42,084 nucleotides of DNA from contig CANRHU010000027.1 in NCBI GenBank assembly GCA_947630485.1, forward strand, positions 1-42,084, written 5' to 3'. Positions 1 through 42,084 of this stretch are shown piece after piece. Below the pieces are notes generated by a model. The model saw nothing but the letters and a program-made list of their open reading frames with translations, searched no databases and was not told the origin of the DNA. The stretch comes from an uncultured Lachnospiraceae bacterium. Lineage in GTDB: Bacteria; Bacillota; Clostridia; Lachnospirales; Lachnospiraceae. Each line of letters starts with the position of its first letter. Position 1 is the first letter of the stretch. A program made the position numbers and the translations under genes.

Positions 1-1319
1 GCCCGCATGGATTCCTCCTTGCCGTTGACGGAATTGATCAGCGCCTTGCCGTTATAGATCCGCAGCGCCCGCTCCATCGCGGCGATATCCGAGGTGTCGA
101 TCTGCAGCGGCAGGTCGATGACGCTCTGCAGTTCGCGAACTACCTCCTCCATCATAGACGGCTCGTCAATCTCCGGCAGGCCCACATTGACGTCCAGCAC
201 ATGGGCGCCGTGATCCTGCTGGGTCACGCCCTCCCGCAGGATATATTCGATATTGCGGTCCCGCAGGGCCTGTTTGAACTTCGATTTGCCCGTCGGATTG
301 ATCCGCTCGCCGATCAGCACCGGCGTCCGGCCGATCTCCACCGCCTGGGCGTAGGAGGAAACAACCGTGCGGTTCTTCTCCTCCGGCAGTACCTGCCTCT
401 TATCCCGGCACCGGACCGTCATCTTCGCGATATGTTCCGGCGTGGTTCCGCAGCAGCCGCCCAGCGCATTCGCGCCCATATCGGCGATCTCTTCCATGAC
501 GCGGGCGAATTCATCCGCGTCGATATCATAGACGGTCTTTCCATTCTCGGTTCTCGGCAGCCCCGCGTTGGGATTGACGATCACCGGTACCGACGCCACC
601 TTAAGGATCTCCCGCAGAATCTCCTTCATCTGCACCGGCCCCAGGCCGCAGTTGACGCCCAGCATGGACACGCCGAGTCCTTCCAGAAGCGCCACCGTGG
701 ACGCCACGTCACCTCCGGTCAGAAGCTTCCCCTTCCTGTCAAAGATCATCGTCGCGCAGACCGGCAGACCGCAGTTCTCCCTGGCAGCCAGAATCGCCGC
801 CTTCGCCTCGTAGCCGTCGCTCATTGTCTCGACCAGCACAAAATCGGCCCCTGCCTCCGCGCCGTAGATTACCACTTCCTTATAAAGCTCGTAGGCGTCC
901 TCAAAAGCCAAATCGCCCAGCGGTTTTAGGAGCTTGCCGGTGGGCCCCAGATCCAGGCCGATGTACGCGCAGGGCTCCTCATCAGCCGCGCTGCCGGCCA
1001 CGTCCGTCTGCGACCGCCGCTCCTTTGCAAACCGCTCCCTGGCAATCTTCGCGTTCTCCACCGCGGCCGTCACAAGACGCTTCAGGGAAAATTCCCCGTC
1101 GCTGCCGAATTTCAGACCATTGGCCCCAAACGTATTCGTCGTGATCTCGTCGCTTCCGGCCCTCAGATACTGCAGATGAATCTCCTGCAGCACCTCCGGA
1201 TGCGTCACATTCCAGGTCTCCGGCAGTTCTCCCGGCTGCAGGCCCTTCGCCACCAGAAGGCTGCCCATTCCGCCGTCAAAAAAAAGCTTCCGCTCCCTGA
1301 CCGTCTCCATGATGCCCAT
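1..1319 (-). CDS. metH: Methionine synthase, cobalamin-dependent, N-terminal part (cut by window edge)
   Basis: Transfers a methyl group from 5-methyl-tetrahydrofolate through cobalamin to homocysteine, in the cytoplasm. About 439 codons are visible. The homocysteine-binding barrel fills residues 1 to about 310, with a Cys in a VNCGLGP stretch near residue 221 and the zinc-binding GGCCGT motif near residue 286. From about residue 330 a pterin-binding domain begins (IGERINPTGKSKFK). The cobalamin-binding part would lie outside the window. The start at 1319 follows GGAGG nine bases upstream. A hydrophilic Ala/Asp/Glu-rich stretch near residue 100 looks like an insertion. It is the last visible gene of metF, reactivation protein, metH, with a 48-bp gap to the preceding gene. 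Family assignment is very safe; the 3' end is unseen. Confidence 0.95.
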   Translation of the reverse strand, partial: MGIMETVRERKLFFDGGMGSLLVAKGLQPGELPETWNVTHPEVLQEIHLQYLRAGSDEITTNTFGANGLKFGSDGEFSLKRLVTAAVENAKIARERFAKERRSQTDVAGSAADEEPCAYIGLDLGPTGKLLKPLGDLAFEDAYELYKEVVIYGAEAGADFVLVETMSDGYEAKAAILAARENCGLPVCATMIFDRKGKLLTGGDVASTVALLEGLGVSMLGVNCGLGPVQMKEILREILKVASVPVIVNPNAGLPRTENGKTVYDIDADEFARVMEEIADMGANALGGCCGTTPEHIAKMTVRCRDKRQVLPEEKNRTVVSSYAQAVEIGRTPVLIGERINPTGKSKFKQALRDRNIEYILREGVTQQDHGAHVLDVNVGLPEIDEPSMMEEVVRELQSVIDLPLQIDTSDIAAMERALRIYNGKALINSVNGKEESMR

Positions 1320-1367
1320 AAATCGCATTCCTCCGCCTATCCATATATCATCCCTTCTCTCAAGGGA

Positions 1368-2006
1368 CTATCTCCGAAACTCACAGTCCGTTTTCCCGCA
1401 GGCTAAGCAGCCCTTCACCCCGCACGCAAGCGGCTTTTGCCCGACCCCGATTACCGCCGTCACCGACTTGGAGGGCGCCATGAGAAGACTGTCCGTCAGC
1501 GTGATTCCCACACGCTTGCCGGCTTCCAGCGCGGCCACGATCGCCGGCTGGCACTCCAGCGAGAAATCTCCGTATCCCGGACTGAATCTGGGCCGCAGAT
1601 ACAACCCTTCCGCTTTATACCGCTGCCGGAGCTCTTCATTGACGCTGTCGCAATAATCCTCCAGATACGCCGCCGCGGCGGCCTGCATCACTACCGCCTT
1701 GCTCATCTGCAGCTTCTCGTAACGCTGGAGCAGCAGATCCACGCCCGCTCCCAGCGAAGCCGCAAACACCAGAATTTTCTCACAGCCGCGGAGATTTCTG
1801 CCAAGCGCACCGCTTTTGGTCTTAAATACACCTGCGTCGATCTCATCGCCCGCCGCCGTCAGCGGATACTCCCGCCAGAACGACCGCGGCGACGCCGTGC
1901 GGTCGAGCTCTTCCCAGCACTGACCGACCAGCGCCAGAACCGCGGCGTCCGCCGCCTGATTCTTATAGCCGAGATACCGCAGCGTTTCCCTGTAATCGAT
2001 ATCCAT
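1368..2006 (-). CDS. Stand-alone MetH reactivation-domain protein
   Basis: A 212-residue protein resembling the vitamin B12-dependent methionine synthase activation domain, which binds S-adenosylmethionine and re-methylates oxidised cobalamin on MetH. Supporting features are the position between metF and metH, a conserved RFSPGYGDFSLE block near residue 150 (RxxPGYG is the SAM-binding signature of this domain) and a Cys-rich end (CGVKGCLACGKTDC) as in other stand-alone versions. The start at 2006 (MDIDYRETL) is chosen over an upstream in-frame start inside metF because AAGGA precedes it and it leaves a 13-bp gap to the metF stop. MetH in such organisms is usually shorter, with this domain supplied separately. 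Function in trans is inference from the family. Confidence 0.88.
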   Translation of the reverse strand: MDIDYRETLRYLGYKNQAADAAVLALVGQCWEELDRTASPRSFWREYPLTAAGDEIDAGVFKTKSGALGRNLRGCEKILVFAASLGAGVDLLLQRYEKLQMSKAVVMQAAAAAYLEDYCDSVNEELRQRYKAEGLYLRPRFSPGYGDFSLECQPAIVAALEAGKRVGITLTDSLLMAPSKSVTAVIGVGQKPLACGVKGCLACGKTDCEFRR

Positions 2007-2019
2007 AATCCGACAGTCC

Positions 2020-2877
2020 TTACAATATCTCCGACAGATTCTCCCGGATCTTCGCCGCCACATCCGGATGGTTCATGGAATACACATGAATATGGTTCAC
2101 CCCGTTGGCAATCAGATCGATGATCTGATCCGTCGCGTAAGCGATTCCGGCCTGCTTCATAGCCGCCGGCCGGTCGCCGAAACGGTCCACCAGAGCCTTG
2201 AACCTGGCCGGCAGATACGTCCCCGACATCCGGCAGATGTTGGCTACCTGTTTCGCATGCGTCACCGGCATGATCCCCGCCACCACCGGGATCGTGATTC
2301 CCCGCTCCCGGATCCGATAGAGGAAATTGTACATGATATTGTTGTCAAAAAACATCTGCGTCGTCACAAAATCACAGCCGGCTTCCACCTTCTCTTTTAA
2401 GAAACCGATGTCCGCCGTCTTATTGACCGACTCCACATGCCCCTCCGGATAGCAGGCCGCTCCGACGCAGAAATCGCCGCTGGCCTTGATCTCCCGGATC
2501 AGCTCCGACGCATACCTAAAATCCTTCTCCACATGTCCGTCCTGCGGAATGTCCCCGCGCAACGCCAGAATATTTTCGATCCCGCGCGCCTTAAGCTCGT
2601 CCATGATTTCGCAGACACGCTCCCGGTTGGAAGAAACGCAGGTCAGGTGCGCCAGCGTCGGCACATGGTACTCATTGTTCAGCGTATCCGCGATGTCGAT
2701 CGTATACCGTCTGGTTCCGCCGCCCGCCCCGTAGGTCACGCTCATGAAATCCGGTTTCAGAAGGGCAATTTCCTTCGCCGCCGCCTCCACATTTTCATAC
2801 TTGTCCGCCGTCTTGGGCGGAAATACCTCAAAGGAGAGCGTCGGCCGCTCTCCGGCCAGAATATCCCTGATCTTCAT
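2020..2877 (-). CDS. metF: 5,10-methylenetetrahydrofolate reductase
   Basis: A 285-residue FAD-dependent TIM-barrel enzyme that reduces 5,10-methylene-THF to 5-methyl-THF, the methyl donor for MetH. Recognisable blocks are SFEVFPPKT at the N-terminus, FMSVTYGAGGG near residue 50, LALRGDIPQDG in the middle and CDFVTTQMFFDN near residue 185, all in family order, and length is normal. The start at 2877 has GGAGG eight bases upstream. First gene of a three-gene operon with the MetH reactivation protein and metH, so the methyl donor and its user are made together. No SAM riboswitch or T-box could be recognised in the 160 bases upstream. Confidence 0.96.
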   Translation of the reverse strand: MKIRDILAGERPTLSFEVFPPKTADKYENVEAAAKEIALLKPDFMSVTYGAGGGTRRYTIDIADTLNNEYHVPTLAHLTCVSSNRERVCEIMDELKARGIENILALRGDIPQDGHVEKDFRYASELIREIKASGDFCVGAACYPEGHVESVNKTADIGFLKEKVEAGCDFVTTQMFFDNNIMYNFLYRIRERGITIPVVAGIMPVTHAKQVANICRMSGTYLPARFKALVDRFGDRPAAMKQAGIAYATDQIIDLIANGVNHIHVYSMNHPDVAAKIRENLSEIL

Positions 2878-2973
2878 ACCGCAAATCCTCCTGACTGCCG
2901 GCTTTCATTTCCCCGGCCATATCTCTGCATCATAGCCCTGCGTCTGCCTGTCTGCTCTGCTTTGCACCCGCCT

Positions 2974-2979
2974 ATCATA
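2974..2979 (-). promoter_or_regulatory. Possible extended -10 promoter of metF operon
   Basis: On the minus strand TGATATGAT gives a -10 hexamer TATGAT with the extended TG element. No good -35 lies 17 bases upstream. It would start a leader of about 90 nt before metF. Weak, sequence-only call. Confidence 0.4.
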
Positions 2980-3040
2980 TCATAATCCGGACAAAAGGAA
3001 TAGTCGTTTCTTTCAAAAATGTCTTTACGTAAAGATGTCT

Positions 3041-4702
3041 TTACCGCAAACAGCGAATCCGCTTCATCACGTCGTTTCCGCCGCGTCCGAAATAATCGTG
3101 GAGGACGGTGTACTCCTGATAAAGCCTGCGGTATACGGCCGCGTTTTCCGGGATCGGCCGGTAAGAATCGGGCTCTGTATGGCCCATGGCCCGGGTCGCT
3201 TCGAGTATGGACGGATAAACCTTCGCCGCCACCGCGCCGAACATGGCCGCGCCGAGAGCCGAACCCTGATCCGACGAACCGATCCGAATCTCCCTCTCAA
3301 GCACATCCGCGTAGATCTGCATCATCATCGGATTCTTCTTCGCAATGCCGCCGCAGGCATACACCCTCTCGACCTTCACGCCGCCCGCCTCAAACACTTC
3401 CATGATGGTGCGCATCCCGTAAGCGCAGGATTCGATCAGAGCCCGGTAGATATGCTCCGGCCTTGTCGCCAGATCAAGTCCCAGAATCATCCCCTTCAGG
3501 CCTGCGTCTGACAGGCAGGAGCGGTTGCCGTTCCACCAGTCCAGGGCGAGCAGGCCGCTCTCGCCGGCACGCAGCCTGCCGGCCTTCTCCGTCAGGTACC
3601 GGTGAATATCCAACCCGGCCTTTTCCGCTTCCCTGACATAGCTTTCCGGCACACAGTTTCTGACAAACCATTCAAAGGTATCCCCGACGCTGCTCTGTCC
3701 CGCCTCATAGCCGTAATATCCCGGCAGAATGCCGTCCTTCACGATCCCGAAAACGCCCGGCACAGCCGCCGCCCGCTCTGAACAGAGCAGGGCGCAGCAG
3801 GAGGTTCCCAGAACCATCAAAAGCTCTCCCGGACGGCAGATTCCCACCGAAGGCGTCGCCACATGGGCGTCGATCGCCGCCGCTGCCACCGGCGTTCCGG
3901 CCTTAAGCCCCAGCCGCTTTGCCATCGCCGGCGTCAGACCGCCCGCCGCCTCTCCCAGCTCTGCCGGACGTCCGCCCAGCTTTTCCATAACCGTCTGTTC
4001 CAAAACAGGCGACAGACTGCGAAGATACTCTCCGGGGGGATAACCTTCTTCCCCGCCCTGCGTCCACGCTTTCCGGTACTGCAGCTTATACCCCGCAATG
4101 CCCATGCTCCGCGTCCGCTCGCCGGTCAGCCGCATCACCAGCCAGTCCCCGGCCTCCATAAAGCAGTCCGCCTCCCGGCAGATATCCGGATCCTCCTCCG
4201 CGATCTGGAGAAGCTTCGGCAGCATCCACTCCGCGTTGACCGTACCGCCGTACCATTTCAGAAAATCCTCATCCCTCTCATGGGCCAGCGCCGTCATCCG
4301 ATCCGCCTGGGTCTGGGCTGCGTGATGCTTCCACAGCTTCATCCACGCGTGGGGCCGCGCCGCGTATTCTGCCTTCTCACACAGCGGAACGCCGCCGCGG
4401 TCAACCGGGAGAAATGTACTGGCCGTCGCATCCAGACCGATTCCCACGATATTCTCCGCCTTTACGCCTGACCGGGCGAGAAGCTCCGGGATTGTCTCCG
4501 TCAGCACCTCCAGATAATCCTCCGGCACAGCGAGGGCCCAGGCCGCGGGAAGCGGCGTCCCGTCCGGAAGTGCTTTCTCAAGCACCCCGTGCGCATAGTT
4601 TTTCACACTCCGGGCCACGGTTCCGCCGTTTTTTACATTTACCAGAATCGCCCGTCCCGACAGCGTCCCGTAATCCAGACCGATTACATATTTTTCAGCC
4701 AT
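3041..4702 (-). CDS. araB: L-ribulokinase
   Basis: A 553-residue FGGY-family kinase phosphorylating L-ribulose to L-ribulose 5-phosphate in arabinose catabolism. The N-terminal phosphate-binding loop DYGTLSGRA (about residues 10-18), HAWMKLWKHHAAQ near residue 128, the substrate region GYEAGQSSVGDTFEWF near residue 330 and the C-terminal LHDYFGRGGNDVMKR block closely match Bacillus AraB as remembered, and length matches the AraB subfamily rather than glycerol or xylulose kinases. The start at 4702 follows GGGGAGG. It lies 89 bp after araM, presumably from the same promoter. No araA or araD is in this window, so the rest of the pathway must be elsewhere. Confidence 0.93.
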   Translation of the reverse strand: MAEKYVIGLDYGTLSGRAILVNVKNGGTVARSVKNYAHGVLEKALPDGTPLPAAWALAVPEDYLEVLTETIPELLARSGVKAENIVGIGLDATASTFLPVDRGGVPLCEKAEYAARPHAWMKLWKHHAAQTQADRMTALAHERDEDFLKWYGGTVNAEWMLPKLLQIAEEDPDICREADCFMEAGDWLVMRLTGERTRSMGIAGYKLQYRKAWTQGGEEGYPPGEYLRSLSPVLEQTVMEKLGGRPAELGEAAGGLTPAMAKRLGLKAGTPVAAAAIDAHVATPSVGICRPGELLMVLGTSCCALLCSERAAAVPGVFGIVKDGILPGYYGYEAGQSSVGDTFEWFVRNCVPESYVREAEKAGLDIHRYLTEKAGRLRAGESGLLALDWWNGNRSCLSDAGLKGMILGLDLATRPEHIYRALIESCAYGMRTIMEVFEAGGVKVERVYACGGIAKKNPMMMQIYADVLEREIRIGSSDQGSALGAAMFGAVAAKVYPSILEATRAMGHTEPDSYRPIPENAAVYRRLYQEYTVLHDYFGRGGNDVMKRIRCLR

Positions 4703-4791
4703 ACGTTCCTCCCCTGTGATTGCCGCGCCGCGGCCCGCATCCGCAAAGCCGCCTGTTCCCCCGGCAGATTCGCGGCCCCTTCGCCTCTGCC

Positions 4792-6171
4792 TCAGTCCTG
4801 GCCTTCGTATGCCAGCATCTTCCGTATCCGGTTAAAGCTCAGACGGTTCCGCACATAGGGCGACAAACGCATGGTCAGCGGAATGATTTCCTCCGTAAGA
4901 CCGATCTGCTTCACATCATAGACGCAGTTCCCCCGCCGCAGCAGCTCCACAATCTCCTGTTCGGACGGAAGCGCCTCGATGATCTCCGCGATCCGCGGCA
5001 GCTTCTCCTCAAGCCTCCCCGGCTCCACCTGAAGCATCGGATCCGGCGTATTTTCCTCCATCGTCGCGTCATACAGCCCCTTTGCGCCGAAGGTCTGACG
5101 GATCAGTTCCAGCTCCATCCCCCCGTAGGGCTTCACGCGGCACTTCCCGGCGCGGATCGCCGATGCGATCTTGTGATACAAGCCGATATTCAGAACCGTC
5201 CCGATGGACACCTTCTCCCCGTGAAGCGCGTCCACATGGTCATTGATCACTTCCATCTCCCACAGATGGGACACATGGTGCTCCGCGCAGGAGGCCGGAC
5301 GGGAATTGCCGATCATCTGCATAGCCAGACCGGACAAAAGAAGCGCGTACATCAGCTTCTCATAGGCGTCCGCCTCCCCGGCCTTAAGGCCGTCCATACA
5401 CTGGCACACCGCCTCCATGGCCTCCTCTTCCATCCGGCAGATCCGCTCGCAGATGTATTCTCCGGTCACCTCGTGGACGATCCGCCAATCGGCAAGCGCC
5501 ACATATTTTCCAAGAAGATCCGATACGCCGGACGCGGTCAGCCTCCAAGGCGCTTTGGAAAATATTTCCGTGTCCGCGTACACGTACGCGGGCGCCACGG
5601 CAGGCAGCGTCTTCTTCATCCCAAACCAGGTCATGGCCGCCACCGTCGATACGAAGCCGTCCACGCTGGCCGCCGTGGGCACCGACACGAACGGAATGCC
5701 CTTTTCGTGAGCAATGTAGCGGGTCAGGTCGTGGACCGTTCCGGAACCGACCGCAAGGAGAATATCCGGAGCGCCAGCCGGGCGGTCTTCTTTCTGCCCC
5801 GCCCCGGCCCGCGAAGCTGCAGTTTCCTCCGTCTCCGGCACGCTGGCCCGCGAAGTTCCGGCCTGCGTCTCCATCTCCGCAAATGCCTGATGCACGCGCG
5901 CCACGCCGTGGTTGTCCGCGTGAAGATTCACGGGCGAGAGCACGAGCTCGCTGCAGAGCTGCCAGACCTTTGCAAGCTTTCCCGACGCCGCGGCCTTCGT
6001 ATTCTCATCGCAGATGATCATCGGGCTCCGGTATCCGGAAAGCGCGCCCTGCCTCATCGACTCATAAAGCGCCTCCGCCGCGCGGCTGCTGATCATAATG
6101 TCCTTCACTTCGATCCTGTGCTCCCGCCCGCAGCTGCACGGGCCGTTAAATTGGTTTACCGATATGTTCAT
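4792..6171 (-). CDS. araM: sn-glycerol-1-phosphate dehydrogenase, AraM family
   Basis: A 459-residue NAD(P)-dependent, metal-requiring dehydrogenase of the AraM/EgsA family, which reduces dihydroxyacetone phosphate to glycerol-1-phosphate. Visible motifs are AVGSGTVHDLTRY (nucleotide binding), SVPTAASVDGF, DLLGKYVALADW and the metal-site AEHHVSHLWEM block. Bacillus AraM is about 394 residues; the extra length is largely a hydrophilic Ala/Glu/Gly-rich insertion of about 28 residues just before AVGSGT. The start at 6171 (MNISVNQF) is preferred to an in-frame start at 6237 because AGGAGAGG precedes it and the promoter -10 lies at 6203. It is followed by araB, as arabinose operons of Bacillus also contain araM. 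Confidence 0.88.
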   Translation of the reverse strand: MNISVNQFNGPCSCGREHRIEVKDIMISSRAAEALYESMRQGALSGYRSPMIICDENTKAAASGKLAKVWQLCSELVLSPVNLHADNHGVARVHQAFAEMETQAGTSRASVPETEETAASRAGAGQKEDRPAGAPDILLAVGSGTVHDLTRYIAHEKGIPFVSVPTAASVDGFVSTVAAMTWFGMKKTLPAVAPAYVYADTEIFSKAPWRLTASGVSDLLGKYVALADWRIVHEVTGEYICERICRMEEEAMEAVCQCMDGLKAGEADAYEKLMYALLLSGLAMQMIGNSRPASCAEHHVSHLWEMEVINDHVDALHGEKVSIGTVLNIGLYHKIASAIRAGKCRVKPYGGMELELIRQTFGAKGLYDATMEENTPDPMLQVEPGRLEEKLPRIAEIIEALPSEQEIVELLRRGNCVYDVKQIGLTEEIIPLTMRLSPYVRNRLSFNRIRKMLAYEGQD

Positions 6172-6202
6172 GGCTATCCTCTCCTGCATTTTTATTACCA
6201 GA

Positions 6203-6231
6203 ATTATACACCCGAAACCGCCGTCTGTCAT
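6203..6231 (-). promoter_or_regulatory. araM-araB promoter
   Basis: Minus-strand -35 ATGACA (6226-6231, one mismatch to consensus), 17-bp spacer and perfect -10 TATAAT (6203-6208). The start of transcription would fall near 6196, leaving a leader of about 25 nt before the araM start at 6171. Confidence 0.75.
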
Positions 6232-6249
6232 CTGCAATCGTTATTGTAT

Positions 6250-6283
6250 AAAAAAACCAGCGATCACCGCATGGCGGTTGCTA
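6250..6283 (-). terminator. Probable intrinsic terminator after hflC
   Basis: On the minus strand a stem ACCGC-CAT-GCGGT (6266-6278), extended by AGC/GCT pairs across a small bulge, is followed by seven T residues (6250-6256). It lies inside the third 37-bp repeat unit downstream of hflC. Confidence 0.6.
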
Positions 6284-6366
6284 TATGAAAATACCAGCGA
6301 TTACTGCCTAATGATTCCTGCACGAAAATGCCAGCGATCACCGCATGGCGGTTACTGCATGAAAAT
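6256..6366 (-). repeat. Three tandem 37-bp repeat units overlapping the hflC 3' end
   Basis: Units at 6256-6292, 6293-6329 and 6330-6366. The first and third differ at only four positions; the middle one is more diverged. On the minus strand each begins ATTTTCrTr and the first and third carry the ACCGC-CAT-GCGGT hairpin. The unit next to hflC supplies its last codons and stop (ending IFMQ). A related linker motif occurs at two other intergenic sites in this window (31445-31522 and 37908-37973). Confidence 0.85.
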
Positions 6367-7221
6367 GCTCGCGATCGGCGAATCTGCCGGCAGAATCAGC
6401 GTGTTATTGCTGCCGGTCAGCGAAGCCCGCGCCGCGTCCAGCGACCTGGTGAACGCGTAGAACTCCGCCCGTTCCTCCGTGCTGTATGCGTCCTCCAGAA
6501 TCCGCATGTACTCCGCCTCGCCCTCGGCCGTCACCGCCGCCGCCTGCGCCTCGGCGTTGGAAATGTTGATGGCAATCTCACGGTCCGTGGTATTGCGGAT
6601 CACCTGGGCCTCGGACTTGCCTTCCGCGGTGTATGTGGCCGCAATCTTATCGCGCTCGGAGATCATTCTCTCATAGACGGCCTCCTTATTATCCGCCGGC
6701 AGATCCAGTTTCTTGGTCTCCACGGCCAGCAGATGAATGCCGTACTGATCCACGCTGGTTCCGATGTTTTTCATGATCGCCTCGGACAGTTCCCCGTCGC
6801 GGCCGCTGATCACATCGTTCTGACTTAAGCTGCTGATCACATTCTTAATGGAATTGTAGACCACAGCGTCGATCCTGCGCTCTGCGTTGGTCACGGAGGA
6901 ATTCAGCGTCTGGGCAAATTTTAACGGATCCGTGATTCTCCACAGCACATAGCTGTCGGTCAGCATGGTCTTTTTATCCATCGTAATGACGTCTGACGGC
7001 GCCAGATCATAAATCAGAATTTCCCGCGGCAGCGTATCCGCGGTCTGCACAAAGGGCACCTTAAAGGAAATGCCCGCCGTATCGATAATCCGCTCCACTC
7101 GCCCAAACTGACGGATCAGTTTGTATTCGTTCTCCCTGGTAACGACTACCGCCCCGCCAAGTCCGATGAGCGCCGCCAGCACGATGATAACCGCCAATGT
7201 CTTTGCAATCGTCTTTTTCAT
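6352..7221 (-). CDS. hflC: SPFH/band-7 membrane protein HflC
   Basis: A 289-residue SPFH (stomatin/prohibitin/flotillin/HflKC) protein. In other bacteria HflC pairs with HflK in a large membrane cage around the FtsH protease and modulates it. One N-terminal membrane segment (about residues 6-25) is followed by the band-7 domain (ENEYKLIRQFGRVERI onward) and a helical region rich in Glu/Ala (IAATYTAEGKSEAQ, ISNAEAQAAAVTAEGEAEYM), typical of HflC. The start at 7221 (MKKTIAK) is chosen over 7308 because AGGAAAAAG precedes it and it clears the upstream gene. The last codons and stop lie in a 37-bp tandem repeat, so the exact C-terminus may vary between strains. Confidence 0.92.
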   Translation of the reverse strand: MKKTIAKTLAVIIVLAALIGLGGAVVVTRENEYKLIRQFGRVERIIDTAGISFKVPFVQTADTLPREILIYDLAPSDVITMDKKTMLTDSYVLWRITDPLKFAQTLNSSVTNAERRIDAVVYNSIKNVISSLSQNDVISGRDGELSEAIMKNIGTSVDQYGIHLLAVETKKLDLPADNKEAVYERMISERDKIAATYTAEGKSEAQVIRNTTDREIAINISNAEAQAAAVTAEGEAEYMRILEDAYSTEERAEFYAFTRSLDAARASLTGSNNTLILPADSPIASIFMQ

Positions 7222-7252
7222 AACTTTTTCCTTTCCTGATCGATCGGGATCA

Positions 7253-7585
7253 TTATTTCCTGCGATACTTCTTTTCAATAACCAATACGTAAACACACAT
7301 CGCCGCAATCGTTATAACCATCACGCCCGGCATACTCACCAGCGCGATCAGCGGGGAATTCTGCCCTGCCAGAAACGGCAGTCCCAGCAGGATGAACGCA
7401 ATGCCGTAGAAGAACCAGAGCTTCCCCACCGCCCGGTTATAGCCTTTCACATTGTCCACCGCAATGGTCTCCGCGTTCGCCCAGAATCCCATCGGCTTTT
7501 TCGCAAAAAACGCGAAGATGCCTATTCCAAGAAACAGCGCGCCGCAAAGCGTCCATATGAGAAATCCAAGCACTTTTCCTTCCAT
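7253..7585 (-). CDS. Small three-helix membrane protein between hflK and hflC
   Basis: 110 residues with three likely membrane segments (about residues 5-27, 53-73 and 79-103) and a basic C-terminal end (EKKYRRK). No catalytic motif is seen. It resembles short DUF3784-like proteins of Bacillota, but that is a tentative impression. The gap is 13 bp to hflK and 31 bp to hflC, so the three genes are almost certainly one transcript; a role in the HflKC complex or its assembly is inference from position. The start at 7585 is preceded by GGAG seven bases upstream. Confidence 0.8.
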   Translation of the reverse strand: MEGKVLGFLIWTLCGALFLGIGIFAFFAKKPMGFWANAETIAVDNVKGYNRAVGKLWFFYGIAFILLGLPFLAGQNSPLIALVSMPGVMVITIAAMCVYVLVIEKKYRRK

Positions 7586-7598
7586 AACGTTTCTCCGC

Positions 7599-8660
7599 CT
7601 ACTCTACCGCATCAGCGGTTCCGCCCGCATTGTTTCCGTCAGCGCTTCCATTGCCGCTGACCGAGCCGCCTGTTCCCGCATTACCGACCGCGGCCGCCCC
7701 GCCTGCGCCTTCCGCCGTCGCCGTGAAGCTGTCAAGCGGCAGGATTGTCTCCGTGCCGTCCGTTCCGTCGATAATGACCTTCATCCGGGGCAGCACATCC
7801 TCCATCGTCTCATAGAACATCCTTCGGCGGGTCACCTCCGGGTTCTTCGCGTACTCCTCGTACATGGCGTTAAATTTGGCCACCTCGGCGTTCGCCTCAT
7901 TGATGCGCTCCGTCTTCTGGGCCTCCGCCTCCTGCATGATCTTGTCGATCTGGGCTTCCGCCTCCGGCAGCTTCTCGTTGCGGTACTTATTGGCGTCGTT
8001 GATGGCCGTCTCCTTGCCCTGACGGGCCGTCTCCACCGCCTTGAACGCCTCCATAACCTCTGTGGTCGGCGGCTCCGAATCCTGAATCGTCACGTTGATC
8101 ACCTGCAGGCCGATATCGTGCTGCTCCAGCTTCTGCGCGATCTGCTCCCGCACCTTGGTCTGGATCTCATTCTTCCCGGTCGTCAGCACCGAATCCACCT
8201 CATAGCTGCCGATGACGCCGCGGATACAGCTGCGGCTGATGTTCTGCAGGATCAGAAGCGGATCCTGGGACGCGTAGACCGCCTTCACCGGGTCGGACAC
8301 CTTGTACTCCACAAAAAAGTCCACATTGACAAAATTGTAGTCGCTGGTGATCATCAGGGAATCCTCTTCCTGACTCTCATTGTTGTTCGGGTCGTATCCG
8401 ATCGCGAACCCCTGAATCGTCGTGTTCACCTTCTGTACCTGCTGAATCAGCGGTATTTTAAAATGAAGTCCCGGCTCCGTAACGCTCTTTGCCACGCCGA
8501 AAGTGGTCAGAACCGCCTGCTCCTGCTCCCCAATGTTATAAAAGGAACCGAAGCTTAGAACCGCCAGAACCACGACCGCGATAAAAATTCCGGCCATGCG
8601 TTTTGCTGTTTTCATGAGTCTCCTCTGCTTCTCCATAAAATCCGGATCGTATGTCTCCAT
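7599..8660 (-). CDS. hflK: SPFH/band-7 membrane protein HflK
   Basis: 353 residues: a short cytoplasmic N-terminus, one membrane segment (about residues 20-42, with IAVVVLAVLSFGSF), the SPFH domain starting at IGEQEQAVLTTFGV, a long Ala/Glu-rich coiled region (NDANKYRNEKLPEAEAQ, EAEAQKTERINEANAE) and a Gly/Ala/Asn-rich tail, the usual HflK design. The partner HflC is two genes downstream. The start at 8660 (METYDPDF) follows AAAGGTGAG; an upstream in-frame start at 8783 would put about 40 unlikely Arg/Cys-rich residues in front. Expression probably passes through the riboswitch-like leader and terminator at 8801-8929. A 7-bp hairpin (8689-8711) lies just before the ribosome binding site. Confidence 0.93.
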   Translation of the reverse strand: METYDPDFMEKQRRLMKTAKRMAGIFIAVVVLAVLSFGSFYNIGEQEQAVLTTFGVAKSVTEPGLHFKIPLIQQVQKVNTTIQGFAIGYDPNNNESQEEDSLMITSDYNFVNVDFFVEYKVSDPVKAVYASQDPLLILQNISRSCIRGVIGSYEVDSVLTTGKNEIQTKVREQIAQKLEQHDIGLQVINVTIQDSEPPTTEVMEAFKAVETARQGKETAINDANKYRNEKLPEAEAQIDKIMQEAEAQKTERINEANAEVAKFNAMYEEYAKNPEVTRRRMFYETMEDVLPRMKVIIDGTDGTETILPLDSFTATAEGAGGAAAVGNAGTGGSVSGNGSADGNNAGGTADAVE

Positions 8661-8800
8661 TTTTTTCTCACCTTTCTTTTCGGTTTCGCGCAGAATCCTT
8701 CCGGTTCTGCGCATTTGTCTGCAGTTGCAATTACAAAGCGCGCGCCCGTAAGAGTTCGTCCGTCTTCCTTCCATCCCCATCATACCACAGATTCAGCGAT

Positions 8801-8844
8801 AAAAAAAGACTCTTACTGCAGCCATAAAGGCTTCAGTAAAAGTC
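8801..8844 (-). terminator. Intrinsic terminator / attenuator in hflK leader
   Basis: On the minus strand two 16-base arms (8829-8844 and 8808-8823, two mismatches) enclose a 5-base loop and are followed by seven T residues. Its 5' arm overlaps the 3' side of the closing stem of the riboswitch-like element (8836-8842), so only one of the two structures can form: a transcription-attenuation layout. Confidence 0.85.
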
Positions 8845-8929
8845 TTGCGGTCTCTCAAGCAGATGCGGATAAATAGTTATCGTCCTGACGTCGTCTGCTC
8901 ACCGTCTCCGGTGTGCTACTCCCTCTTAC
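8836..8929 (-). ncRNA. yybP-ykoY (manganese) riboswitch candidate upstream of hflK
   Basis: On the minus strand the closing stem GTAAGAG (8923-8929) pairs completely with CTTTTAC (8836-8842, one G-U). Inside, the 5' side continues GGGAGTAGC-like and the 3' side ends GCAAGAC: the two conserved strands that form the metal site of the yybP-ykoY family. Between them are a short hairpin (CACCG-gaga-CGGTG) and a second arm AGCAGA/TCTGCT holding an internal GATAA/TTATC hairpin. Length (94 nt) is normal. Known members sense Mn2+ and switch a terminator or ribosome site. A strong promoter precedes it and a competing terminator follows. Identification is by eye; a covariance-model search was not possible. 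Confidence 0.72.
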
Positions 8930-8938
8930 GTTGTAAGT

Positions 8939-8967
8939 ACTATAACACATGCCGGCACATTTGTCAA
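8939..8967 (-). promoter_or_regulatory. Sigma-A promoter of the hflK leader
   Basis: Minus-strand -35 TTGACA (8962-8967, perfect), 17-bp spacer, -10 TATAGT (8939-8944). Transcription would start near 8932, just before the riboswitch-like stem. It lies 20 bp downstream of the SDR gene stop. Confidence 0.88.
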
Positions 8968-8986
8968 TAAGTTTGTTAAAAAAATA

Positions 8987-9943
8987 TCAGAAATTAAAAT
9001 CCGACCGCAGAAGCTCCCCGATTCCGGCTTCAAAACCGGTCTCCGGCTTCCAGCCGGTATCCCGCGTAAGCGCGGAGACGTCCGCGCAGAGATACATGAC
9101 CTGGTTCGGGGCATACGGCAGCTGCCCGATCCCAAGCGGCTGCCCGGGCGCCGCGATATCCCGAATCTGCCGGATATATTCCGCCAGCGGCCTGGCCTGA
9201 CCGCTGCCGAGAACATAAATCCGGCCGTCGATTCCACGATCGCGCTCCGAAGCACTGCCCGCGGTGTCCGCAGTCCCGGCCTCCCCAAGCATCCGCAGGG
9301 CCTGCGCCGCGTCGCCGCTGTAAAGATAGTCCCACATCTGCTCCGCCTTTGTGAACTCCGGCGTGACGCCGTCCCGCAGCTTTCTGAGCGTAGACATGAT
9401 CATGGACTGAGCCCCGTCATGGGGGCCGTAGACGCTGAGGATCCGCACCCATACGTGCTCAAGCCCCAGCTGATGGGCATAGTCCCTCGTCATCTGACCC
9501 GCGCAAAGCTTGGCGTAGCCGTAGCCCATCTCCGGACGGACGGGCGTGTCCGGCGTAAGCTTTCCCTCCGCCCTTCCGTACTCGGCCTGGGAACCGGCGC
9601 CCACAAACAGCCGGCAGCCGAACCGTTTCGCCGCAGCCACGGCATCCAGCGCATATTTCACATTCCGGTTCTGCAGATACATATCGTTCCGGCCGGGGCC
9701 GGACGCGCCCGCCCAGGCCAGGTGATAGAATACGTCCCAATCCCTGCCGGTCGTGTTGCGTATCTCCGCCAGGTCTTCCATCGCGCAGGATATCCGGCGC
9801 ACCAGCGGGTGATCCGGAATATTAGAATTGCGGGCGGACTCATCCCGCACAAAGACCAGAACCTCCGCGCCCGCTTCCGCCAATTCCCGCACAAGCGCGC
9901 TTCCGATGGCGCCCGTCGCGCCGGTCACGATCGCACGTTTCAT
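8987..9943 (-). CDS. NAD-dependent epimerase/reductase, extended SDR (nucleotide-sugar type)
   Basis: 318 residues with the Rossmann motif TGATGAIG near residue 8, a WAGASGPGRND stretch near residue 77 and the catalytic YxxxK as YGYAK near residue 142, then a substrate domain with VYGPHDGAQSMI as in nucleotide-sugar dehydratases, epimerases and 4-ketoreductases. The substrate cannot be told; C-1-linked or nucleotide-bound sugars are typical. A short Ala/Ser/Thr-rich stretch (GTADTAGSAS) near residue 225 looks like an insertion. It follows the ThDP enzyme gene by 13 bp as last gene of a four-gene operon. Riboswitch promoter sequences begin 20 bp after its stop. Confidence 0.85.
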   Translation of the reverse strand: MKRAIVTGATGAIGSALVRELAEAGAEVLVFVRDESARNSNIPDHPLVRRISCAMEDLAEIRNTTGRDWDVFYHLAWAGASGPGRNDMYLQNRNVKYALDAVAAAKRFGCRLFVGAGSQAEYGRAEGKLTPDTPVRPEMGYGYAKLCAGQMTRDYAHQLGLEHVWVRILSVYGPHDGAQSMIMSTLRKLRDGVTPEFTKAEQMWDYLYSGDAAQALRMLGEAGTADTAGSASERDRGIDGRIYVLGSGQARPLAEYIRQIRDIAAPGQPLGIGQLPYAPNQVMYLCADVSALTRDTGWKPETGFEAGIGELLRSDFNF

Positions 9944-9956
9944 CTACAGCAATCCC

Positions 9957-11759
9957 TCACATTCCATATCGGATCTTCTCAAACTCTTCCCTGTCCAGAA
10001 ACGGCGCCATGTCGTCCAGCGACGGCGACACAATACGCCCGTCCGGAAGCACCTTCGAAGAAGACTTCGGAGCGAAATTCTGCTCCGGGTCCACCACAGC
10101 CTCGCAGATGCACGCTCCGCCGCACGCAAGCGCCTCCCTGAGTACCGGGTCGCAGTTCTCCTCGCTGTCAAGCCTATAGTATTTCAGGCCGAAGGCCTCC
10201 GCCAGCTTCCCGAAATCCGGAAAGCTCACGCCGCTCTCAGGGTCGATGCCAATCATCGGCGGCTGAAACAGGTTCCGCTGGGTCTGACGGATTGAATGAT
10301 ATCCGTTGTTGTTCAAAAGGATGAGCTTTATGTCCAGACGGTTATGGGCGATGGTCGCAAGCTCCTGAATGTTCATCATCACGCTGCCGTCGCCGTCGAT
10401 ACAGACGGTCCTGCGGCTGTTGTCGGACACGGCCACGCCCAGCGCGGCCGGAAGGCCGTAACCCATGGCGGCGCAGCCGGAATTGGTAAACATCCGCTGA
10501 CCCTGCTTTATCTTGGACGCCTGGAATGTGACGACGCAGGCGCTGCCGTTGCCGCAGATGATCCGGTCGTCCGCCTCAAGATGGTCAAACAGCTTATCCA
10601 TGAAGATATACGGATTGATGAGGCCCCCGTCCTTCCGATGATACGCGGGGAGCGCGGCCGGATATGTCTTAAGCAGGCCGCGGCACCATTCCACCCAGGC
10701 CTCATGTTCCCTGCGCGGCTCATAGTCCGCCGCGAGGAGACAGCCGATCAGATCCTTTACGTCGGCATTCACCGGCATGTCCGCACGGACCGTCGGCTTA
10801 TAGAGCTCCCGCGGATCAATATCCACGATAATTTTATACGCGTTCTTCGCAAAATCGTAGTGATTGTAACCGATCATGCGGATATTCAGCCGGCAACCCA
10901 GGCTTAAAAGGAGGTCGCAGTTCTGTACCGCAAAATTCCCCGGTCTTGTGCCGACCGAGCCCGGCATTCCCGCAAAATACGGGTTGTCGCACGCCACCGT
11001 GTCATTGGCGTTCCACGCGGTGACAACCGGAATGCGGAGCTTTTCCAGAAGCTTTAACAGCAGCTCCTCCGCCCCTCCCAGGCGGATCCCGGTTCCGGCG
11101 AGAAGCAGCGGCGCCCTGGCCGCCGCGATCTTCTGAAGAATCGCCTTTGCCATGTCAGCCGATACCTTCGGCACCTGCCACGGCTTCTCCGCTTCCGGGT
11201 CAAAATGAATCAGCTCCTCCGTCTCCACCACGGCGCCCTGCACATCCAGAGGCACGTCGATCCACACCGGGCCGCCGCGCCCGTTCAGCGCCAGATAGAG
11301 GGCCTTCTCCAGGTGATAGGCGCACTCGGCCGGATTCGTCATCATGACCGCGTATTTGGTCATATTGGCCACCGAATGGACAATGTCAAATTCCTGATCC
11401 CCCAGCTGGCGAAGCCCCAGCTCCGGGCAGGACCAGATCGTAGTCTCCCGCTTCACCTGGCCGCTCAGCACGAACATTGGGACGGAGTCCAGCCATCCGC
11501 CCATCACGCCGGTGATCGCGTTGGTTCCTCCGGGGCCGCTGGTCACGCAGACGGCCGCCAGCCGTCCGGTCATGCGCGTATACCCCTCCGCCGCGATGGC
11601 GCAGGCCTGTTCATGGTGATTGAACACACAGCGCAGCCCTTCCTGATGACCGACGGCGTCGTCCAGATGCATGGCGCCGCCTCCCGTAACCATAAAACAG
11701 TCTGTAATTCCATGCTCCACAAGAAACTGGGAAATGTATTTCGCAACCTTTATCTTCAT
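9957..11759 (-). CDS. Thiamine diphosphate-dependent enzyme, acetolactate-synthase-like
   Basis: 600 residues with all three ThDP-enzyme domains. The catalytic Glu is in NHHEQACAIAAEGY (residue 50), the central domain has GTGIRLGGAEELL, and the ThDP-Mg motif is GDGSVMMNIQELATIAHN near residue 450 ending LLNNNGYHS. This family makes C-C bonds by decarboxylating a 2-oxo acid. It is unlikely to be the housekeeping IlvB: there is no IlvN or ilvC neighbour, and the context (aldolase fusion, HAD phosphatase, SDR) suggests a specialised sugar or polyol product. The start at 11759 (MKIKVAKY) sits at proper distance from GAGAGGCGG; the ATG two codons upstream is too close to it. Confidence 0.88.
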   Translation of the reverse strand: MKIKVAKYISQFLVEHGITDCFMVTGGGAMHLDDAVGHQEGLRCVFNHHEQACAIAAEGYTRMTGRLAAVCVTSGPGGTNAITGVMGGWLDSVPMFVLSGQVKRETTIWSCPELGLRQLGDQEFDIVHSVANMTKYAVMMTNPAECAYHLEKALYLALNGRGGPVWIDVPLDVQGAVVETEELIHFDPEAEKPWQVPKVSADMAKAILQKIAAARAPLLLAGTGIRLGGAEELLLKLLEKLRIPVVTAWNANDTVACDNPYFAGMPGSVGTRPGNFAVQNCDLLLSLGCRLNIRMIGYNHYDFAKNAYKIIVDIDPRELYKPTVRADMPVNADVKDLIGCLLAADYEPRREHEAWVEWCRGLLKTYPAALPAYHRKDGGLINPYIFMDKLFDHLEADDRIICGNGSACVVTFQASKIKQGQRMFTNSGCAAMGYGLPAALGVAVSDNSRRTVCIDGDGSVMMNIQELATIAHNRLDIKLILLNNNGYHSIRQTQRNLFQPPMIGIDPESGVSFPDFGKLAEAFGLKYYRLDSEENCDPVLREALACGGACICEAVVDPEQNFAPKSSSKVLPDGRIVSPSLDDMAPFLDREEFEKIRYGM

Positions 11760-11850
11760 AATCATCCGCCTCTCATATACCGTCTGTCATCTATTTTCTC
11801 AGGTTTCCCTGTCCGCTTCCTGTCCCGCCAATGCGGCCCGCGGCCGGTTT

Positions 11851-12516
11851 TCAGACCATTTTCAGAATATCCAGCGGTTCCTCCGCAATCCCCACATTCG
11901 GCACCCCGTCCAGGTCTGCCGGCTTATGAAAACCGAAACCATACGTCACCGCGATGAAATCCACGCCCAGCTTCTCCGCTCCCGCCGCGTCGTGAAGGGT
12001 GTCGCCGATCATGACTGCCCGGCTTAAGTCACTCACGCCCGCCTCGGCGACGCACATGCGGATGATGTCCTGTTTCTTTAGTCGGTTCTCATGATCCGAA
12101 CCATGCATACTCTTCATATACTGCCCAAAACCAAAGTGCTCAAGGATCGTCAGCGCGTAATCTTCGCGTTTGTATGTCGCCACTGCCGGCACAATCCCCC
12201 GCGCAAGAAGCCCCCCGCACAGCTCATAGATTCCCTCGTACGGCCTCGCCTTCAGGAGATCCTCGCCTTTATACCGATCACGGAAAATAGTCGCGATATC
12301 CTGCAGAATCGGCCCGGAAATCCCGTAAGCCGCCGCAAACGAATCCTGAATCGGCGGTCCAAGAAATTCCATAAGACGCTCCCTGGAAAGCTTATGGTAA
12401 CCCATTTTCTCAATCGCGTATTCCACCGCGGAGAGCACTCCCTCCGTGGTATCAAGAAGCGTCCCGTCCAGGTCAAAAACCGCCACATCGTAGCGCCTGT
12501 CACCCTTCTTCGTCAT
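11851..12516 (-). CDS. HAD-family phosphatase (phosphoglycolate-phosphatase-like)
   Basis: 221 residues. The nucleophile motif FDLDGTLLDTTEG carries Asp15 and Asp17, a helical cap follows, motif II is VATYK near residue 110 and motif III is VMIGDTLHDAAGAEKLG near residue 170, so this is a complete C1-cap HAD hydrolase. It probably dephosphorylates a small phosphorylated intermediate. Co-transcription with the aldolase and ThDP genes suggests a step in the same pathway; salvage of phosphoglycolate is the generic alternative. The start at 12516 (MTKKGDRR) has AAAGGA upstream; a longer in-frame reading from 12657 is Arg-rich and unlikely. About 170 bp separate it from the aldolase gene, with no clear signal seen there. 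Confidence 0.85.
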   Translation of the reverse strand: MTKKGDRRYDVAVFDLDGTLLDTTEGVLSAVEYAIEKMGYHKLSRERLMEFLGPPIQDSFAAAYGISGPILQDIATIFRDRYKGEDLLKARPYEGIYELCGGLLARGIVPAVATYKREDYALTILEHFGFGQYMKSMHGSDHENRLKKQDIIRMCVAEAGVSDLSRAVMIGDTLHDAAGAEKLGVDFIAVTYGFGFHKPADLDGVPNVGIAEEPLDILKMV

Positions 12517-12688
12517 CTCTTCCGTTCCTTTCCCGGTGTTCTTCCTGCCGCATTTCTCTCTGCCCGGCTGCAGCATATCCGCACTCGGCCGTCTGCCTAA
12601 GCGCAGCCCTCTCCTCCCGCGCTTCGGCGTGCCTGCATTCCTCAATTCTCGACGCATCGCCGCTCACTCATCCCAGACGCAGTCGCGC

Positions 12689-14281
12689 CTACACCTCATA
12701 GCGCGTATCCGTCAGAAACCGTACTTCCATCCGATCCTTTATCCCATTTAAAAAACCGCTGATATAACGGTTGAGATACGCCGCCTTGCTCTTCACGAAA
12801 TCGTACTCCATATCCATGTTATGGTAGTTGTCCGTCTCGCTGGAATAGCCGTCAAAACCCGCCAGATGCACCCTGCGGCAGCCGATGGAAAGCAGCGCCT
12901 TAAGAAGCATCACAAGCGACACGTCCGGGATCTCCGACTCCGCGTCGATCAGGCTGCTGTAATTCAGCATATACGCAAACGCGTCGTCGCTCGTTCCGGT
13001 CACATTGGACGTCGCGATAACGGTATATTTCTCCTGCGTAAAACGCGTCGCCAGCTGGAGATACCTCTTCGAATTGCTGAGGAAAATATAATCCGGCGGA
13101 AAGGCAGCAGGCACATAATTAATCGCAATGACCGTCGGACGGGCGGCCCTCACATACGCGTCGATCTTCTCCTGCTGGGTCTTCACCGTCACGCCGGGGC
13201 CGAAAATCAGAAGCTCCTTCCCCGCCAGGCACTCCGCCAGGCGCTTCCGGTCATTTTCATCATTTACCTCGTTTTTCTGGTATTCCACATACAGTTCCTC
13301 AATGTAATTCTTATCGTAAAGCAGCTTTTTCTCGCCCTCCAGCTTGCGCAAAACCGCCATGATGGATTTCACGGACAAGGTCCGCTTATTCATCAGATAC
13401 GCCACATAGCTGGGGTGGCAGTCGTGCGACGCGGCGATATAATAAAACATATTATAGCCCCAGCTGGCCGGATGGTAAAACTGCGAGAGATTGGAATCGA
13501 TCGCTTCCAAAATCTGGCTGATATGGTAATGCCGGCCCAGAGAATTATTCATGTGCATCGCAATCAGCTCAAGCGGCGCGTTGCCGGCGCTCTTGCCCAT
13601 GCCGTAGATCGTGCCGTCCACCACGAGCGTCCGCTCCGTCTTCATGGACAGCATGGCAATGCAGTTGGCGTAGCCCATCTGAAAATTGTTGTGGGCGTGA
13701 TAGCCCAGACCGATCTCCGGCGCCAGATGCTCGTCGAGCAGCCGGAAATAGTGCATCAGATTGTTCTGATGCATCAGTCCATACGTATCCACCATGGACA
13801 CCGCGTAAGGCCGCACCTCATTGGCCAGGCGGATAAGATCCATCATCTCCTCGTCGCTGTAGCTGGTCACACTGACCAGCTGGGCGAAGACATTATATCC
13901 CAAATCCTTGAGCTCCCTGCAGTACCGAAGCGCCGGCTCCCGCAGATGCTTCTTAAAAATCACGCGGATGCCGTCCAGAAAGCTCTCCGAGCGGGGCCGG
14001 ATACGGTCGATGCCGCAGGTTCCGTAGTCGATCATCCCCACCACCATGGCCTGTTTCCGGTCAAGCCTTCCATAAATCCTGCCTGCGCTGTCCGTGTCCG
14101 GCATGATGCTGCGGTCCATATCAAAGGGGCGCCGCTCGTCCAGAAAGCCGATCTCAATCAGATCGACCCCCGCGTCCACCAGCCTCTCAAAGATGCTCAC
14201 CAGATTATCATGACCGAATTTCCAATCATTGATATAGCCGCCGTCACGCAGCGTACAGTCTAAAAGTTTTATATCGCCCAT
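12689..14281 (-). CDS. DRE-TIM aldolase with extra C-terminal domain
   Basis: 530 residues. The N-terminal about 300 form an HMG-CoA-lyase/4-hydroxy-2-oxovalerate-aldolase-like barrel: LLDCTLRDGGYINDW holds the DxTxRDGG signature (Asp8, Asp13) and GYHAHNNFQMG the metal-binding His195 and His197. After a helical stretch like that of 4-hydroxy-2-oxovalerate aldolase, residues about 365-530 make a separate Rossmann-like domain (ELLIFGPGVTVKTQ, PDYIFLSNSKRY, HLAGFDGYS), vaguely like domains of polysaccharide-associated proteins. There is no acylating aldehyde dehydrogenase partner, so this is not the usual meta-cleavage enzyme; it probably joins or splits a pyruvate unit and a (sugar) aldehyde. 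The start at 14281 follows GGAGGAG. First gene of the operon after the promoter at 14358. Confidence 0.82.
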   Translation of the reverse strand: MGDIKLLDCTLRDGGYINDWKFGHDNLVSIFERLVDAGVDLIEIGFLDERRPFDMDRSIMPDTDSAGRIYGRLDRKQAMVVGMIDYGTCGIDRIRPRSESFLDGIRVIFKKHLREPALRYCRELKDLGYNVFAQLVSVTSYSDEEMMDLIRLANEVRPYAVSMVDTYGLMHQNNLMHYFRLLDEHLAPEIGLGYHAHNNFQMGYANCIAMLSMKTERTLVVDGTIYGMGKSAGNAPLELIAMHMNNSLGRHYHISQILEAIDSNLSQFYHPASWGYNMFYYIAASHDCHPSYVAYLMNKRTLSVKSIMAVLRKLEGEKKLLYDKNYIEELYVEYQKNEVNDENDRKRLAECLAGKELLIFGPGVTVKTQQEKIDAYVRAARPTVIAINYVPAAFPPDYIFLSNSKRYLQLATRFTQEKYTVIATSNVTGTSDDAFAYMLNYSSLIDAESEIPDVSLVMLLKALLSIGCRRVHLAGFDGYSSETDNYHNMDMEYDFVKSKAAYLNRYISGFLNGIKDRMEVRFLTDTRYEV

Positions 14282-14357
14282 ATATTCTCCTCCAACAGCC
14301 GCCCGCAGCCTGCTGCGTTTCAACTGAAATTTCATTGAATGCTCTGGTCATACATGG

Positions 14358-14386
14358 ATTATAACATAGATAAGATAGAATAGAAA
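14358..14386 (-). promoter_or_regulatory. Promoter of the aldolase/ThDP operon
   Basis: Minus-strand perfect -10 TATAAT (14358-14363) with the extended TGT element, 17-bp spacer and a weak -35 TTTCTA (14381-14386). The leader before the aldolase start is about 70 nt. It sits immediately after the terminator of the long catabolic operon. Confidence 0.7.
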
Positions 14387-14387
14387 G

Positions 14388-14502
14388 AAAAAAAGAATCT
14401 TTTCGGGTACGAAATGGACGATAATGAGCGGAGGTATCGCCCAATCACCCTTCTGATCACCGGTCTGATGATCGGGCAATACCTCCCTTGGAGCCGAAAA
14501 AG
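14388..14502 (-). terminator. Large structured terminator ending the catabolic operon
   Basis: On the minus strand a 13-bp stem (14474-14486 with 14430-14442, one G-U) encloses an inner GATCA/TGATC hairpin. Outside it, CTTTTTCGG (14494-14502) and CCGAAAAG (14399-14406) form an outer stem followed by a run of seven T (14388-14394). It lies just downstream of the D-lyxose isomerase stop. The inner stem could also be an independent regulatory or processing element. Confidence 0.65.
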
Positions 14503-14506
14503 TCTC

Positions 14507-15184
14507 TCACTCTGCCGGCGGATATTCGTTGCACAGCAGCCGGTAAGGAACTTCATCCTCCTCGATGGTCGGGAACCGGCCGACCTTCTCATAGAAACGA
14601 TTATCCGTATTGTCATCGTTGCACATAGACACTTCGCCGATCAGCACATCCCCGGTTCCCGAAACCACGTCAAAATCATGGTACTGATGAGGCCACAGCG
14701 TGATGCTCTCACCGGGCCGAAGTTCAACCCCGGTTCCTGCCGGCACATAGTAAGACCGTCCGTCAGAATTGACCAGCACGTCCCCGCTCCCCAATTCTCC
14801 GTCGCTGTCATTGTAGACATGAATCATCAGCGTGCCGCCGCCCCGGTTGACGATATCCTCCGACTTTTTCCAATGGAAGTGCAGCGGAAAATGCTGACCC
14901 TCGCGGATCATCAGCAGCTTCTCCGCATAGACCTTCCTGTATTTGGGGTTATTCTGGTTTCCGTTACGCAATGTAACAAGCGCGAGTCCCACCTTTCCGA
15001 AATCCCCCAGACCACAGTCTGTGATATCCCAGCCCAGCATATTATCGCGGATTTCATCATACTCGTGCCCCTTTGTCTCCCATTCTTCCGGCGTCCAAAG
15101 AGCGAACGGCGGCAGATAGAAACCACTGGCACGAATCAGTTTCTCCATCTTTTTAATACATTGATTAATCTCTGAACGTTTCAT
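14507..15184 (-). CDS. D-lyxose / D-mannose ketol-isomerase (cupin)
   Basis: 225 residues of the D-lyxose isomerase family, a Mn2+-dependent cupin converting D-lyxose to D-xylulose and often D-mannose to D-fructose. MKRSEIN, LPPFALWTPEEW, then the metal-site block FPLHFHWKKSEDIVNRGGG (His102, His104, Glu109) and a later HQYHDF (His166/His169) fit the family, and length is normal. Last gene of the large catabolic operon, 29 bp after the Zn-dehydrogenase and before a strong terminator structure. It would feed a pentose or hexose from the imported glycan into the pentose phosphate or fructose route. The start at 15184 has GGGAG ten bases upstream. Confidence 0.9.
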   Translation of the reverse strand: MKRSEINQCIKKMEKLIRASGFYLPPFALWTPEEWETKGHEYDEIRDNMLGWDITDCGLGDFGKVGLALVTLRNGNQNNPKYRKVYAEKLLMIREGQHFPLHFHWKKSEDIVNRGGGTLMIHVYNDSDGELGSGDVLVNSDGRSYYVPAGTGVELRPGESITLWPHQYHDFDVVSGTGDVLIGEVSMCNDDNTDNRFYEKVGRFPTIEEDEVPYRLLCNEYPPAE

Positions 15185-15213
15185 GACTCATTTACTCCCA
15201 TAAGATATCCGCT

Positions 15214-16239
15214 CTATTCTTGTACGTCTATGATTACTTTCATCGTGGTTTCCCGGTTTTCGTCAATATACCGATAAGCTTCCAGGTATTCTTTAAACGG
15301 GAACTTTCGGGAAATCAACGGTTTTAAATGGACTTTCTTTTCCTGAACAAGACGAATCCCATCCACATAATCCTCATGCCGGTACATCATTGTGCTCTTG
15401 ATGTCCAATTCATGATCATTCGCGACAGCCAAATCGACAGTGGCCATTCCCGCGAAAACCGCCACCAAAACGATTACGCTCCCTTTTCTGGCATATTGAA
15501 TCGCCTGGCCCATGGTTGTGTTATTTCCGGCGCAGTCATAGATAACATCCGCCTTGTCCGGCCCGAACGTCTCCACCAAAGCCTCTCCGAAATTCTTATT
15601 CCTTGTATTCACACAGACATCGATTCCGCATTCCTTTGCTTTTTCCAGACGCCAGTCGCTGACATCGGTGATCATAACCCTGGCCGCTCCCATGCCTTTC
15701 GCTGTCTGCGCTACCAGATTCCCGATCGGGCCGGCCCCAATTACCGCGATGTTCATCCCGGAAACGTTGCCAACCTGCTTCACCCCGTGAACGGCCACTG
15801 CCAGCGGCTCGATCATCGCTCCCTCATCATAAGACATGTCCTCCGGCAATAAGGTCACCTTCGAGGCGTCCACGGCAAAATATTCGGACGCGGTTCCAGT
15901 CGTCTGAAACCCCATCACTTTTAATTCCTCGCAAAGATTATATTTCCCATGTCTGCAGGGATGACACTTTCCGCAATAAACCTGCGGCTCTATCGTTACC
16001 TTTTGTCCTTCCCTCAGATTTTCTACAGAACCTCCAATTTTCACGATTTCGCCGGAGACCTCATGTCCCTGGGTAACCGGATAAGAAGTAAACGGATGTT
16101 TGCCATGATATACATGAATATCAGAACCGCAAACGCCGATTCTCATAATTTTTACCAATACCTCTTTTTCTCCGATCTCCGGAACCGGCGTCTCGACAAA
16201 AATAATCTCTCCCGGCTTTGTCATAACCTGTTTCAGCAT
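15214..16239 (-). CDS. Zinc-dependent sugar-alcohol dehydrogenase (sorbitol/threonine dehydrogenase-like)
   Basis: 341 residues of the medium-chain dehydrogenase family. The catalytic zinc site is IGVCGSDIHVYHG with TQGHEVSGEIV; the structural zinc loop CGKCHPCRHGKYNLC has four Cys; the Rossmann motif is VIGAGPIGN near residue 170. It oxidises a polyol or sugar secondary alcohol to a ketone with NAD(P). The substrate is unknown; L-iditol, L-gulonate, L-galactonate or other sugar acids are typical for such operon members. The start at 16239 (MLKQVMTKPG) follows AGAAGGGG; the in-frame extension to 16407 is poor sequence. Placed between an Fe-dehydrogenase (67 bp) and D-lyxose isomerase (29 bp). 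Confidence 0.9.
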   Translation of the reverse strand: MLKQVMTKPGEIIFVETPVPEIGEKEVLVKIMRIGVCGSDIHVYHGKHPFTSYPVTQGHEVSGEIVKIGGSVENLREGQKVTIEPQVYCGKCHPCRHGKYNLCEELKVMGFQTTGTASEYFAVDASKVTLLPEDMSYDEGAMIEPLAVAVHGVKQVGNVSGMNIAVIGAGPIGNLVAQTAKGMGAARVMITDVSDWRLEKAKECGIDVCVNTRNKNFGEALVETFGPDKADVIYDCAGNNTTMGQAIQYARKGSVIVLVAVFAGMATVDLAVANDHELDIKSTMMYRHEDYVDGIRLVQEKKVHLKPLISRKFPFKEYLEAYRYIDENRETTMKVIIDVQE

Positions 16240-16306
16240 TGAATCACCCCTTCTAAAAGCATTCTCCGAATACCCCGCGTCTCGTCTCTGCATGATATCC
16301 CGGCCT

Positions 16307-17467
16307 TTAACGTTCATAGCAGCTGACCATAAGCTCGTACATTTCTTCGATCGTCGCGACCCTGGGATTATTGAGATAATCACCCAAAACCTGTCCGCAG
16401 TCAGCAATCTCCCGGATATCCTCCATACTCACGCCCAAATCCTTAAAGCAGATCCAAAGGCCGATCTTTTTTAAAAACTGATCGATTTCTTCACAGCACC
16501 GGCCGGCCGCCGTCTCGTCATCCACATGCCGGAGCGACGAATCAAAAATTCGTCCGACCGCGGCAAACTTCTTTACGGCTGCCGGATATGTATATCTCGT
16601 AAACGCCGGATAAAAGGCAGCTAACGCCTGTCCGTGCGTTACATGCGGACAATGGCCGCCCACCTGCATCCCAAGCCCGTGCGGGAGCGTCACGCCTGCG
16701 TTGGAATTATTCAGACCGCCCATGGTGTCTGCCCACGCCATCTGGGAGCGCGCCTCCATATCGTCTCCATCAGCGAGGGCCCGCGGAAGATACGTGACAA
16801 TCATCCGAATCGCCTCCAGCGCCAGATTCTCAACCATCGGACTGGTATTAACAGACAAATACGCCTCAAAATTGTGGCAGAAAGCGTCAAAGCCGGTCTG
16901 GGCCGTCACAGACTTCGGCATTGTCTTCGTTAATTCCGGATCCACAATCGCGGCCTTGGGGAAGATATTCCTGTGCCAGATGGCCGACTTATCCTTATCC
17001 GATGTGCGCGTTATTACGCTGCACTGTGTCACCTGGGAACCGGTTCCCGCAGTCGTACCTACAGCGATGATCGGCAGCGTCTTCTCGGTAGGCCCCGCGG
17101 TATGGCAGTTATAATCCCACGCGCTTCCCGGATGAGTCGCTTCCACCGCAATCGCCTTAGCCGTATCCATGGAGGACCCTCCACCCAGGCCAATTACCAC
17201 CTGAATCCCCCCAGCCTTCGCAATCGCCGCTCCTTCCGCTACAATCTCCGTTGTCGGATTCGGTTTCACACCATTGAAATGAATCGCGTCAAGAGCCTCT
17301 TCCCGCAGGAGATTCAGCACTCTTTCCGAAACCTTCTCCATAGCTTTGCTGTCGTCCGTTACCAAAAGCACTTTACTGCCAAAGCGTTTTGTCACTTCTC
17401 CAATCGTCTGGATTTTGCCGCAGCCAAAAATAATTTCTGTGGGCGCGTAATACGTGAATGCTTTCAC
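16307..17467 (-). CDS. Iron-containing alcohol dehydrogenase
   Basis: 386 residues of the type III (Fe-dependent) alcohol dehydrogenase family. The nucleotide site is GLGGGSSMDTAKA near residue 95, TTAGTGSQVT near 140, and the metal site has the Asp/His of TGFDAFCHNFEAY and LPHGLGMQVGGH plus VTHGQALAA. It probably reduces or oxidises a small aldehyde such as lactaldehyde, glycolaldehyde or a semialdehyde released by the aldolase of this operon. The GTG start at 17467 follows GGAGG. The region directly upstream holds an orphan 34-bp copy of the yhcH 3' end, so this gene was probably next to yhcH before the nuclease element inserted; its expression may now be altered. Confidence 0.92.
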   Translation of the reverse strand: MKAFTYYAPTEIIFGCGKIQTIGEVTKRFGSKVLLVTDDSKAMEKVSERVLNLLREEALDAIHFNGVKPNPTTEIVAEGAAIAKAGGIQVVIGLGGGSSMDTAKAIAVEATHPGSAWDYNCHTAGPTEKTLPIIAVGTTAGTGSQVTQCSVITRTSDKDKSAIWHRNIFPKAAIVDPELTKTMPKSVTAQTGFDAFCHNFEAYLSVNTSPMVENLALEAIRMIVTYLPRALADGDDMEARSQMAWADTMGGLNNSNAGVTLPHGLGMQVGGHCPHVTHGQALAAFYPAFTRYTYPAAVKKFAAVGRIFDSSLRHVDDETAAGRCCEEIDQFLKKIGLWICFKDLGVSMEDIREIADCGQVLGDYLNNPRVATIEEMYELMVSCYER

Positions 17468-17501
17468 ACGTTTCCTCCTCTCTATCTGTTCCCAATCATT
17501 T

Positions 17502-17535
17502 CTCCAAAATCTTCACAACAACTTTCCGAACCCTG
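17502..17535 (-). repeat. 34-bp direct repeat, copy A (remnant of yhcH 3' end)
   Basis: Identical over 34 bases to 18780-18813 in the same orientation. Read on the minus strand it encodes RVRKVVVKILE, here followed by Lys and a TGA stop at 17496-17498, 28 bases before the Fe-dehydrogenase start: the expected original end of yhcH. Confidence 0.95.
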
Positions 17536-17600
17536 AAAGCAAAAAGTCCGACTTGTATTCTCTCTCTTTGCATTCTTCTAACTAAATTAAATATAACTGC

Positions 17601-17629
17601 TTGCCTTATTCTGCGCCCTGTGTTAAGAT
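17601..17629 (+). promoter_or_regulatory. Promoter of the nuclease gene
   Basis: TTGCCT (17601-17606), 17-bp spacer, TAAGAT (17624-17629) with an extended TGT element. It would start a leader of about 170 nt. The region 17468-17804 otherwise contains only the 34-bp repeat and AT-rich sequence. Confidence 0.6.
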
Positions 17630-17804
17630 ATCCTTATCGGCGGGCATTCTTCGTCCGCCTTGCGCTTTACGATCTGGTATCATGTTCGGCATATTCACCG
17701 GCGGATCCCATAACTGCTATACCCTGTCCAGGCCAACGATGTCCCGCGCACAGGAAACACTTTTATTTACGGAGCTTTCCGTCACAAAAAGGAGGAATGC
17801 ACTT

Positions 17805-18695
17805 ATGAACTACAAAAACCCCGACATCTATGCCGGCATCGATCTGGCGCGCTTCGACGGCCGCCTGCCCTTCAGCCTCACCAACGACTATTTCTTCCGT
17901 GCCGTTATGCAGGAAAATAACCGTGTCCTCAAATCCCTGGTTTGCTCTCTCCTGCACCTCGACGAGAAGGAAGTCCGCGACGTCCTGATCCTCAACCCCA
18001 TCGAACTGGGCAGGCAGGTCGGTGAGAAAGATTTCTTTCTGGATATCAATATCCTTCTGGACAACCGTGTCAGCGTGGAGCTGGAAATGCAGGTGATCAA
18101 CGAGGGAAACTGGGTAGAACGCTCCCAATGTTACCTCTGCCGCACCTTCGACAGCCTGAACAAGGGCGAGAACTACACGCATGTCCGTCCCGCGGTTCAG
18201 ATCGGGATCCTGGACTACACATTGTTTCCCGACGCGCCGGAATTCTATGCGACCTACCGGCTGATGAACGTAAAAAGCCACAAAATATATAGTGACAAAC
18301 TGCGTATCTCTGTGTTAAACTTAAAACATATCGAACTGGCCACGGAGGAGGATAAAGCGTACCGGATCGACCACTGGGCACACCTCTTCACAGCGGCCAC
18401 ATGGAAGGAGCTGAAGGCTTTGGCGGCACAGAACCCTATATTCACCGACGCGGCCAGGACGGCTGTGGTACTGAGCGAGGATGAGAAGATTCGCCTGCAG
18501 TGCGAAGCCCGGGAGGACTATTACCGGCGCACAGGGTGGAAAGACGAGTATATTGAGCAGCTGACGGCGGAGAACCAGCAGCTGGCTTCCGAGAAGCAGC
18601 AGTGGATCTCTGAAAGGCAGCAGCTGACTTCCGAAATTCAACGCTTGCGCCAGCTTCTGCAGGAATCCGCTCTCCCGCCTTCCCAGGGCAGTTAA
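17805..18695 (+). CDS. PD-(D/E)XK nuclease family transposase (Rpn/PDDEXK_2 type)
   Basis: 296 residues. N-terminal LPFSLTNDYFFRAVMQEN and LLHLDEKEVRDVLILNP are typical of this abundant Clostridia family; the nuclease core is EKDFFLDINILLD (Asp80) and VELEMQ (Glu94, Gln96), the D...ExQ arrangement. The last about 45 residues are a Gln/Glu-rich coiled coil with repeated QQLxSE units. Related Rpn proteins cleave DNA and promote recombination; whether they transpose is not established. The start at 17805 follows AAAGGAGG nine bases upstream; an upstream in-frame reading to 17601 overlaps the promoter. It is the only plus-strand gene within a 17-kb minus-strand operon and is bounded by 34-bp direct repeats. 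Confidence 0.88.
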   Translation: MNYKNPDIYAGIDLARFDGRLPFSLTNDYFFRAVMQENNRVLKSLVCSLLHLDEKEVRDVLILNPIELGRQVGEKDFFLDINILLDNRVSVELEMQVINEGNWVERSQCYLCRTFDSLNKGENYTHVRPAVQIGILDYTLFPDAPEFYATYRLMNVKSHKIYSDKLRISVLNLKHIELATEEDKAYRIDHWAHLFTAATWKELKALAAQNPIFTDAARTAVVLSEDEKIRLQCEAREDYYRRTGWKDEYIEQLTAENQQLASEKQQWISERQQLTSEIQRLRQLLQESALPPSQGS

Positions 18696-18720
18696 CCATA
18701 TTTATTCTTTCAAGGTCCTT

Positions 18721-18760
18721 CCGGCTGTGCAATCGCCGTAAACGCAAACTGCACAGTCGG
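18721..18760 (+). terminator. Hairpin downstream of the nuclease gene
   Basis: An 11-bp stem, CCGGCTGTGCA (18721-18731) with TGCACAGTCGG (18750-18760, one G-U), 25 bases after the stop. There is no good T-run, so it may be a weak terminator or the structured end of the mobile element. Confidence 0.4.
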
Positions 18761-18773
18761 AAAAGTTCGTTTA

Positions 18774-19238
18774 TCAAAACTCCAAAATCTTCACAACAAC
18801 TTTCCGAACCCTGGAGGGTTCCCCATTTACTGTCCTGGGTTTATGGCCATCCCATGGAAAGAGAATCATGAAATCACCGCAATGGCACGGTATCTGAATG
18901 CCAGGATTGGAATTATTATACAAAATCACATCCTTCTCCGGCACATATGGGCCTGCAGGCGTCAGGGCATTGACCGGCGCATAAGTTATTACTTCCGTTC
19001 CGCTGATCATATACTGTATATCCGTATATTTTTCATGGGCTTCGTAAAGCGCCTCTTCCCAGGGAACCGTTGTATAAGACGTAATACCCGCATAGACCGC
19101 TTTTCCGTCGATCTCATACCGTCCGTCAGCGAGCCTGGAGAAATCGCTGGATTTCAGCCATTCGACAGCCTTTGCATAACGATCATTCATGCCTAAAGCC
19201 TTATAAAAATCAAGATTTTTTCTCTGATCGAAAATCAT
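18774..19238 (-). CDS. YhcH/YjgK/YiaL family protein
   Basis: 154 residues of the cupin-like YhcH/YiaL family, found in sialic acid and other sugar operons (proposed anomer or isomer handling, or a metal-binding sugar enzyme). Typical blocks are DGKAVYAGITSYTT, EAHEKYTDIQYMISG (near residue 70) with its metal-binding-type His/Glu, and DFMILFPWDGHKPR near residue 125. The start at 19238 (MIFDQRKN) has AAGGGG upstream. Its last codons lie in the 34-bp direct repeat: the present end reads KILEF, while the remnant at 17502-17535 reads KILEK, so the end was rewritten by insertion. A NAL-family aldolase gene in the same operon makes a sialic-acid-like or keto-deoxy sugar plausible. Confidence 0.87.
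   Translation of the reverse strand: MIFDQRKNLDFYKALGMNDRYAKAVEWLKSSDFSRLADGRYEIDGKAVYAGITSYTTVPWEEALYEAHEKYTDIQYMISGTEVITYAPVNALTPAGPYVPEKDVILYNNSNPGIQIPCHCGDFMILFPWDGHKPRTVNGEPSRVRKVVVKILEF
18780..18813 (-). repeat. 34-bp direct repeat, copy B (in the end of yhcH)
   Basis: Perfect match to 17502-17535; the flanking base differs on both sides. It encodes the C-terminal RVRKVVVKILE of the YhcH protein. Confidence 0.95.
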
Positions 19239-19277
19239 AGCACTTTCCCCTTCCAATCTCCTGGAAACAGCGATCTG

Positions 19278-21365
19278 CTAATACACCAGCGCCATCCTCT
19301 GATACTTGCTCAGATCCGTCTCCTGCTCCGTCACCTTCGACGAATACAGCGGTACATAGTAAAACATCGGATGATAGCGAAGCGGCATATCCTTTCCGTA
19401 AAGGTAATGCTCCTCCGAACCCTGTATCTCCTTCACCGCCACCGGGTGGAGCGCAAAGGTCTTATAGCCGTTGGTCGTAAATATCGCGCTGACCGTCGAA
19501 TTGTCATTGAGAATGAACGGAACTCCCTCATTCCGCCCCACGCTCGCCAGACCGCCGAGGATCTCCGAAACCCCGCCGTCATGCGTCTCGATCGACCCTT
19601 CGTGCTCACATTTGAATCCAAGGATCCACATGCTCCCGCCGTAATTGACCGCCTCTGCCGCCGACCTCTCCGGGTTCAGCCAATGGGCCCATACTGTCTG
19701 ATGGTCAAAGCTGTACGCCTTCACATGGTGAAGGTTGTTCCAGTCCCCGATTGTACAGGCCACATTCTCCATGTACACGGTTCCGCCCTGTACCGTATTG
19801 AAATACATCGCGCAGGACTGCGTGTGCATATCCCGGAAATACACCGGCCTTTTGCTGTCATGCTGAAACATCCGTATTTCGCCGTAACAGCTTTCCCATT
19901 CAAACATCTTCTCCAAAAACAGAAGCTCATTCCCATTCCCGCCGATCTTAAATACTCCTTCCGTCCTGTTCGCGCGAAGTTCCTCCCCCGCCGCGATGTC
20001 GCAGTACATGAAATGGATATGGCGGACACTGTCCGGAATCGTAACCGGACGGGTCAGAAGATATTTCCCCGGCTGGAACCACACCACCGGTTTTCCGCAG
20101 TCCAGCGCTTTCTGGATCGCCTCCGTGTCGTCATGTTCCCCATCCCCTGCCGCGCCGAATTCATTCACGCAGGCCCACTTGGAAAAGTCCTGCTCGTACG
20201 GTACGTCCGGAAGCTCCGGCACCTTGAGGTTCAGCGTCACCGGCGTCCCTTTCTCCGCAAATGTGAACGTTTTTCTGGTGCAGTACTCCGGGATCTCACC
20301 GTCCGGAAGCATCACCTCATCCCAATAAAGGTTCAGCGAATTCTTAAACCCTTTTGACCGCAGATTGCGCAGATAGACGCAGCCCTGTTCGATCTTTACT
20401 GCCGGATAAACCGGCTTCCCGTTACAGATAAATTCCCCGTCAGACAAGAATACATGGGCCGCGTAGCCATAGATATAAACGGCCGGCACACTCCCCTCAA
20501 AATGGACTCCGCGGATTGAACACGGCATATCCCCGATGCGGATGCCTTCTTTCGTCTGATTCTTAAGTATAATATCCTCCATCACAATGTAAAGTCTGCG
20601 GTGAGGAAGATAGATACCCGTCTGAAAACCATCAATTTCAATCCCACGCAGATAGCTGCCAGAGGCACTCGCCCGAGAAATATAAAATCCCGCCGCTCCC
20701 GCGCCTTCCGGATCCGAGGAGACAATCCGCACATTACGTACCGCGCCCGTATTATTGCTGAAGAAATCAATCCCGACCGCTCCGGGATTTCCGCTTCCGA
20801 CATCGACCGTGATATTTTCGATATAATTGCTCATGGCGATATTCGATGTCTCGCCGCGGATAAAGCTGATGACCGGACGCATGTTGCCGTACTCGAAGCC
20901 TTTACAGTTATCTTTCAGACGGATGATTGTTTTGTCCCGGTTCTGACCCATGATGCGCAGGCAGCGGTTCAATTCGAACCCTCCTACGACACGGCTGTAG
21001 CGCATGTTGCCAAAATGCTGATGGGTATAGGATAACGTATCCGACACCAGATAGACGCCGTTTGGGAAATAGATGACCGGCAGCATATCCAGTTCCTCCG
21101 GGTACATGGCGACGATCTCCGTATCGACGACCCTGTTCTCCGTCACCGGATTTTTGCCCAGGTAAGAACCCACCGGCAAAGTCTTCATCTTTTCATAGGC
21201 TTTCTGCATCCCGTCATAGATAGACCGCGTCAGTTCGTCCATGATGCGGACAATGATGTCCGTACAGTCCTCATGTCCTGTATTATCCGCGAAATACGGG
21301 GCTTTCGTGACGTCGATATAGCCTCGGCATTTCTCCGGAAATTGAATGTTATCATAATATTTCAA
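19278..21365 (-). CDS. Right-handed beta-helix protein, pectate-lyase/GH28-like (copy A)
   Basis: 695 residues with no signal peptide or membrane segment, hence probably cytoplasmic. The central VNEFGAAGDGEHDDTEAIQKALDCG (near residue 400) is the start of a second pectate-lyase-3/GH28-like beta-helix; an earlier helix is suggested by repeated Gly/Asn/Ile turns (YIENITVDVGSG, AVRNVRIVSSD). It probably cleaves an imported oligosaccharide; no catalytic residues can be assigned with certainty. It begins with TTG (SD AGGAGG nine bases upstream), whereas the twin gene starts with ATG at the same place. It is 13 bp downstream of the twin and nearly identical to it, differing at only about eight residues, all near the two ends. 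Confidence 0.85.
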   Translation of the reverse strand: MKYYDNIQFPEKCRGYIDVTKAPYFADNTGHEDCTDIIVRIMDELTRSIYDGMQKAYEKMKTLPVGSYLGKNPVTENRVVDTEIVAMYPEELDMLPVIYFPNGVYLVSDTLSYTHQHFGNMRYSRVVGGFELNRCLRIMGQNRDKTIIRLKDNCKGFEYGNMRPVISFIRGETSNIAMSNYIENITVDVGSGNPGAVGIDFFSNNTGAVRNVRIVSSDPEGAGAAGFYISRASASGSYLRGIEIDGFQTGIYLPHRRLYIVMEDIILKNQTKEGIRIGDMPCSIRGVHFEGSVPAVYIYGYAAHVFLSDGEFICNGKPVYPAVKIEQGCVYLRNLRSKGFKNSLNLYWDEVMLPDGEIPEYCTRKTFTFAEKGTPVTLNLKVPELPDVPYEQDFSKWACVNEFGAAGDGEHDDTEAIQKALDCGKPVVWFQPGKYLLTRPVTIPDSVRHIHFMYCDIAAGEELRANRTEGVFKIGGNGNELLFLEKMFEWESCYGEIRMFQHDSKRPVYFRDMHTQSCAMYFNTVQGGTVYMENVACTIGDWNNLHHVKAYSFDHQTVWAHWLNPERSAAEAVNYGGSMWILGFKCEHEGSIETHDGGVSEILGGLASVGRNEGVPFILNDNSTVSAIFTTNGYKTFALHPVAVKEIQGSEEHYLYGKDMPLRYHPMFYYVPLYSSKVTEQETDLSKYQRMALVY
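19470..21010 (-). repeat. Block of about 1.54 kb with no visible difference from 21571-23111
   Basis: Core of the tandem duplication (period 2,101 bp). No base difference was seen on reading both copies, and overlapping out-of-frame translations also agree. Outside the block the copies differ by roughly 10% at the 3' side and by scattered changes at the 5' side. Confidence 0.9.
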
Positions 21366-21378
21366 TGTCGTTTTCCTC

Positions 21379-23466
21379 CTAGTATACCAGCGCCATCCTC
21401 TGATATTTGCTCAGATCCGTCTCCTGCTCCGTTACCTTCGACGAATATAACGGTACATAGTAAAACATCGGATGATAGCGGAGCGGCATATCCTTTCCGT
21501 AAAGATAATGTTCCTCCGAACCCTGTATCTCCTTTACTGCCACCGGATGAAGAGAAAATGTCTTAAATCCGTTGGTCGTAAATATCGCGCTGACCGTCGA
21601 ATTGTCATTGAGAATGAACGGAACTCCCTCATTCCGCCCCACGCTCGCCAGACCGCCGAGGATCTCCGAAACCCCGCCGTCATGCGTCTCGATCGACCCT
21701 TCGTGCTCACATTTGAATCCAAGGATCCACATGCTCCCGCCGTAATTGACCGCCTCTGCCGCCGACCTCTCCGGGTTCAGCCAATGGGCCCATACTGTCT
21801 GATGGTCAAAGCTGTACGCCTTCACATGGTGAAGGTTGTTCCAGTCCCCGATTGTACAGGCCACATTCTCCATGTACACGGTTCCGCCCTGTACCGTATT
21901 GAAATACATCGCGCAGGACTGCGTGTGCATATCCCGGAAATACACCGGCCTTTTGCTGTCATGCTGAAACATCCGTATTTCGCCGTAACAGCTTTCCCAT
22001 TCAAACATCTTCTCCAAAAACAGAAGCTCATTCCCATTCCCGCCGATCTTAAATACTCCTTCCGTCCTGTTCGCGCGAAGTTCCTCCCCCGCCGCGATGT
22101 CGCAGTACATGAAATGGATATGGCGGACACTGTCCGGAATCGTAACCGGACGGGTCAGAAGATATTTCCCCGGCTGGAACCACACCACCGGTTTTCCGCA
22201 GTCCAGCGCTTTCTGGATCGCCTCCGTGTCGTCATGTTCCCCATCCCCTGCCGCGCCGAATTCATTCACGCAGGCCCACTTGGAAAAGTCCTGCTCGTAC
22301 GGTACGTCCGGAAGCTCCGGCACCTTGAGGTTCAGCGTCACCGGCGTCCCTTTCTCCGCAAATGTGAACGTTTTTCTGGTGCAGTACTCCGGGATCTCAC
22401 CGTCCGGAAGCATCACCTCATCCCAATAAAGGTTCAGCGAATTCTTAAACCCTTTTGACCGCAGATTGCGCAGATAGACGCAGCCCTGTTCGATCTTTAC
22501 TGCCGGATAAACCGGCTTCCCGTTACAGATAAATTCCCCGTCAGACAAGAATACATGGGCCGCGTAGCCATAGATATAAACGGCCGGCACACTCCCCTCA
22601 AAATGGACTCCGCGGATTGAACACGGCATATCCCCGATGCGGATGCCTTCTTTCGTCTGATTCTTAAGTATAATATCCTCCATCACAATGTAAAGTCTGC
22701 GGTGAGGAAGATAGATACCCGTCTGAAAACCATCAATTTCAATCCCACGCAGATAGCTGCCAGAGGCACTCGCCCGAGAAATATAAAATCCCGCCGCTCC
22801 CGCGCCTTCCGGATCCGAGGAGACAATCCGCACATTACGTACCGCGCCCGTATTATTGCTGAAGAAATCAATCCCGACCGCTCCGGGATTTCCGCTTCCG
22901 ACATCGACCGTGATATTTTCGATATAATTGCTCATGGCGATATTCGATGTCTCGCCGCGGATAAAGCTGATGACCGGACGCATGTTGCCGTACTCGAAGC
23001 CTTTACAGTTATCTTTCAGACGGATGATTGTTTTGTCCCGGTTCTGACCCATGATGCGCAGGCAGCGGTTCAATTCGAACCCTCCTACGACACGGCTGTA
23101 GCGCATGTTGCTAAAGTGCTGATGGGTATAGGATAACGTATCCGACACCAGATAGACGCCGTTAGGGAAATAGATGACCGGCAGCATATCCAGTTCCTCC
23201 GGGTACATGGCGACGATCTCCGTATCGACGATCCTGTTCTCCGTCACCGGATTTTTGCCCAGGTAAGAACCCACCGGCAAAGTCTTCATCTTTTCATAAG
23301 CCTTCCGCATCCCGTCATAGATAGACCGCGTCAGTTCGTCCATGATGCGGACAATGATGTCCGTACAGTCCTCATGTCCCGTATTATCCGCGAAATACGG
23401 GGCTTTCGTGACGTCGATATAACCTCGGCAGCCTTCCGGGAATTGTATATTTTCATAATATTTCAT
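21379..23466 (-). CDS. Right-handed beta-helix protein, pectate-lyase/GH28-like (copy B)
   Basis: The upstream twin, also 695 residues from the ATG at 23466 (MKYYENIQ), which aligns with the TTG of copy A; GGAGGG lies about nine bases upstream. A slightly earlier in-frame ATG at 23472 is only four bases from it. Domain content is as in copy A: probable double beta-helix without signal peptide. Changes relative to copy A include Asp6Glu, Lys12Gly, a Gln-to-Arg change (MQKAYE/MRKAYE), and Tyr/Ala to Phe/Ser near residue 630. The two may act as partners or simply raise dosage; the core equality suggests recent conversion. It follows the binding lipoprotein gene after a strong intercistronic hairpin. 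Confidence 0.87.
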   Translation of the reverse strand: MKYYENIQFPEGCRGYIDVTKAPYFADNTGHEDCTDIIVRIMDELTRSIYDGMRKAYEKMKTLPVGSYLGKNPVTENRIVDTEIVAMYPEELDMLPVIYFPNGVYLVSDTLSYTHQHFSNMRYSRVVGGFELNRCLRIMGQNRDKTIIRLKDNCKGFEYGNMRPVISFIRGETSNIAMSNYIENITVDVGSGNPGAVGIDFFSNNTGAVRNVRIVSSDPEGAGAAGFYISRASASGSYLRGIEIDGFQTGIYLPHRRLYIVMEDIILKNQTKEGIRIGDMPCSIRGVHFEGSVPAVYIYGYAAHVFLSDGEFICNGKPVYPAVKIEQGCVYLRNLRSKGFKNSLNLYWDEVMLPDGEIPEYCTRKTFTFAEKGTPVTLNLKVPELPDVPYEQDFSKWACVNEFGAAGDGEHDDTEAIQKALDCGKPVVWFQPGKYLLTRPVTIPDSVRHIHFMYCDIAAGEELRANRTEGVFKIGGNGNELLFLEKMFEWESCYGEIRMFQHDSKRPVYFRDMHTQSCAMYFNTVQGGTVYMENVACTIGDWNNLHHVKAYSFDHQTVWAHWLNPERSAAEAVNYGGSMWILGFKCEHEGSIETHDGGVSEILGGLASVGRNEGVPFILNDNSTVSAIFTTNGFKTFSLHPVAVKEIQGSEEHYLYGKDMPLRYHPMFYYVPLYSSKVTEQETDLSKYQRMALVY
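21571..23111 (-). repeat. Block of about 1.54 kb with no visible difference from 19470-21010
   Basis: Second copy of the duplicated core; first differences outside are at 21570 (3' side) and 23112 (5' side). Confidence 0.9.
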
Positions 23467-23523
23467 GATCATTTTCCCTCCAAACCATACCTGTCATTTG
23501 TCTTATGTCGTCCTTTCGCCAAA

Positions 23524-23563
23524 GGGGCTGTCACACCGAACAACCGTTTCGTGCGACAGCCCC
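23524..23563 (-). terminator. Strong intercistronic hairpin after the binding-protein gene
   Basis: A 13-bp stem (GGGGCTGTCRCAC-type arms 23551-23563 and 23524-23536, one wobble) with a 14-base loop and only three T after it. Such hairpins after a solute-binding-protein gene commonly stabilise its mRNA or cause partial termination, giving more binding protein than downstream products. Confidence 0.65.
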
Positions 23564-23575
23564 AGAGATAGCCGA

Positions 23576-25219
23576 TTAGTTTACGTTCTCCATAGCGGTT
23601 TTAAAGACATCGTAGGCTCTCTGATTAATCTCGAGATATTCTGCCAAGCCCAGGTTCTCCAGATCCTTCTTATATTGATCCCATTCGGCGTCAATATCGC
23701 TCTCGCCAGTGATCCAGCTCGCTTTCATCTGATCGACCAGATTAAAAATATCTGTCTGGAGCTCCGAAACCCTGTTCGCATCCTCCGCGTTATAATAAGG
23801 TCTCGGCCAGATCTCATCTGCAATATACGGCTTATACATCTCATACTCTGCCTTCTGATCCGCCAGGAAATCCAACGGCTCCAGGATCCTGCCGATCGCG
23901 TCGCTTTCGAGCACGCCGGGCCAGTTGGTGGCATTCTGAACCGTACTTTCGCCAAGCCATCCATTCTTATTGGATTCGCTTACATAGTACATTCCATCCT
24001 TTACCTCGGTGAATGTATCTCCGATAGGTCCGAACCAGTTCTCCAGCGTAGCCTCCTCGGTATACATAGAATCCACCCAGCGCATGGCGCCCTCGATATC
24101 CTGGCAATGATTCGTGATAAAGAACATATTCTTATTACCCATCTGTCCTGGATGAATACGCCATTTGACTTCGTACCCCGGCGCATGGACAGGCGGGATT
24201 GCCATATATTTTTCTCTGTTTGTGAAGCTGTTCACATGCCACCATGTAACACCTACCACTGAGGTATCCGCCATCAGCTTTGCCTGATACTGCTCAAGCT
24301 TCTGTGTAAATACTTCCGGATCCAACAGACCTTCTGTATACAGACGGTTGTACCATTTGATCATTTCCTTCCACTCGTCCATGATCGGGGCAAATTTGAT
24401 TTCTCCATTTTGCACCGCCAGAAAGCCATCGAACTTACCAAACTTGTCGGGCACGCCCCAGCATGCCAGCAGTTCCTCCAGAAAACTTGTGGCATTATTA
24501 TTGATGCATGTCATGGGAATTTCATCCGCAATGCCGTTTCCGTTGGGATCGCCTTCCTTAAACGCCTTCAGAACTTCATACAATTCCTCTGTCGTCGTCG
24601 GTATCTCCAGATTCAGCTTTTCCATCCATTCCTTATTGATATATATCACGTCTTCAAGGAATTCCCACGCAAATCCGTTATAGCGCGGCAGGGCATAAAT
24701 ATGTCCGTCTGCGTTGGTAGCAACCGCCCTTGTCTCCGGATGCTTTTCAAACAGCTTACACAGATTCGGCGTAATATCCTCGTTGATATAATCGTCCAAT
24801 GCAACAAGAACGCCGTTCGCCGCGTATTTCGATACATCCGTATCCTGCAGCAGGTTGCTGATACCTACATCCCCGTAGTCGCCTGACGCCATCAGCAGGT
24901 TCAGTTTCTCCGTTCCGCCTGGCGGATCAACCAATACCCACTCGATCGTACCGTCATAGTTTTCTGCCATCTTCTTCGCGATTGGCAGCGTCGACAAATC
25001 GCGTGACATATCATATGTCATAACGGTCAATACCTTATCGCTTCCTCCCCCTGTACTATCCGCGCTTGTCTGTCCTGCTGCCGTCGTTTCAGCCGCTGTG
25101 TTTCCGGCCGCAGCGCTTGTCTGTCCTGACTGGCCTCCATTTCCGCAGCCGGTCAGTATTGTTCCCACCGCTACCATGACAGCCATACTAATCGCCAACA
25201 TATTTCTCCACTTTTTCAT
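23576..25219 (-). CDS. ABC transporter extracellular solute-binding lipoprotein
   Basis: 547 residues. The lipoprotein signal ends in the lipobox ILTGC (lipidated Cys25), then a Gly/Thr/Ala/Ser-rich linker of about 35 residues and a large type-1 carbohydrate-binding domain (TVMTYDMSRDLSTLPIAKK onward; EEIPTTTEELYEVLKAFKEGDPNGNG-like region near residue 210 is typical of the LplA/YtcQ group). Length fits this large subgroup, which binds complex oligosaccharides such as pectin or rhamnogalacturonan fragments. It acts outside the membrane with the two permeases encoded directly upstream. The start at 25219 follows GGAGGAAG. The ligand cannot be deduced. Confidence 0.92.
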   Translation of the reverse strand: MKKWRNMLAISMAVMVAVGTILTGCGNGGQSGQTSAAAGNTAAETTAAGQTSADSTGGGSDKVLTVMTYDMSRDLSTLPIAKKMAENYDGTIEWVLVDPPGGTEKLNLLMASGDYGDVGISNLLQDTDVSKYAANGVLVALDDYINEDITPNLCKLFEKHPETRAVATNADGHIYALPRYNGFAWEFLEDVIYINKEWMEKLNLEIPTTTEELYEVLKAFKEGDPNGNGIADEIPMTCINNNATSFLEELLACWGVPDKFGKFDGFLAVQNGEIKFAPIMDEWKEMIKWYNRLYTEGLLDPEVFTQKLEQYQAKLMADTSVVGVTWWHVNSFTNREKYMAIPPVHAPGYEVKWRIHPGQMGNKNMFFITNHCQDIEGAMRWVDSMYTEEATLENWFGPIGDTFTEVKDGMYYVSESNKNGWLGESTVQNATNWPGVLESDAIGRILEPLDFLADQKAEYEMYKPYIADEIWPRPYYNAEDANRVSELQTDIFNLVDQMKASWITGESDIDAEWDQYKKDLENLGLAEYLEINQRAYDVFKTAMENVN

Positions 25220-25283
25220 TTTCTTCCTCCTCTTTCTTTTGCGGAATTTCTCCGCTCCTGTTTATCGTTTCCAAAAAATACCA

Positions 25284-26246
25284 TTATCCTTTGATAGATC
25301 CCATCATAACACCCTTTACAAAATGCTTCTGAACGAACGGGTACATCAGCGCAACCGGGAATGAAGCCGCCAGAACGATTGAGTATTTCACCGACTCCCT
25401 GAGATTCAGTTTCCTCAAAAGCTCGGCTCCAGTCATTCCTCCCTCCCTAACCATATCCAGCTGACTCTGCAGATTCCGAAGGACAAGCTGCAGCGGGAAT
25501 TTCTCGCTGTCGCTTAAGTAATACAACGCGTTCAGATAGGCGTTCCAGTGTCCGAGCGCGTGAAACAGCACCATAACCGCGATAATCGATTTTGATAACG
25601 GAAGCACCACCGACAGGAAAAAGCCCGTATAGCTTGCGCCGTCAATCCTTGCCGAATCATAGAGCTCGTCCGAGATATTGCTGGAAAAAAAGTTCCGGCA
25701 TATAATCATATTGTACACACTGAACGCGCCGGGCAGGATCAGCGCCCACATCGTGTTCATCAGACCAAGCGACTTTACCTGCAGATAGAGCGGCACCAGT
25801 CCTCCGCTCACGTACATGGTGAGCAGGAAGAACAGCATGAGAAATCTCCGGAAACAAAGCTCCTTTCTCGAAAGGGCAAAGGACGCCGGGAGCAGCACCA
25901 ACAGATTCAGGCACGTCCCTACCAAGGTATACACGATCGTATTTCTGTATCCTGTCAGCAGCTGACGATACTCTAAAAGTTCCCGATACCCGTTAAAATT
26001 CAATCCTTTGGGAAGCAGAATCACCTCTCCCAGATTGACATACGTTGGATCCGATACGGACGCTATGAGTACGAACCAAAGCGGATACAACATGACCAGC
26101 AACACTATGCCCAACACTATATAAATGAGCCATTCAAATACTGTATCAAACCTTATCCTGATTATCCTGATCCACTCCTCTCCATATTTCAGAACAGTCC
26201 GCTGTCGCTGTATCTGCGCGCAATACCATTGACGACAAGCAGACAA
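25284..26246 (-). CDS. ABC sugar permease, YtcP/LplC type
   Basis: About 300-320 residues with six membrane segments (IVLGIVLLVMLYPLWFVLIASVSDP is the first) and the ATPase-contact EAA loop DSARIDGASYTGFFLSVVLPLSK near residue 215; the end WNAYLNALYYLSD...GVMMGSIKG is typical. The start is uncertain. The reading frame opens with a TTG at 26246 that overlaps the other permease gene by 58 bases and lacks a ribosome site, while a good GGAGAGGAG lies at about 26175 with only ATA/ATC codons at the proper distance. A rare start codon there, or a sequence error, is possible. No ATPase gene is in the operon; a shared MsmX-type ATPase is expected. Confidence 0.85.
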   Translation of the reverse strand: MSACRQWYCAQIQRQRTVLKYGEEWIRIIRIRFDTVFEWLIYIVLGIVLLVMLYPLWFVLIASVSDPTYVNLGEVILLPKGLNFNGYRELLEYRQLLTGYRNTIVYTLVGTCLNLLVLLPASFALSRKELCFRRFLMLFFLLTMYVSGGLVPLYLQVKSLGLMNTMWALILPGAFSVYNMIICRNFFSSNISDELYDSARIDGASYTGFFLSVVLPLSKSIIAVMVLFHALGHWNAYLNALYYLSDSEKFPLQLVLRNLQSQLDMVREGGMTGAELLRKLNLRESVKYSIVLAASFPVALMYPFVQKHFVKGVMMGSIKG

Positions 26247-27121
26247 GCGATATTGATCACCGTATTAAACAAGCTGACCGCCGTTGAGAAACCATATTGT
26301 GCCTGTAAAAGTCCTACTTTATATACATAGGTGCTTAAAATTTCCGAAGACTTCAGATTCATATCAGACTGAATCAGAAGCATCTTGTCAACTCCCAGAC
26401 TGAAAAGCTTTCCCCACGACAGGATCATCATCGTGATGATGGTCGGCAGTATTGCCGGTATCTTGATATGCACGATCGTCTGCAGTCTGTTGCAGCCATC
26501 CACCTTCGACGCATCCATCAGCGCCTGATCCACTCCTGCCAGCGCAGCCAGATAAATGATTGCGCTGTATCCCATATTCTGCCAGATATCGGTTATGATA
26601 TAGAGCGGGATCACCCAGCCCGGTTTGCCGAAAAACAGAATCGGCTCCCCTCCCATTTTTTTAATGAGCACATTGATAATTCCGTTACTGTGCCCTGTCA
26701 TCAGTCTGGCGATAGAGAACACTACTACCAGGGACAGCAGATGAGGCAGATACGATACCGTCTGCACCGCTTTTTTGAAATAGCGATTTTCCACCTGATC
26801 CAGCATCAGTGCAAAGAGCACCGGTATGGGAGTCATGAACAGATTGGTATATACGGCCACTTTAACTGTATTTGCCATAATCCTGCGGAAATCCGGAATG
26901 GCGAACAGTCTCTTGAAATGTTTCAGTCCCACCCATGGAGACTGGGTAATCGTCAATCCAGGCCCCAGATCCTTAAATGCCAGCTGTACTCCGTAAAGCG
27001 GCACATAAGCAAACAAGATAGTAAACACGGCAGCAGGAAGCAGAAATAAATATAACTCCCAGCACCTCCATATCTGACGTCGTGTCGGCCATTTCGTCCC
27101 GATTTTTTTAAACTTCTGCAA
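26189..27121 (-). CDS. ABC sugar permease, YteP/LplB type
   Basis: 310 residues with six membrane segments (ELYLFLLPAAVFTILFAYVPL first) and the EAA loop DASKVDGCNRLQTIVHIKIPAI near residue 205; typical of the first permease of LplABC/YteP-YtcP systems. The start is a TTG at 27121 preceded by GGAGAGGGG at seven bases. An out-of-frame ATG within that spacer would give only a six-residue peptide (MNIAEV), an overlap that might tune translation. It ends inside the start region of the second permease gene. Acts in the cytoplasmic membrane with that permease and the lipoprotein. Confidence 0.9.
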   Translation of the reverse strand: MQKFKKIGTKWPTRRQIWRCWELYLFLLPAAVFTILFAYVPLYGVQLAFKDLGPGLTITQSPWVGLKHFKRLFAIPDFRRIMANTVKVAVYTNLFMTPIPVLFALMLDQVENRYFKKAVQTVSYLPHLLSLVVVFSIARLMTGHSNGIINVLIKKMGGEPILFFGKPGWVIPLYIITDIWQNMGYSAIIYLAALAGVDQALMDASKVDGCNRLQTIVHIKIPAILPTIITMMILSWGKLFSLGVDKMLLIQSDMNLKSSEILSTYVYKVGLLQAQYGFSTAVSLFNTVINIACLLVVNGIARRYSDSGLF

Positions 27122-27186
27122 TGTTCATCCCCTCTCCTTTTGCAGACTATCCCTTATCGTCATAGTCCTTCATGCCATCAGGACAG

Positions 27187-28053
27187 CTAATCCAAATCCC
27201 CCGTCTCGTCCAGGAACCGTTTCTCTTCCTCGGTAATCGGCTTGAACGGCGGTCTGCAGTCGCCGGCCATAATTCCTTTTCTTCCCAGCAGGTACTTCTC
27301 CGCTGTGATATCACGCACCTTCATGAGGCGGTCGATCACGCGGCAGGCGTCGTGCTGGAGCGCCTCGGCCTCTTTCAGATTTCCTGCTTCATAGGCTGCC
27401 CAGATGCGCTTGTATTTTTTCAGCATGATATTATATGTACTGCCGATCGCCCCATCGATTCCCAGCGGGAGCGCGGAAAGCAGCGCCTCATCCCTGCCAA
27501 ACAATACCTGCAGCTTCGGATACTGAACCCGAATCCGCTCCAGTTCATACAGATTCATATCCGTATATTTCAGACCTCCGACCCTGCACTTCTCCATGAT
27601 CAAAGGAAGATTTGCCGATGTGATCGTCACTCCCGAAAACTTCGGATAATTGTAGACAACCATCGGAAGATCTGTCGCGTCAGTGATCGTCGCATAATAT
27701 CTGACAATTTCTTCGAACTTGAAATCATAGTAGAAGGGCGGCACGCTGGATACCGCGTCAGCACCTGCTTTTTGAGCCTCCACTGCCAATTTTGCCGCCA
27801 GTCTGGCCCCAATCTTCCCTACATGGGCCACCACGGGTACTTTTCCGTCTACCGTCTCAGCAACCGTCGCGATAATTCTGACTCTTTCCTCATCTGTCAG
27901 GAGGAAGCATTCGCCGGTACTTCCGGTCACGTAAAAACCATCCGCCCCCTCTTCCAACAGCAATCGAACCAGTCTTTTCAGTTCCGAATAATTCACCTCT
28001 CCATTCCCGTCAAATGGCGTTACCAACGCGGGAACAATACCTCCAAGTCTCAT
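27187..28053 (-). CDS. DapA/N-acetylneuraminate lyase family aldolase
   Basis: 288 residues of the class I pyruvate-dependent aldolase family. GSTGE (44-48), the catalytic Tyr134 in YNYP, and the Schiff-base Lys162 in GGLKYTDMN are all in place; the KYTDMNLYELERIR style resembles N-acetylneuraminate lyase more than dihydrodipicolinate synthase. The housekeeping DapA is unlikely in this sugar operon. It probably splits an N-acetylneuraminate-like or 2-keto-3-deoxy sugar acid into pyruvate plus an aldehyde, possibly used by the dehydrogenases downstream. No nanE/nanK homolog is nearby, so sialic acid itself is not assured. The start at 28053 follows GGAGGG. Confidence 0.88.
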   Translation of the reverse strand: MRLGGIVPALVTPFDGNGEVNYSELKRLVRLLLEEGADGFYVTGSTGECFLLTDEERVRIIATVAETVDGKVPVVAHVGKIGARLAAKLAVEAQKAGADAVSSVPPFYYDFKFEEIVRYYATITDATDLPMVVYNYPKFSGVTITSANLPLIMEKCRVGGLKYTDMNLYELERIRVQYPKLQVLFGRDEALLSALPLGIDGAIGSTYNIMLKKYKRIWAAYEAGNLKEAEALQHDACRVIDRLMKVRDITAEKYLLGRKGIMAGDCRPPFKPITEEEKRFLDETGDLD

Positions 28054-28108
28054 AAACCCTCCTCTGTCCTATCCTAATATGTCTCGCTACCTTTTCCCCT
28101 TGCACTTC

Positions 28109-29164
28109 TTACATACCCGCCTGTTTCCCAATGCTGCTTTCCCGTACATAAAGCTCCGGATATAGCAGAGACAACGGCATTTCACATTCTTCGCCGTTTA
28201 ATTCCCTCATCAGAAGTTTGACCGCCTCCTTTCCCATTGTGCTGGACCGGGAAGACACGGAGGATAAAGGGACAATCAGCTTATTGCAGAGGTCACTGTT
28301 GTTGTTTCCCACAATCCTTACGTCCTCGCCCGGTTTCAGTCCCTTCTCTATTAAGACAGCGCATAGAGAAGCGGCCGTATTATCGTCAAAACAGAGCACG
28401 CCGTCCGGACAATCATCGCTCCGAAATATCTTTCGGATCTCTTCCCTCAGTTCTTCCTCGCCATAGTTGCCCAGGATGACCTCGCCGCGTTTGACCTTTC
28501 CCACATTTTCCAGCATTGCGGTTTCATACCCGTAATACCGTTCCAAAGCGACCGAATATTTCTTATCGGAGAAATAGGAAATCTTTCCGCATCCACATTC
28601 CATCAGGTGCCTGGTCGCAATATAGGCACCGTAACAGTTATTGACCCCGACAAACGGCACATCCAGACCGTCCACGCTGCGATAGCAGAGTACAAATGGA
28701 ATTTTCTTGTCCCTCAGCTTCCGGAATGTGTCATAACTCTGTTCCGAATTCAGCGTCGGAATGATGATACAGCCGTCCACCCTCATTTCAATCGCGCGCT
28801 GCACGTTATTCCTCTGCCGGTCCGGCGACTGATCGCTGGAGAACAGCACGATATTAATGCTGTGCGAGGATGCATACTGTTCGATTCCAAAGATGAAGCG
28901 AGGGAAGATATCCTCCATCACTGACGGCAGGATAACCCCGATATTGATCGTTTTCTGCGGATTATCCTCCGACACAAAGGTTCCGCTGCCTTTTACGGAG
29001 GTCACATACCCCTCCTCCTCCAGTTCGGCGATCGCCTTATCAATCGTATTTCGCGCGACCTCATACTTCCTGCACAGAAAATTGCGCGAGGGGATTCTGC
29101 TTCCTGGCCCAAGCTTTGAAATCGTTTCTTTAACTTCTTCCTTCACTTCCAGATATCTTAACAA
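28109..29164 (-). CDS. GntR-family regulator with LacI-type sensor domain
   Basis: 351 residues. An N-terminal winged helix (GPGSRIPSRNFLCRKYEVARNTIDKAIAELEEEGYV, about residues 19-54) is followed by a periplasmic-binding-protein-like sensor (INIGVILPSVMEDIF onward, DGVLCFDDN, VRIVGNNNSD) as in AraR-type regulators. It probably represses this operon and releases DNA on binding the sugar or a breakdown product. I choose the TTG at 29164 (MLRYLEVKEE), which has AAGGA seven bases upstream; the reading frame is open to another TTG at 29194, which lacks a ribosome site. It lies 65 bp after the FAH gene, within the operon it likely controls. Confidence 0.88.
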   Translation of the reverse strand: MLRYLEVKEEVKETISKLGPGSRIPSRNFLCRKYEVARNTIDKAIAELEEEGYVTSVKGSGTFVSEDNPQKTINIGVILPSVMEDIFPRFIFGIEQYASSHSINIVLFSSDQSPDRQRNNVQRAIEMRVDGCIIIPTLNSEQSYDTFRKLRDKKIPFVLCYRSVDGLDVPFVGVNNCYGAYIATRHLMECGCGKISYFSDKKYSVALERYYGYETAMLENVGKVKRGEVILGNYGEEELREEIRKIFRSDDCPDGVLCFDDNTAASLCAVLIEKGLKPGEDVRIVGNNNSDLCNKLIVPLSSVSSRSSTMGKEAVKLLMRELNGEECEMPLSLLYPELYVRESSIGKQAGM

Positions 29165-29229
29165 ATGACTGTCCTTCCTCCTCCGCCATCTCAACCAAAC
29201 TTCGGTTTCCTATTACTCCGGGGGCCGCT

Positions 29230-31038
29230 CTATCCGACATATGGCCGAACCGTCCTGGATACCCTGCCCAGGCCCTCGATCTCCATCTCCATATGCAGGC
29301 CGTTTTGATAGGCTTCCTGCGGCACATGGATCACCTGCGCCACTCGGCCAAGCAGGAAGATATCCCCCGGCAGCAGCGTTGTTTCCATGGACATAAACTC
29401 GATACATCTGGCCGGACCGCAGACATATTCATCCGTATTTCCCGTAACCGTCCCGATACCGTCTATTGTCAGCGTAATCCTTCGACCCGCAAAATCTGTC
29501 GTTCTTATCACCTGTCCCACTGTATTGTAACCATCTCCCCAGCGGCCGTATACCAGGCCAATCCCTCTTTCCTGCGGCGTCGCCGGTTCGATAATCTGAT
29601 TTCGGATTGAGAGATCGGTGACCGAAAGCACCGGCGCAAATCCCAGAATATATTCCTCCGCTTCCGCGGCGCTTATCTTCTTGCCTACCTTCCGGATAAC
29701 CACCGCGGCCTCGGCCGAGATTTCAAGATCCTGGGCGATCGGAGACAGCATCAGCTCCTCCCCGTCCGTCAGCTGCGCCAGCTGGCCCTTGGGTCCGTTA
29801 AAGACTCTTGGGGACGGAGATATCCTCCACCCGAAAACCTTGTCGCAAGTGTTGAAATTGCCGAAGCACGTCCAGGTGTTATGCACCTTTAACGCGTCGA
29901 ACTGCTCGGTTTCCGCCCCGCTTTCCGCAACAACCTCAGCGGCTCCCGGCACCAGCGGTATCTTCCTAAGCGCTTCCGAACGGGTATCGCCGAATTTCTC
30001 CGGATAGTGGACATGGGCCCAAATTTCACCGCAGCATTCAATCTCTCCGCCCAGACTTCCGTCCGTACCAAAAGGCATCTTATCGGTATCGACAAACACG
30101 CCGTCCGTACCGACCGTTCCCATATGAATCACATCGCCCGGATGCAGATGCATGAATCTGGAAAAGAAATGTAATGTGCGCTCCACGCCAAGGGAGTAGC
30201 CGGCTGTGCTGGAGCGGTCCCGGTTCTTCCGGTTCGTCTTCGTCCATACAAGCAGATCGTACGGATTGCCGATCTCATCCTTCGTCGTCAGGTACGGGCC
30301 GCAGATACTGCGGGCATCCGCCGCTTTTCCAATCCAGGAGCCGGTACATTGAGCAAACCAGTCCGTGTATTCCCGCTCCATCTCCTGACGGTTATGGGCC
30401 ACAGACGTATCCCAGTTCTCATAATAGGCATTTGTCAGGCCGTCAAACACCACCGTATATCCGGCGATACAGTCATAAGCCTCATCGATCGGTACATTGT
30501 AACATTCTTTTCCGATCACAAATCCAAGCTCTACATTGCCGATCGGCGTTCCCAGATAGCACTCTCCGCTTCCCACGAAGGAAGTGACCGGCCTCTGATG
30601 GGCCTGCGGCAGCAGATTGGCATGAATCCGCTCCGGCCTGGCCCTCCAGAAGGAAGGGCAATTCTGCACCAATCCCAGAAAGAGCGGCGCTCTCGGAATC
30701 GGGGGACGAAGCCGGACTTCCGACAGCGGATGTCCGCAGCAGCTCATATAATACGGATCCGACTGGCGGATAAAGCGGCGCAGGAAGGACTCAAACTTTT
30801 TAAGCCTAACCATTCCGTCATCGCCCAGCTCCAAAAATCCCTTAAGACTTTCCGGCCATTTTCTGCCCGGCATAAACTCCGGCATGCACTTGAAATATCC
30901 GTTGGTGCCGCTGTTCACTTTTGCGAACGCCTTCTCGCATGTCTCGGGCTCAAAAACCCACTCCTGCCCGTCCTCCTCATTCACGATAACAATTCCCCAG
31001 GTTTCTCTTCCGTCCCATTCAAATGTAGCCAACTTCAT
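29230..31038 (-). CDS. Tandem fumarylacetoacetate-hydrolase-fold protein
   Basis: 602 residues, twice the usual size. The first FAH domain has VELGFVIGK (metal-site Glu) and IAGYTVVFDGLTNAYY, then a LHPGDVIHMGTVGTDG segment; the second half repeats the pattern with EAAVVIRKVGKKI, ILGFAPVLSVTD and LLPGDIFLLGRV. FAH-fold enzymes hydrolyse or decarboxylate 2,4-diketo acids or dehydrate keto-deoxy sugar acids with Mg2+/Mn2+. Two-domain relatives such as HpcE are known, but at about 430 residues. Within a sugar-acid operon, cleavage of a diketo-deoxy sugar acid is the best inference. First gene after the promoter at 31339, start preceded by AAGGAG. Confidence 0.85.
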   Translation of the reverse strand: MKLATFEWDGRETWGIVIVNEEDGQEWVFEPETCEKAFAKVNSGTNGYFKCMPEFMPGRKWPESLKGFLELGDDGMVRLKKFESFLRRFIRQSDPYYMSCCGHPLSEVRLRPPIPRAPLFLGLVQNCPSFWRARPERIHANLLPQAHQRPVTSFVGSGECYLGTPIGNVELGFVIGKECYNVPIDEAYDCIAGYTVVFDGLTNAYYENWDTSVAHNRQEMEREYTDWFAQCTGSWIGKAADARSICGPYLTTKDEIGNPYDLLVWTKTNRKNRDRSSTAGYSLGVERTLHFFSRFMHLHPGDVIHMGTVGTDGVFVDTDKMPFGTDGSLGGEIECCGEIWAHVHYPEKFGDTRSEALRKIPLVPGAAEVVAESGAETEQFDALKVHNTWTCFGNFNTCDKVFGWRISPSPRVFNGPKGQLAQLTDGEELMLSPIAQDLEISAEAAVVIRKVGKKISAAEAEEYILGFAPVLSVTDLSIRNQIIEPATPQERGIGLVYGRWGDGYNTVGQVIRTTDFAGRRITLTIDGIGTVTGNTDEYVCGPARCIEFMSMETTLLPGDIFLLGRVAQVIHVPQEAYQNGLHMEMEIEGLGRVSRTVRPYVG

Positions 31039-31338
31039 GTTCTACGGTCTCCTTTCCGCAACTTAACCAGGCCGGTTCCCTATTTCTTCCGGCTATATGC
31101 TGTTTCTGTCTGCATCATGAAGAAAATCTGCTGATTTCGTTTGAATCCTGCATAAATATTCAAGACAGATTATCTGCTTTTCACTTCTATGACAGTAACG
31201 AGAACGTCTGCTGATTTCAGTGAAATTCCTCTGTTCTGCCATCCGAAGCAATCATACACTTGAGAAATTGTGTGATAAAAATTGCCATATTTTCAAATAT
31301 ATTCTGTAAAGAATTCTTCATCTTTCGTATATGCTGAT
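31039..31338 (-). other. Long leader (about 300 nt) of the catabolic operon
   Basis: No gene. On reading, two copies of TCTGCTGATTTC (31127-31138 and 31207-31218, spaced 80 bases) stand out, with AT-rich sequence between them and the promoter. They could be operator half-sites for the GntR regulator or part of an RNA leader; no known riboswitch was recognised. Confidence 0.4.
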
Positions 31339-31367
31339 ATTACATAATTGTCAGGCATATGTCAATA
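31339..31367 (-). promoter_or_regulatory. Promoter of the 17-kb catabolic operon
   Basis: Minus-strand -35 TTGACA (31362-31367, perfect), 17-bp spacer, -10 TAATAT (31339-31344). It drives the FAH gene and, by orientation and spacing, the genes down to 14507. Confidence 0.8.
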
Positions 31368-31444
31368 TTATTTTATATTATTATGAAACTTATTCATTTT
31401 TTGGACAAGTTGCCTACAACCTGCCTATTTTTATGCAAGCCCTT

Positions 31445-31522
31445 TTTCCGGGCATGTCACTGACGTTCTCGACACATGGAAATACAAACAGAACGTCATT
31501 GGCGCTCCGTTTGCATGGAAAC
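31445..31522 (-). repeat. Intergenic hairpin-repeat pair downstream of topB
   Basis: Minus-strand unit: AAACGGAGCG (31503-31512), loop CCAATGA, CGTTCTGTTT (31486-31495), all ten pairs formed with two G-U; then linker GTATTTCCATG and a second, decayed unit with loop TCAGTGA. Same family as 37908-37973 and related to 6256-6366. Confidence 0.75.
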
Positions 31523-31571
31523 AAAAAAAGCGCGCTGCCGCAGATGAACGATCCGCAGACTTGCACGCTTT
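31523..31571 (-). terminator. topB intrinsic terminator
   Basis: Minus-strand AAAGCGTG (31564-31571) pairs with CGCGCTTT (31527-31534, one G-U), with further CTGC/GCAG pairing inside, followed by seven T (31523-31529). It lies 16 bases after the topB stop. Confidence 0.78.
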
Positions 31572-31587
31572 CTAACTCTCGTTGCCT

Positions 31588-33714
31588 TTATCTCTTATAA
31601 TACCTCGCCGCCTCATCAAACCGGTCCCGCAGCTGGTACTGGTTGTCCAGGCGCATCACGCTGCCGGTCCGGCCGGCCACGAAACGCTCCAATTTCTCCA
31701 TATATTCGTCAGGGGTAATGCTGCCTTCCGCCACATAGGTCAGTCCCTTTTCCCAGCTGGCCGTCAGATCCGGGTTCAGAAGCTGCCGGATTGAGGCGGC
31801 GACCACCTCATAGACCAGCTCGCCCAGAAGCGTGGGCGTAATGACCTGGGTCTTATTGTTCAGCATCAGATATTTAATGTTCACCAGTTTCTTTAAGATC
31901 TCCGCGCGGGTGGCGCTCGTGCCGATACCGCTGCCCTTGATCTGGGCGCGCAGCTCCTCGTCCTCGATCAGCTGGCCGGCATTCTCCATGGCCAGGATCA
32001 TGGAACCGGAGGTATAGCGCTTGGGCGGCGAGGTCTCGCCTTCCTTGATGACGAGACCGAAGACGGACACTTCCATGCCCTTTTTCAGGGACGCCAGCAT
32101 CTTTAGGAATTCCGGGTTCTCCAGCTCGCGGCGGTTGCGCTCGGAATCGTCAGAGTCAGCTGCCGTGCCGCCTTTCCTGGCCTCTTCACTGCCTGTCTGT
32201 GAACTGCCGAAACTGTCTGCCGCCTCGTCCTCCCGCCCGGTCTTCTTCCTGCCGTCTGACACATCGGCAACCTTCAGATACCCCGGCTCCGCCAGCACCT
32301 TAAAACTTGCGAAGAAATGCTCCCCCAGCCGCACAAGCTCCAGCGACGTCTTCTGATAGACCGCTGCCGGATAGAAAATGCTCAAGAACCGCCTGGCGAT
32401 CACCTCATAGACCTTAAGCGCCAGCGGCTTTAAGCCGCGCAGCGCCCCGAAACCCTGGCCGGTCGGAACGATGGCGTAGTGGTCGGTAATCTGCTTGTCA
32501 TTTACATAGCGGGTTTTCGCGATCTTCTTATAGCTTCCGTCCTGCAGGATCTCTTCCGCGAACGCCTTAAGCGGCTCGAACTGGCGCAGGCCGCCGATAT
32601 TCTTGTGGATCTCCTTTGCCACCGCCGTGGACAGAACCCTGGCGTCCGTTCTCGGATAGGTGACCAGCTTCTTCTCATAGAGCTCCTGCACGATCTGCAG
32701 GGTCTGGTCCGGGCTGATCTTGAACATCTTCGAGCAGTCGTTCTGCAGCTCCGCCAGGTTGTAGAGAAGCGGCGGATTCTTCGTCTCTTTTTTGCGCTCG
32801 ACGGATGCAACCGCGGCAGCCGCCCCGTCTTCTGTCAGATACGCGATCAGTTCTTCCGCGGTTTTTCGCTCTTTGAACCCATTTTCTTTATACAAAAACG
32901 GCGTGCCGTAATATTTCGACCCTTCCACACACCGCCATTCCGCGTCAAATACGAACAAAGCGTCACTGGCCGCTTTCTCCTTACCAGCGGCCGAACCGGC
33001 CGCCGTCCTGCCGAAGGTTCCGATCACCCGGAAAAACGGCGTCTTCGCAAACTCCCGGATCTCCCGCTCCCGGCGCACCACCATGCCGAGCACACAGGTC
33101 ATGACGCGCCCAACGCTGACCACGGCGCGATCCTGTTTCAGAAAGTTTGAGACTGTATTTCCGTACTTCAGCGTCAAAACCCGTGAGAAATTGATGCCCA
33201 TCAGATAATCTTCCTTGGCACGCAAATAGGCGGAGGCGGACAGATTGTCGTACTCTGTCCAGTCCTTCGCCTCACGGATTCCCCGCAGGATTTCCTCCTC
33301 CGTCTGGGAATCGATCCAGACACGTTTCCGCGTCTTCCCTTTCACTCCGGCCATCTGATCCACCAGGCGGTAGATATACTCTCCCTCCCGCCCGGAGTCG
33401 GTGCAGATGTAGATCACGTCCACATCCGGCCGGTTTAGAAGGCCGCTGACAATGTGAAACTGCTTCGCCACACTGTCAATGACCTGGTATTTGAATTCTT
33501 TCGGCAGAAAAGGCAGCGTCTGGAGACTCCAGCGCTTATACTTTGGGTCATAGGCCTCCGGATAGCTCATGGTCACCAGATGGCCTACGCACCACGTCAC
33601 AATGGCGTCGTCCGCCTCCTGATAACCGTCTGCCCGGCGCCAATTCTTCTTAAGCGCCGCGGCAAACTGCTGGGCCACGCTGGGCTTTTCCGCGATAAAC
33701 AATGATTTTGCCAT
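31588..33714 (-). CDS. topB: DNA topoisomerase III
   Basis: A 708-residue type IA topoisomerase that unlinks DNA strands. The Toprim domain runs from KSLFIAEKPSVAQQFAAAL to DSGREGEYIYRLVDQ (acidic metal site near residue 107); the nucleophile is Tyr353 in VTYPRTDARVLS; the ATRAEILKKL block near residue 610 completes the core. No C-terminal zinc fingers, as usual for TopB. A hydrophilic stretch of about 45 residues (Ser/Glu/Asp/Arg-rich, near residue 495) and a shorter one near 240 look like insertions. It lies 40 bp downstream of galM, probably on its transcript, and is followed by a terminator. The start is preceded by GGAG at a slightly long distance. Confidence 0.95.
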   Translation of the reverse strand: MAKSLFIAEKPSVAQQFAAALKKNWRRADGYQEADDAIVTWCVGHLVTMSYPEAYDPKYKRWSLQTLPFLPKEFKYQVIDSVAKQFHIVSGLLNRPDVDVIYICTDSGREGEYIYRLVDQMAGVKGKTRKRVWIDSQTEEEILRGIREAKDWTEYDNLSASAYLRAKEDYLMGINFSRVLTLKYGNTVSNFLKQDRAVVSVGRVMTCVLGMVVRREREIREFAKTPFFRVIGTFGRTAAGSAAGKEKAASDALFVFDAEWRCVEGSKYYGTPFLYKENGFKERKTAEELIAYLTEDGAAAAVASVERKKETKNPPLLYNLAELQNDCSKMFKISPDQTLQIVQELYEKKLVTYPRTDARVLSTAVAKEIHKNIGGLRQFEPLKAFAEEILQDGSYKKIAKTRYVNDKQITDHYAIVPTGQGFGALRGLKPLALKVYEVIARRFLSIFYPAAVYQKTSLELVRLGEHFFASFKVLAEPGYLKVADVSDGRKKTGREDEAADSFGSSQTGSEEARKGGTAADSDDSERNRRELENPEFLKMLASLKKGMEVSVFGLVIKEGETSPPKRYTSGSMILAMENAGQLIEDEELRAQIKGSGIGTSATRAEILKKLVNIKYLMLNNKTQVITPTLLGELVYEVVAASIRQLLNPDLTASWEKGLTYVAEGSITPDEYMEKLERFVAGRTGSVMRLDNQYQLRDRFDEAARYYKR

Positions 33715-33754
33715 GTATTACTCTGCTCCGAACATATCGTTTGCTATGCGCTTT

Positions 33755-34810
33755 CTACTCTGCCCCGAACTGATAGATCGTCGTCGTCTTGTATTCGTCG
33801 CCCGCTTTCAGAACCGAGGAAGCAAAACCCGGGCAGTTCAGGTTATTGGGGAACAGCTGGGACTCGAAGCAGTAACCGTCCCTGTCATGGTAAACCGTTC
33901 CGTTCTTGCCCAAATCCGTAGACAACGAATTGCCCGCGTAAAGCTGCAGTCCCGGCAGATCCGTGTAGACCTCCATATAGCGTCCGCTCTTCGGATCGCT
34001 GGCCTTCGCCGCAAGGGACAGTTCGCCCGGCGCATGATTCAGCACGAAGTTATTGTCATAACCGCCGCAGAGGGCCACCTGATGAAAATCGGTGTCAATC
34101 TCCTTTGCCATGGGCTTTGCGGTGCGGAAATCCAACGGCGTCCCCTCCACCGGAGCAATTTCCCCGGTCGGAATGCTTCCGTCGTCCGTCACCGTATAGT
34201 GATCCGCATCGATCCAGATCAGCTGATCTGTGGCGATGCCGGAATCGTGGCCGGCCAAATTGAAATACGCATGGTTCGTCATATTCACGACCGTATCCTC
34301 GTCACAGGTCGCATGGTAGTCGATCTGCAGCGCGTTGTCCTCGGTCAGCGTATAGGAAACCATAATCTCGGCGTTTCCGGGATATCCCTGGTCGCCGTCA
34401 GGACTGAACAGCGTAAATACGATCATCGTCCCAAGCGGCGTCTCCTCTGAATCCGCCTCCCATTTGCGGAGCCGATAATAATCCGGGCCGCTGTGAAGAT
34501 TGTTCTTGCCGTTATTGCAGGCCAGCTGATACGTCTTGCCGTTCAGCGAAAATTTCGCGTCACCGATCCGGTTGGCGTTGCGTCCCACGATCTCGCCCAT
34601 ATGTCCCGGATTCACCTTAAGCGCCTCCACCGAGTCCACGCCCAGGACTACGTCCGCAAGATTCCCCTCCCTATCCGGCACCTCCATGGTCAGCCAAACG
34701 GCCCCCATATCCGTAAAGGATGCCGATGCGCCGGAACCGTTCGTGAGCGTATAGCGGTAAACCTCTGTACCATCGTCCATTTTTCCAAAAACTGTCTTTG
34801 TGCAGCTCAT
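33755..34810 (-). CDS. galM: Aldose 1-epimerase (mutarotase)
   Basis: 351 residues; interconverts alpha and beta anomers of galactose and other aldoses in the cytoplasm. Motifs are NRIGDAKFSLNGKTYQLACNNG near residue 80, NLHSGPD (His), VNMTNHAYFNLAGHDSG near residue 180 (catalytic His) and the Glu-containing end region FESQLFPNNLNCPGF. The start at 34810 (MSCTKTVF) follows GGAGGAGG; an in-frame start at 34840 lies in a leader repeat. Transcribed from the promoter at 34872, sharing a 175-bp divergent region with citC; there is no obvious functional link with topB downstream. Confidence 0.94.
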   Translation of the reverse strand: MSCTKTVFGKMDDGTEVYRYTLTNGSGASASFTDMGAVWLTMEVPDREGNLADVVLGVDSVEALKVNPGHMGEIVGRNANRIGDAKFSLNGKTYQLACNNGKNNLHSGPDYYRLRKWEADSEETPLGTMIVFTLFSPDGDQGYPGNAEIMVSYTLTEDNALQIDYHATCDEDTVVNMTNHAYFNLAGHDSGIATDQLIWIDADHYTVTDDGSIPTGEIAPVEGTPLDFRTAKPMAKEIDTDFHQVALCGGYDNNFVLNHAPGELSLAAKASDPKSGRYMEVYTDLPGLQLYAGNSLSTDLGKNGTVYHDRDGYCFESQLFPNNLNCPGFASSVLKAGDEYKTTTIYQFGAE

Positions 34811-34826
34811 ATCTTTCCTCCTCCAT

Positions 34827-34870
34827 TCAACAATTTCCAACGTCCAATTATATCAACAATTTCCAACGTC
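34827..34870 (-). repeat. Two 18-bp direct repeats in the galM leader
   Basis: GACGTTGGAAATTGTTGA occurs at 34853-34870 and 34827-34844 (period 26), placed right after the galM transcription start and reaching to its ribosome site. They could be paired operators or the result of slippage. Confidence 0.8.
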
Positions 34871-34871
34871 T

Positions 34872-34900
34872 ATTATATAAAGGATAACGCGTAAATTCAA
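34872..34900 (-). promoter_or_regulatory. galM-topB promoter
   Basis: Minus-strand -35 TTGAAT (34895-34900), 17-bp spacer, perfect -10 TATAAT (34872-34877). Confidence 0.75.
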
Positions 34901-34923
34901 GTGCTTTTCACTGCTCGTTTTTA

Positions 34924-34952
34924 TTGCTGAAACAGCCGGAAAATGATATAAT
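34924..34952 (+). promoter_or_regulatory. citC promoter
   Basis: -35 TTGCTG (34924-34929), 17-bp spacer, perfect -10 TATAAT (34947-34952) with an extended TGA element. The leader is about 25 nt and ends in the ribosome site AAAGGAG. Confidence 0.72.
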
Positions 34953-34985
34953 TCCTATAGATTTTACTTACAAAAGGAGAACGCC

Positions 34986-36062
34986 ATGTCCGATTACACC
35001 ATTTCCCGCATTCTTCCCTCCGACCGCCGCGGACAGCGCCAGCTGGCGGAGCTTCTCTCGGCCGAGGGCATCCGTAAGGACGGCAACCTGGATTACACCT
35101 GCGGCATGTTCGACGACGATTACAATCTGATCGCCACCGGCAGCTGTTTCGGCAACACGCTGCGCTGCATGGCCGTCAGCAGCGCCCATCAGGGCGAGGG
35201 CCTGATGAATGAAATCGTCAGCCACCTGATGGACGTCCAATATTCGCGGGGCAATATGCATCTGTTTCTGTACACCAAATGCAGTTCCGCCAAATTCTTC
35301 GGCGATCTGGGATTCTACGAGATTGTCCGGATTCCGGATCAGATTGTGTTTATGGAAAATCGCAGAAACGGGTTTTCGGATTACCTGAAAAAATTACAGC
35401 GGGAAAGTGAGAATATACATATCCCCGCAGTTTTGGATTGCGGCGCCGGCAGCGTCGCCGCCCTCGTCATGAATGCCAATCCCTTCACGCTGGGCCATCA
35501 GTATCTGGCGGAACGCGCCGCTGCGGAAAATGAGATTCTGCATCTTTTCATCGTCAGCGAGGACGCCAGCCTGGTTCCTTTCTCCGTGCGAAGGCGGCTG
35601 GTCATGGAGGGCACCGCACATCTGCCCAACATCGTTTATCATGAGAGCGGCCCTTACATCATCAGCAGCGCCACATTTCCCAGCTATTTCCAGAAGGACG
35701 AGGCGGCTGTCAATGAGAGCCACGCCATGCTGGATCTGACCGTCTTTACGCGAATCGCAAGGACACTGGGTATCAGCCGCCGCTATGTGGGCGAAGAACC
35801 CCAGAGTCAGGTCACCGGCATCTATAACCGCATCATGAGAGAAAAACTGCCGGAAAGCGGCGTCGAATGCGTCCTCATCCCCCGCAGGGAAAGCGGCGGC
35901 AAGGCCATCAGCGCCTCCACCGTCCGCCTGGCCTTAAAAAACGGCGACTGGGAGCTGCTCGCGCAGCTGGTGCCGGAGACGACGCTCCGCTATTTTACAA
36001 GTCAGGAAGCGGAGCCTGTCATCCGCCGAATCCGAACAGCGGACAATGTGGTCCATTACTAG
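34986..36062 (+). CDS. citC: [Citrate (pro-3S)-lyase] ligase
   Basis: 358 residues. CitC uses acetate and ATP to acetylate the thiol of the citrate lyase acyl carrier (CitD) prosthetic group, switching the enzyme on. The N-terminal GNAT-like part (CMAVSSAHQGEGLMNEIVSHL, FGDLGFYEI) precedes a nucleotidyltransferase domain with NANPFTLGHQYL (167-171 FTLGH) and GGKAISASTVRLAL, the KxISxSxxR motif. It stands apart from citE/citF by about 3.5 kb and is transcribed from its own promoter in the opposite direction, ending 13 bp from the convergent ferredoxin gene. The start follows AAAGGAG. Confidence 0.95.
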   Translation: MSDYTISRILPSDRRGQRQLAELLSAEGIRKDGNLDYTCGMFDDDYNLIATGSCFGNTLRCMAVSSAHQGEGLMNEIVSHLMDVQYSRGNMHLFLYTKCSSAKFFGDLGFYEIVRIPDQIVFMENRRNGFSDYLKKLQRESENIHIPAVLDCGAGSVAALVMNANPFTLGHQYLAERAAAENEILHLFIVSEDASLVPFSVRRRLVMEGTAHLPNIVYHESGPYIISSATFPSYFQKDEAAVNESHAMLDLTVFTRIARTLGISRRYVGEEPQSQVTGIYNRIMREKLPESGVECVLIPRRESGGKAISASTVRLALKNGDWELLAQLVPETTLRYFTSQEAEPVIRRIRTADNVVHY

Positions 36063-36075
36063 ACGGATCCTTATA

Positions 36076-36825
36076 TTACTCCCGCAGTCTGCCGTCAATC
36101 GTCACGGTCACGACCTGCCACGGAATCGATTTCCCGCTGGCCTGCAGAGCCCTTTTTGCGGCCATCTCAAGCCCGCCGCAGCATGGCACCTCCATGCGGA
36201 GGAGCGTCACGCTTCTTATGTCGTTTCCGCGGATGATCTCTGTCAATTTGTCGCTGTAATCCACGGCGTCCAGCTTCGGACAGCCGATCAGCGTCACTCT
36301 GCCGCGCATAAATTCCTGATGAAACGCGGCGTAGGAATAAGCGGTACAGTCGGCGGCGATCAGCAGCTTCGCGCCGTCAAAATACGCGGCTTTCAGCGGG
36401 GCCAGCTTGATCTGCACCGGCCAGTTGCGAAGCTCCGAGGCAGACGGCGGTAATTCTCTCACCCGTGCGCCAGGGCAGCCTCCGCCATGAACATTACCAT
36501 GGCCGGCGCCCGCTTCCGAAACACTCCTGCCGGCCGCGGACTGCGCTTTTTCTGCCTGCACGGCCTGCGCTTTCTCCATCGGCATGGTCTGCGCTTTCTT
36601 CTCTGCTACTGCCTTCTCATCATAGGCGGCCGCCTCTCTCTTCTCAAAAGTGATTGCACCCGCAGGGCATTCCGGCAGACAGTCTCCCATGCCGTCGCAG
36701 TAATCATCGCGAATCAGCTTCGCCTTTCCGTCAATGATCGCGATCGCGCCTTCATGACACGCTGCGGCGCAGGCGCCGCAGCCGTTGCATTTTTCCTCAT
36801 CAATATGAATGATCTGACGAATCAT
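36076..36825 (-). CDS. Ferredoxin-like 4Fe-4S protein with C-terminal domain
   Basis: 249 residues. The first cluster motif CNGCGACAAACHEGAI (Cys13, 16, 19, 23) is complete. The second, YCDGMGDCLPECPAGAI (Cys43, 49, 53), lacks the usual second Cys; this CDGxGxC form is common in this family and may hold a modified cluster. A low-complexity stretch (about residues 66-115) with repeated EKAQ units follows, then a domain with FDGAKLLIAADC, TLIGCPKLDAVDY and VPCCGGLEMAAKRA. Such proteins occur widely in Clostridia, with an electron-transfer or redox-sensing role presumed. The start at 36825 is preceded by GAGGGGATGGGAG. It follows the membrane protein gene by about 100 bp. Confidence 0.85.
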   Translation of the reverse strand: MIRQIIHIDEEKCNGCGACAAACHEGAIAIIDGKAKLIRDDYCDGMGDCLPECPAGAITFEKREAAAYDEKAVAEKKAQTMPMEKAQAVQAEKAQSAAGRSVSEAGAGHGNVHGGGCPGARVRELPPSASELRNWPVQIKLAPLKAAYFDGAKLLIAADCTAYSYAAFHQEFMRGRVTLIGCPKLDAVDYSDKLTEIIRGNDIRSVTLLRMEVPCCGGLEMAAKRALQASGKSIPWQVVTVTIDGRLRE

Positions 36826-36928
36826 TCTCCCATCCCCTCTTTCTCACGGCTTGTGTCGACTAATTTTTGAAATTCTTTTCACTCGGCTCACTGCCGTCCA
36901 TATTTCCGCAAACTGTCTGCCGCTCAGT

Positions 36929-37744
36929 TCACTGCGCCCACGCTTCCGCGAGCCGCCTCGCCTCCGCGCCCGCGTACAGCCCGTCGCCGTTCTCCTGCGC
37001 TTCTCTCAGCAGCTGCGCTGCCGCGTCCTCCTGGCCCTGGGCATGGCGCATCCGGGCCAGCAGAAGCTGCATCTCGCTTCTATGGATACGATTGCCCGCA
37101 TACTGGATCTCCTCCTCGATATACACGGTATCGTAGGCTTCATTTTTCAGGAAATTCAGCCAGTTCTCGGCCAGCTTGACGCACTCCTTCAGGTTATTCG
37201 CCAGCGTGTTGGCGCGTCCCTCGGCTTCTTCCCTAAGCTCCTTCAGCCTCGCAAGCTGCGTCTCTGCCTTCTCGATATCTTCGGAAAGCAGATAGAAACG
37301 CATCCGCTGATTCTCGGTCAGTGACGTGCCCGCCAGGGAATGGAGCTTCAGTTCCTCCGGCTTCAGCGCGTCCACCACCGCCAGGCCCTTCTCAAACTCG
37401 CCCAGCGCCTCGTAAGCATAGGCGACTTTATTCTTCGCGTCCACGTATTCCACCACGTTATCCGGAACCTTATCGGACAGCGGCTCAAATTTCTCCAGGA
37501 ACTCCGCTGGCTTTCCCTGCTGGTACAAAAGCGCCGTCATGGACTTCACGCGCCGGTTGGCGAAGAAAGAGGACACCACACGGCCGACAATCACGCCCAC
37601 AAACACATACATCGCGATAAAAAAGACGGTCGCGTAGGTTCCGCGCTCACTGAGACCCGTGTAATTCAGCAGAGCCAGCAGGAAACCAAGCAGGCCGCCG
37701 CCTGCCATAAACAGATTGTTTTGAAGCTTAAAATAAGCAACCAT
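36929..37744 (-). CDS. Membrane-anchored protein with helical (TPR-like) soluble domain
   Basis: 271 residues, not recognised as a named family. Two membrane segments (about residues 12-28 and 38-58, GGGLLGFLLALLNYTGL and TVFFIAMYVFVGVIVGRVV) are followed by about 200 helical residues rich in Ala, Glu and Leu with TPR-like spacing (AKNKVAYAYEALGEFEKGLAVVDAL, SEDIEKAETQLARLKELREE, LLLARMRHAQGQEDAAAQLLREA). The soluble part should face the cytoplasm and bind partner proteins. The gene has its own promoter at 37857 and is followed about 100 bp later by the ferredoxin gene; no terminator was seen between them. Confidence 0.8.
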   Translation of the reverse strand: MVAYFKLQNNLFMAGGGLLGFLLALLNYTGLSERGTYATVFFIAMYVFVGVIVGRVVSSFFANRRVKSMTALLYQQGKPAEFLEKFEPLSDKVPDNVVEYVDAKNKVAYAYEALGEFEKGLAVVDALKPEELKLHSLAGTSLTENQRMRFYLLSEDIEKAETQLARLKELREEAEGRANTLANNLKECVKLAENWLNFLKNEAYDTVYIEEEIQYAGNRIHRSEMQLLLARMRHAQGQEDAAAQLLREAQENGDGLYAGAEARRLAEAWAQ

Positions 37745-37856
37745 ACGGAAGCTCCTTTCTCATGGGTTCGTATATTCTCCAGCTGTTTTGCAGTGCCTGT
37801 TCCGGAATTAGAAAAATCCGATCCATATTTGGCACTGCGCCATTCCTTTGCAAACA

Positions 37857-37885
37857 TCTTACCACAGTTTATACCTTCTGTCACC
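37857..37885 (-). promoter_or_regulatory. Promoter of the membrane protein gene
   Basis: Minus-strand -35 GTGACA (37880-37885), 17-bp spacer, -10 TAAGAT (37857-37862). Leader of about 105 nt. The remainder of 37745-38135 holds the hairpin repeats at 37908-37973, an inverted repeat at 37992-38027 and no gene. Confidence 0.55.
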
Positions 37886-37907
37886 AAAATCTTATTGAGA
37901 GAAATAC

Positions 37908-37973
37908 GCGCAGGGCGTCACTGGCGCCCTACGCGCATGGAAATACCAAAAACACGTCACTGGCGCGTTTTTT
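37908..37973 (-). repeat. Intergenic hairpin-repeat pair downstream of the 2HCT transporter
   Basis: Minus-strand hairpin one: AAAAACGCG (37965-37973), loop CCAGTGA, CGTGTTTTT (37949-37957). Linker GGTATTTCCATG. Hairpin two: CGCGTAGGGCG (37926-37936), loop CCAGTGA, CGCCCTGCGCG (37908-37918). Each stem has one G-U that would be a mismatch on the other strand. The loops are the same while the stems are unrelated. Confidence 0.85.
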
Positions 37974-37991
37974 GCATACTGGCGTAATAAT

Positions 37992-38027
37992 ATGGGCACA
38001 GCTCCGTAAGTTGGAAACTGTGCCCAT
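37992..38027. repeat. Perfect 10-bp inverted repeat
   Basis: ATGGGCACAG (37992-38001) and CTGTGCCCAT (38018-38027) around a 16-base loop, no T-run on either side. Possible factor-independent terminator of the transporter operon or a protein site. Confidence 0.55.
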
Positions 38028-38135
38028 TGATTCAAACATTTGCAATTCGCCTCCGCCGCCATACCCTCAGCGGCTATAGCGGTTTTCCGTCACGTCATTG
38101 CATTTCCGCAGCATATTCTCCTGCTCTCACGCCGT

Positions 38136-39443
38136 TTATAGCATGAAGGAGAAGACGAAGGATGCGATAACCAGCACGATGCCGCCGCCCAGACGGGAGG
38201 ACAGCTGCGCGTAAGCGATCAGATCCATACGGTCTGCAGCGCCCAGGCAGGCCAGGTCGCCGTTGCCGCCACGGTTGGCCATGCAGAGGCCGGCGGTCAG
38301 AGCGGCGTCAACCGGATAGAAGCCGACCAGATAGCCGACAACGCCTGCGCCGATGATAGCGCCGATAACGATCATCAGGGCCATCAGGACGTTTCCGGGA
38401 GTCAGAGCGGTAAACAGCTCGGCGATATCGAAGTCGCAGCCCATGCCGACCATGATGATGATGCCCATGTAGCCGGACATGAAGGACTGGATCTTCTTCG
38501 CGCCTGCACGCAGATTATCCGGGATCACGCCAAGGGCGGCCAGAAGAACTACGAACAGGATCATGTAAGCGTAGGGATGGATCTCAGCGCCGGCGATCTT
38601 CGGCAGGATTACCTTGTTCATCAGACGGCCTACGCAGAAGCAGGCAAGACCGATGAACATTGCGCCGAAGATATCGTCCGTGGAGACCTTGACCTTCTTA
38701 TCGTCTCTCGCGATGTTGGAGCCCTTGCGGAGCAGGGTCTTCTTGTCGCCGGTCAGCTTCGGCCAGATGGTGCCCGCGGTGTTCAGCAGGGCGGAACCGA
38801 TGATGGCGAAGATGTTGGCGATGGTCAGGATGATGATCGCGAAGCCATAGTAGTTGGCCGCCGCGTCGCCCGTCACGTTCTCATAGATATTGCTCAGCGG
38901 AACCGCACCTGCGCCGTTGCCGCCGCCCATGATCGGGAGTACGTACTTGATCAGGGAGTCAGCCGGAGCAACTCCGAAGATCAGACCGGTTACGATGCCC
39001 AGGACAGCCGCGCACACGAGCCCCCCCAGGATAGCCGGAAGGTATCCCGCGAAGGAGCGAAGCAGAATGTCGCGGTCCAGAGCCAGCACGGATCCTACGA
39101 TCAGGCAAACGATAAAGAACTCCAGGAAGTTGGCGTCGTCATTGATAAAGCTGTTGACGCTTGCCACCGTATCAGCCGGGAGTATATTGAAATACTTCAG
39201 AAGCGCCACACCGAAGAATACCAGCAGAAGTCCGCCGCCGATGTAGGTGTTCCAGATCGGGATCCTCTCGCCGATCTCATTCAGCACTACCGCGAGTGCG
39301 AAGCAGGACGCCAGTGTACCCGTCATGCTGCTGGACTGCACGCCCAGGAACATGGTCACGCCGCAGATCAGGATCGCCGCAATTGCCAGATGCACGGGAA
39401 GCCCGCCGAGCTTAAGCTCTGTTTTTTCTTTGCTTTCTGCCAT
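38136..39443 (-). CDS. 2-hydroxycarboxylate transporter (citrate/malate:Na+ symporter type)
   Basis: 435 residues of the 2HCT family (CitS, CimH, MaeN, CitP). Eleven or so membrane segments and the two inverted signature loops GGGNGAGAVPLS (near residue 172) and GGNGDLACLGAADRM (near residue 395), which form the re-entrant substrate site, are visible; a short charged linker (KKTLLRKGSNIARDDKKVK) separates the halves. It probably imports citrate for the lyase encoded just upstream; malate or other 2-hydroxyacids cannot be excluded. The start at 39443 follows GGAGG. The gap to citF is 169 bp and holds GC-rich hairpins (around 39482-39510 and 39523-39553) but no clear promoter. Confidence 0.93.
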   Translation of the reverse strand: MAESKEKTELKLGGLPVHLAIAAILICGVTMFLGVQSSSMTGTLASCFALAVVLNEIGERIPIWNTYIGGGLLLVFFGVALLKYFNILPADTVASVNSFINDDANFLEFFIVCLIVGSVLALDRDILLRSFAGYLPAILGGLVCAAVLGIVTGLIFGVAPADSLIKYVLPIMGGGNGAGAVPLSNIYENVTGDAAANYYGFAIIILTIANIFAIIGSALLNTAGTIWPKLTGDKKTLLRKGSNIARDDKKVKVSTDDIFGAMFIGLACFCVGRLMNKVILPKIAGAEIHPYAYMILFVVLLAALGVIPDNLRAGAKKIQSFMSGYMGIIIMVGMGCDFDIAELFTALTPGNVLMALMIVIGAIIGAGVVGYLVGFYPVDAALTAGLCMANRGGNGDLACLGAADRMDLIAYAQLSSRLGGGIVLVIASFVFSFML

Positions 39444-39612
39444 ACCTATACCTCCATAGTATATAATGATGAATATTTATATCTACCGGGACGGGCAGCA
39501 TCTCCCGCCCTGGTCAGATACTTTGATAACCGCCGGCTTTGCTCATGCGGCCGGTCTTTCCGCCTGTGCCGCCGTCTATCTGCCGGGCAGCCGGGCAAGT
39601 CGGATCAGAAAC
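39444..39612 (-). other. Intercistronic region citF - transporter
   Basis: GC-rich segment with two imperfect hairpins (GGGCGGG.../...CCCGTCCC and ACCGGC-type arms), no long T-run. It might limit read-through or set mRNA stability between lyase and transporter. Confidence 0.35.
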
Positions 39613-41175
39613 TCAGTCCTTGAACTCGTAATCCTTGATCTCTCTTACCACATCGATGATGGTGCCGTCGCGGGCCTCAATGATGCCGACGACCCGGTCG
39701 CCGAACTGCACCGGATCCGGCTCGCCGACCATGGCGTAAGCCATGTCGCGCAGCTCCTCGATGGTCTTAAACGGAAGCTTCACGTCCTTCATGCACTCGA
39801 TCAGATCCTGACGTTTCGGGTTGATCGCGATGCCGTAGTCGGTGATGACCACGTCAACGGTCTCGCCGGGGGTGGTCACGGTGGTCACATTCGTGCAGAT
39901 CGCCGGGATACGTCCCTGCAGAAGCGGCGCGATCACGATCGTGCACTTCGCTCCCGCCGCCGTGTCCGGATGTCCGCCCTGCGCGCCGGTGATCATGCCG
40001 TCAGAGCCGACGACCACGTTGCAGTTGAAGTTCACATCCACTTCCAGGGAAGCCAGGATGACGAAATCAAGCTTATTGACATACGCACCCTTGTTGAACG
40101 GATTGGCGTACTCGGAAGCGGTGATCTCGATGTGGTTCGGGTTCTTCTTGATGGACTCAATCGCGCCCATGTCGAAGTCCTGGGTATCCACCAGGGTCTT
40201 TACCAGGCCCTTCTCCAGCAGGTTGCACATCGGGGTCGTAATGCCGCCAAGGCCCAGCCCCATATGGATGCCTCTCTCCTCCATGATCTTGCCCAGGGAG
40301 ATCGTGGACGCGATGGACGCGCCGCCGACGCCTGTCTGATAGGAGAAGCCTTCCTTGAAGTACGGGGTGTTGATCACGAACTGCGTGCAGTAATCCGCCA
40401 TCATGATCTTGCGGACGTCGGTGGTCGGTTTCGCAGCGCCGGTCGCGATCTTCGCCGGATTGCCGATGGCGTCAACCACGCACACGTAGTCTACATGAAC
40501 CATGGAAATGCTGGCCGGGACGTTGGGGAACGGCACCAGGCAGTCGGTGATGGCGACTACCTTGTCGGCATACTCCGCGTCCACAACCGCGTAGGACAGA
40601 ACGCCGCAGTCGCTCTTGCCGCCGTTGGCCTTCATGTTGCCGTACTCGTCGCAGGTCGGCGCGCCGATGAACGCGATATCGATATGGACCTCGCCGGACT
40701 CGATCGCGCGGACACGTCCGCCGTGGGAACGCATGATCGCCAGATCACGGAGCTTGCCGGTGGAAATGGCTTCGCCGATCTTGCCGCGGACACCGGAGGA
40801 CTGGATTCCTACGATGGTTCCGTCCTCGATCATGGGAACGATGGGATCATGGGCCTTGCCCAGGGAGGACGCACAGATGGTGATTCCCTTGATTCCCATA
40901 TTGTGAATCTCTTCCATGACCATGTTGACGATATAGTCGCCCTCACGGAAATGATGATGGAAGGAAATGGTCATGCCGTCCTTGATTCCGCATTTCACCA
41001 GAGCCTCGTGGATATTCTCCACCATCTTGCTCCTCTTGGGATCGCATACCGCGTGTACGGTGGGAGCGGCCTTGGTATACTCATAATTATCATAGGCGTA
41101 AGCGCCTTCAAATACCTTCTTGCCGGTAGCCTTTAAGACTTCTTCCGGTATCTCTCTGCCAACTGCATTAATCAT
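39613..41175 (-). CDS. citF: Citrate lyase alpha subunit (citrate:acetyl-ACP transferase)
   Basis: 520 residues. CitF swaps the acetyl group on the acyl carrier protein CitD for citrate, forming citryl-ACP for CitE. The N-terminus MINAVGREIPEEV, the VRGKIGEAISTGKL and FIGAPTCDEYGNMKA regions and the QTGVGGASIASTISLG block near residue 285 match citrate-lyase alpha subunits and their CoA-transferase fold; length is normal. The ATG at 41175 lies one base after the citE stop with GAGGGGG inside the end of citE, so translation is coupled. An in-frame start at 41193 inside citE is less likely. Confidence 0.95.
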   Translation of the reverse strand: MINAVGREIPEEVLKATGKKVFEGAYAYDNYEYTKAAPTVHAVCDPKRSKMVENIHEALVKCGIKDGMTISFHHHFREGDYIVNMVMEEIHNMGIKGITICASSLGKAHDPIVPMIEDGTIVGIQSSGVRGKIGEAISTGKLRDLAIMRSHGGRVRAIESGEVHIDIAFIGAPTCDEYGNMKANGGKSDCGVLSYAVVDAEYADKVVAITDCLVPFPNVPASISMVHVDYVCVVDAIGNPAKIATGAAKPTTDVRKIMMADYCTQFVINTPYFKEGFSYQTGVGGASIASTISLGKIMEERGIHMGLGLGGITTPMCNLLEKGLVKTLVDTQDFDMGAIESIKKNPNHIEITASEYANPFNKGAYVNKLDFVILASLEVDVNFNCNVVVGSDGMITGAQGGHPDTAAGAKCTIVIAPLLQGRIPAICTNVTTVTTPGETVDVVITDYGIAINPKRQDLIECMKDVKLPFKTIEELRDMAYAMVGEPDPVQFGDRVVGIIEARDGTIIDVVREIKDYEFKD

Positions 41176-41176
41176 A

Positions 41177-42079
41177 TTACAGATCCCCCTCATATACGCC
41201 TGATGCTTTCGCCAGGTCTATGGTTCTCTTGGCGCCATCGTAGAACGCGATGTCGATCATCTTGCCGTCCACGGTGAACACGCCGATGCCGAGCGCCTTC
41301 TTCTCGTCGATCTCCTTCACAACCTTCTCGGCGAAAATGATCTCCTTCTGGGTCGGCGTGAAGATCTTATGAACAATGGCAATCTGTCTCGGATTGACCA
41401 GGGACTTGCCGTCGAAGCCCATCATCTTGATCATCTTCACTTCTTCCTCGAACACGTCCATGGCGTCAAGGTTCGTGAAAACGGTATCCCAGCACTGCAC
41501 GCCTGCCGCGCGGGCCGCGATGATCATCTGCTGTCTCGCGCCCTGAAGCTCAACGCCGGTGCCGGTGATCGTGGTCTGCAGATCCTTCGTGTAGTCGCCG
41601 CCGGAAAGGGCGATACCGATCAGACGGTCGGAAGACTTGCAGATCTCAAGGGCATTCAGAACGCCCTTGCAGGACTCAAGCGCGGACATAAGAAGCGTGG
41701 AGCCTTCCGGACGGCCGAATTCTCTCTCGGCTGCCAGCACATGCTCTTCCACCACATGAACGTCCTGCGCGCTCTCGGTCTTGGCGATGCGGATCGTATC
41801 GGCGCCGCCTGCCACGCAGACGCGGATATCTTCTTTCCAGTGGGGCGTGTCAAGGCCGTTAATACGGACGACGCGCTCTACGCCGCGATAATCGATCTCC
41901 TGCAGCGCATGATACAGAGAATAACGCGCCGCGTCTTTCTGGTTCTCCGCCACGGCGTCTTCCAGATCCAGCATAATGGAATCCGGTTTGTAAATATAGG
42001 GATCTTTGATGAGGCCGGGTTTCTGGCAGTTTAGAAACATCATGGAACGTCTGAGTCTTTTCTTATAAGGATGGCTCAT
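41177..42079 (-). CDS. citE: Citrate lyase beta subunit (citryl-ACP lyase)
   Basis: 300 residues of the HpcH/HpaI aldolase family. CitE splits citryl-ACP into oxaloacetate and acetyl-ACP using Mg2+. RSMMFLNCQKPGLIKD, DSIMLDLEDAVAENQKD (metal-site Glu/Asp near residue 40), VVRINGLDTPHW, ALSGGDYTKDL and GFDGKSLVNPRQI are family hallmarks in order. Full length in the window; only five bases lie upstream. The ATGA at its start could overlap the stop of a preceding gene, probably the carrier citD outside the window (inference). Confidence 0.95.
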   Translation of the reverse strand: MSHPYKKRLRRSMMFLNCQKPGLIKDPYIYKPDSIMLDLEDAVAENQKDAARYSLYHALQEIDYRGVERVVRINGLDTPHWKEDIRVCVAGGADTIRIAKTESAQDVHVVEEHVLAAEREFGRPEGSTLLMSALESCKGVLNALEICKSSDRLIGIALSGGDYTKDLQTTITGTGVELQGARQQMIIAARAAGVQCWDTVFTNLDAMDVFEEEVKMIKMMGFDGKSLVNPRQIAIVHKIFTPTQKEIIFAEKVVKEIDEKKALGIGVFTVDGKMIDIAFYDGAKRTIDLAKASGVYEGDL

Positions 42080-42084
42080 TTGAT

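Follow-up and report, generated by a model that had tools for sequence, protein, structure and literature searches.

Among the closest described systems is the yybP-ykoY-type manganese riboswitch of L. lactis yoaB, which precedes a P-type ATPase gene (PMC11477304; statements on published systems here and below follow the available excerpts of the papers cited). In this RNA, Mn2+ is held by the phosphates of G9, U39, C40, U44 and C45 and by N7 of A41 (PMC9190785, PMC6754395), in a fold that includes P4 and a four-way junction (PMC9190785, PMC6754395, PMC11087558). Mn2+ stabilises P1.1 and blocks a terminator that needs the 3' segment of P1.1 (PMC11087558). The ON direction is given for the Mn riboswitch in PMC9190785 and PMC11087558, and one review names Mn riboswitches OFF switches (PMC11477304). 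The same review describes a Mn riboswitch of C. difficile before a P-type ATPase related to the one of L. lactis. In E. coli K-12, the leaders of alx and mntP are both reported to be Mn-responsive riboswitches (PMC9603457). Some yybP-associated genes do not fit Mn2+ (PMC7266159).

The locus described here belongs to an uncultured Lachnospiraceae bacterium and was analysed within a stretch of 42,084 nucleotides (GenBank assembly GCA_947630485.1, contig CANRHU010000027.1), hereafter the window. A first-pass annotation, made from the letters alone, had proposed a manganese-type riboswitch with an attenuator in front of an hflK-hflC operon, and the parts that it named could be located on the minus strand. 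The promoter consists of a −35 box TTGACA (8967-8962), a 17-nt spacer and a −10 box TATAGT (8944-8939), with 11 of 12 matches over 8967-8939; by reading, six close relatives (L002, L003, L005, L007, L010, L020) share TTGACA in this position. Nine bases separate it from an aptamer-like element of exactly 94 nt (8929-8836), of yybP-ykoY type by its R1 and R2 model scores (see below), which runs from GTAAGAG (8929-8923) to CTTTTAC (8842-8836). These ends form P1.1, the 7-bp closing stem GUAAGAG/CUUUUAC, in which all pairs are formed, one of them G-U. The conserved strands of the annotation, GGGAGTAGC at 8923-8915 and GCAAGAC at 8848-8842, were likewise in place.

Within the element, the 5' strand of L1 is GGAGUA (8922-8917), with the equivalents of G9 at 8921 and of A10 at 8920 (contacts in PMC9190785, PMC6754395), and its 3' strand is AAGA (8846-8843). 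P1.2 is formed by GC at 8916-8915 with 8848-8847; these pairs were checked in the window, and the helix shows covariation as described below. Then follow the P2 hairpin CACCG-GAGA-CGGUG (8913-8900) and the P3 arm (8899-8858), made up of P3.1 (8899-8894 with 8863-8858 and 8890-8889 with 8867-8866) and P3.2 (8881-8877 with 8872-8868). The L3 bulge UCAGGAC (8888-8882) carries at 8886 the equivalent of A41, the N7 ligand of Mn2+ in L. lactis (PMC6754395, PMC9190785). In the window element, P3 is followed by the L1 3' strand with no P4 hairpin intervening.

An intrinsic terminator (8844-8801) follows, with arms at 8844-8829 and 8823-8808 and a U tract at 8807-8801. Its fold (8846-8801) reaches −23.8 kcal/mol, with a z of −7.5 and 0 of 200 shuffles equally stable. 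The overlap of closing stem and terminator that had been claimed proved to be complete: the whole P1.1 3' strand (8842-8836) sits inside the 5' arm of the terminator, so that P1.1 and the terminator are mutually exclusive. The terminator ends about 140 nt upstream of hflK (8660-7599, minus strand; TIGR01933 234.6 bits, cut-off 159.4), which is, as annotated, the first gene of the operon. It is followed by a 110-aa ORF (7585-7253), membrane-protein-like by reading and matching PF14256 (YwiC) only below the cut-off, and by hflC (7221-6352; TIGR01932 158.1 bits, cut-off 134.4). ATG 8660 was taken as the hflK start because the protein then begins like those of its relatives; a further in-frame ATG lies upstream at 8783. 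Between the terminator and the start codon, a 10-bp hairpin (GCGCAGAA...TTCTGCGC) at 8688-8712 is possibly a second control point of hflK.

Compared with yoaB, whose L3 is UCAAUUC, the loop of the window is likewise 7 nt long and agrees in U, C, A and the final C (PMC9190785, PMC6754395), and in both leaders the P1.1 strand is common to an intrinsic terminator (PMC11087558). The main differences are the P4 and four-way junction of yoaB, both lacking in the window, and the target, hflK instead of a P-type ATPase. In the case of E. coli alx, L1 GGGGAGUAACU and L3 CGUCAUUACGAU...AUCCGG match the window's GGGAGUAGC and CGUCAGGACGAU...AUCCG strand by strand, and the metal-binding loop UCAUUAC belongs to the same type as the window's UCAGGAC. 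In alx, however, P3 and the L1 3' strand are further apart, and the sequence separating them holds a hairpin that reads as P4; the window has no such hairpin and, as a further difference, its element ends in a P1.1-overlapping terminator. P4 is seemingly not required, because four loci found with the Rfam Manganese model RF00080 before MntP genes (L125, L130, L131, L135) have by reading no evident P4, as in the window. By sequence comparison, the window has the features expected of a yybP-ykoY element in L1 (GGGAGUAG on the 5' side, with GCAAGAC or GCGAGAC expected on the 3' side), in L3 (the invariant adenosine corresponding to A41, preceded by C), in the helices P1.1, P1.2, P2 and P3 around both loops and, as regards layout only, in an expression platform that works through P1.1. 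What it lacks is the P4/four-way junction of the solved structures and a score over the RF00080 gathering threshold.

The annotation had suggested a search with the yybP-ykoY covariance model, and the outcome of this search was negative. RF00080 gave no match in the window at its gathering threshold, none at E≤10 on 351 and 146 bases around the element, and none at E≤0.001 across the genome. Permissive thresholds brought up unrelated microRNA, snoRNA, sRNA and intron families from Rfam (E 0.095-9.4), which were rejected as chance. In 37 genomes with matches to our own model R1, RF00080 at E≤10 returned 26 rows, one of them on an R1 element among the matches listed (G285 C24, 11.9 bits, E 1.1). 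This test is a weak one, as seen in the E. coli K-12 controls: mntP reached 41.6 bits against a gathering score of 45, and alx was unreported at E≤1, so that neither passes. The shortfall of the Rfam 15 Manganese model concerns the E. coli K-12 loci L303 1462-1558 and L304 2374-2466. Among 246 sampled genomes of the order, searched with stricter filters, RF00080 found 29 loci (L111-L139) in 25 genomes, both lower bounds; none was over the cut-off and none lay in the window's own family. Since alx goes unreported, and mntP and all 29 loci of the order stay below the threshold, the failure of RF00080 is no evidence against membership. In the genomes sampled, the element family is overlooked by the Rfam model.

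Public genomes yielded 287 confirmed places with hflK relatives, the best 80 of which were kept. R1 is a covariance model of 13 other hflK leaders (alignment A2), chosen by a text pattern that required GGGAGTAG and CAAGAC; L3, P2 and P3 lay outside this pattern, and one P1.2 pair (G-C) lay inside it. A2 was taken from 29 distinct leader strings, with omission of the window's clade (seven), L040, L042, L092, L094, L103 and L109, as well as L056 (one base from L052) and L080 (two overlapping readings). It replaced a first alignment A1 (21 leaders), in which P2 of the window's clade was misplaced. With the window and its near relatives outside the training set, R1 scored the window at 59.6 bits (E 3e-12). 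At E≤1 it matched 33 of the best 80 of the 287 hflK loci, and 31 at E≤5e-7, where 13 were training leaders, 6 identical or near-identical to these and 12 neither. The conservation looked for in related hflK leaders holds for these 31 of 80 loci, whose records name Hungatella, Lacrimispora, Blautia and further Lachnospiraceae. A confident element was absent from 49 of the 80 loci (five of the 80 have less than 400 nt upstream), and among the 80 those of Acetatifactor, Anaerocolumna and Lachnoclostridium phytofermentans had no R1 element. Two weak matches, L037 (E 0.31; ~2673-2770) and L038 (E 0.025; ~2666-2764), are degenerate hflK leaders which by reading have lost the GGGAGUA strand and kept the terminator, L038 also L3.

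Trained on hflK leaders, R1 also found all 29 RF00080 loci, which belong to other families of the order, at the same sites (E 6e-13 to 0.019). It detected elements in at least 117 of 348 sampled genomes of the family and in at least 68 of 341 sampled genomes of the class, 7 of the latter being from the window's family. These counts are lower bounds because surveys of more than 40 genomes used stricter filters, the same as in the RF00080 search of the order, and no more than 11 candidates were scored in any genome. On E. coli, R1 placed alx second (14.5 bits, E 0.031) behind a site inside the alx coding sequence, and gave mntP 7.4 bits, so that R1 alone could not tell alx from chance. A second model, R2, was built from 99 matches (alignment A3) that include the window and two RF00080 loci, three rows being duplicates. 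R2 scored the window, part of its training set, at 62.1 bits; in two E. coli stretches totalling 7 kb its best site was alx (20.2 bits, E 0.0019), followed by mntP (17.7 bits, E 0.0081), and it found 28 of the 28 RF00080 loci supplied at E≤5.1e-5, one of which (L122) was in training. Altogether, the proposed yybP-ykoY match stands as a family resemblance, carried by the R1 and R2 searches from the family side and by covariation, with RF00080 silent at the site itself.

Two further elements of the survey are worth recording. The window's genome holds a second one, L141 (G000:C81:277-388, plus strand), before a Na/Ca exchanger gene (PF01699); it scores 33.3 bits (E 4e-4) with R2 and E 0.07 with R1 and, unlike the window element, seems by reading to carry a P4 hairpin. 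In G889, two elements lie about 1.1 kb apart on one strand (C83:31086-31185 and 32238-32334), the upstream one before a Na/Ca exchanger gene.

As regards the structure, thermodynamic folding of the 94 nt alone was unexceptional (z −1.5; 14 of 200 shuffles equally stable), and the drawn aptamer (−19.1 kcal/mol) is not the energy minimum, computed at −22.3 kcal/mol. The structure is thus supported by covariation and not by energy. Standard pairs fill 89.5% of the cells in A3, compared to 69.7% with partners shuffled and 37.8-48.8% with strands slid; changes on both sides occur in 22 of 27 pairs, and the covariation score is 0.506 versus 0.169. A3 was fitted to the structure of the model, which favours these pairing figures. 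P1.2, whose pairs are not in the model, is a more independent test of covariation. It is paired in 91% of cells, with both-side changes in 46 cells versus 15.8 in shuffles, and one of its pairs shows 22 changes from G-C to A-U in A3; these A-U cases are the more telling because the training pattern held G-C for one P1.2 pair. Two of the five measures for P1.2 were unremarkable against the shuffles (pairs with both-side changes, 97/500; further pair types, 178/500).

The metal-binding loops were examined in the same alignment. GGGAGUA is present in 99 of 99 rows, and the columns of the G9/A10 strand of L1 are invariant in all 99; both figures are selection-biased, the invariance being partly built in because the training pattern demanded these strands. 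In L3, the first base is U in 92/99 rows, the second C in 99/99, the A41-equivalent third base A in 98/99 and the last C in 97/99. L3 differs in length between targets: it has 6 nt in 14 of 18 leaders of a gene for a 145-aa protein and in 3 of 3 YccF leaders, 7-8 nt in all 37 P-type ATPase leaders, and 7 nt in 11 of 13 hflK leaders. This may reflect a different ion in the 6-nt branch, or merely common descent. The L3 of the RF00080 loci is of UCAACA type in 24 of 29 and of CGUCANNNC type, that of the window, in 5 of 29; the latter (L112, L120, L121, L122, L126) all stand before Na/Ca exchanger genes.

The annotation had treated the hflK leader as a singular case. The leader is real, and hflK is one target of a larger family. 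Leaders were assembled from 128 listed places of the family survey and 9 added by hand (the window; the hflK loci L041, L072, L092, L103 and L106; the RF00080 loci L122 and L131; L141), 137 in all, with L159 of the same genus omitted. First ORFs of at least 60 aa were sorted into target classes by BLAST linkage; names are from Pfam/NCBIfam scans of representatives, the others by reading. Among the 128 listed places, the first gene encodes a P-type ATPase in 46, the 145-aa protein in 25, HflK in 10, a Na/Ca-type exchanger in 10, a protein like the beta subunit of Na+-translocating decarboxylases in 9, a flotillin-like protein in 4, YccF in 4, CNNM/CorC in 3 and an unnamed pair in 2; 14 are singletons, and in 1 the contig ends before any ORF. 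HflK rises to 11 with L164, in which a short first ORF precedes hflK and which is counted among the singletons; the 16 hflK leaders among the 137 include 6 hand-added ones, the survey's own share being these 10 or 11. Ion transporters account for 71 of the 128 places, including three singletons (Na/Pi cotransporter, K+ transporter, citrate-type transporter).

The representative P-type ATPase is best matched by the PMR1 (calcium) type, as a fragment below the cut-off of the PMR1 model. For the 145-aa protein, the one representative scanned had no Pfam or NCBIfam match, and YccF is the next ORF in 18 of its 25 loci (L151, L189, L252 and 22 others). Stand-alone decarboxylase beta-subunit-like genes (L208, L150, L272 and others; PF03977 in L208 and L272) recur, in the class survey too; this may be a sign that these proteins deal with divalent ions. 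Pfam scans of genes after RF00080 loci gave, among those scanned, GDT1/UPF0016 in 3, MntP in 4, P-type ATPases in 2 and Na/Ca exchangers in 5. P-type ATPases and Na/Ca-type exchangers are thus common to both sets, and this overlap favours a common ligand. It leaves the ligand unsettled, because among RF00080 loci exchanger genes follow elements with the L3 type of the window, and the remaining genes follow UCAACA elements. The dedicated Mn exporters MntP and GDT1/UPF0016 are absent from the first genes of the 128 listed places and occur at RF00080 loci only.

The overlap of P1 strand and terminator recurs in the family. With G-U pairs and one mismatch permitted, 126 of 137 leaders have a terminator arm that uses the P1 strand, contains 12 or more pairs and has T after it; the controls gave 5 of 680 for random positions downstream and 4 of 685 for shuffled leaders. 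With 8 pairs, the counts were 132/137, 47/680 and 64/685. Because this recurrent layout is that of L. lactis, excess metal should switch hflKC on.

In our reading, with a probability of roughly 70%, the hflK leader is a compact, P4-less transcriptional ON riboswitch of the yybP-ykoY type, most likely for Mn2+, that is wired to hflKC for FtsH and membrane-protein quality control. Counting against it are the target, as hflK is not a metal-homeostasis gene, the missing P4, the 49 of the best 80 hflK loci with no confident element, and the occurrence of dedicated Mn exporters at RF00080 loci only. A plain terminator leader with a chance resemblance to the aptamer is hardly credible: the silence of RF00080 and the unremarkable folding energy of the 94 nt would fit it, and it is contradicted by the covariation of the A3 pairs and of P1.2 and by an R1 E of 3e-12 for a window outside the training set. 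Decay of the aptamer is improbable too. In that case the element would be a yybP-ykoY relic and the terminator a constitutive attenuator, with metal irrelevant at hflK, as could be read from L037 and L038, where by reading the terminator has outlived the GGGAGUA strand, and from the 49 of the best 80 of 287 hflK loci with no confident element; the window, however, keeps both metal-binding strands intact, as 31 of these 80 loci keep an element at E≤5e-7.

The alternative that deserves most attention, though we regard it as unlikely, retains the architecture and the ON mechanism and supposes a change of ligand to Ca2+, another divalent ion or a pH-dependent metal signal, in the subfamily as such or in its branches at hflK and 145-aa/YccF. 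The targets speak for it, with ATPases nearest to the PMR1 calcium type, Na/Ca exchangers, Na+-pump beta-subunit-like and CNNM/CorC proteins among them. The variation of L3 length with the target gene points the same way, as does the restriction of the window's L3 type, among RF00080 loci, to exchanger genes (5 of 29). In addition, a review regards yybP variants switched to other ions as likely (PMC7266159), and alx is responsive to alkaline pH as well (PMC9603457). On the other hand, the adenosine with the Mn2+ nitrogen ligand is kept in 98 of 99 rows, the window's L3 has the length of those in L. lactis and alx, alx is Mn2+-responsive with the same L3 type (PMC9603457), and P-type ATPases and Na/Ca-type exchangers are found after RF00080 elements also. 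A bolder version, quite unlikely in our view, is that yybP-ykoY elements of compact, three-armed form make up a subfamily in Lachnospiraceae and other Clostridia which has partly changed its ion (e.g. to Ca2+, or in the 6-nt L3 branch) and commands a membrane-integrity regulon of HflKC, flotillin and the 145-aa protein with YccF, in addition to cation pumps.

Under the preferred reading of a Mn2+-responsive ON switch, the compact form would consist of three arms and not a four-way junction, with P1.1, L1, P1.2, P2 and P3 with L3, and no P4. Metal bound between L1 (GGAGUA/AAGA) and L3 (UCAGGAC) would hold P1.1 together; the terminator, deprived of the 3' strand that it needs, could not form, and hflK, the 110-aa ORF and hflC would be transcribed. 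In the absence of metal, the terminator would form. Metal excess would then lead to HflK-HflC being made alongside metal exporters, by which FtsH and membrane-protein quality control would be adjusted. TIGR01933 labels HflK a modulator of FtsH activity, and the window's genome encodes FtsH (3 homologues over cut-off). In B. subtilis, MgtE is degraded by FtsH when Mg2+ is low and Mn2+ or Zn2+ is high (PMC7231995), and cells lacking two TerC proteins, one of them controlled by a Mn riboswitch, cannot do without FtsH (PMC10550928). These two observations make it plausible that an RNA connects metal directly to a partner of FtsH; we infer this purpose, like the ligand and the ON direction.

The riboswitch kind is known; its variant and its target set are new. 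The literature search found no paper joining yybP-ykoY with hflK or with Lachnospiraceae and, by title, nothing among the papers listed that links manganese or a riboswitch with hflK (hflC); papers on yybP-ykoY variants in Clostridia and on flotillin with riboswitch or yybP gave context only. The founding experimental papers (Dambach 2015, Price 2015, Martin 2019) lay outside this search, and an earlier mention is possible.

For the biology of these bacteria, the finding suggests that, besides metal pumps, genes for the housekeeping of membrane proteins may be turned on by an excess of metal. Other elements of the family precede flotillin-like genes and the operon of the 145-aa protein and YccF. 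The family also supplies members for the question of yybP variants that sense other ions (PMC7266159). If the ligand is Mn2+, gut Clostridia would have a large Mn2+-controlled gene set that annotation with the Rfam model now in use does not see, and the Mn2+ response would extend to FtsH-linked quality control of the membrane.
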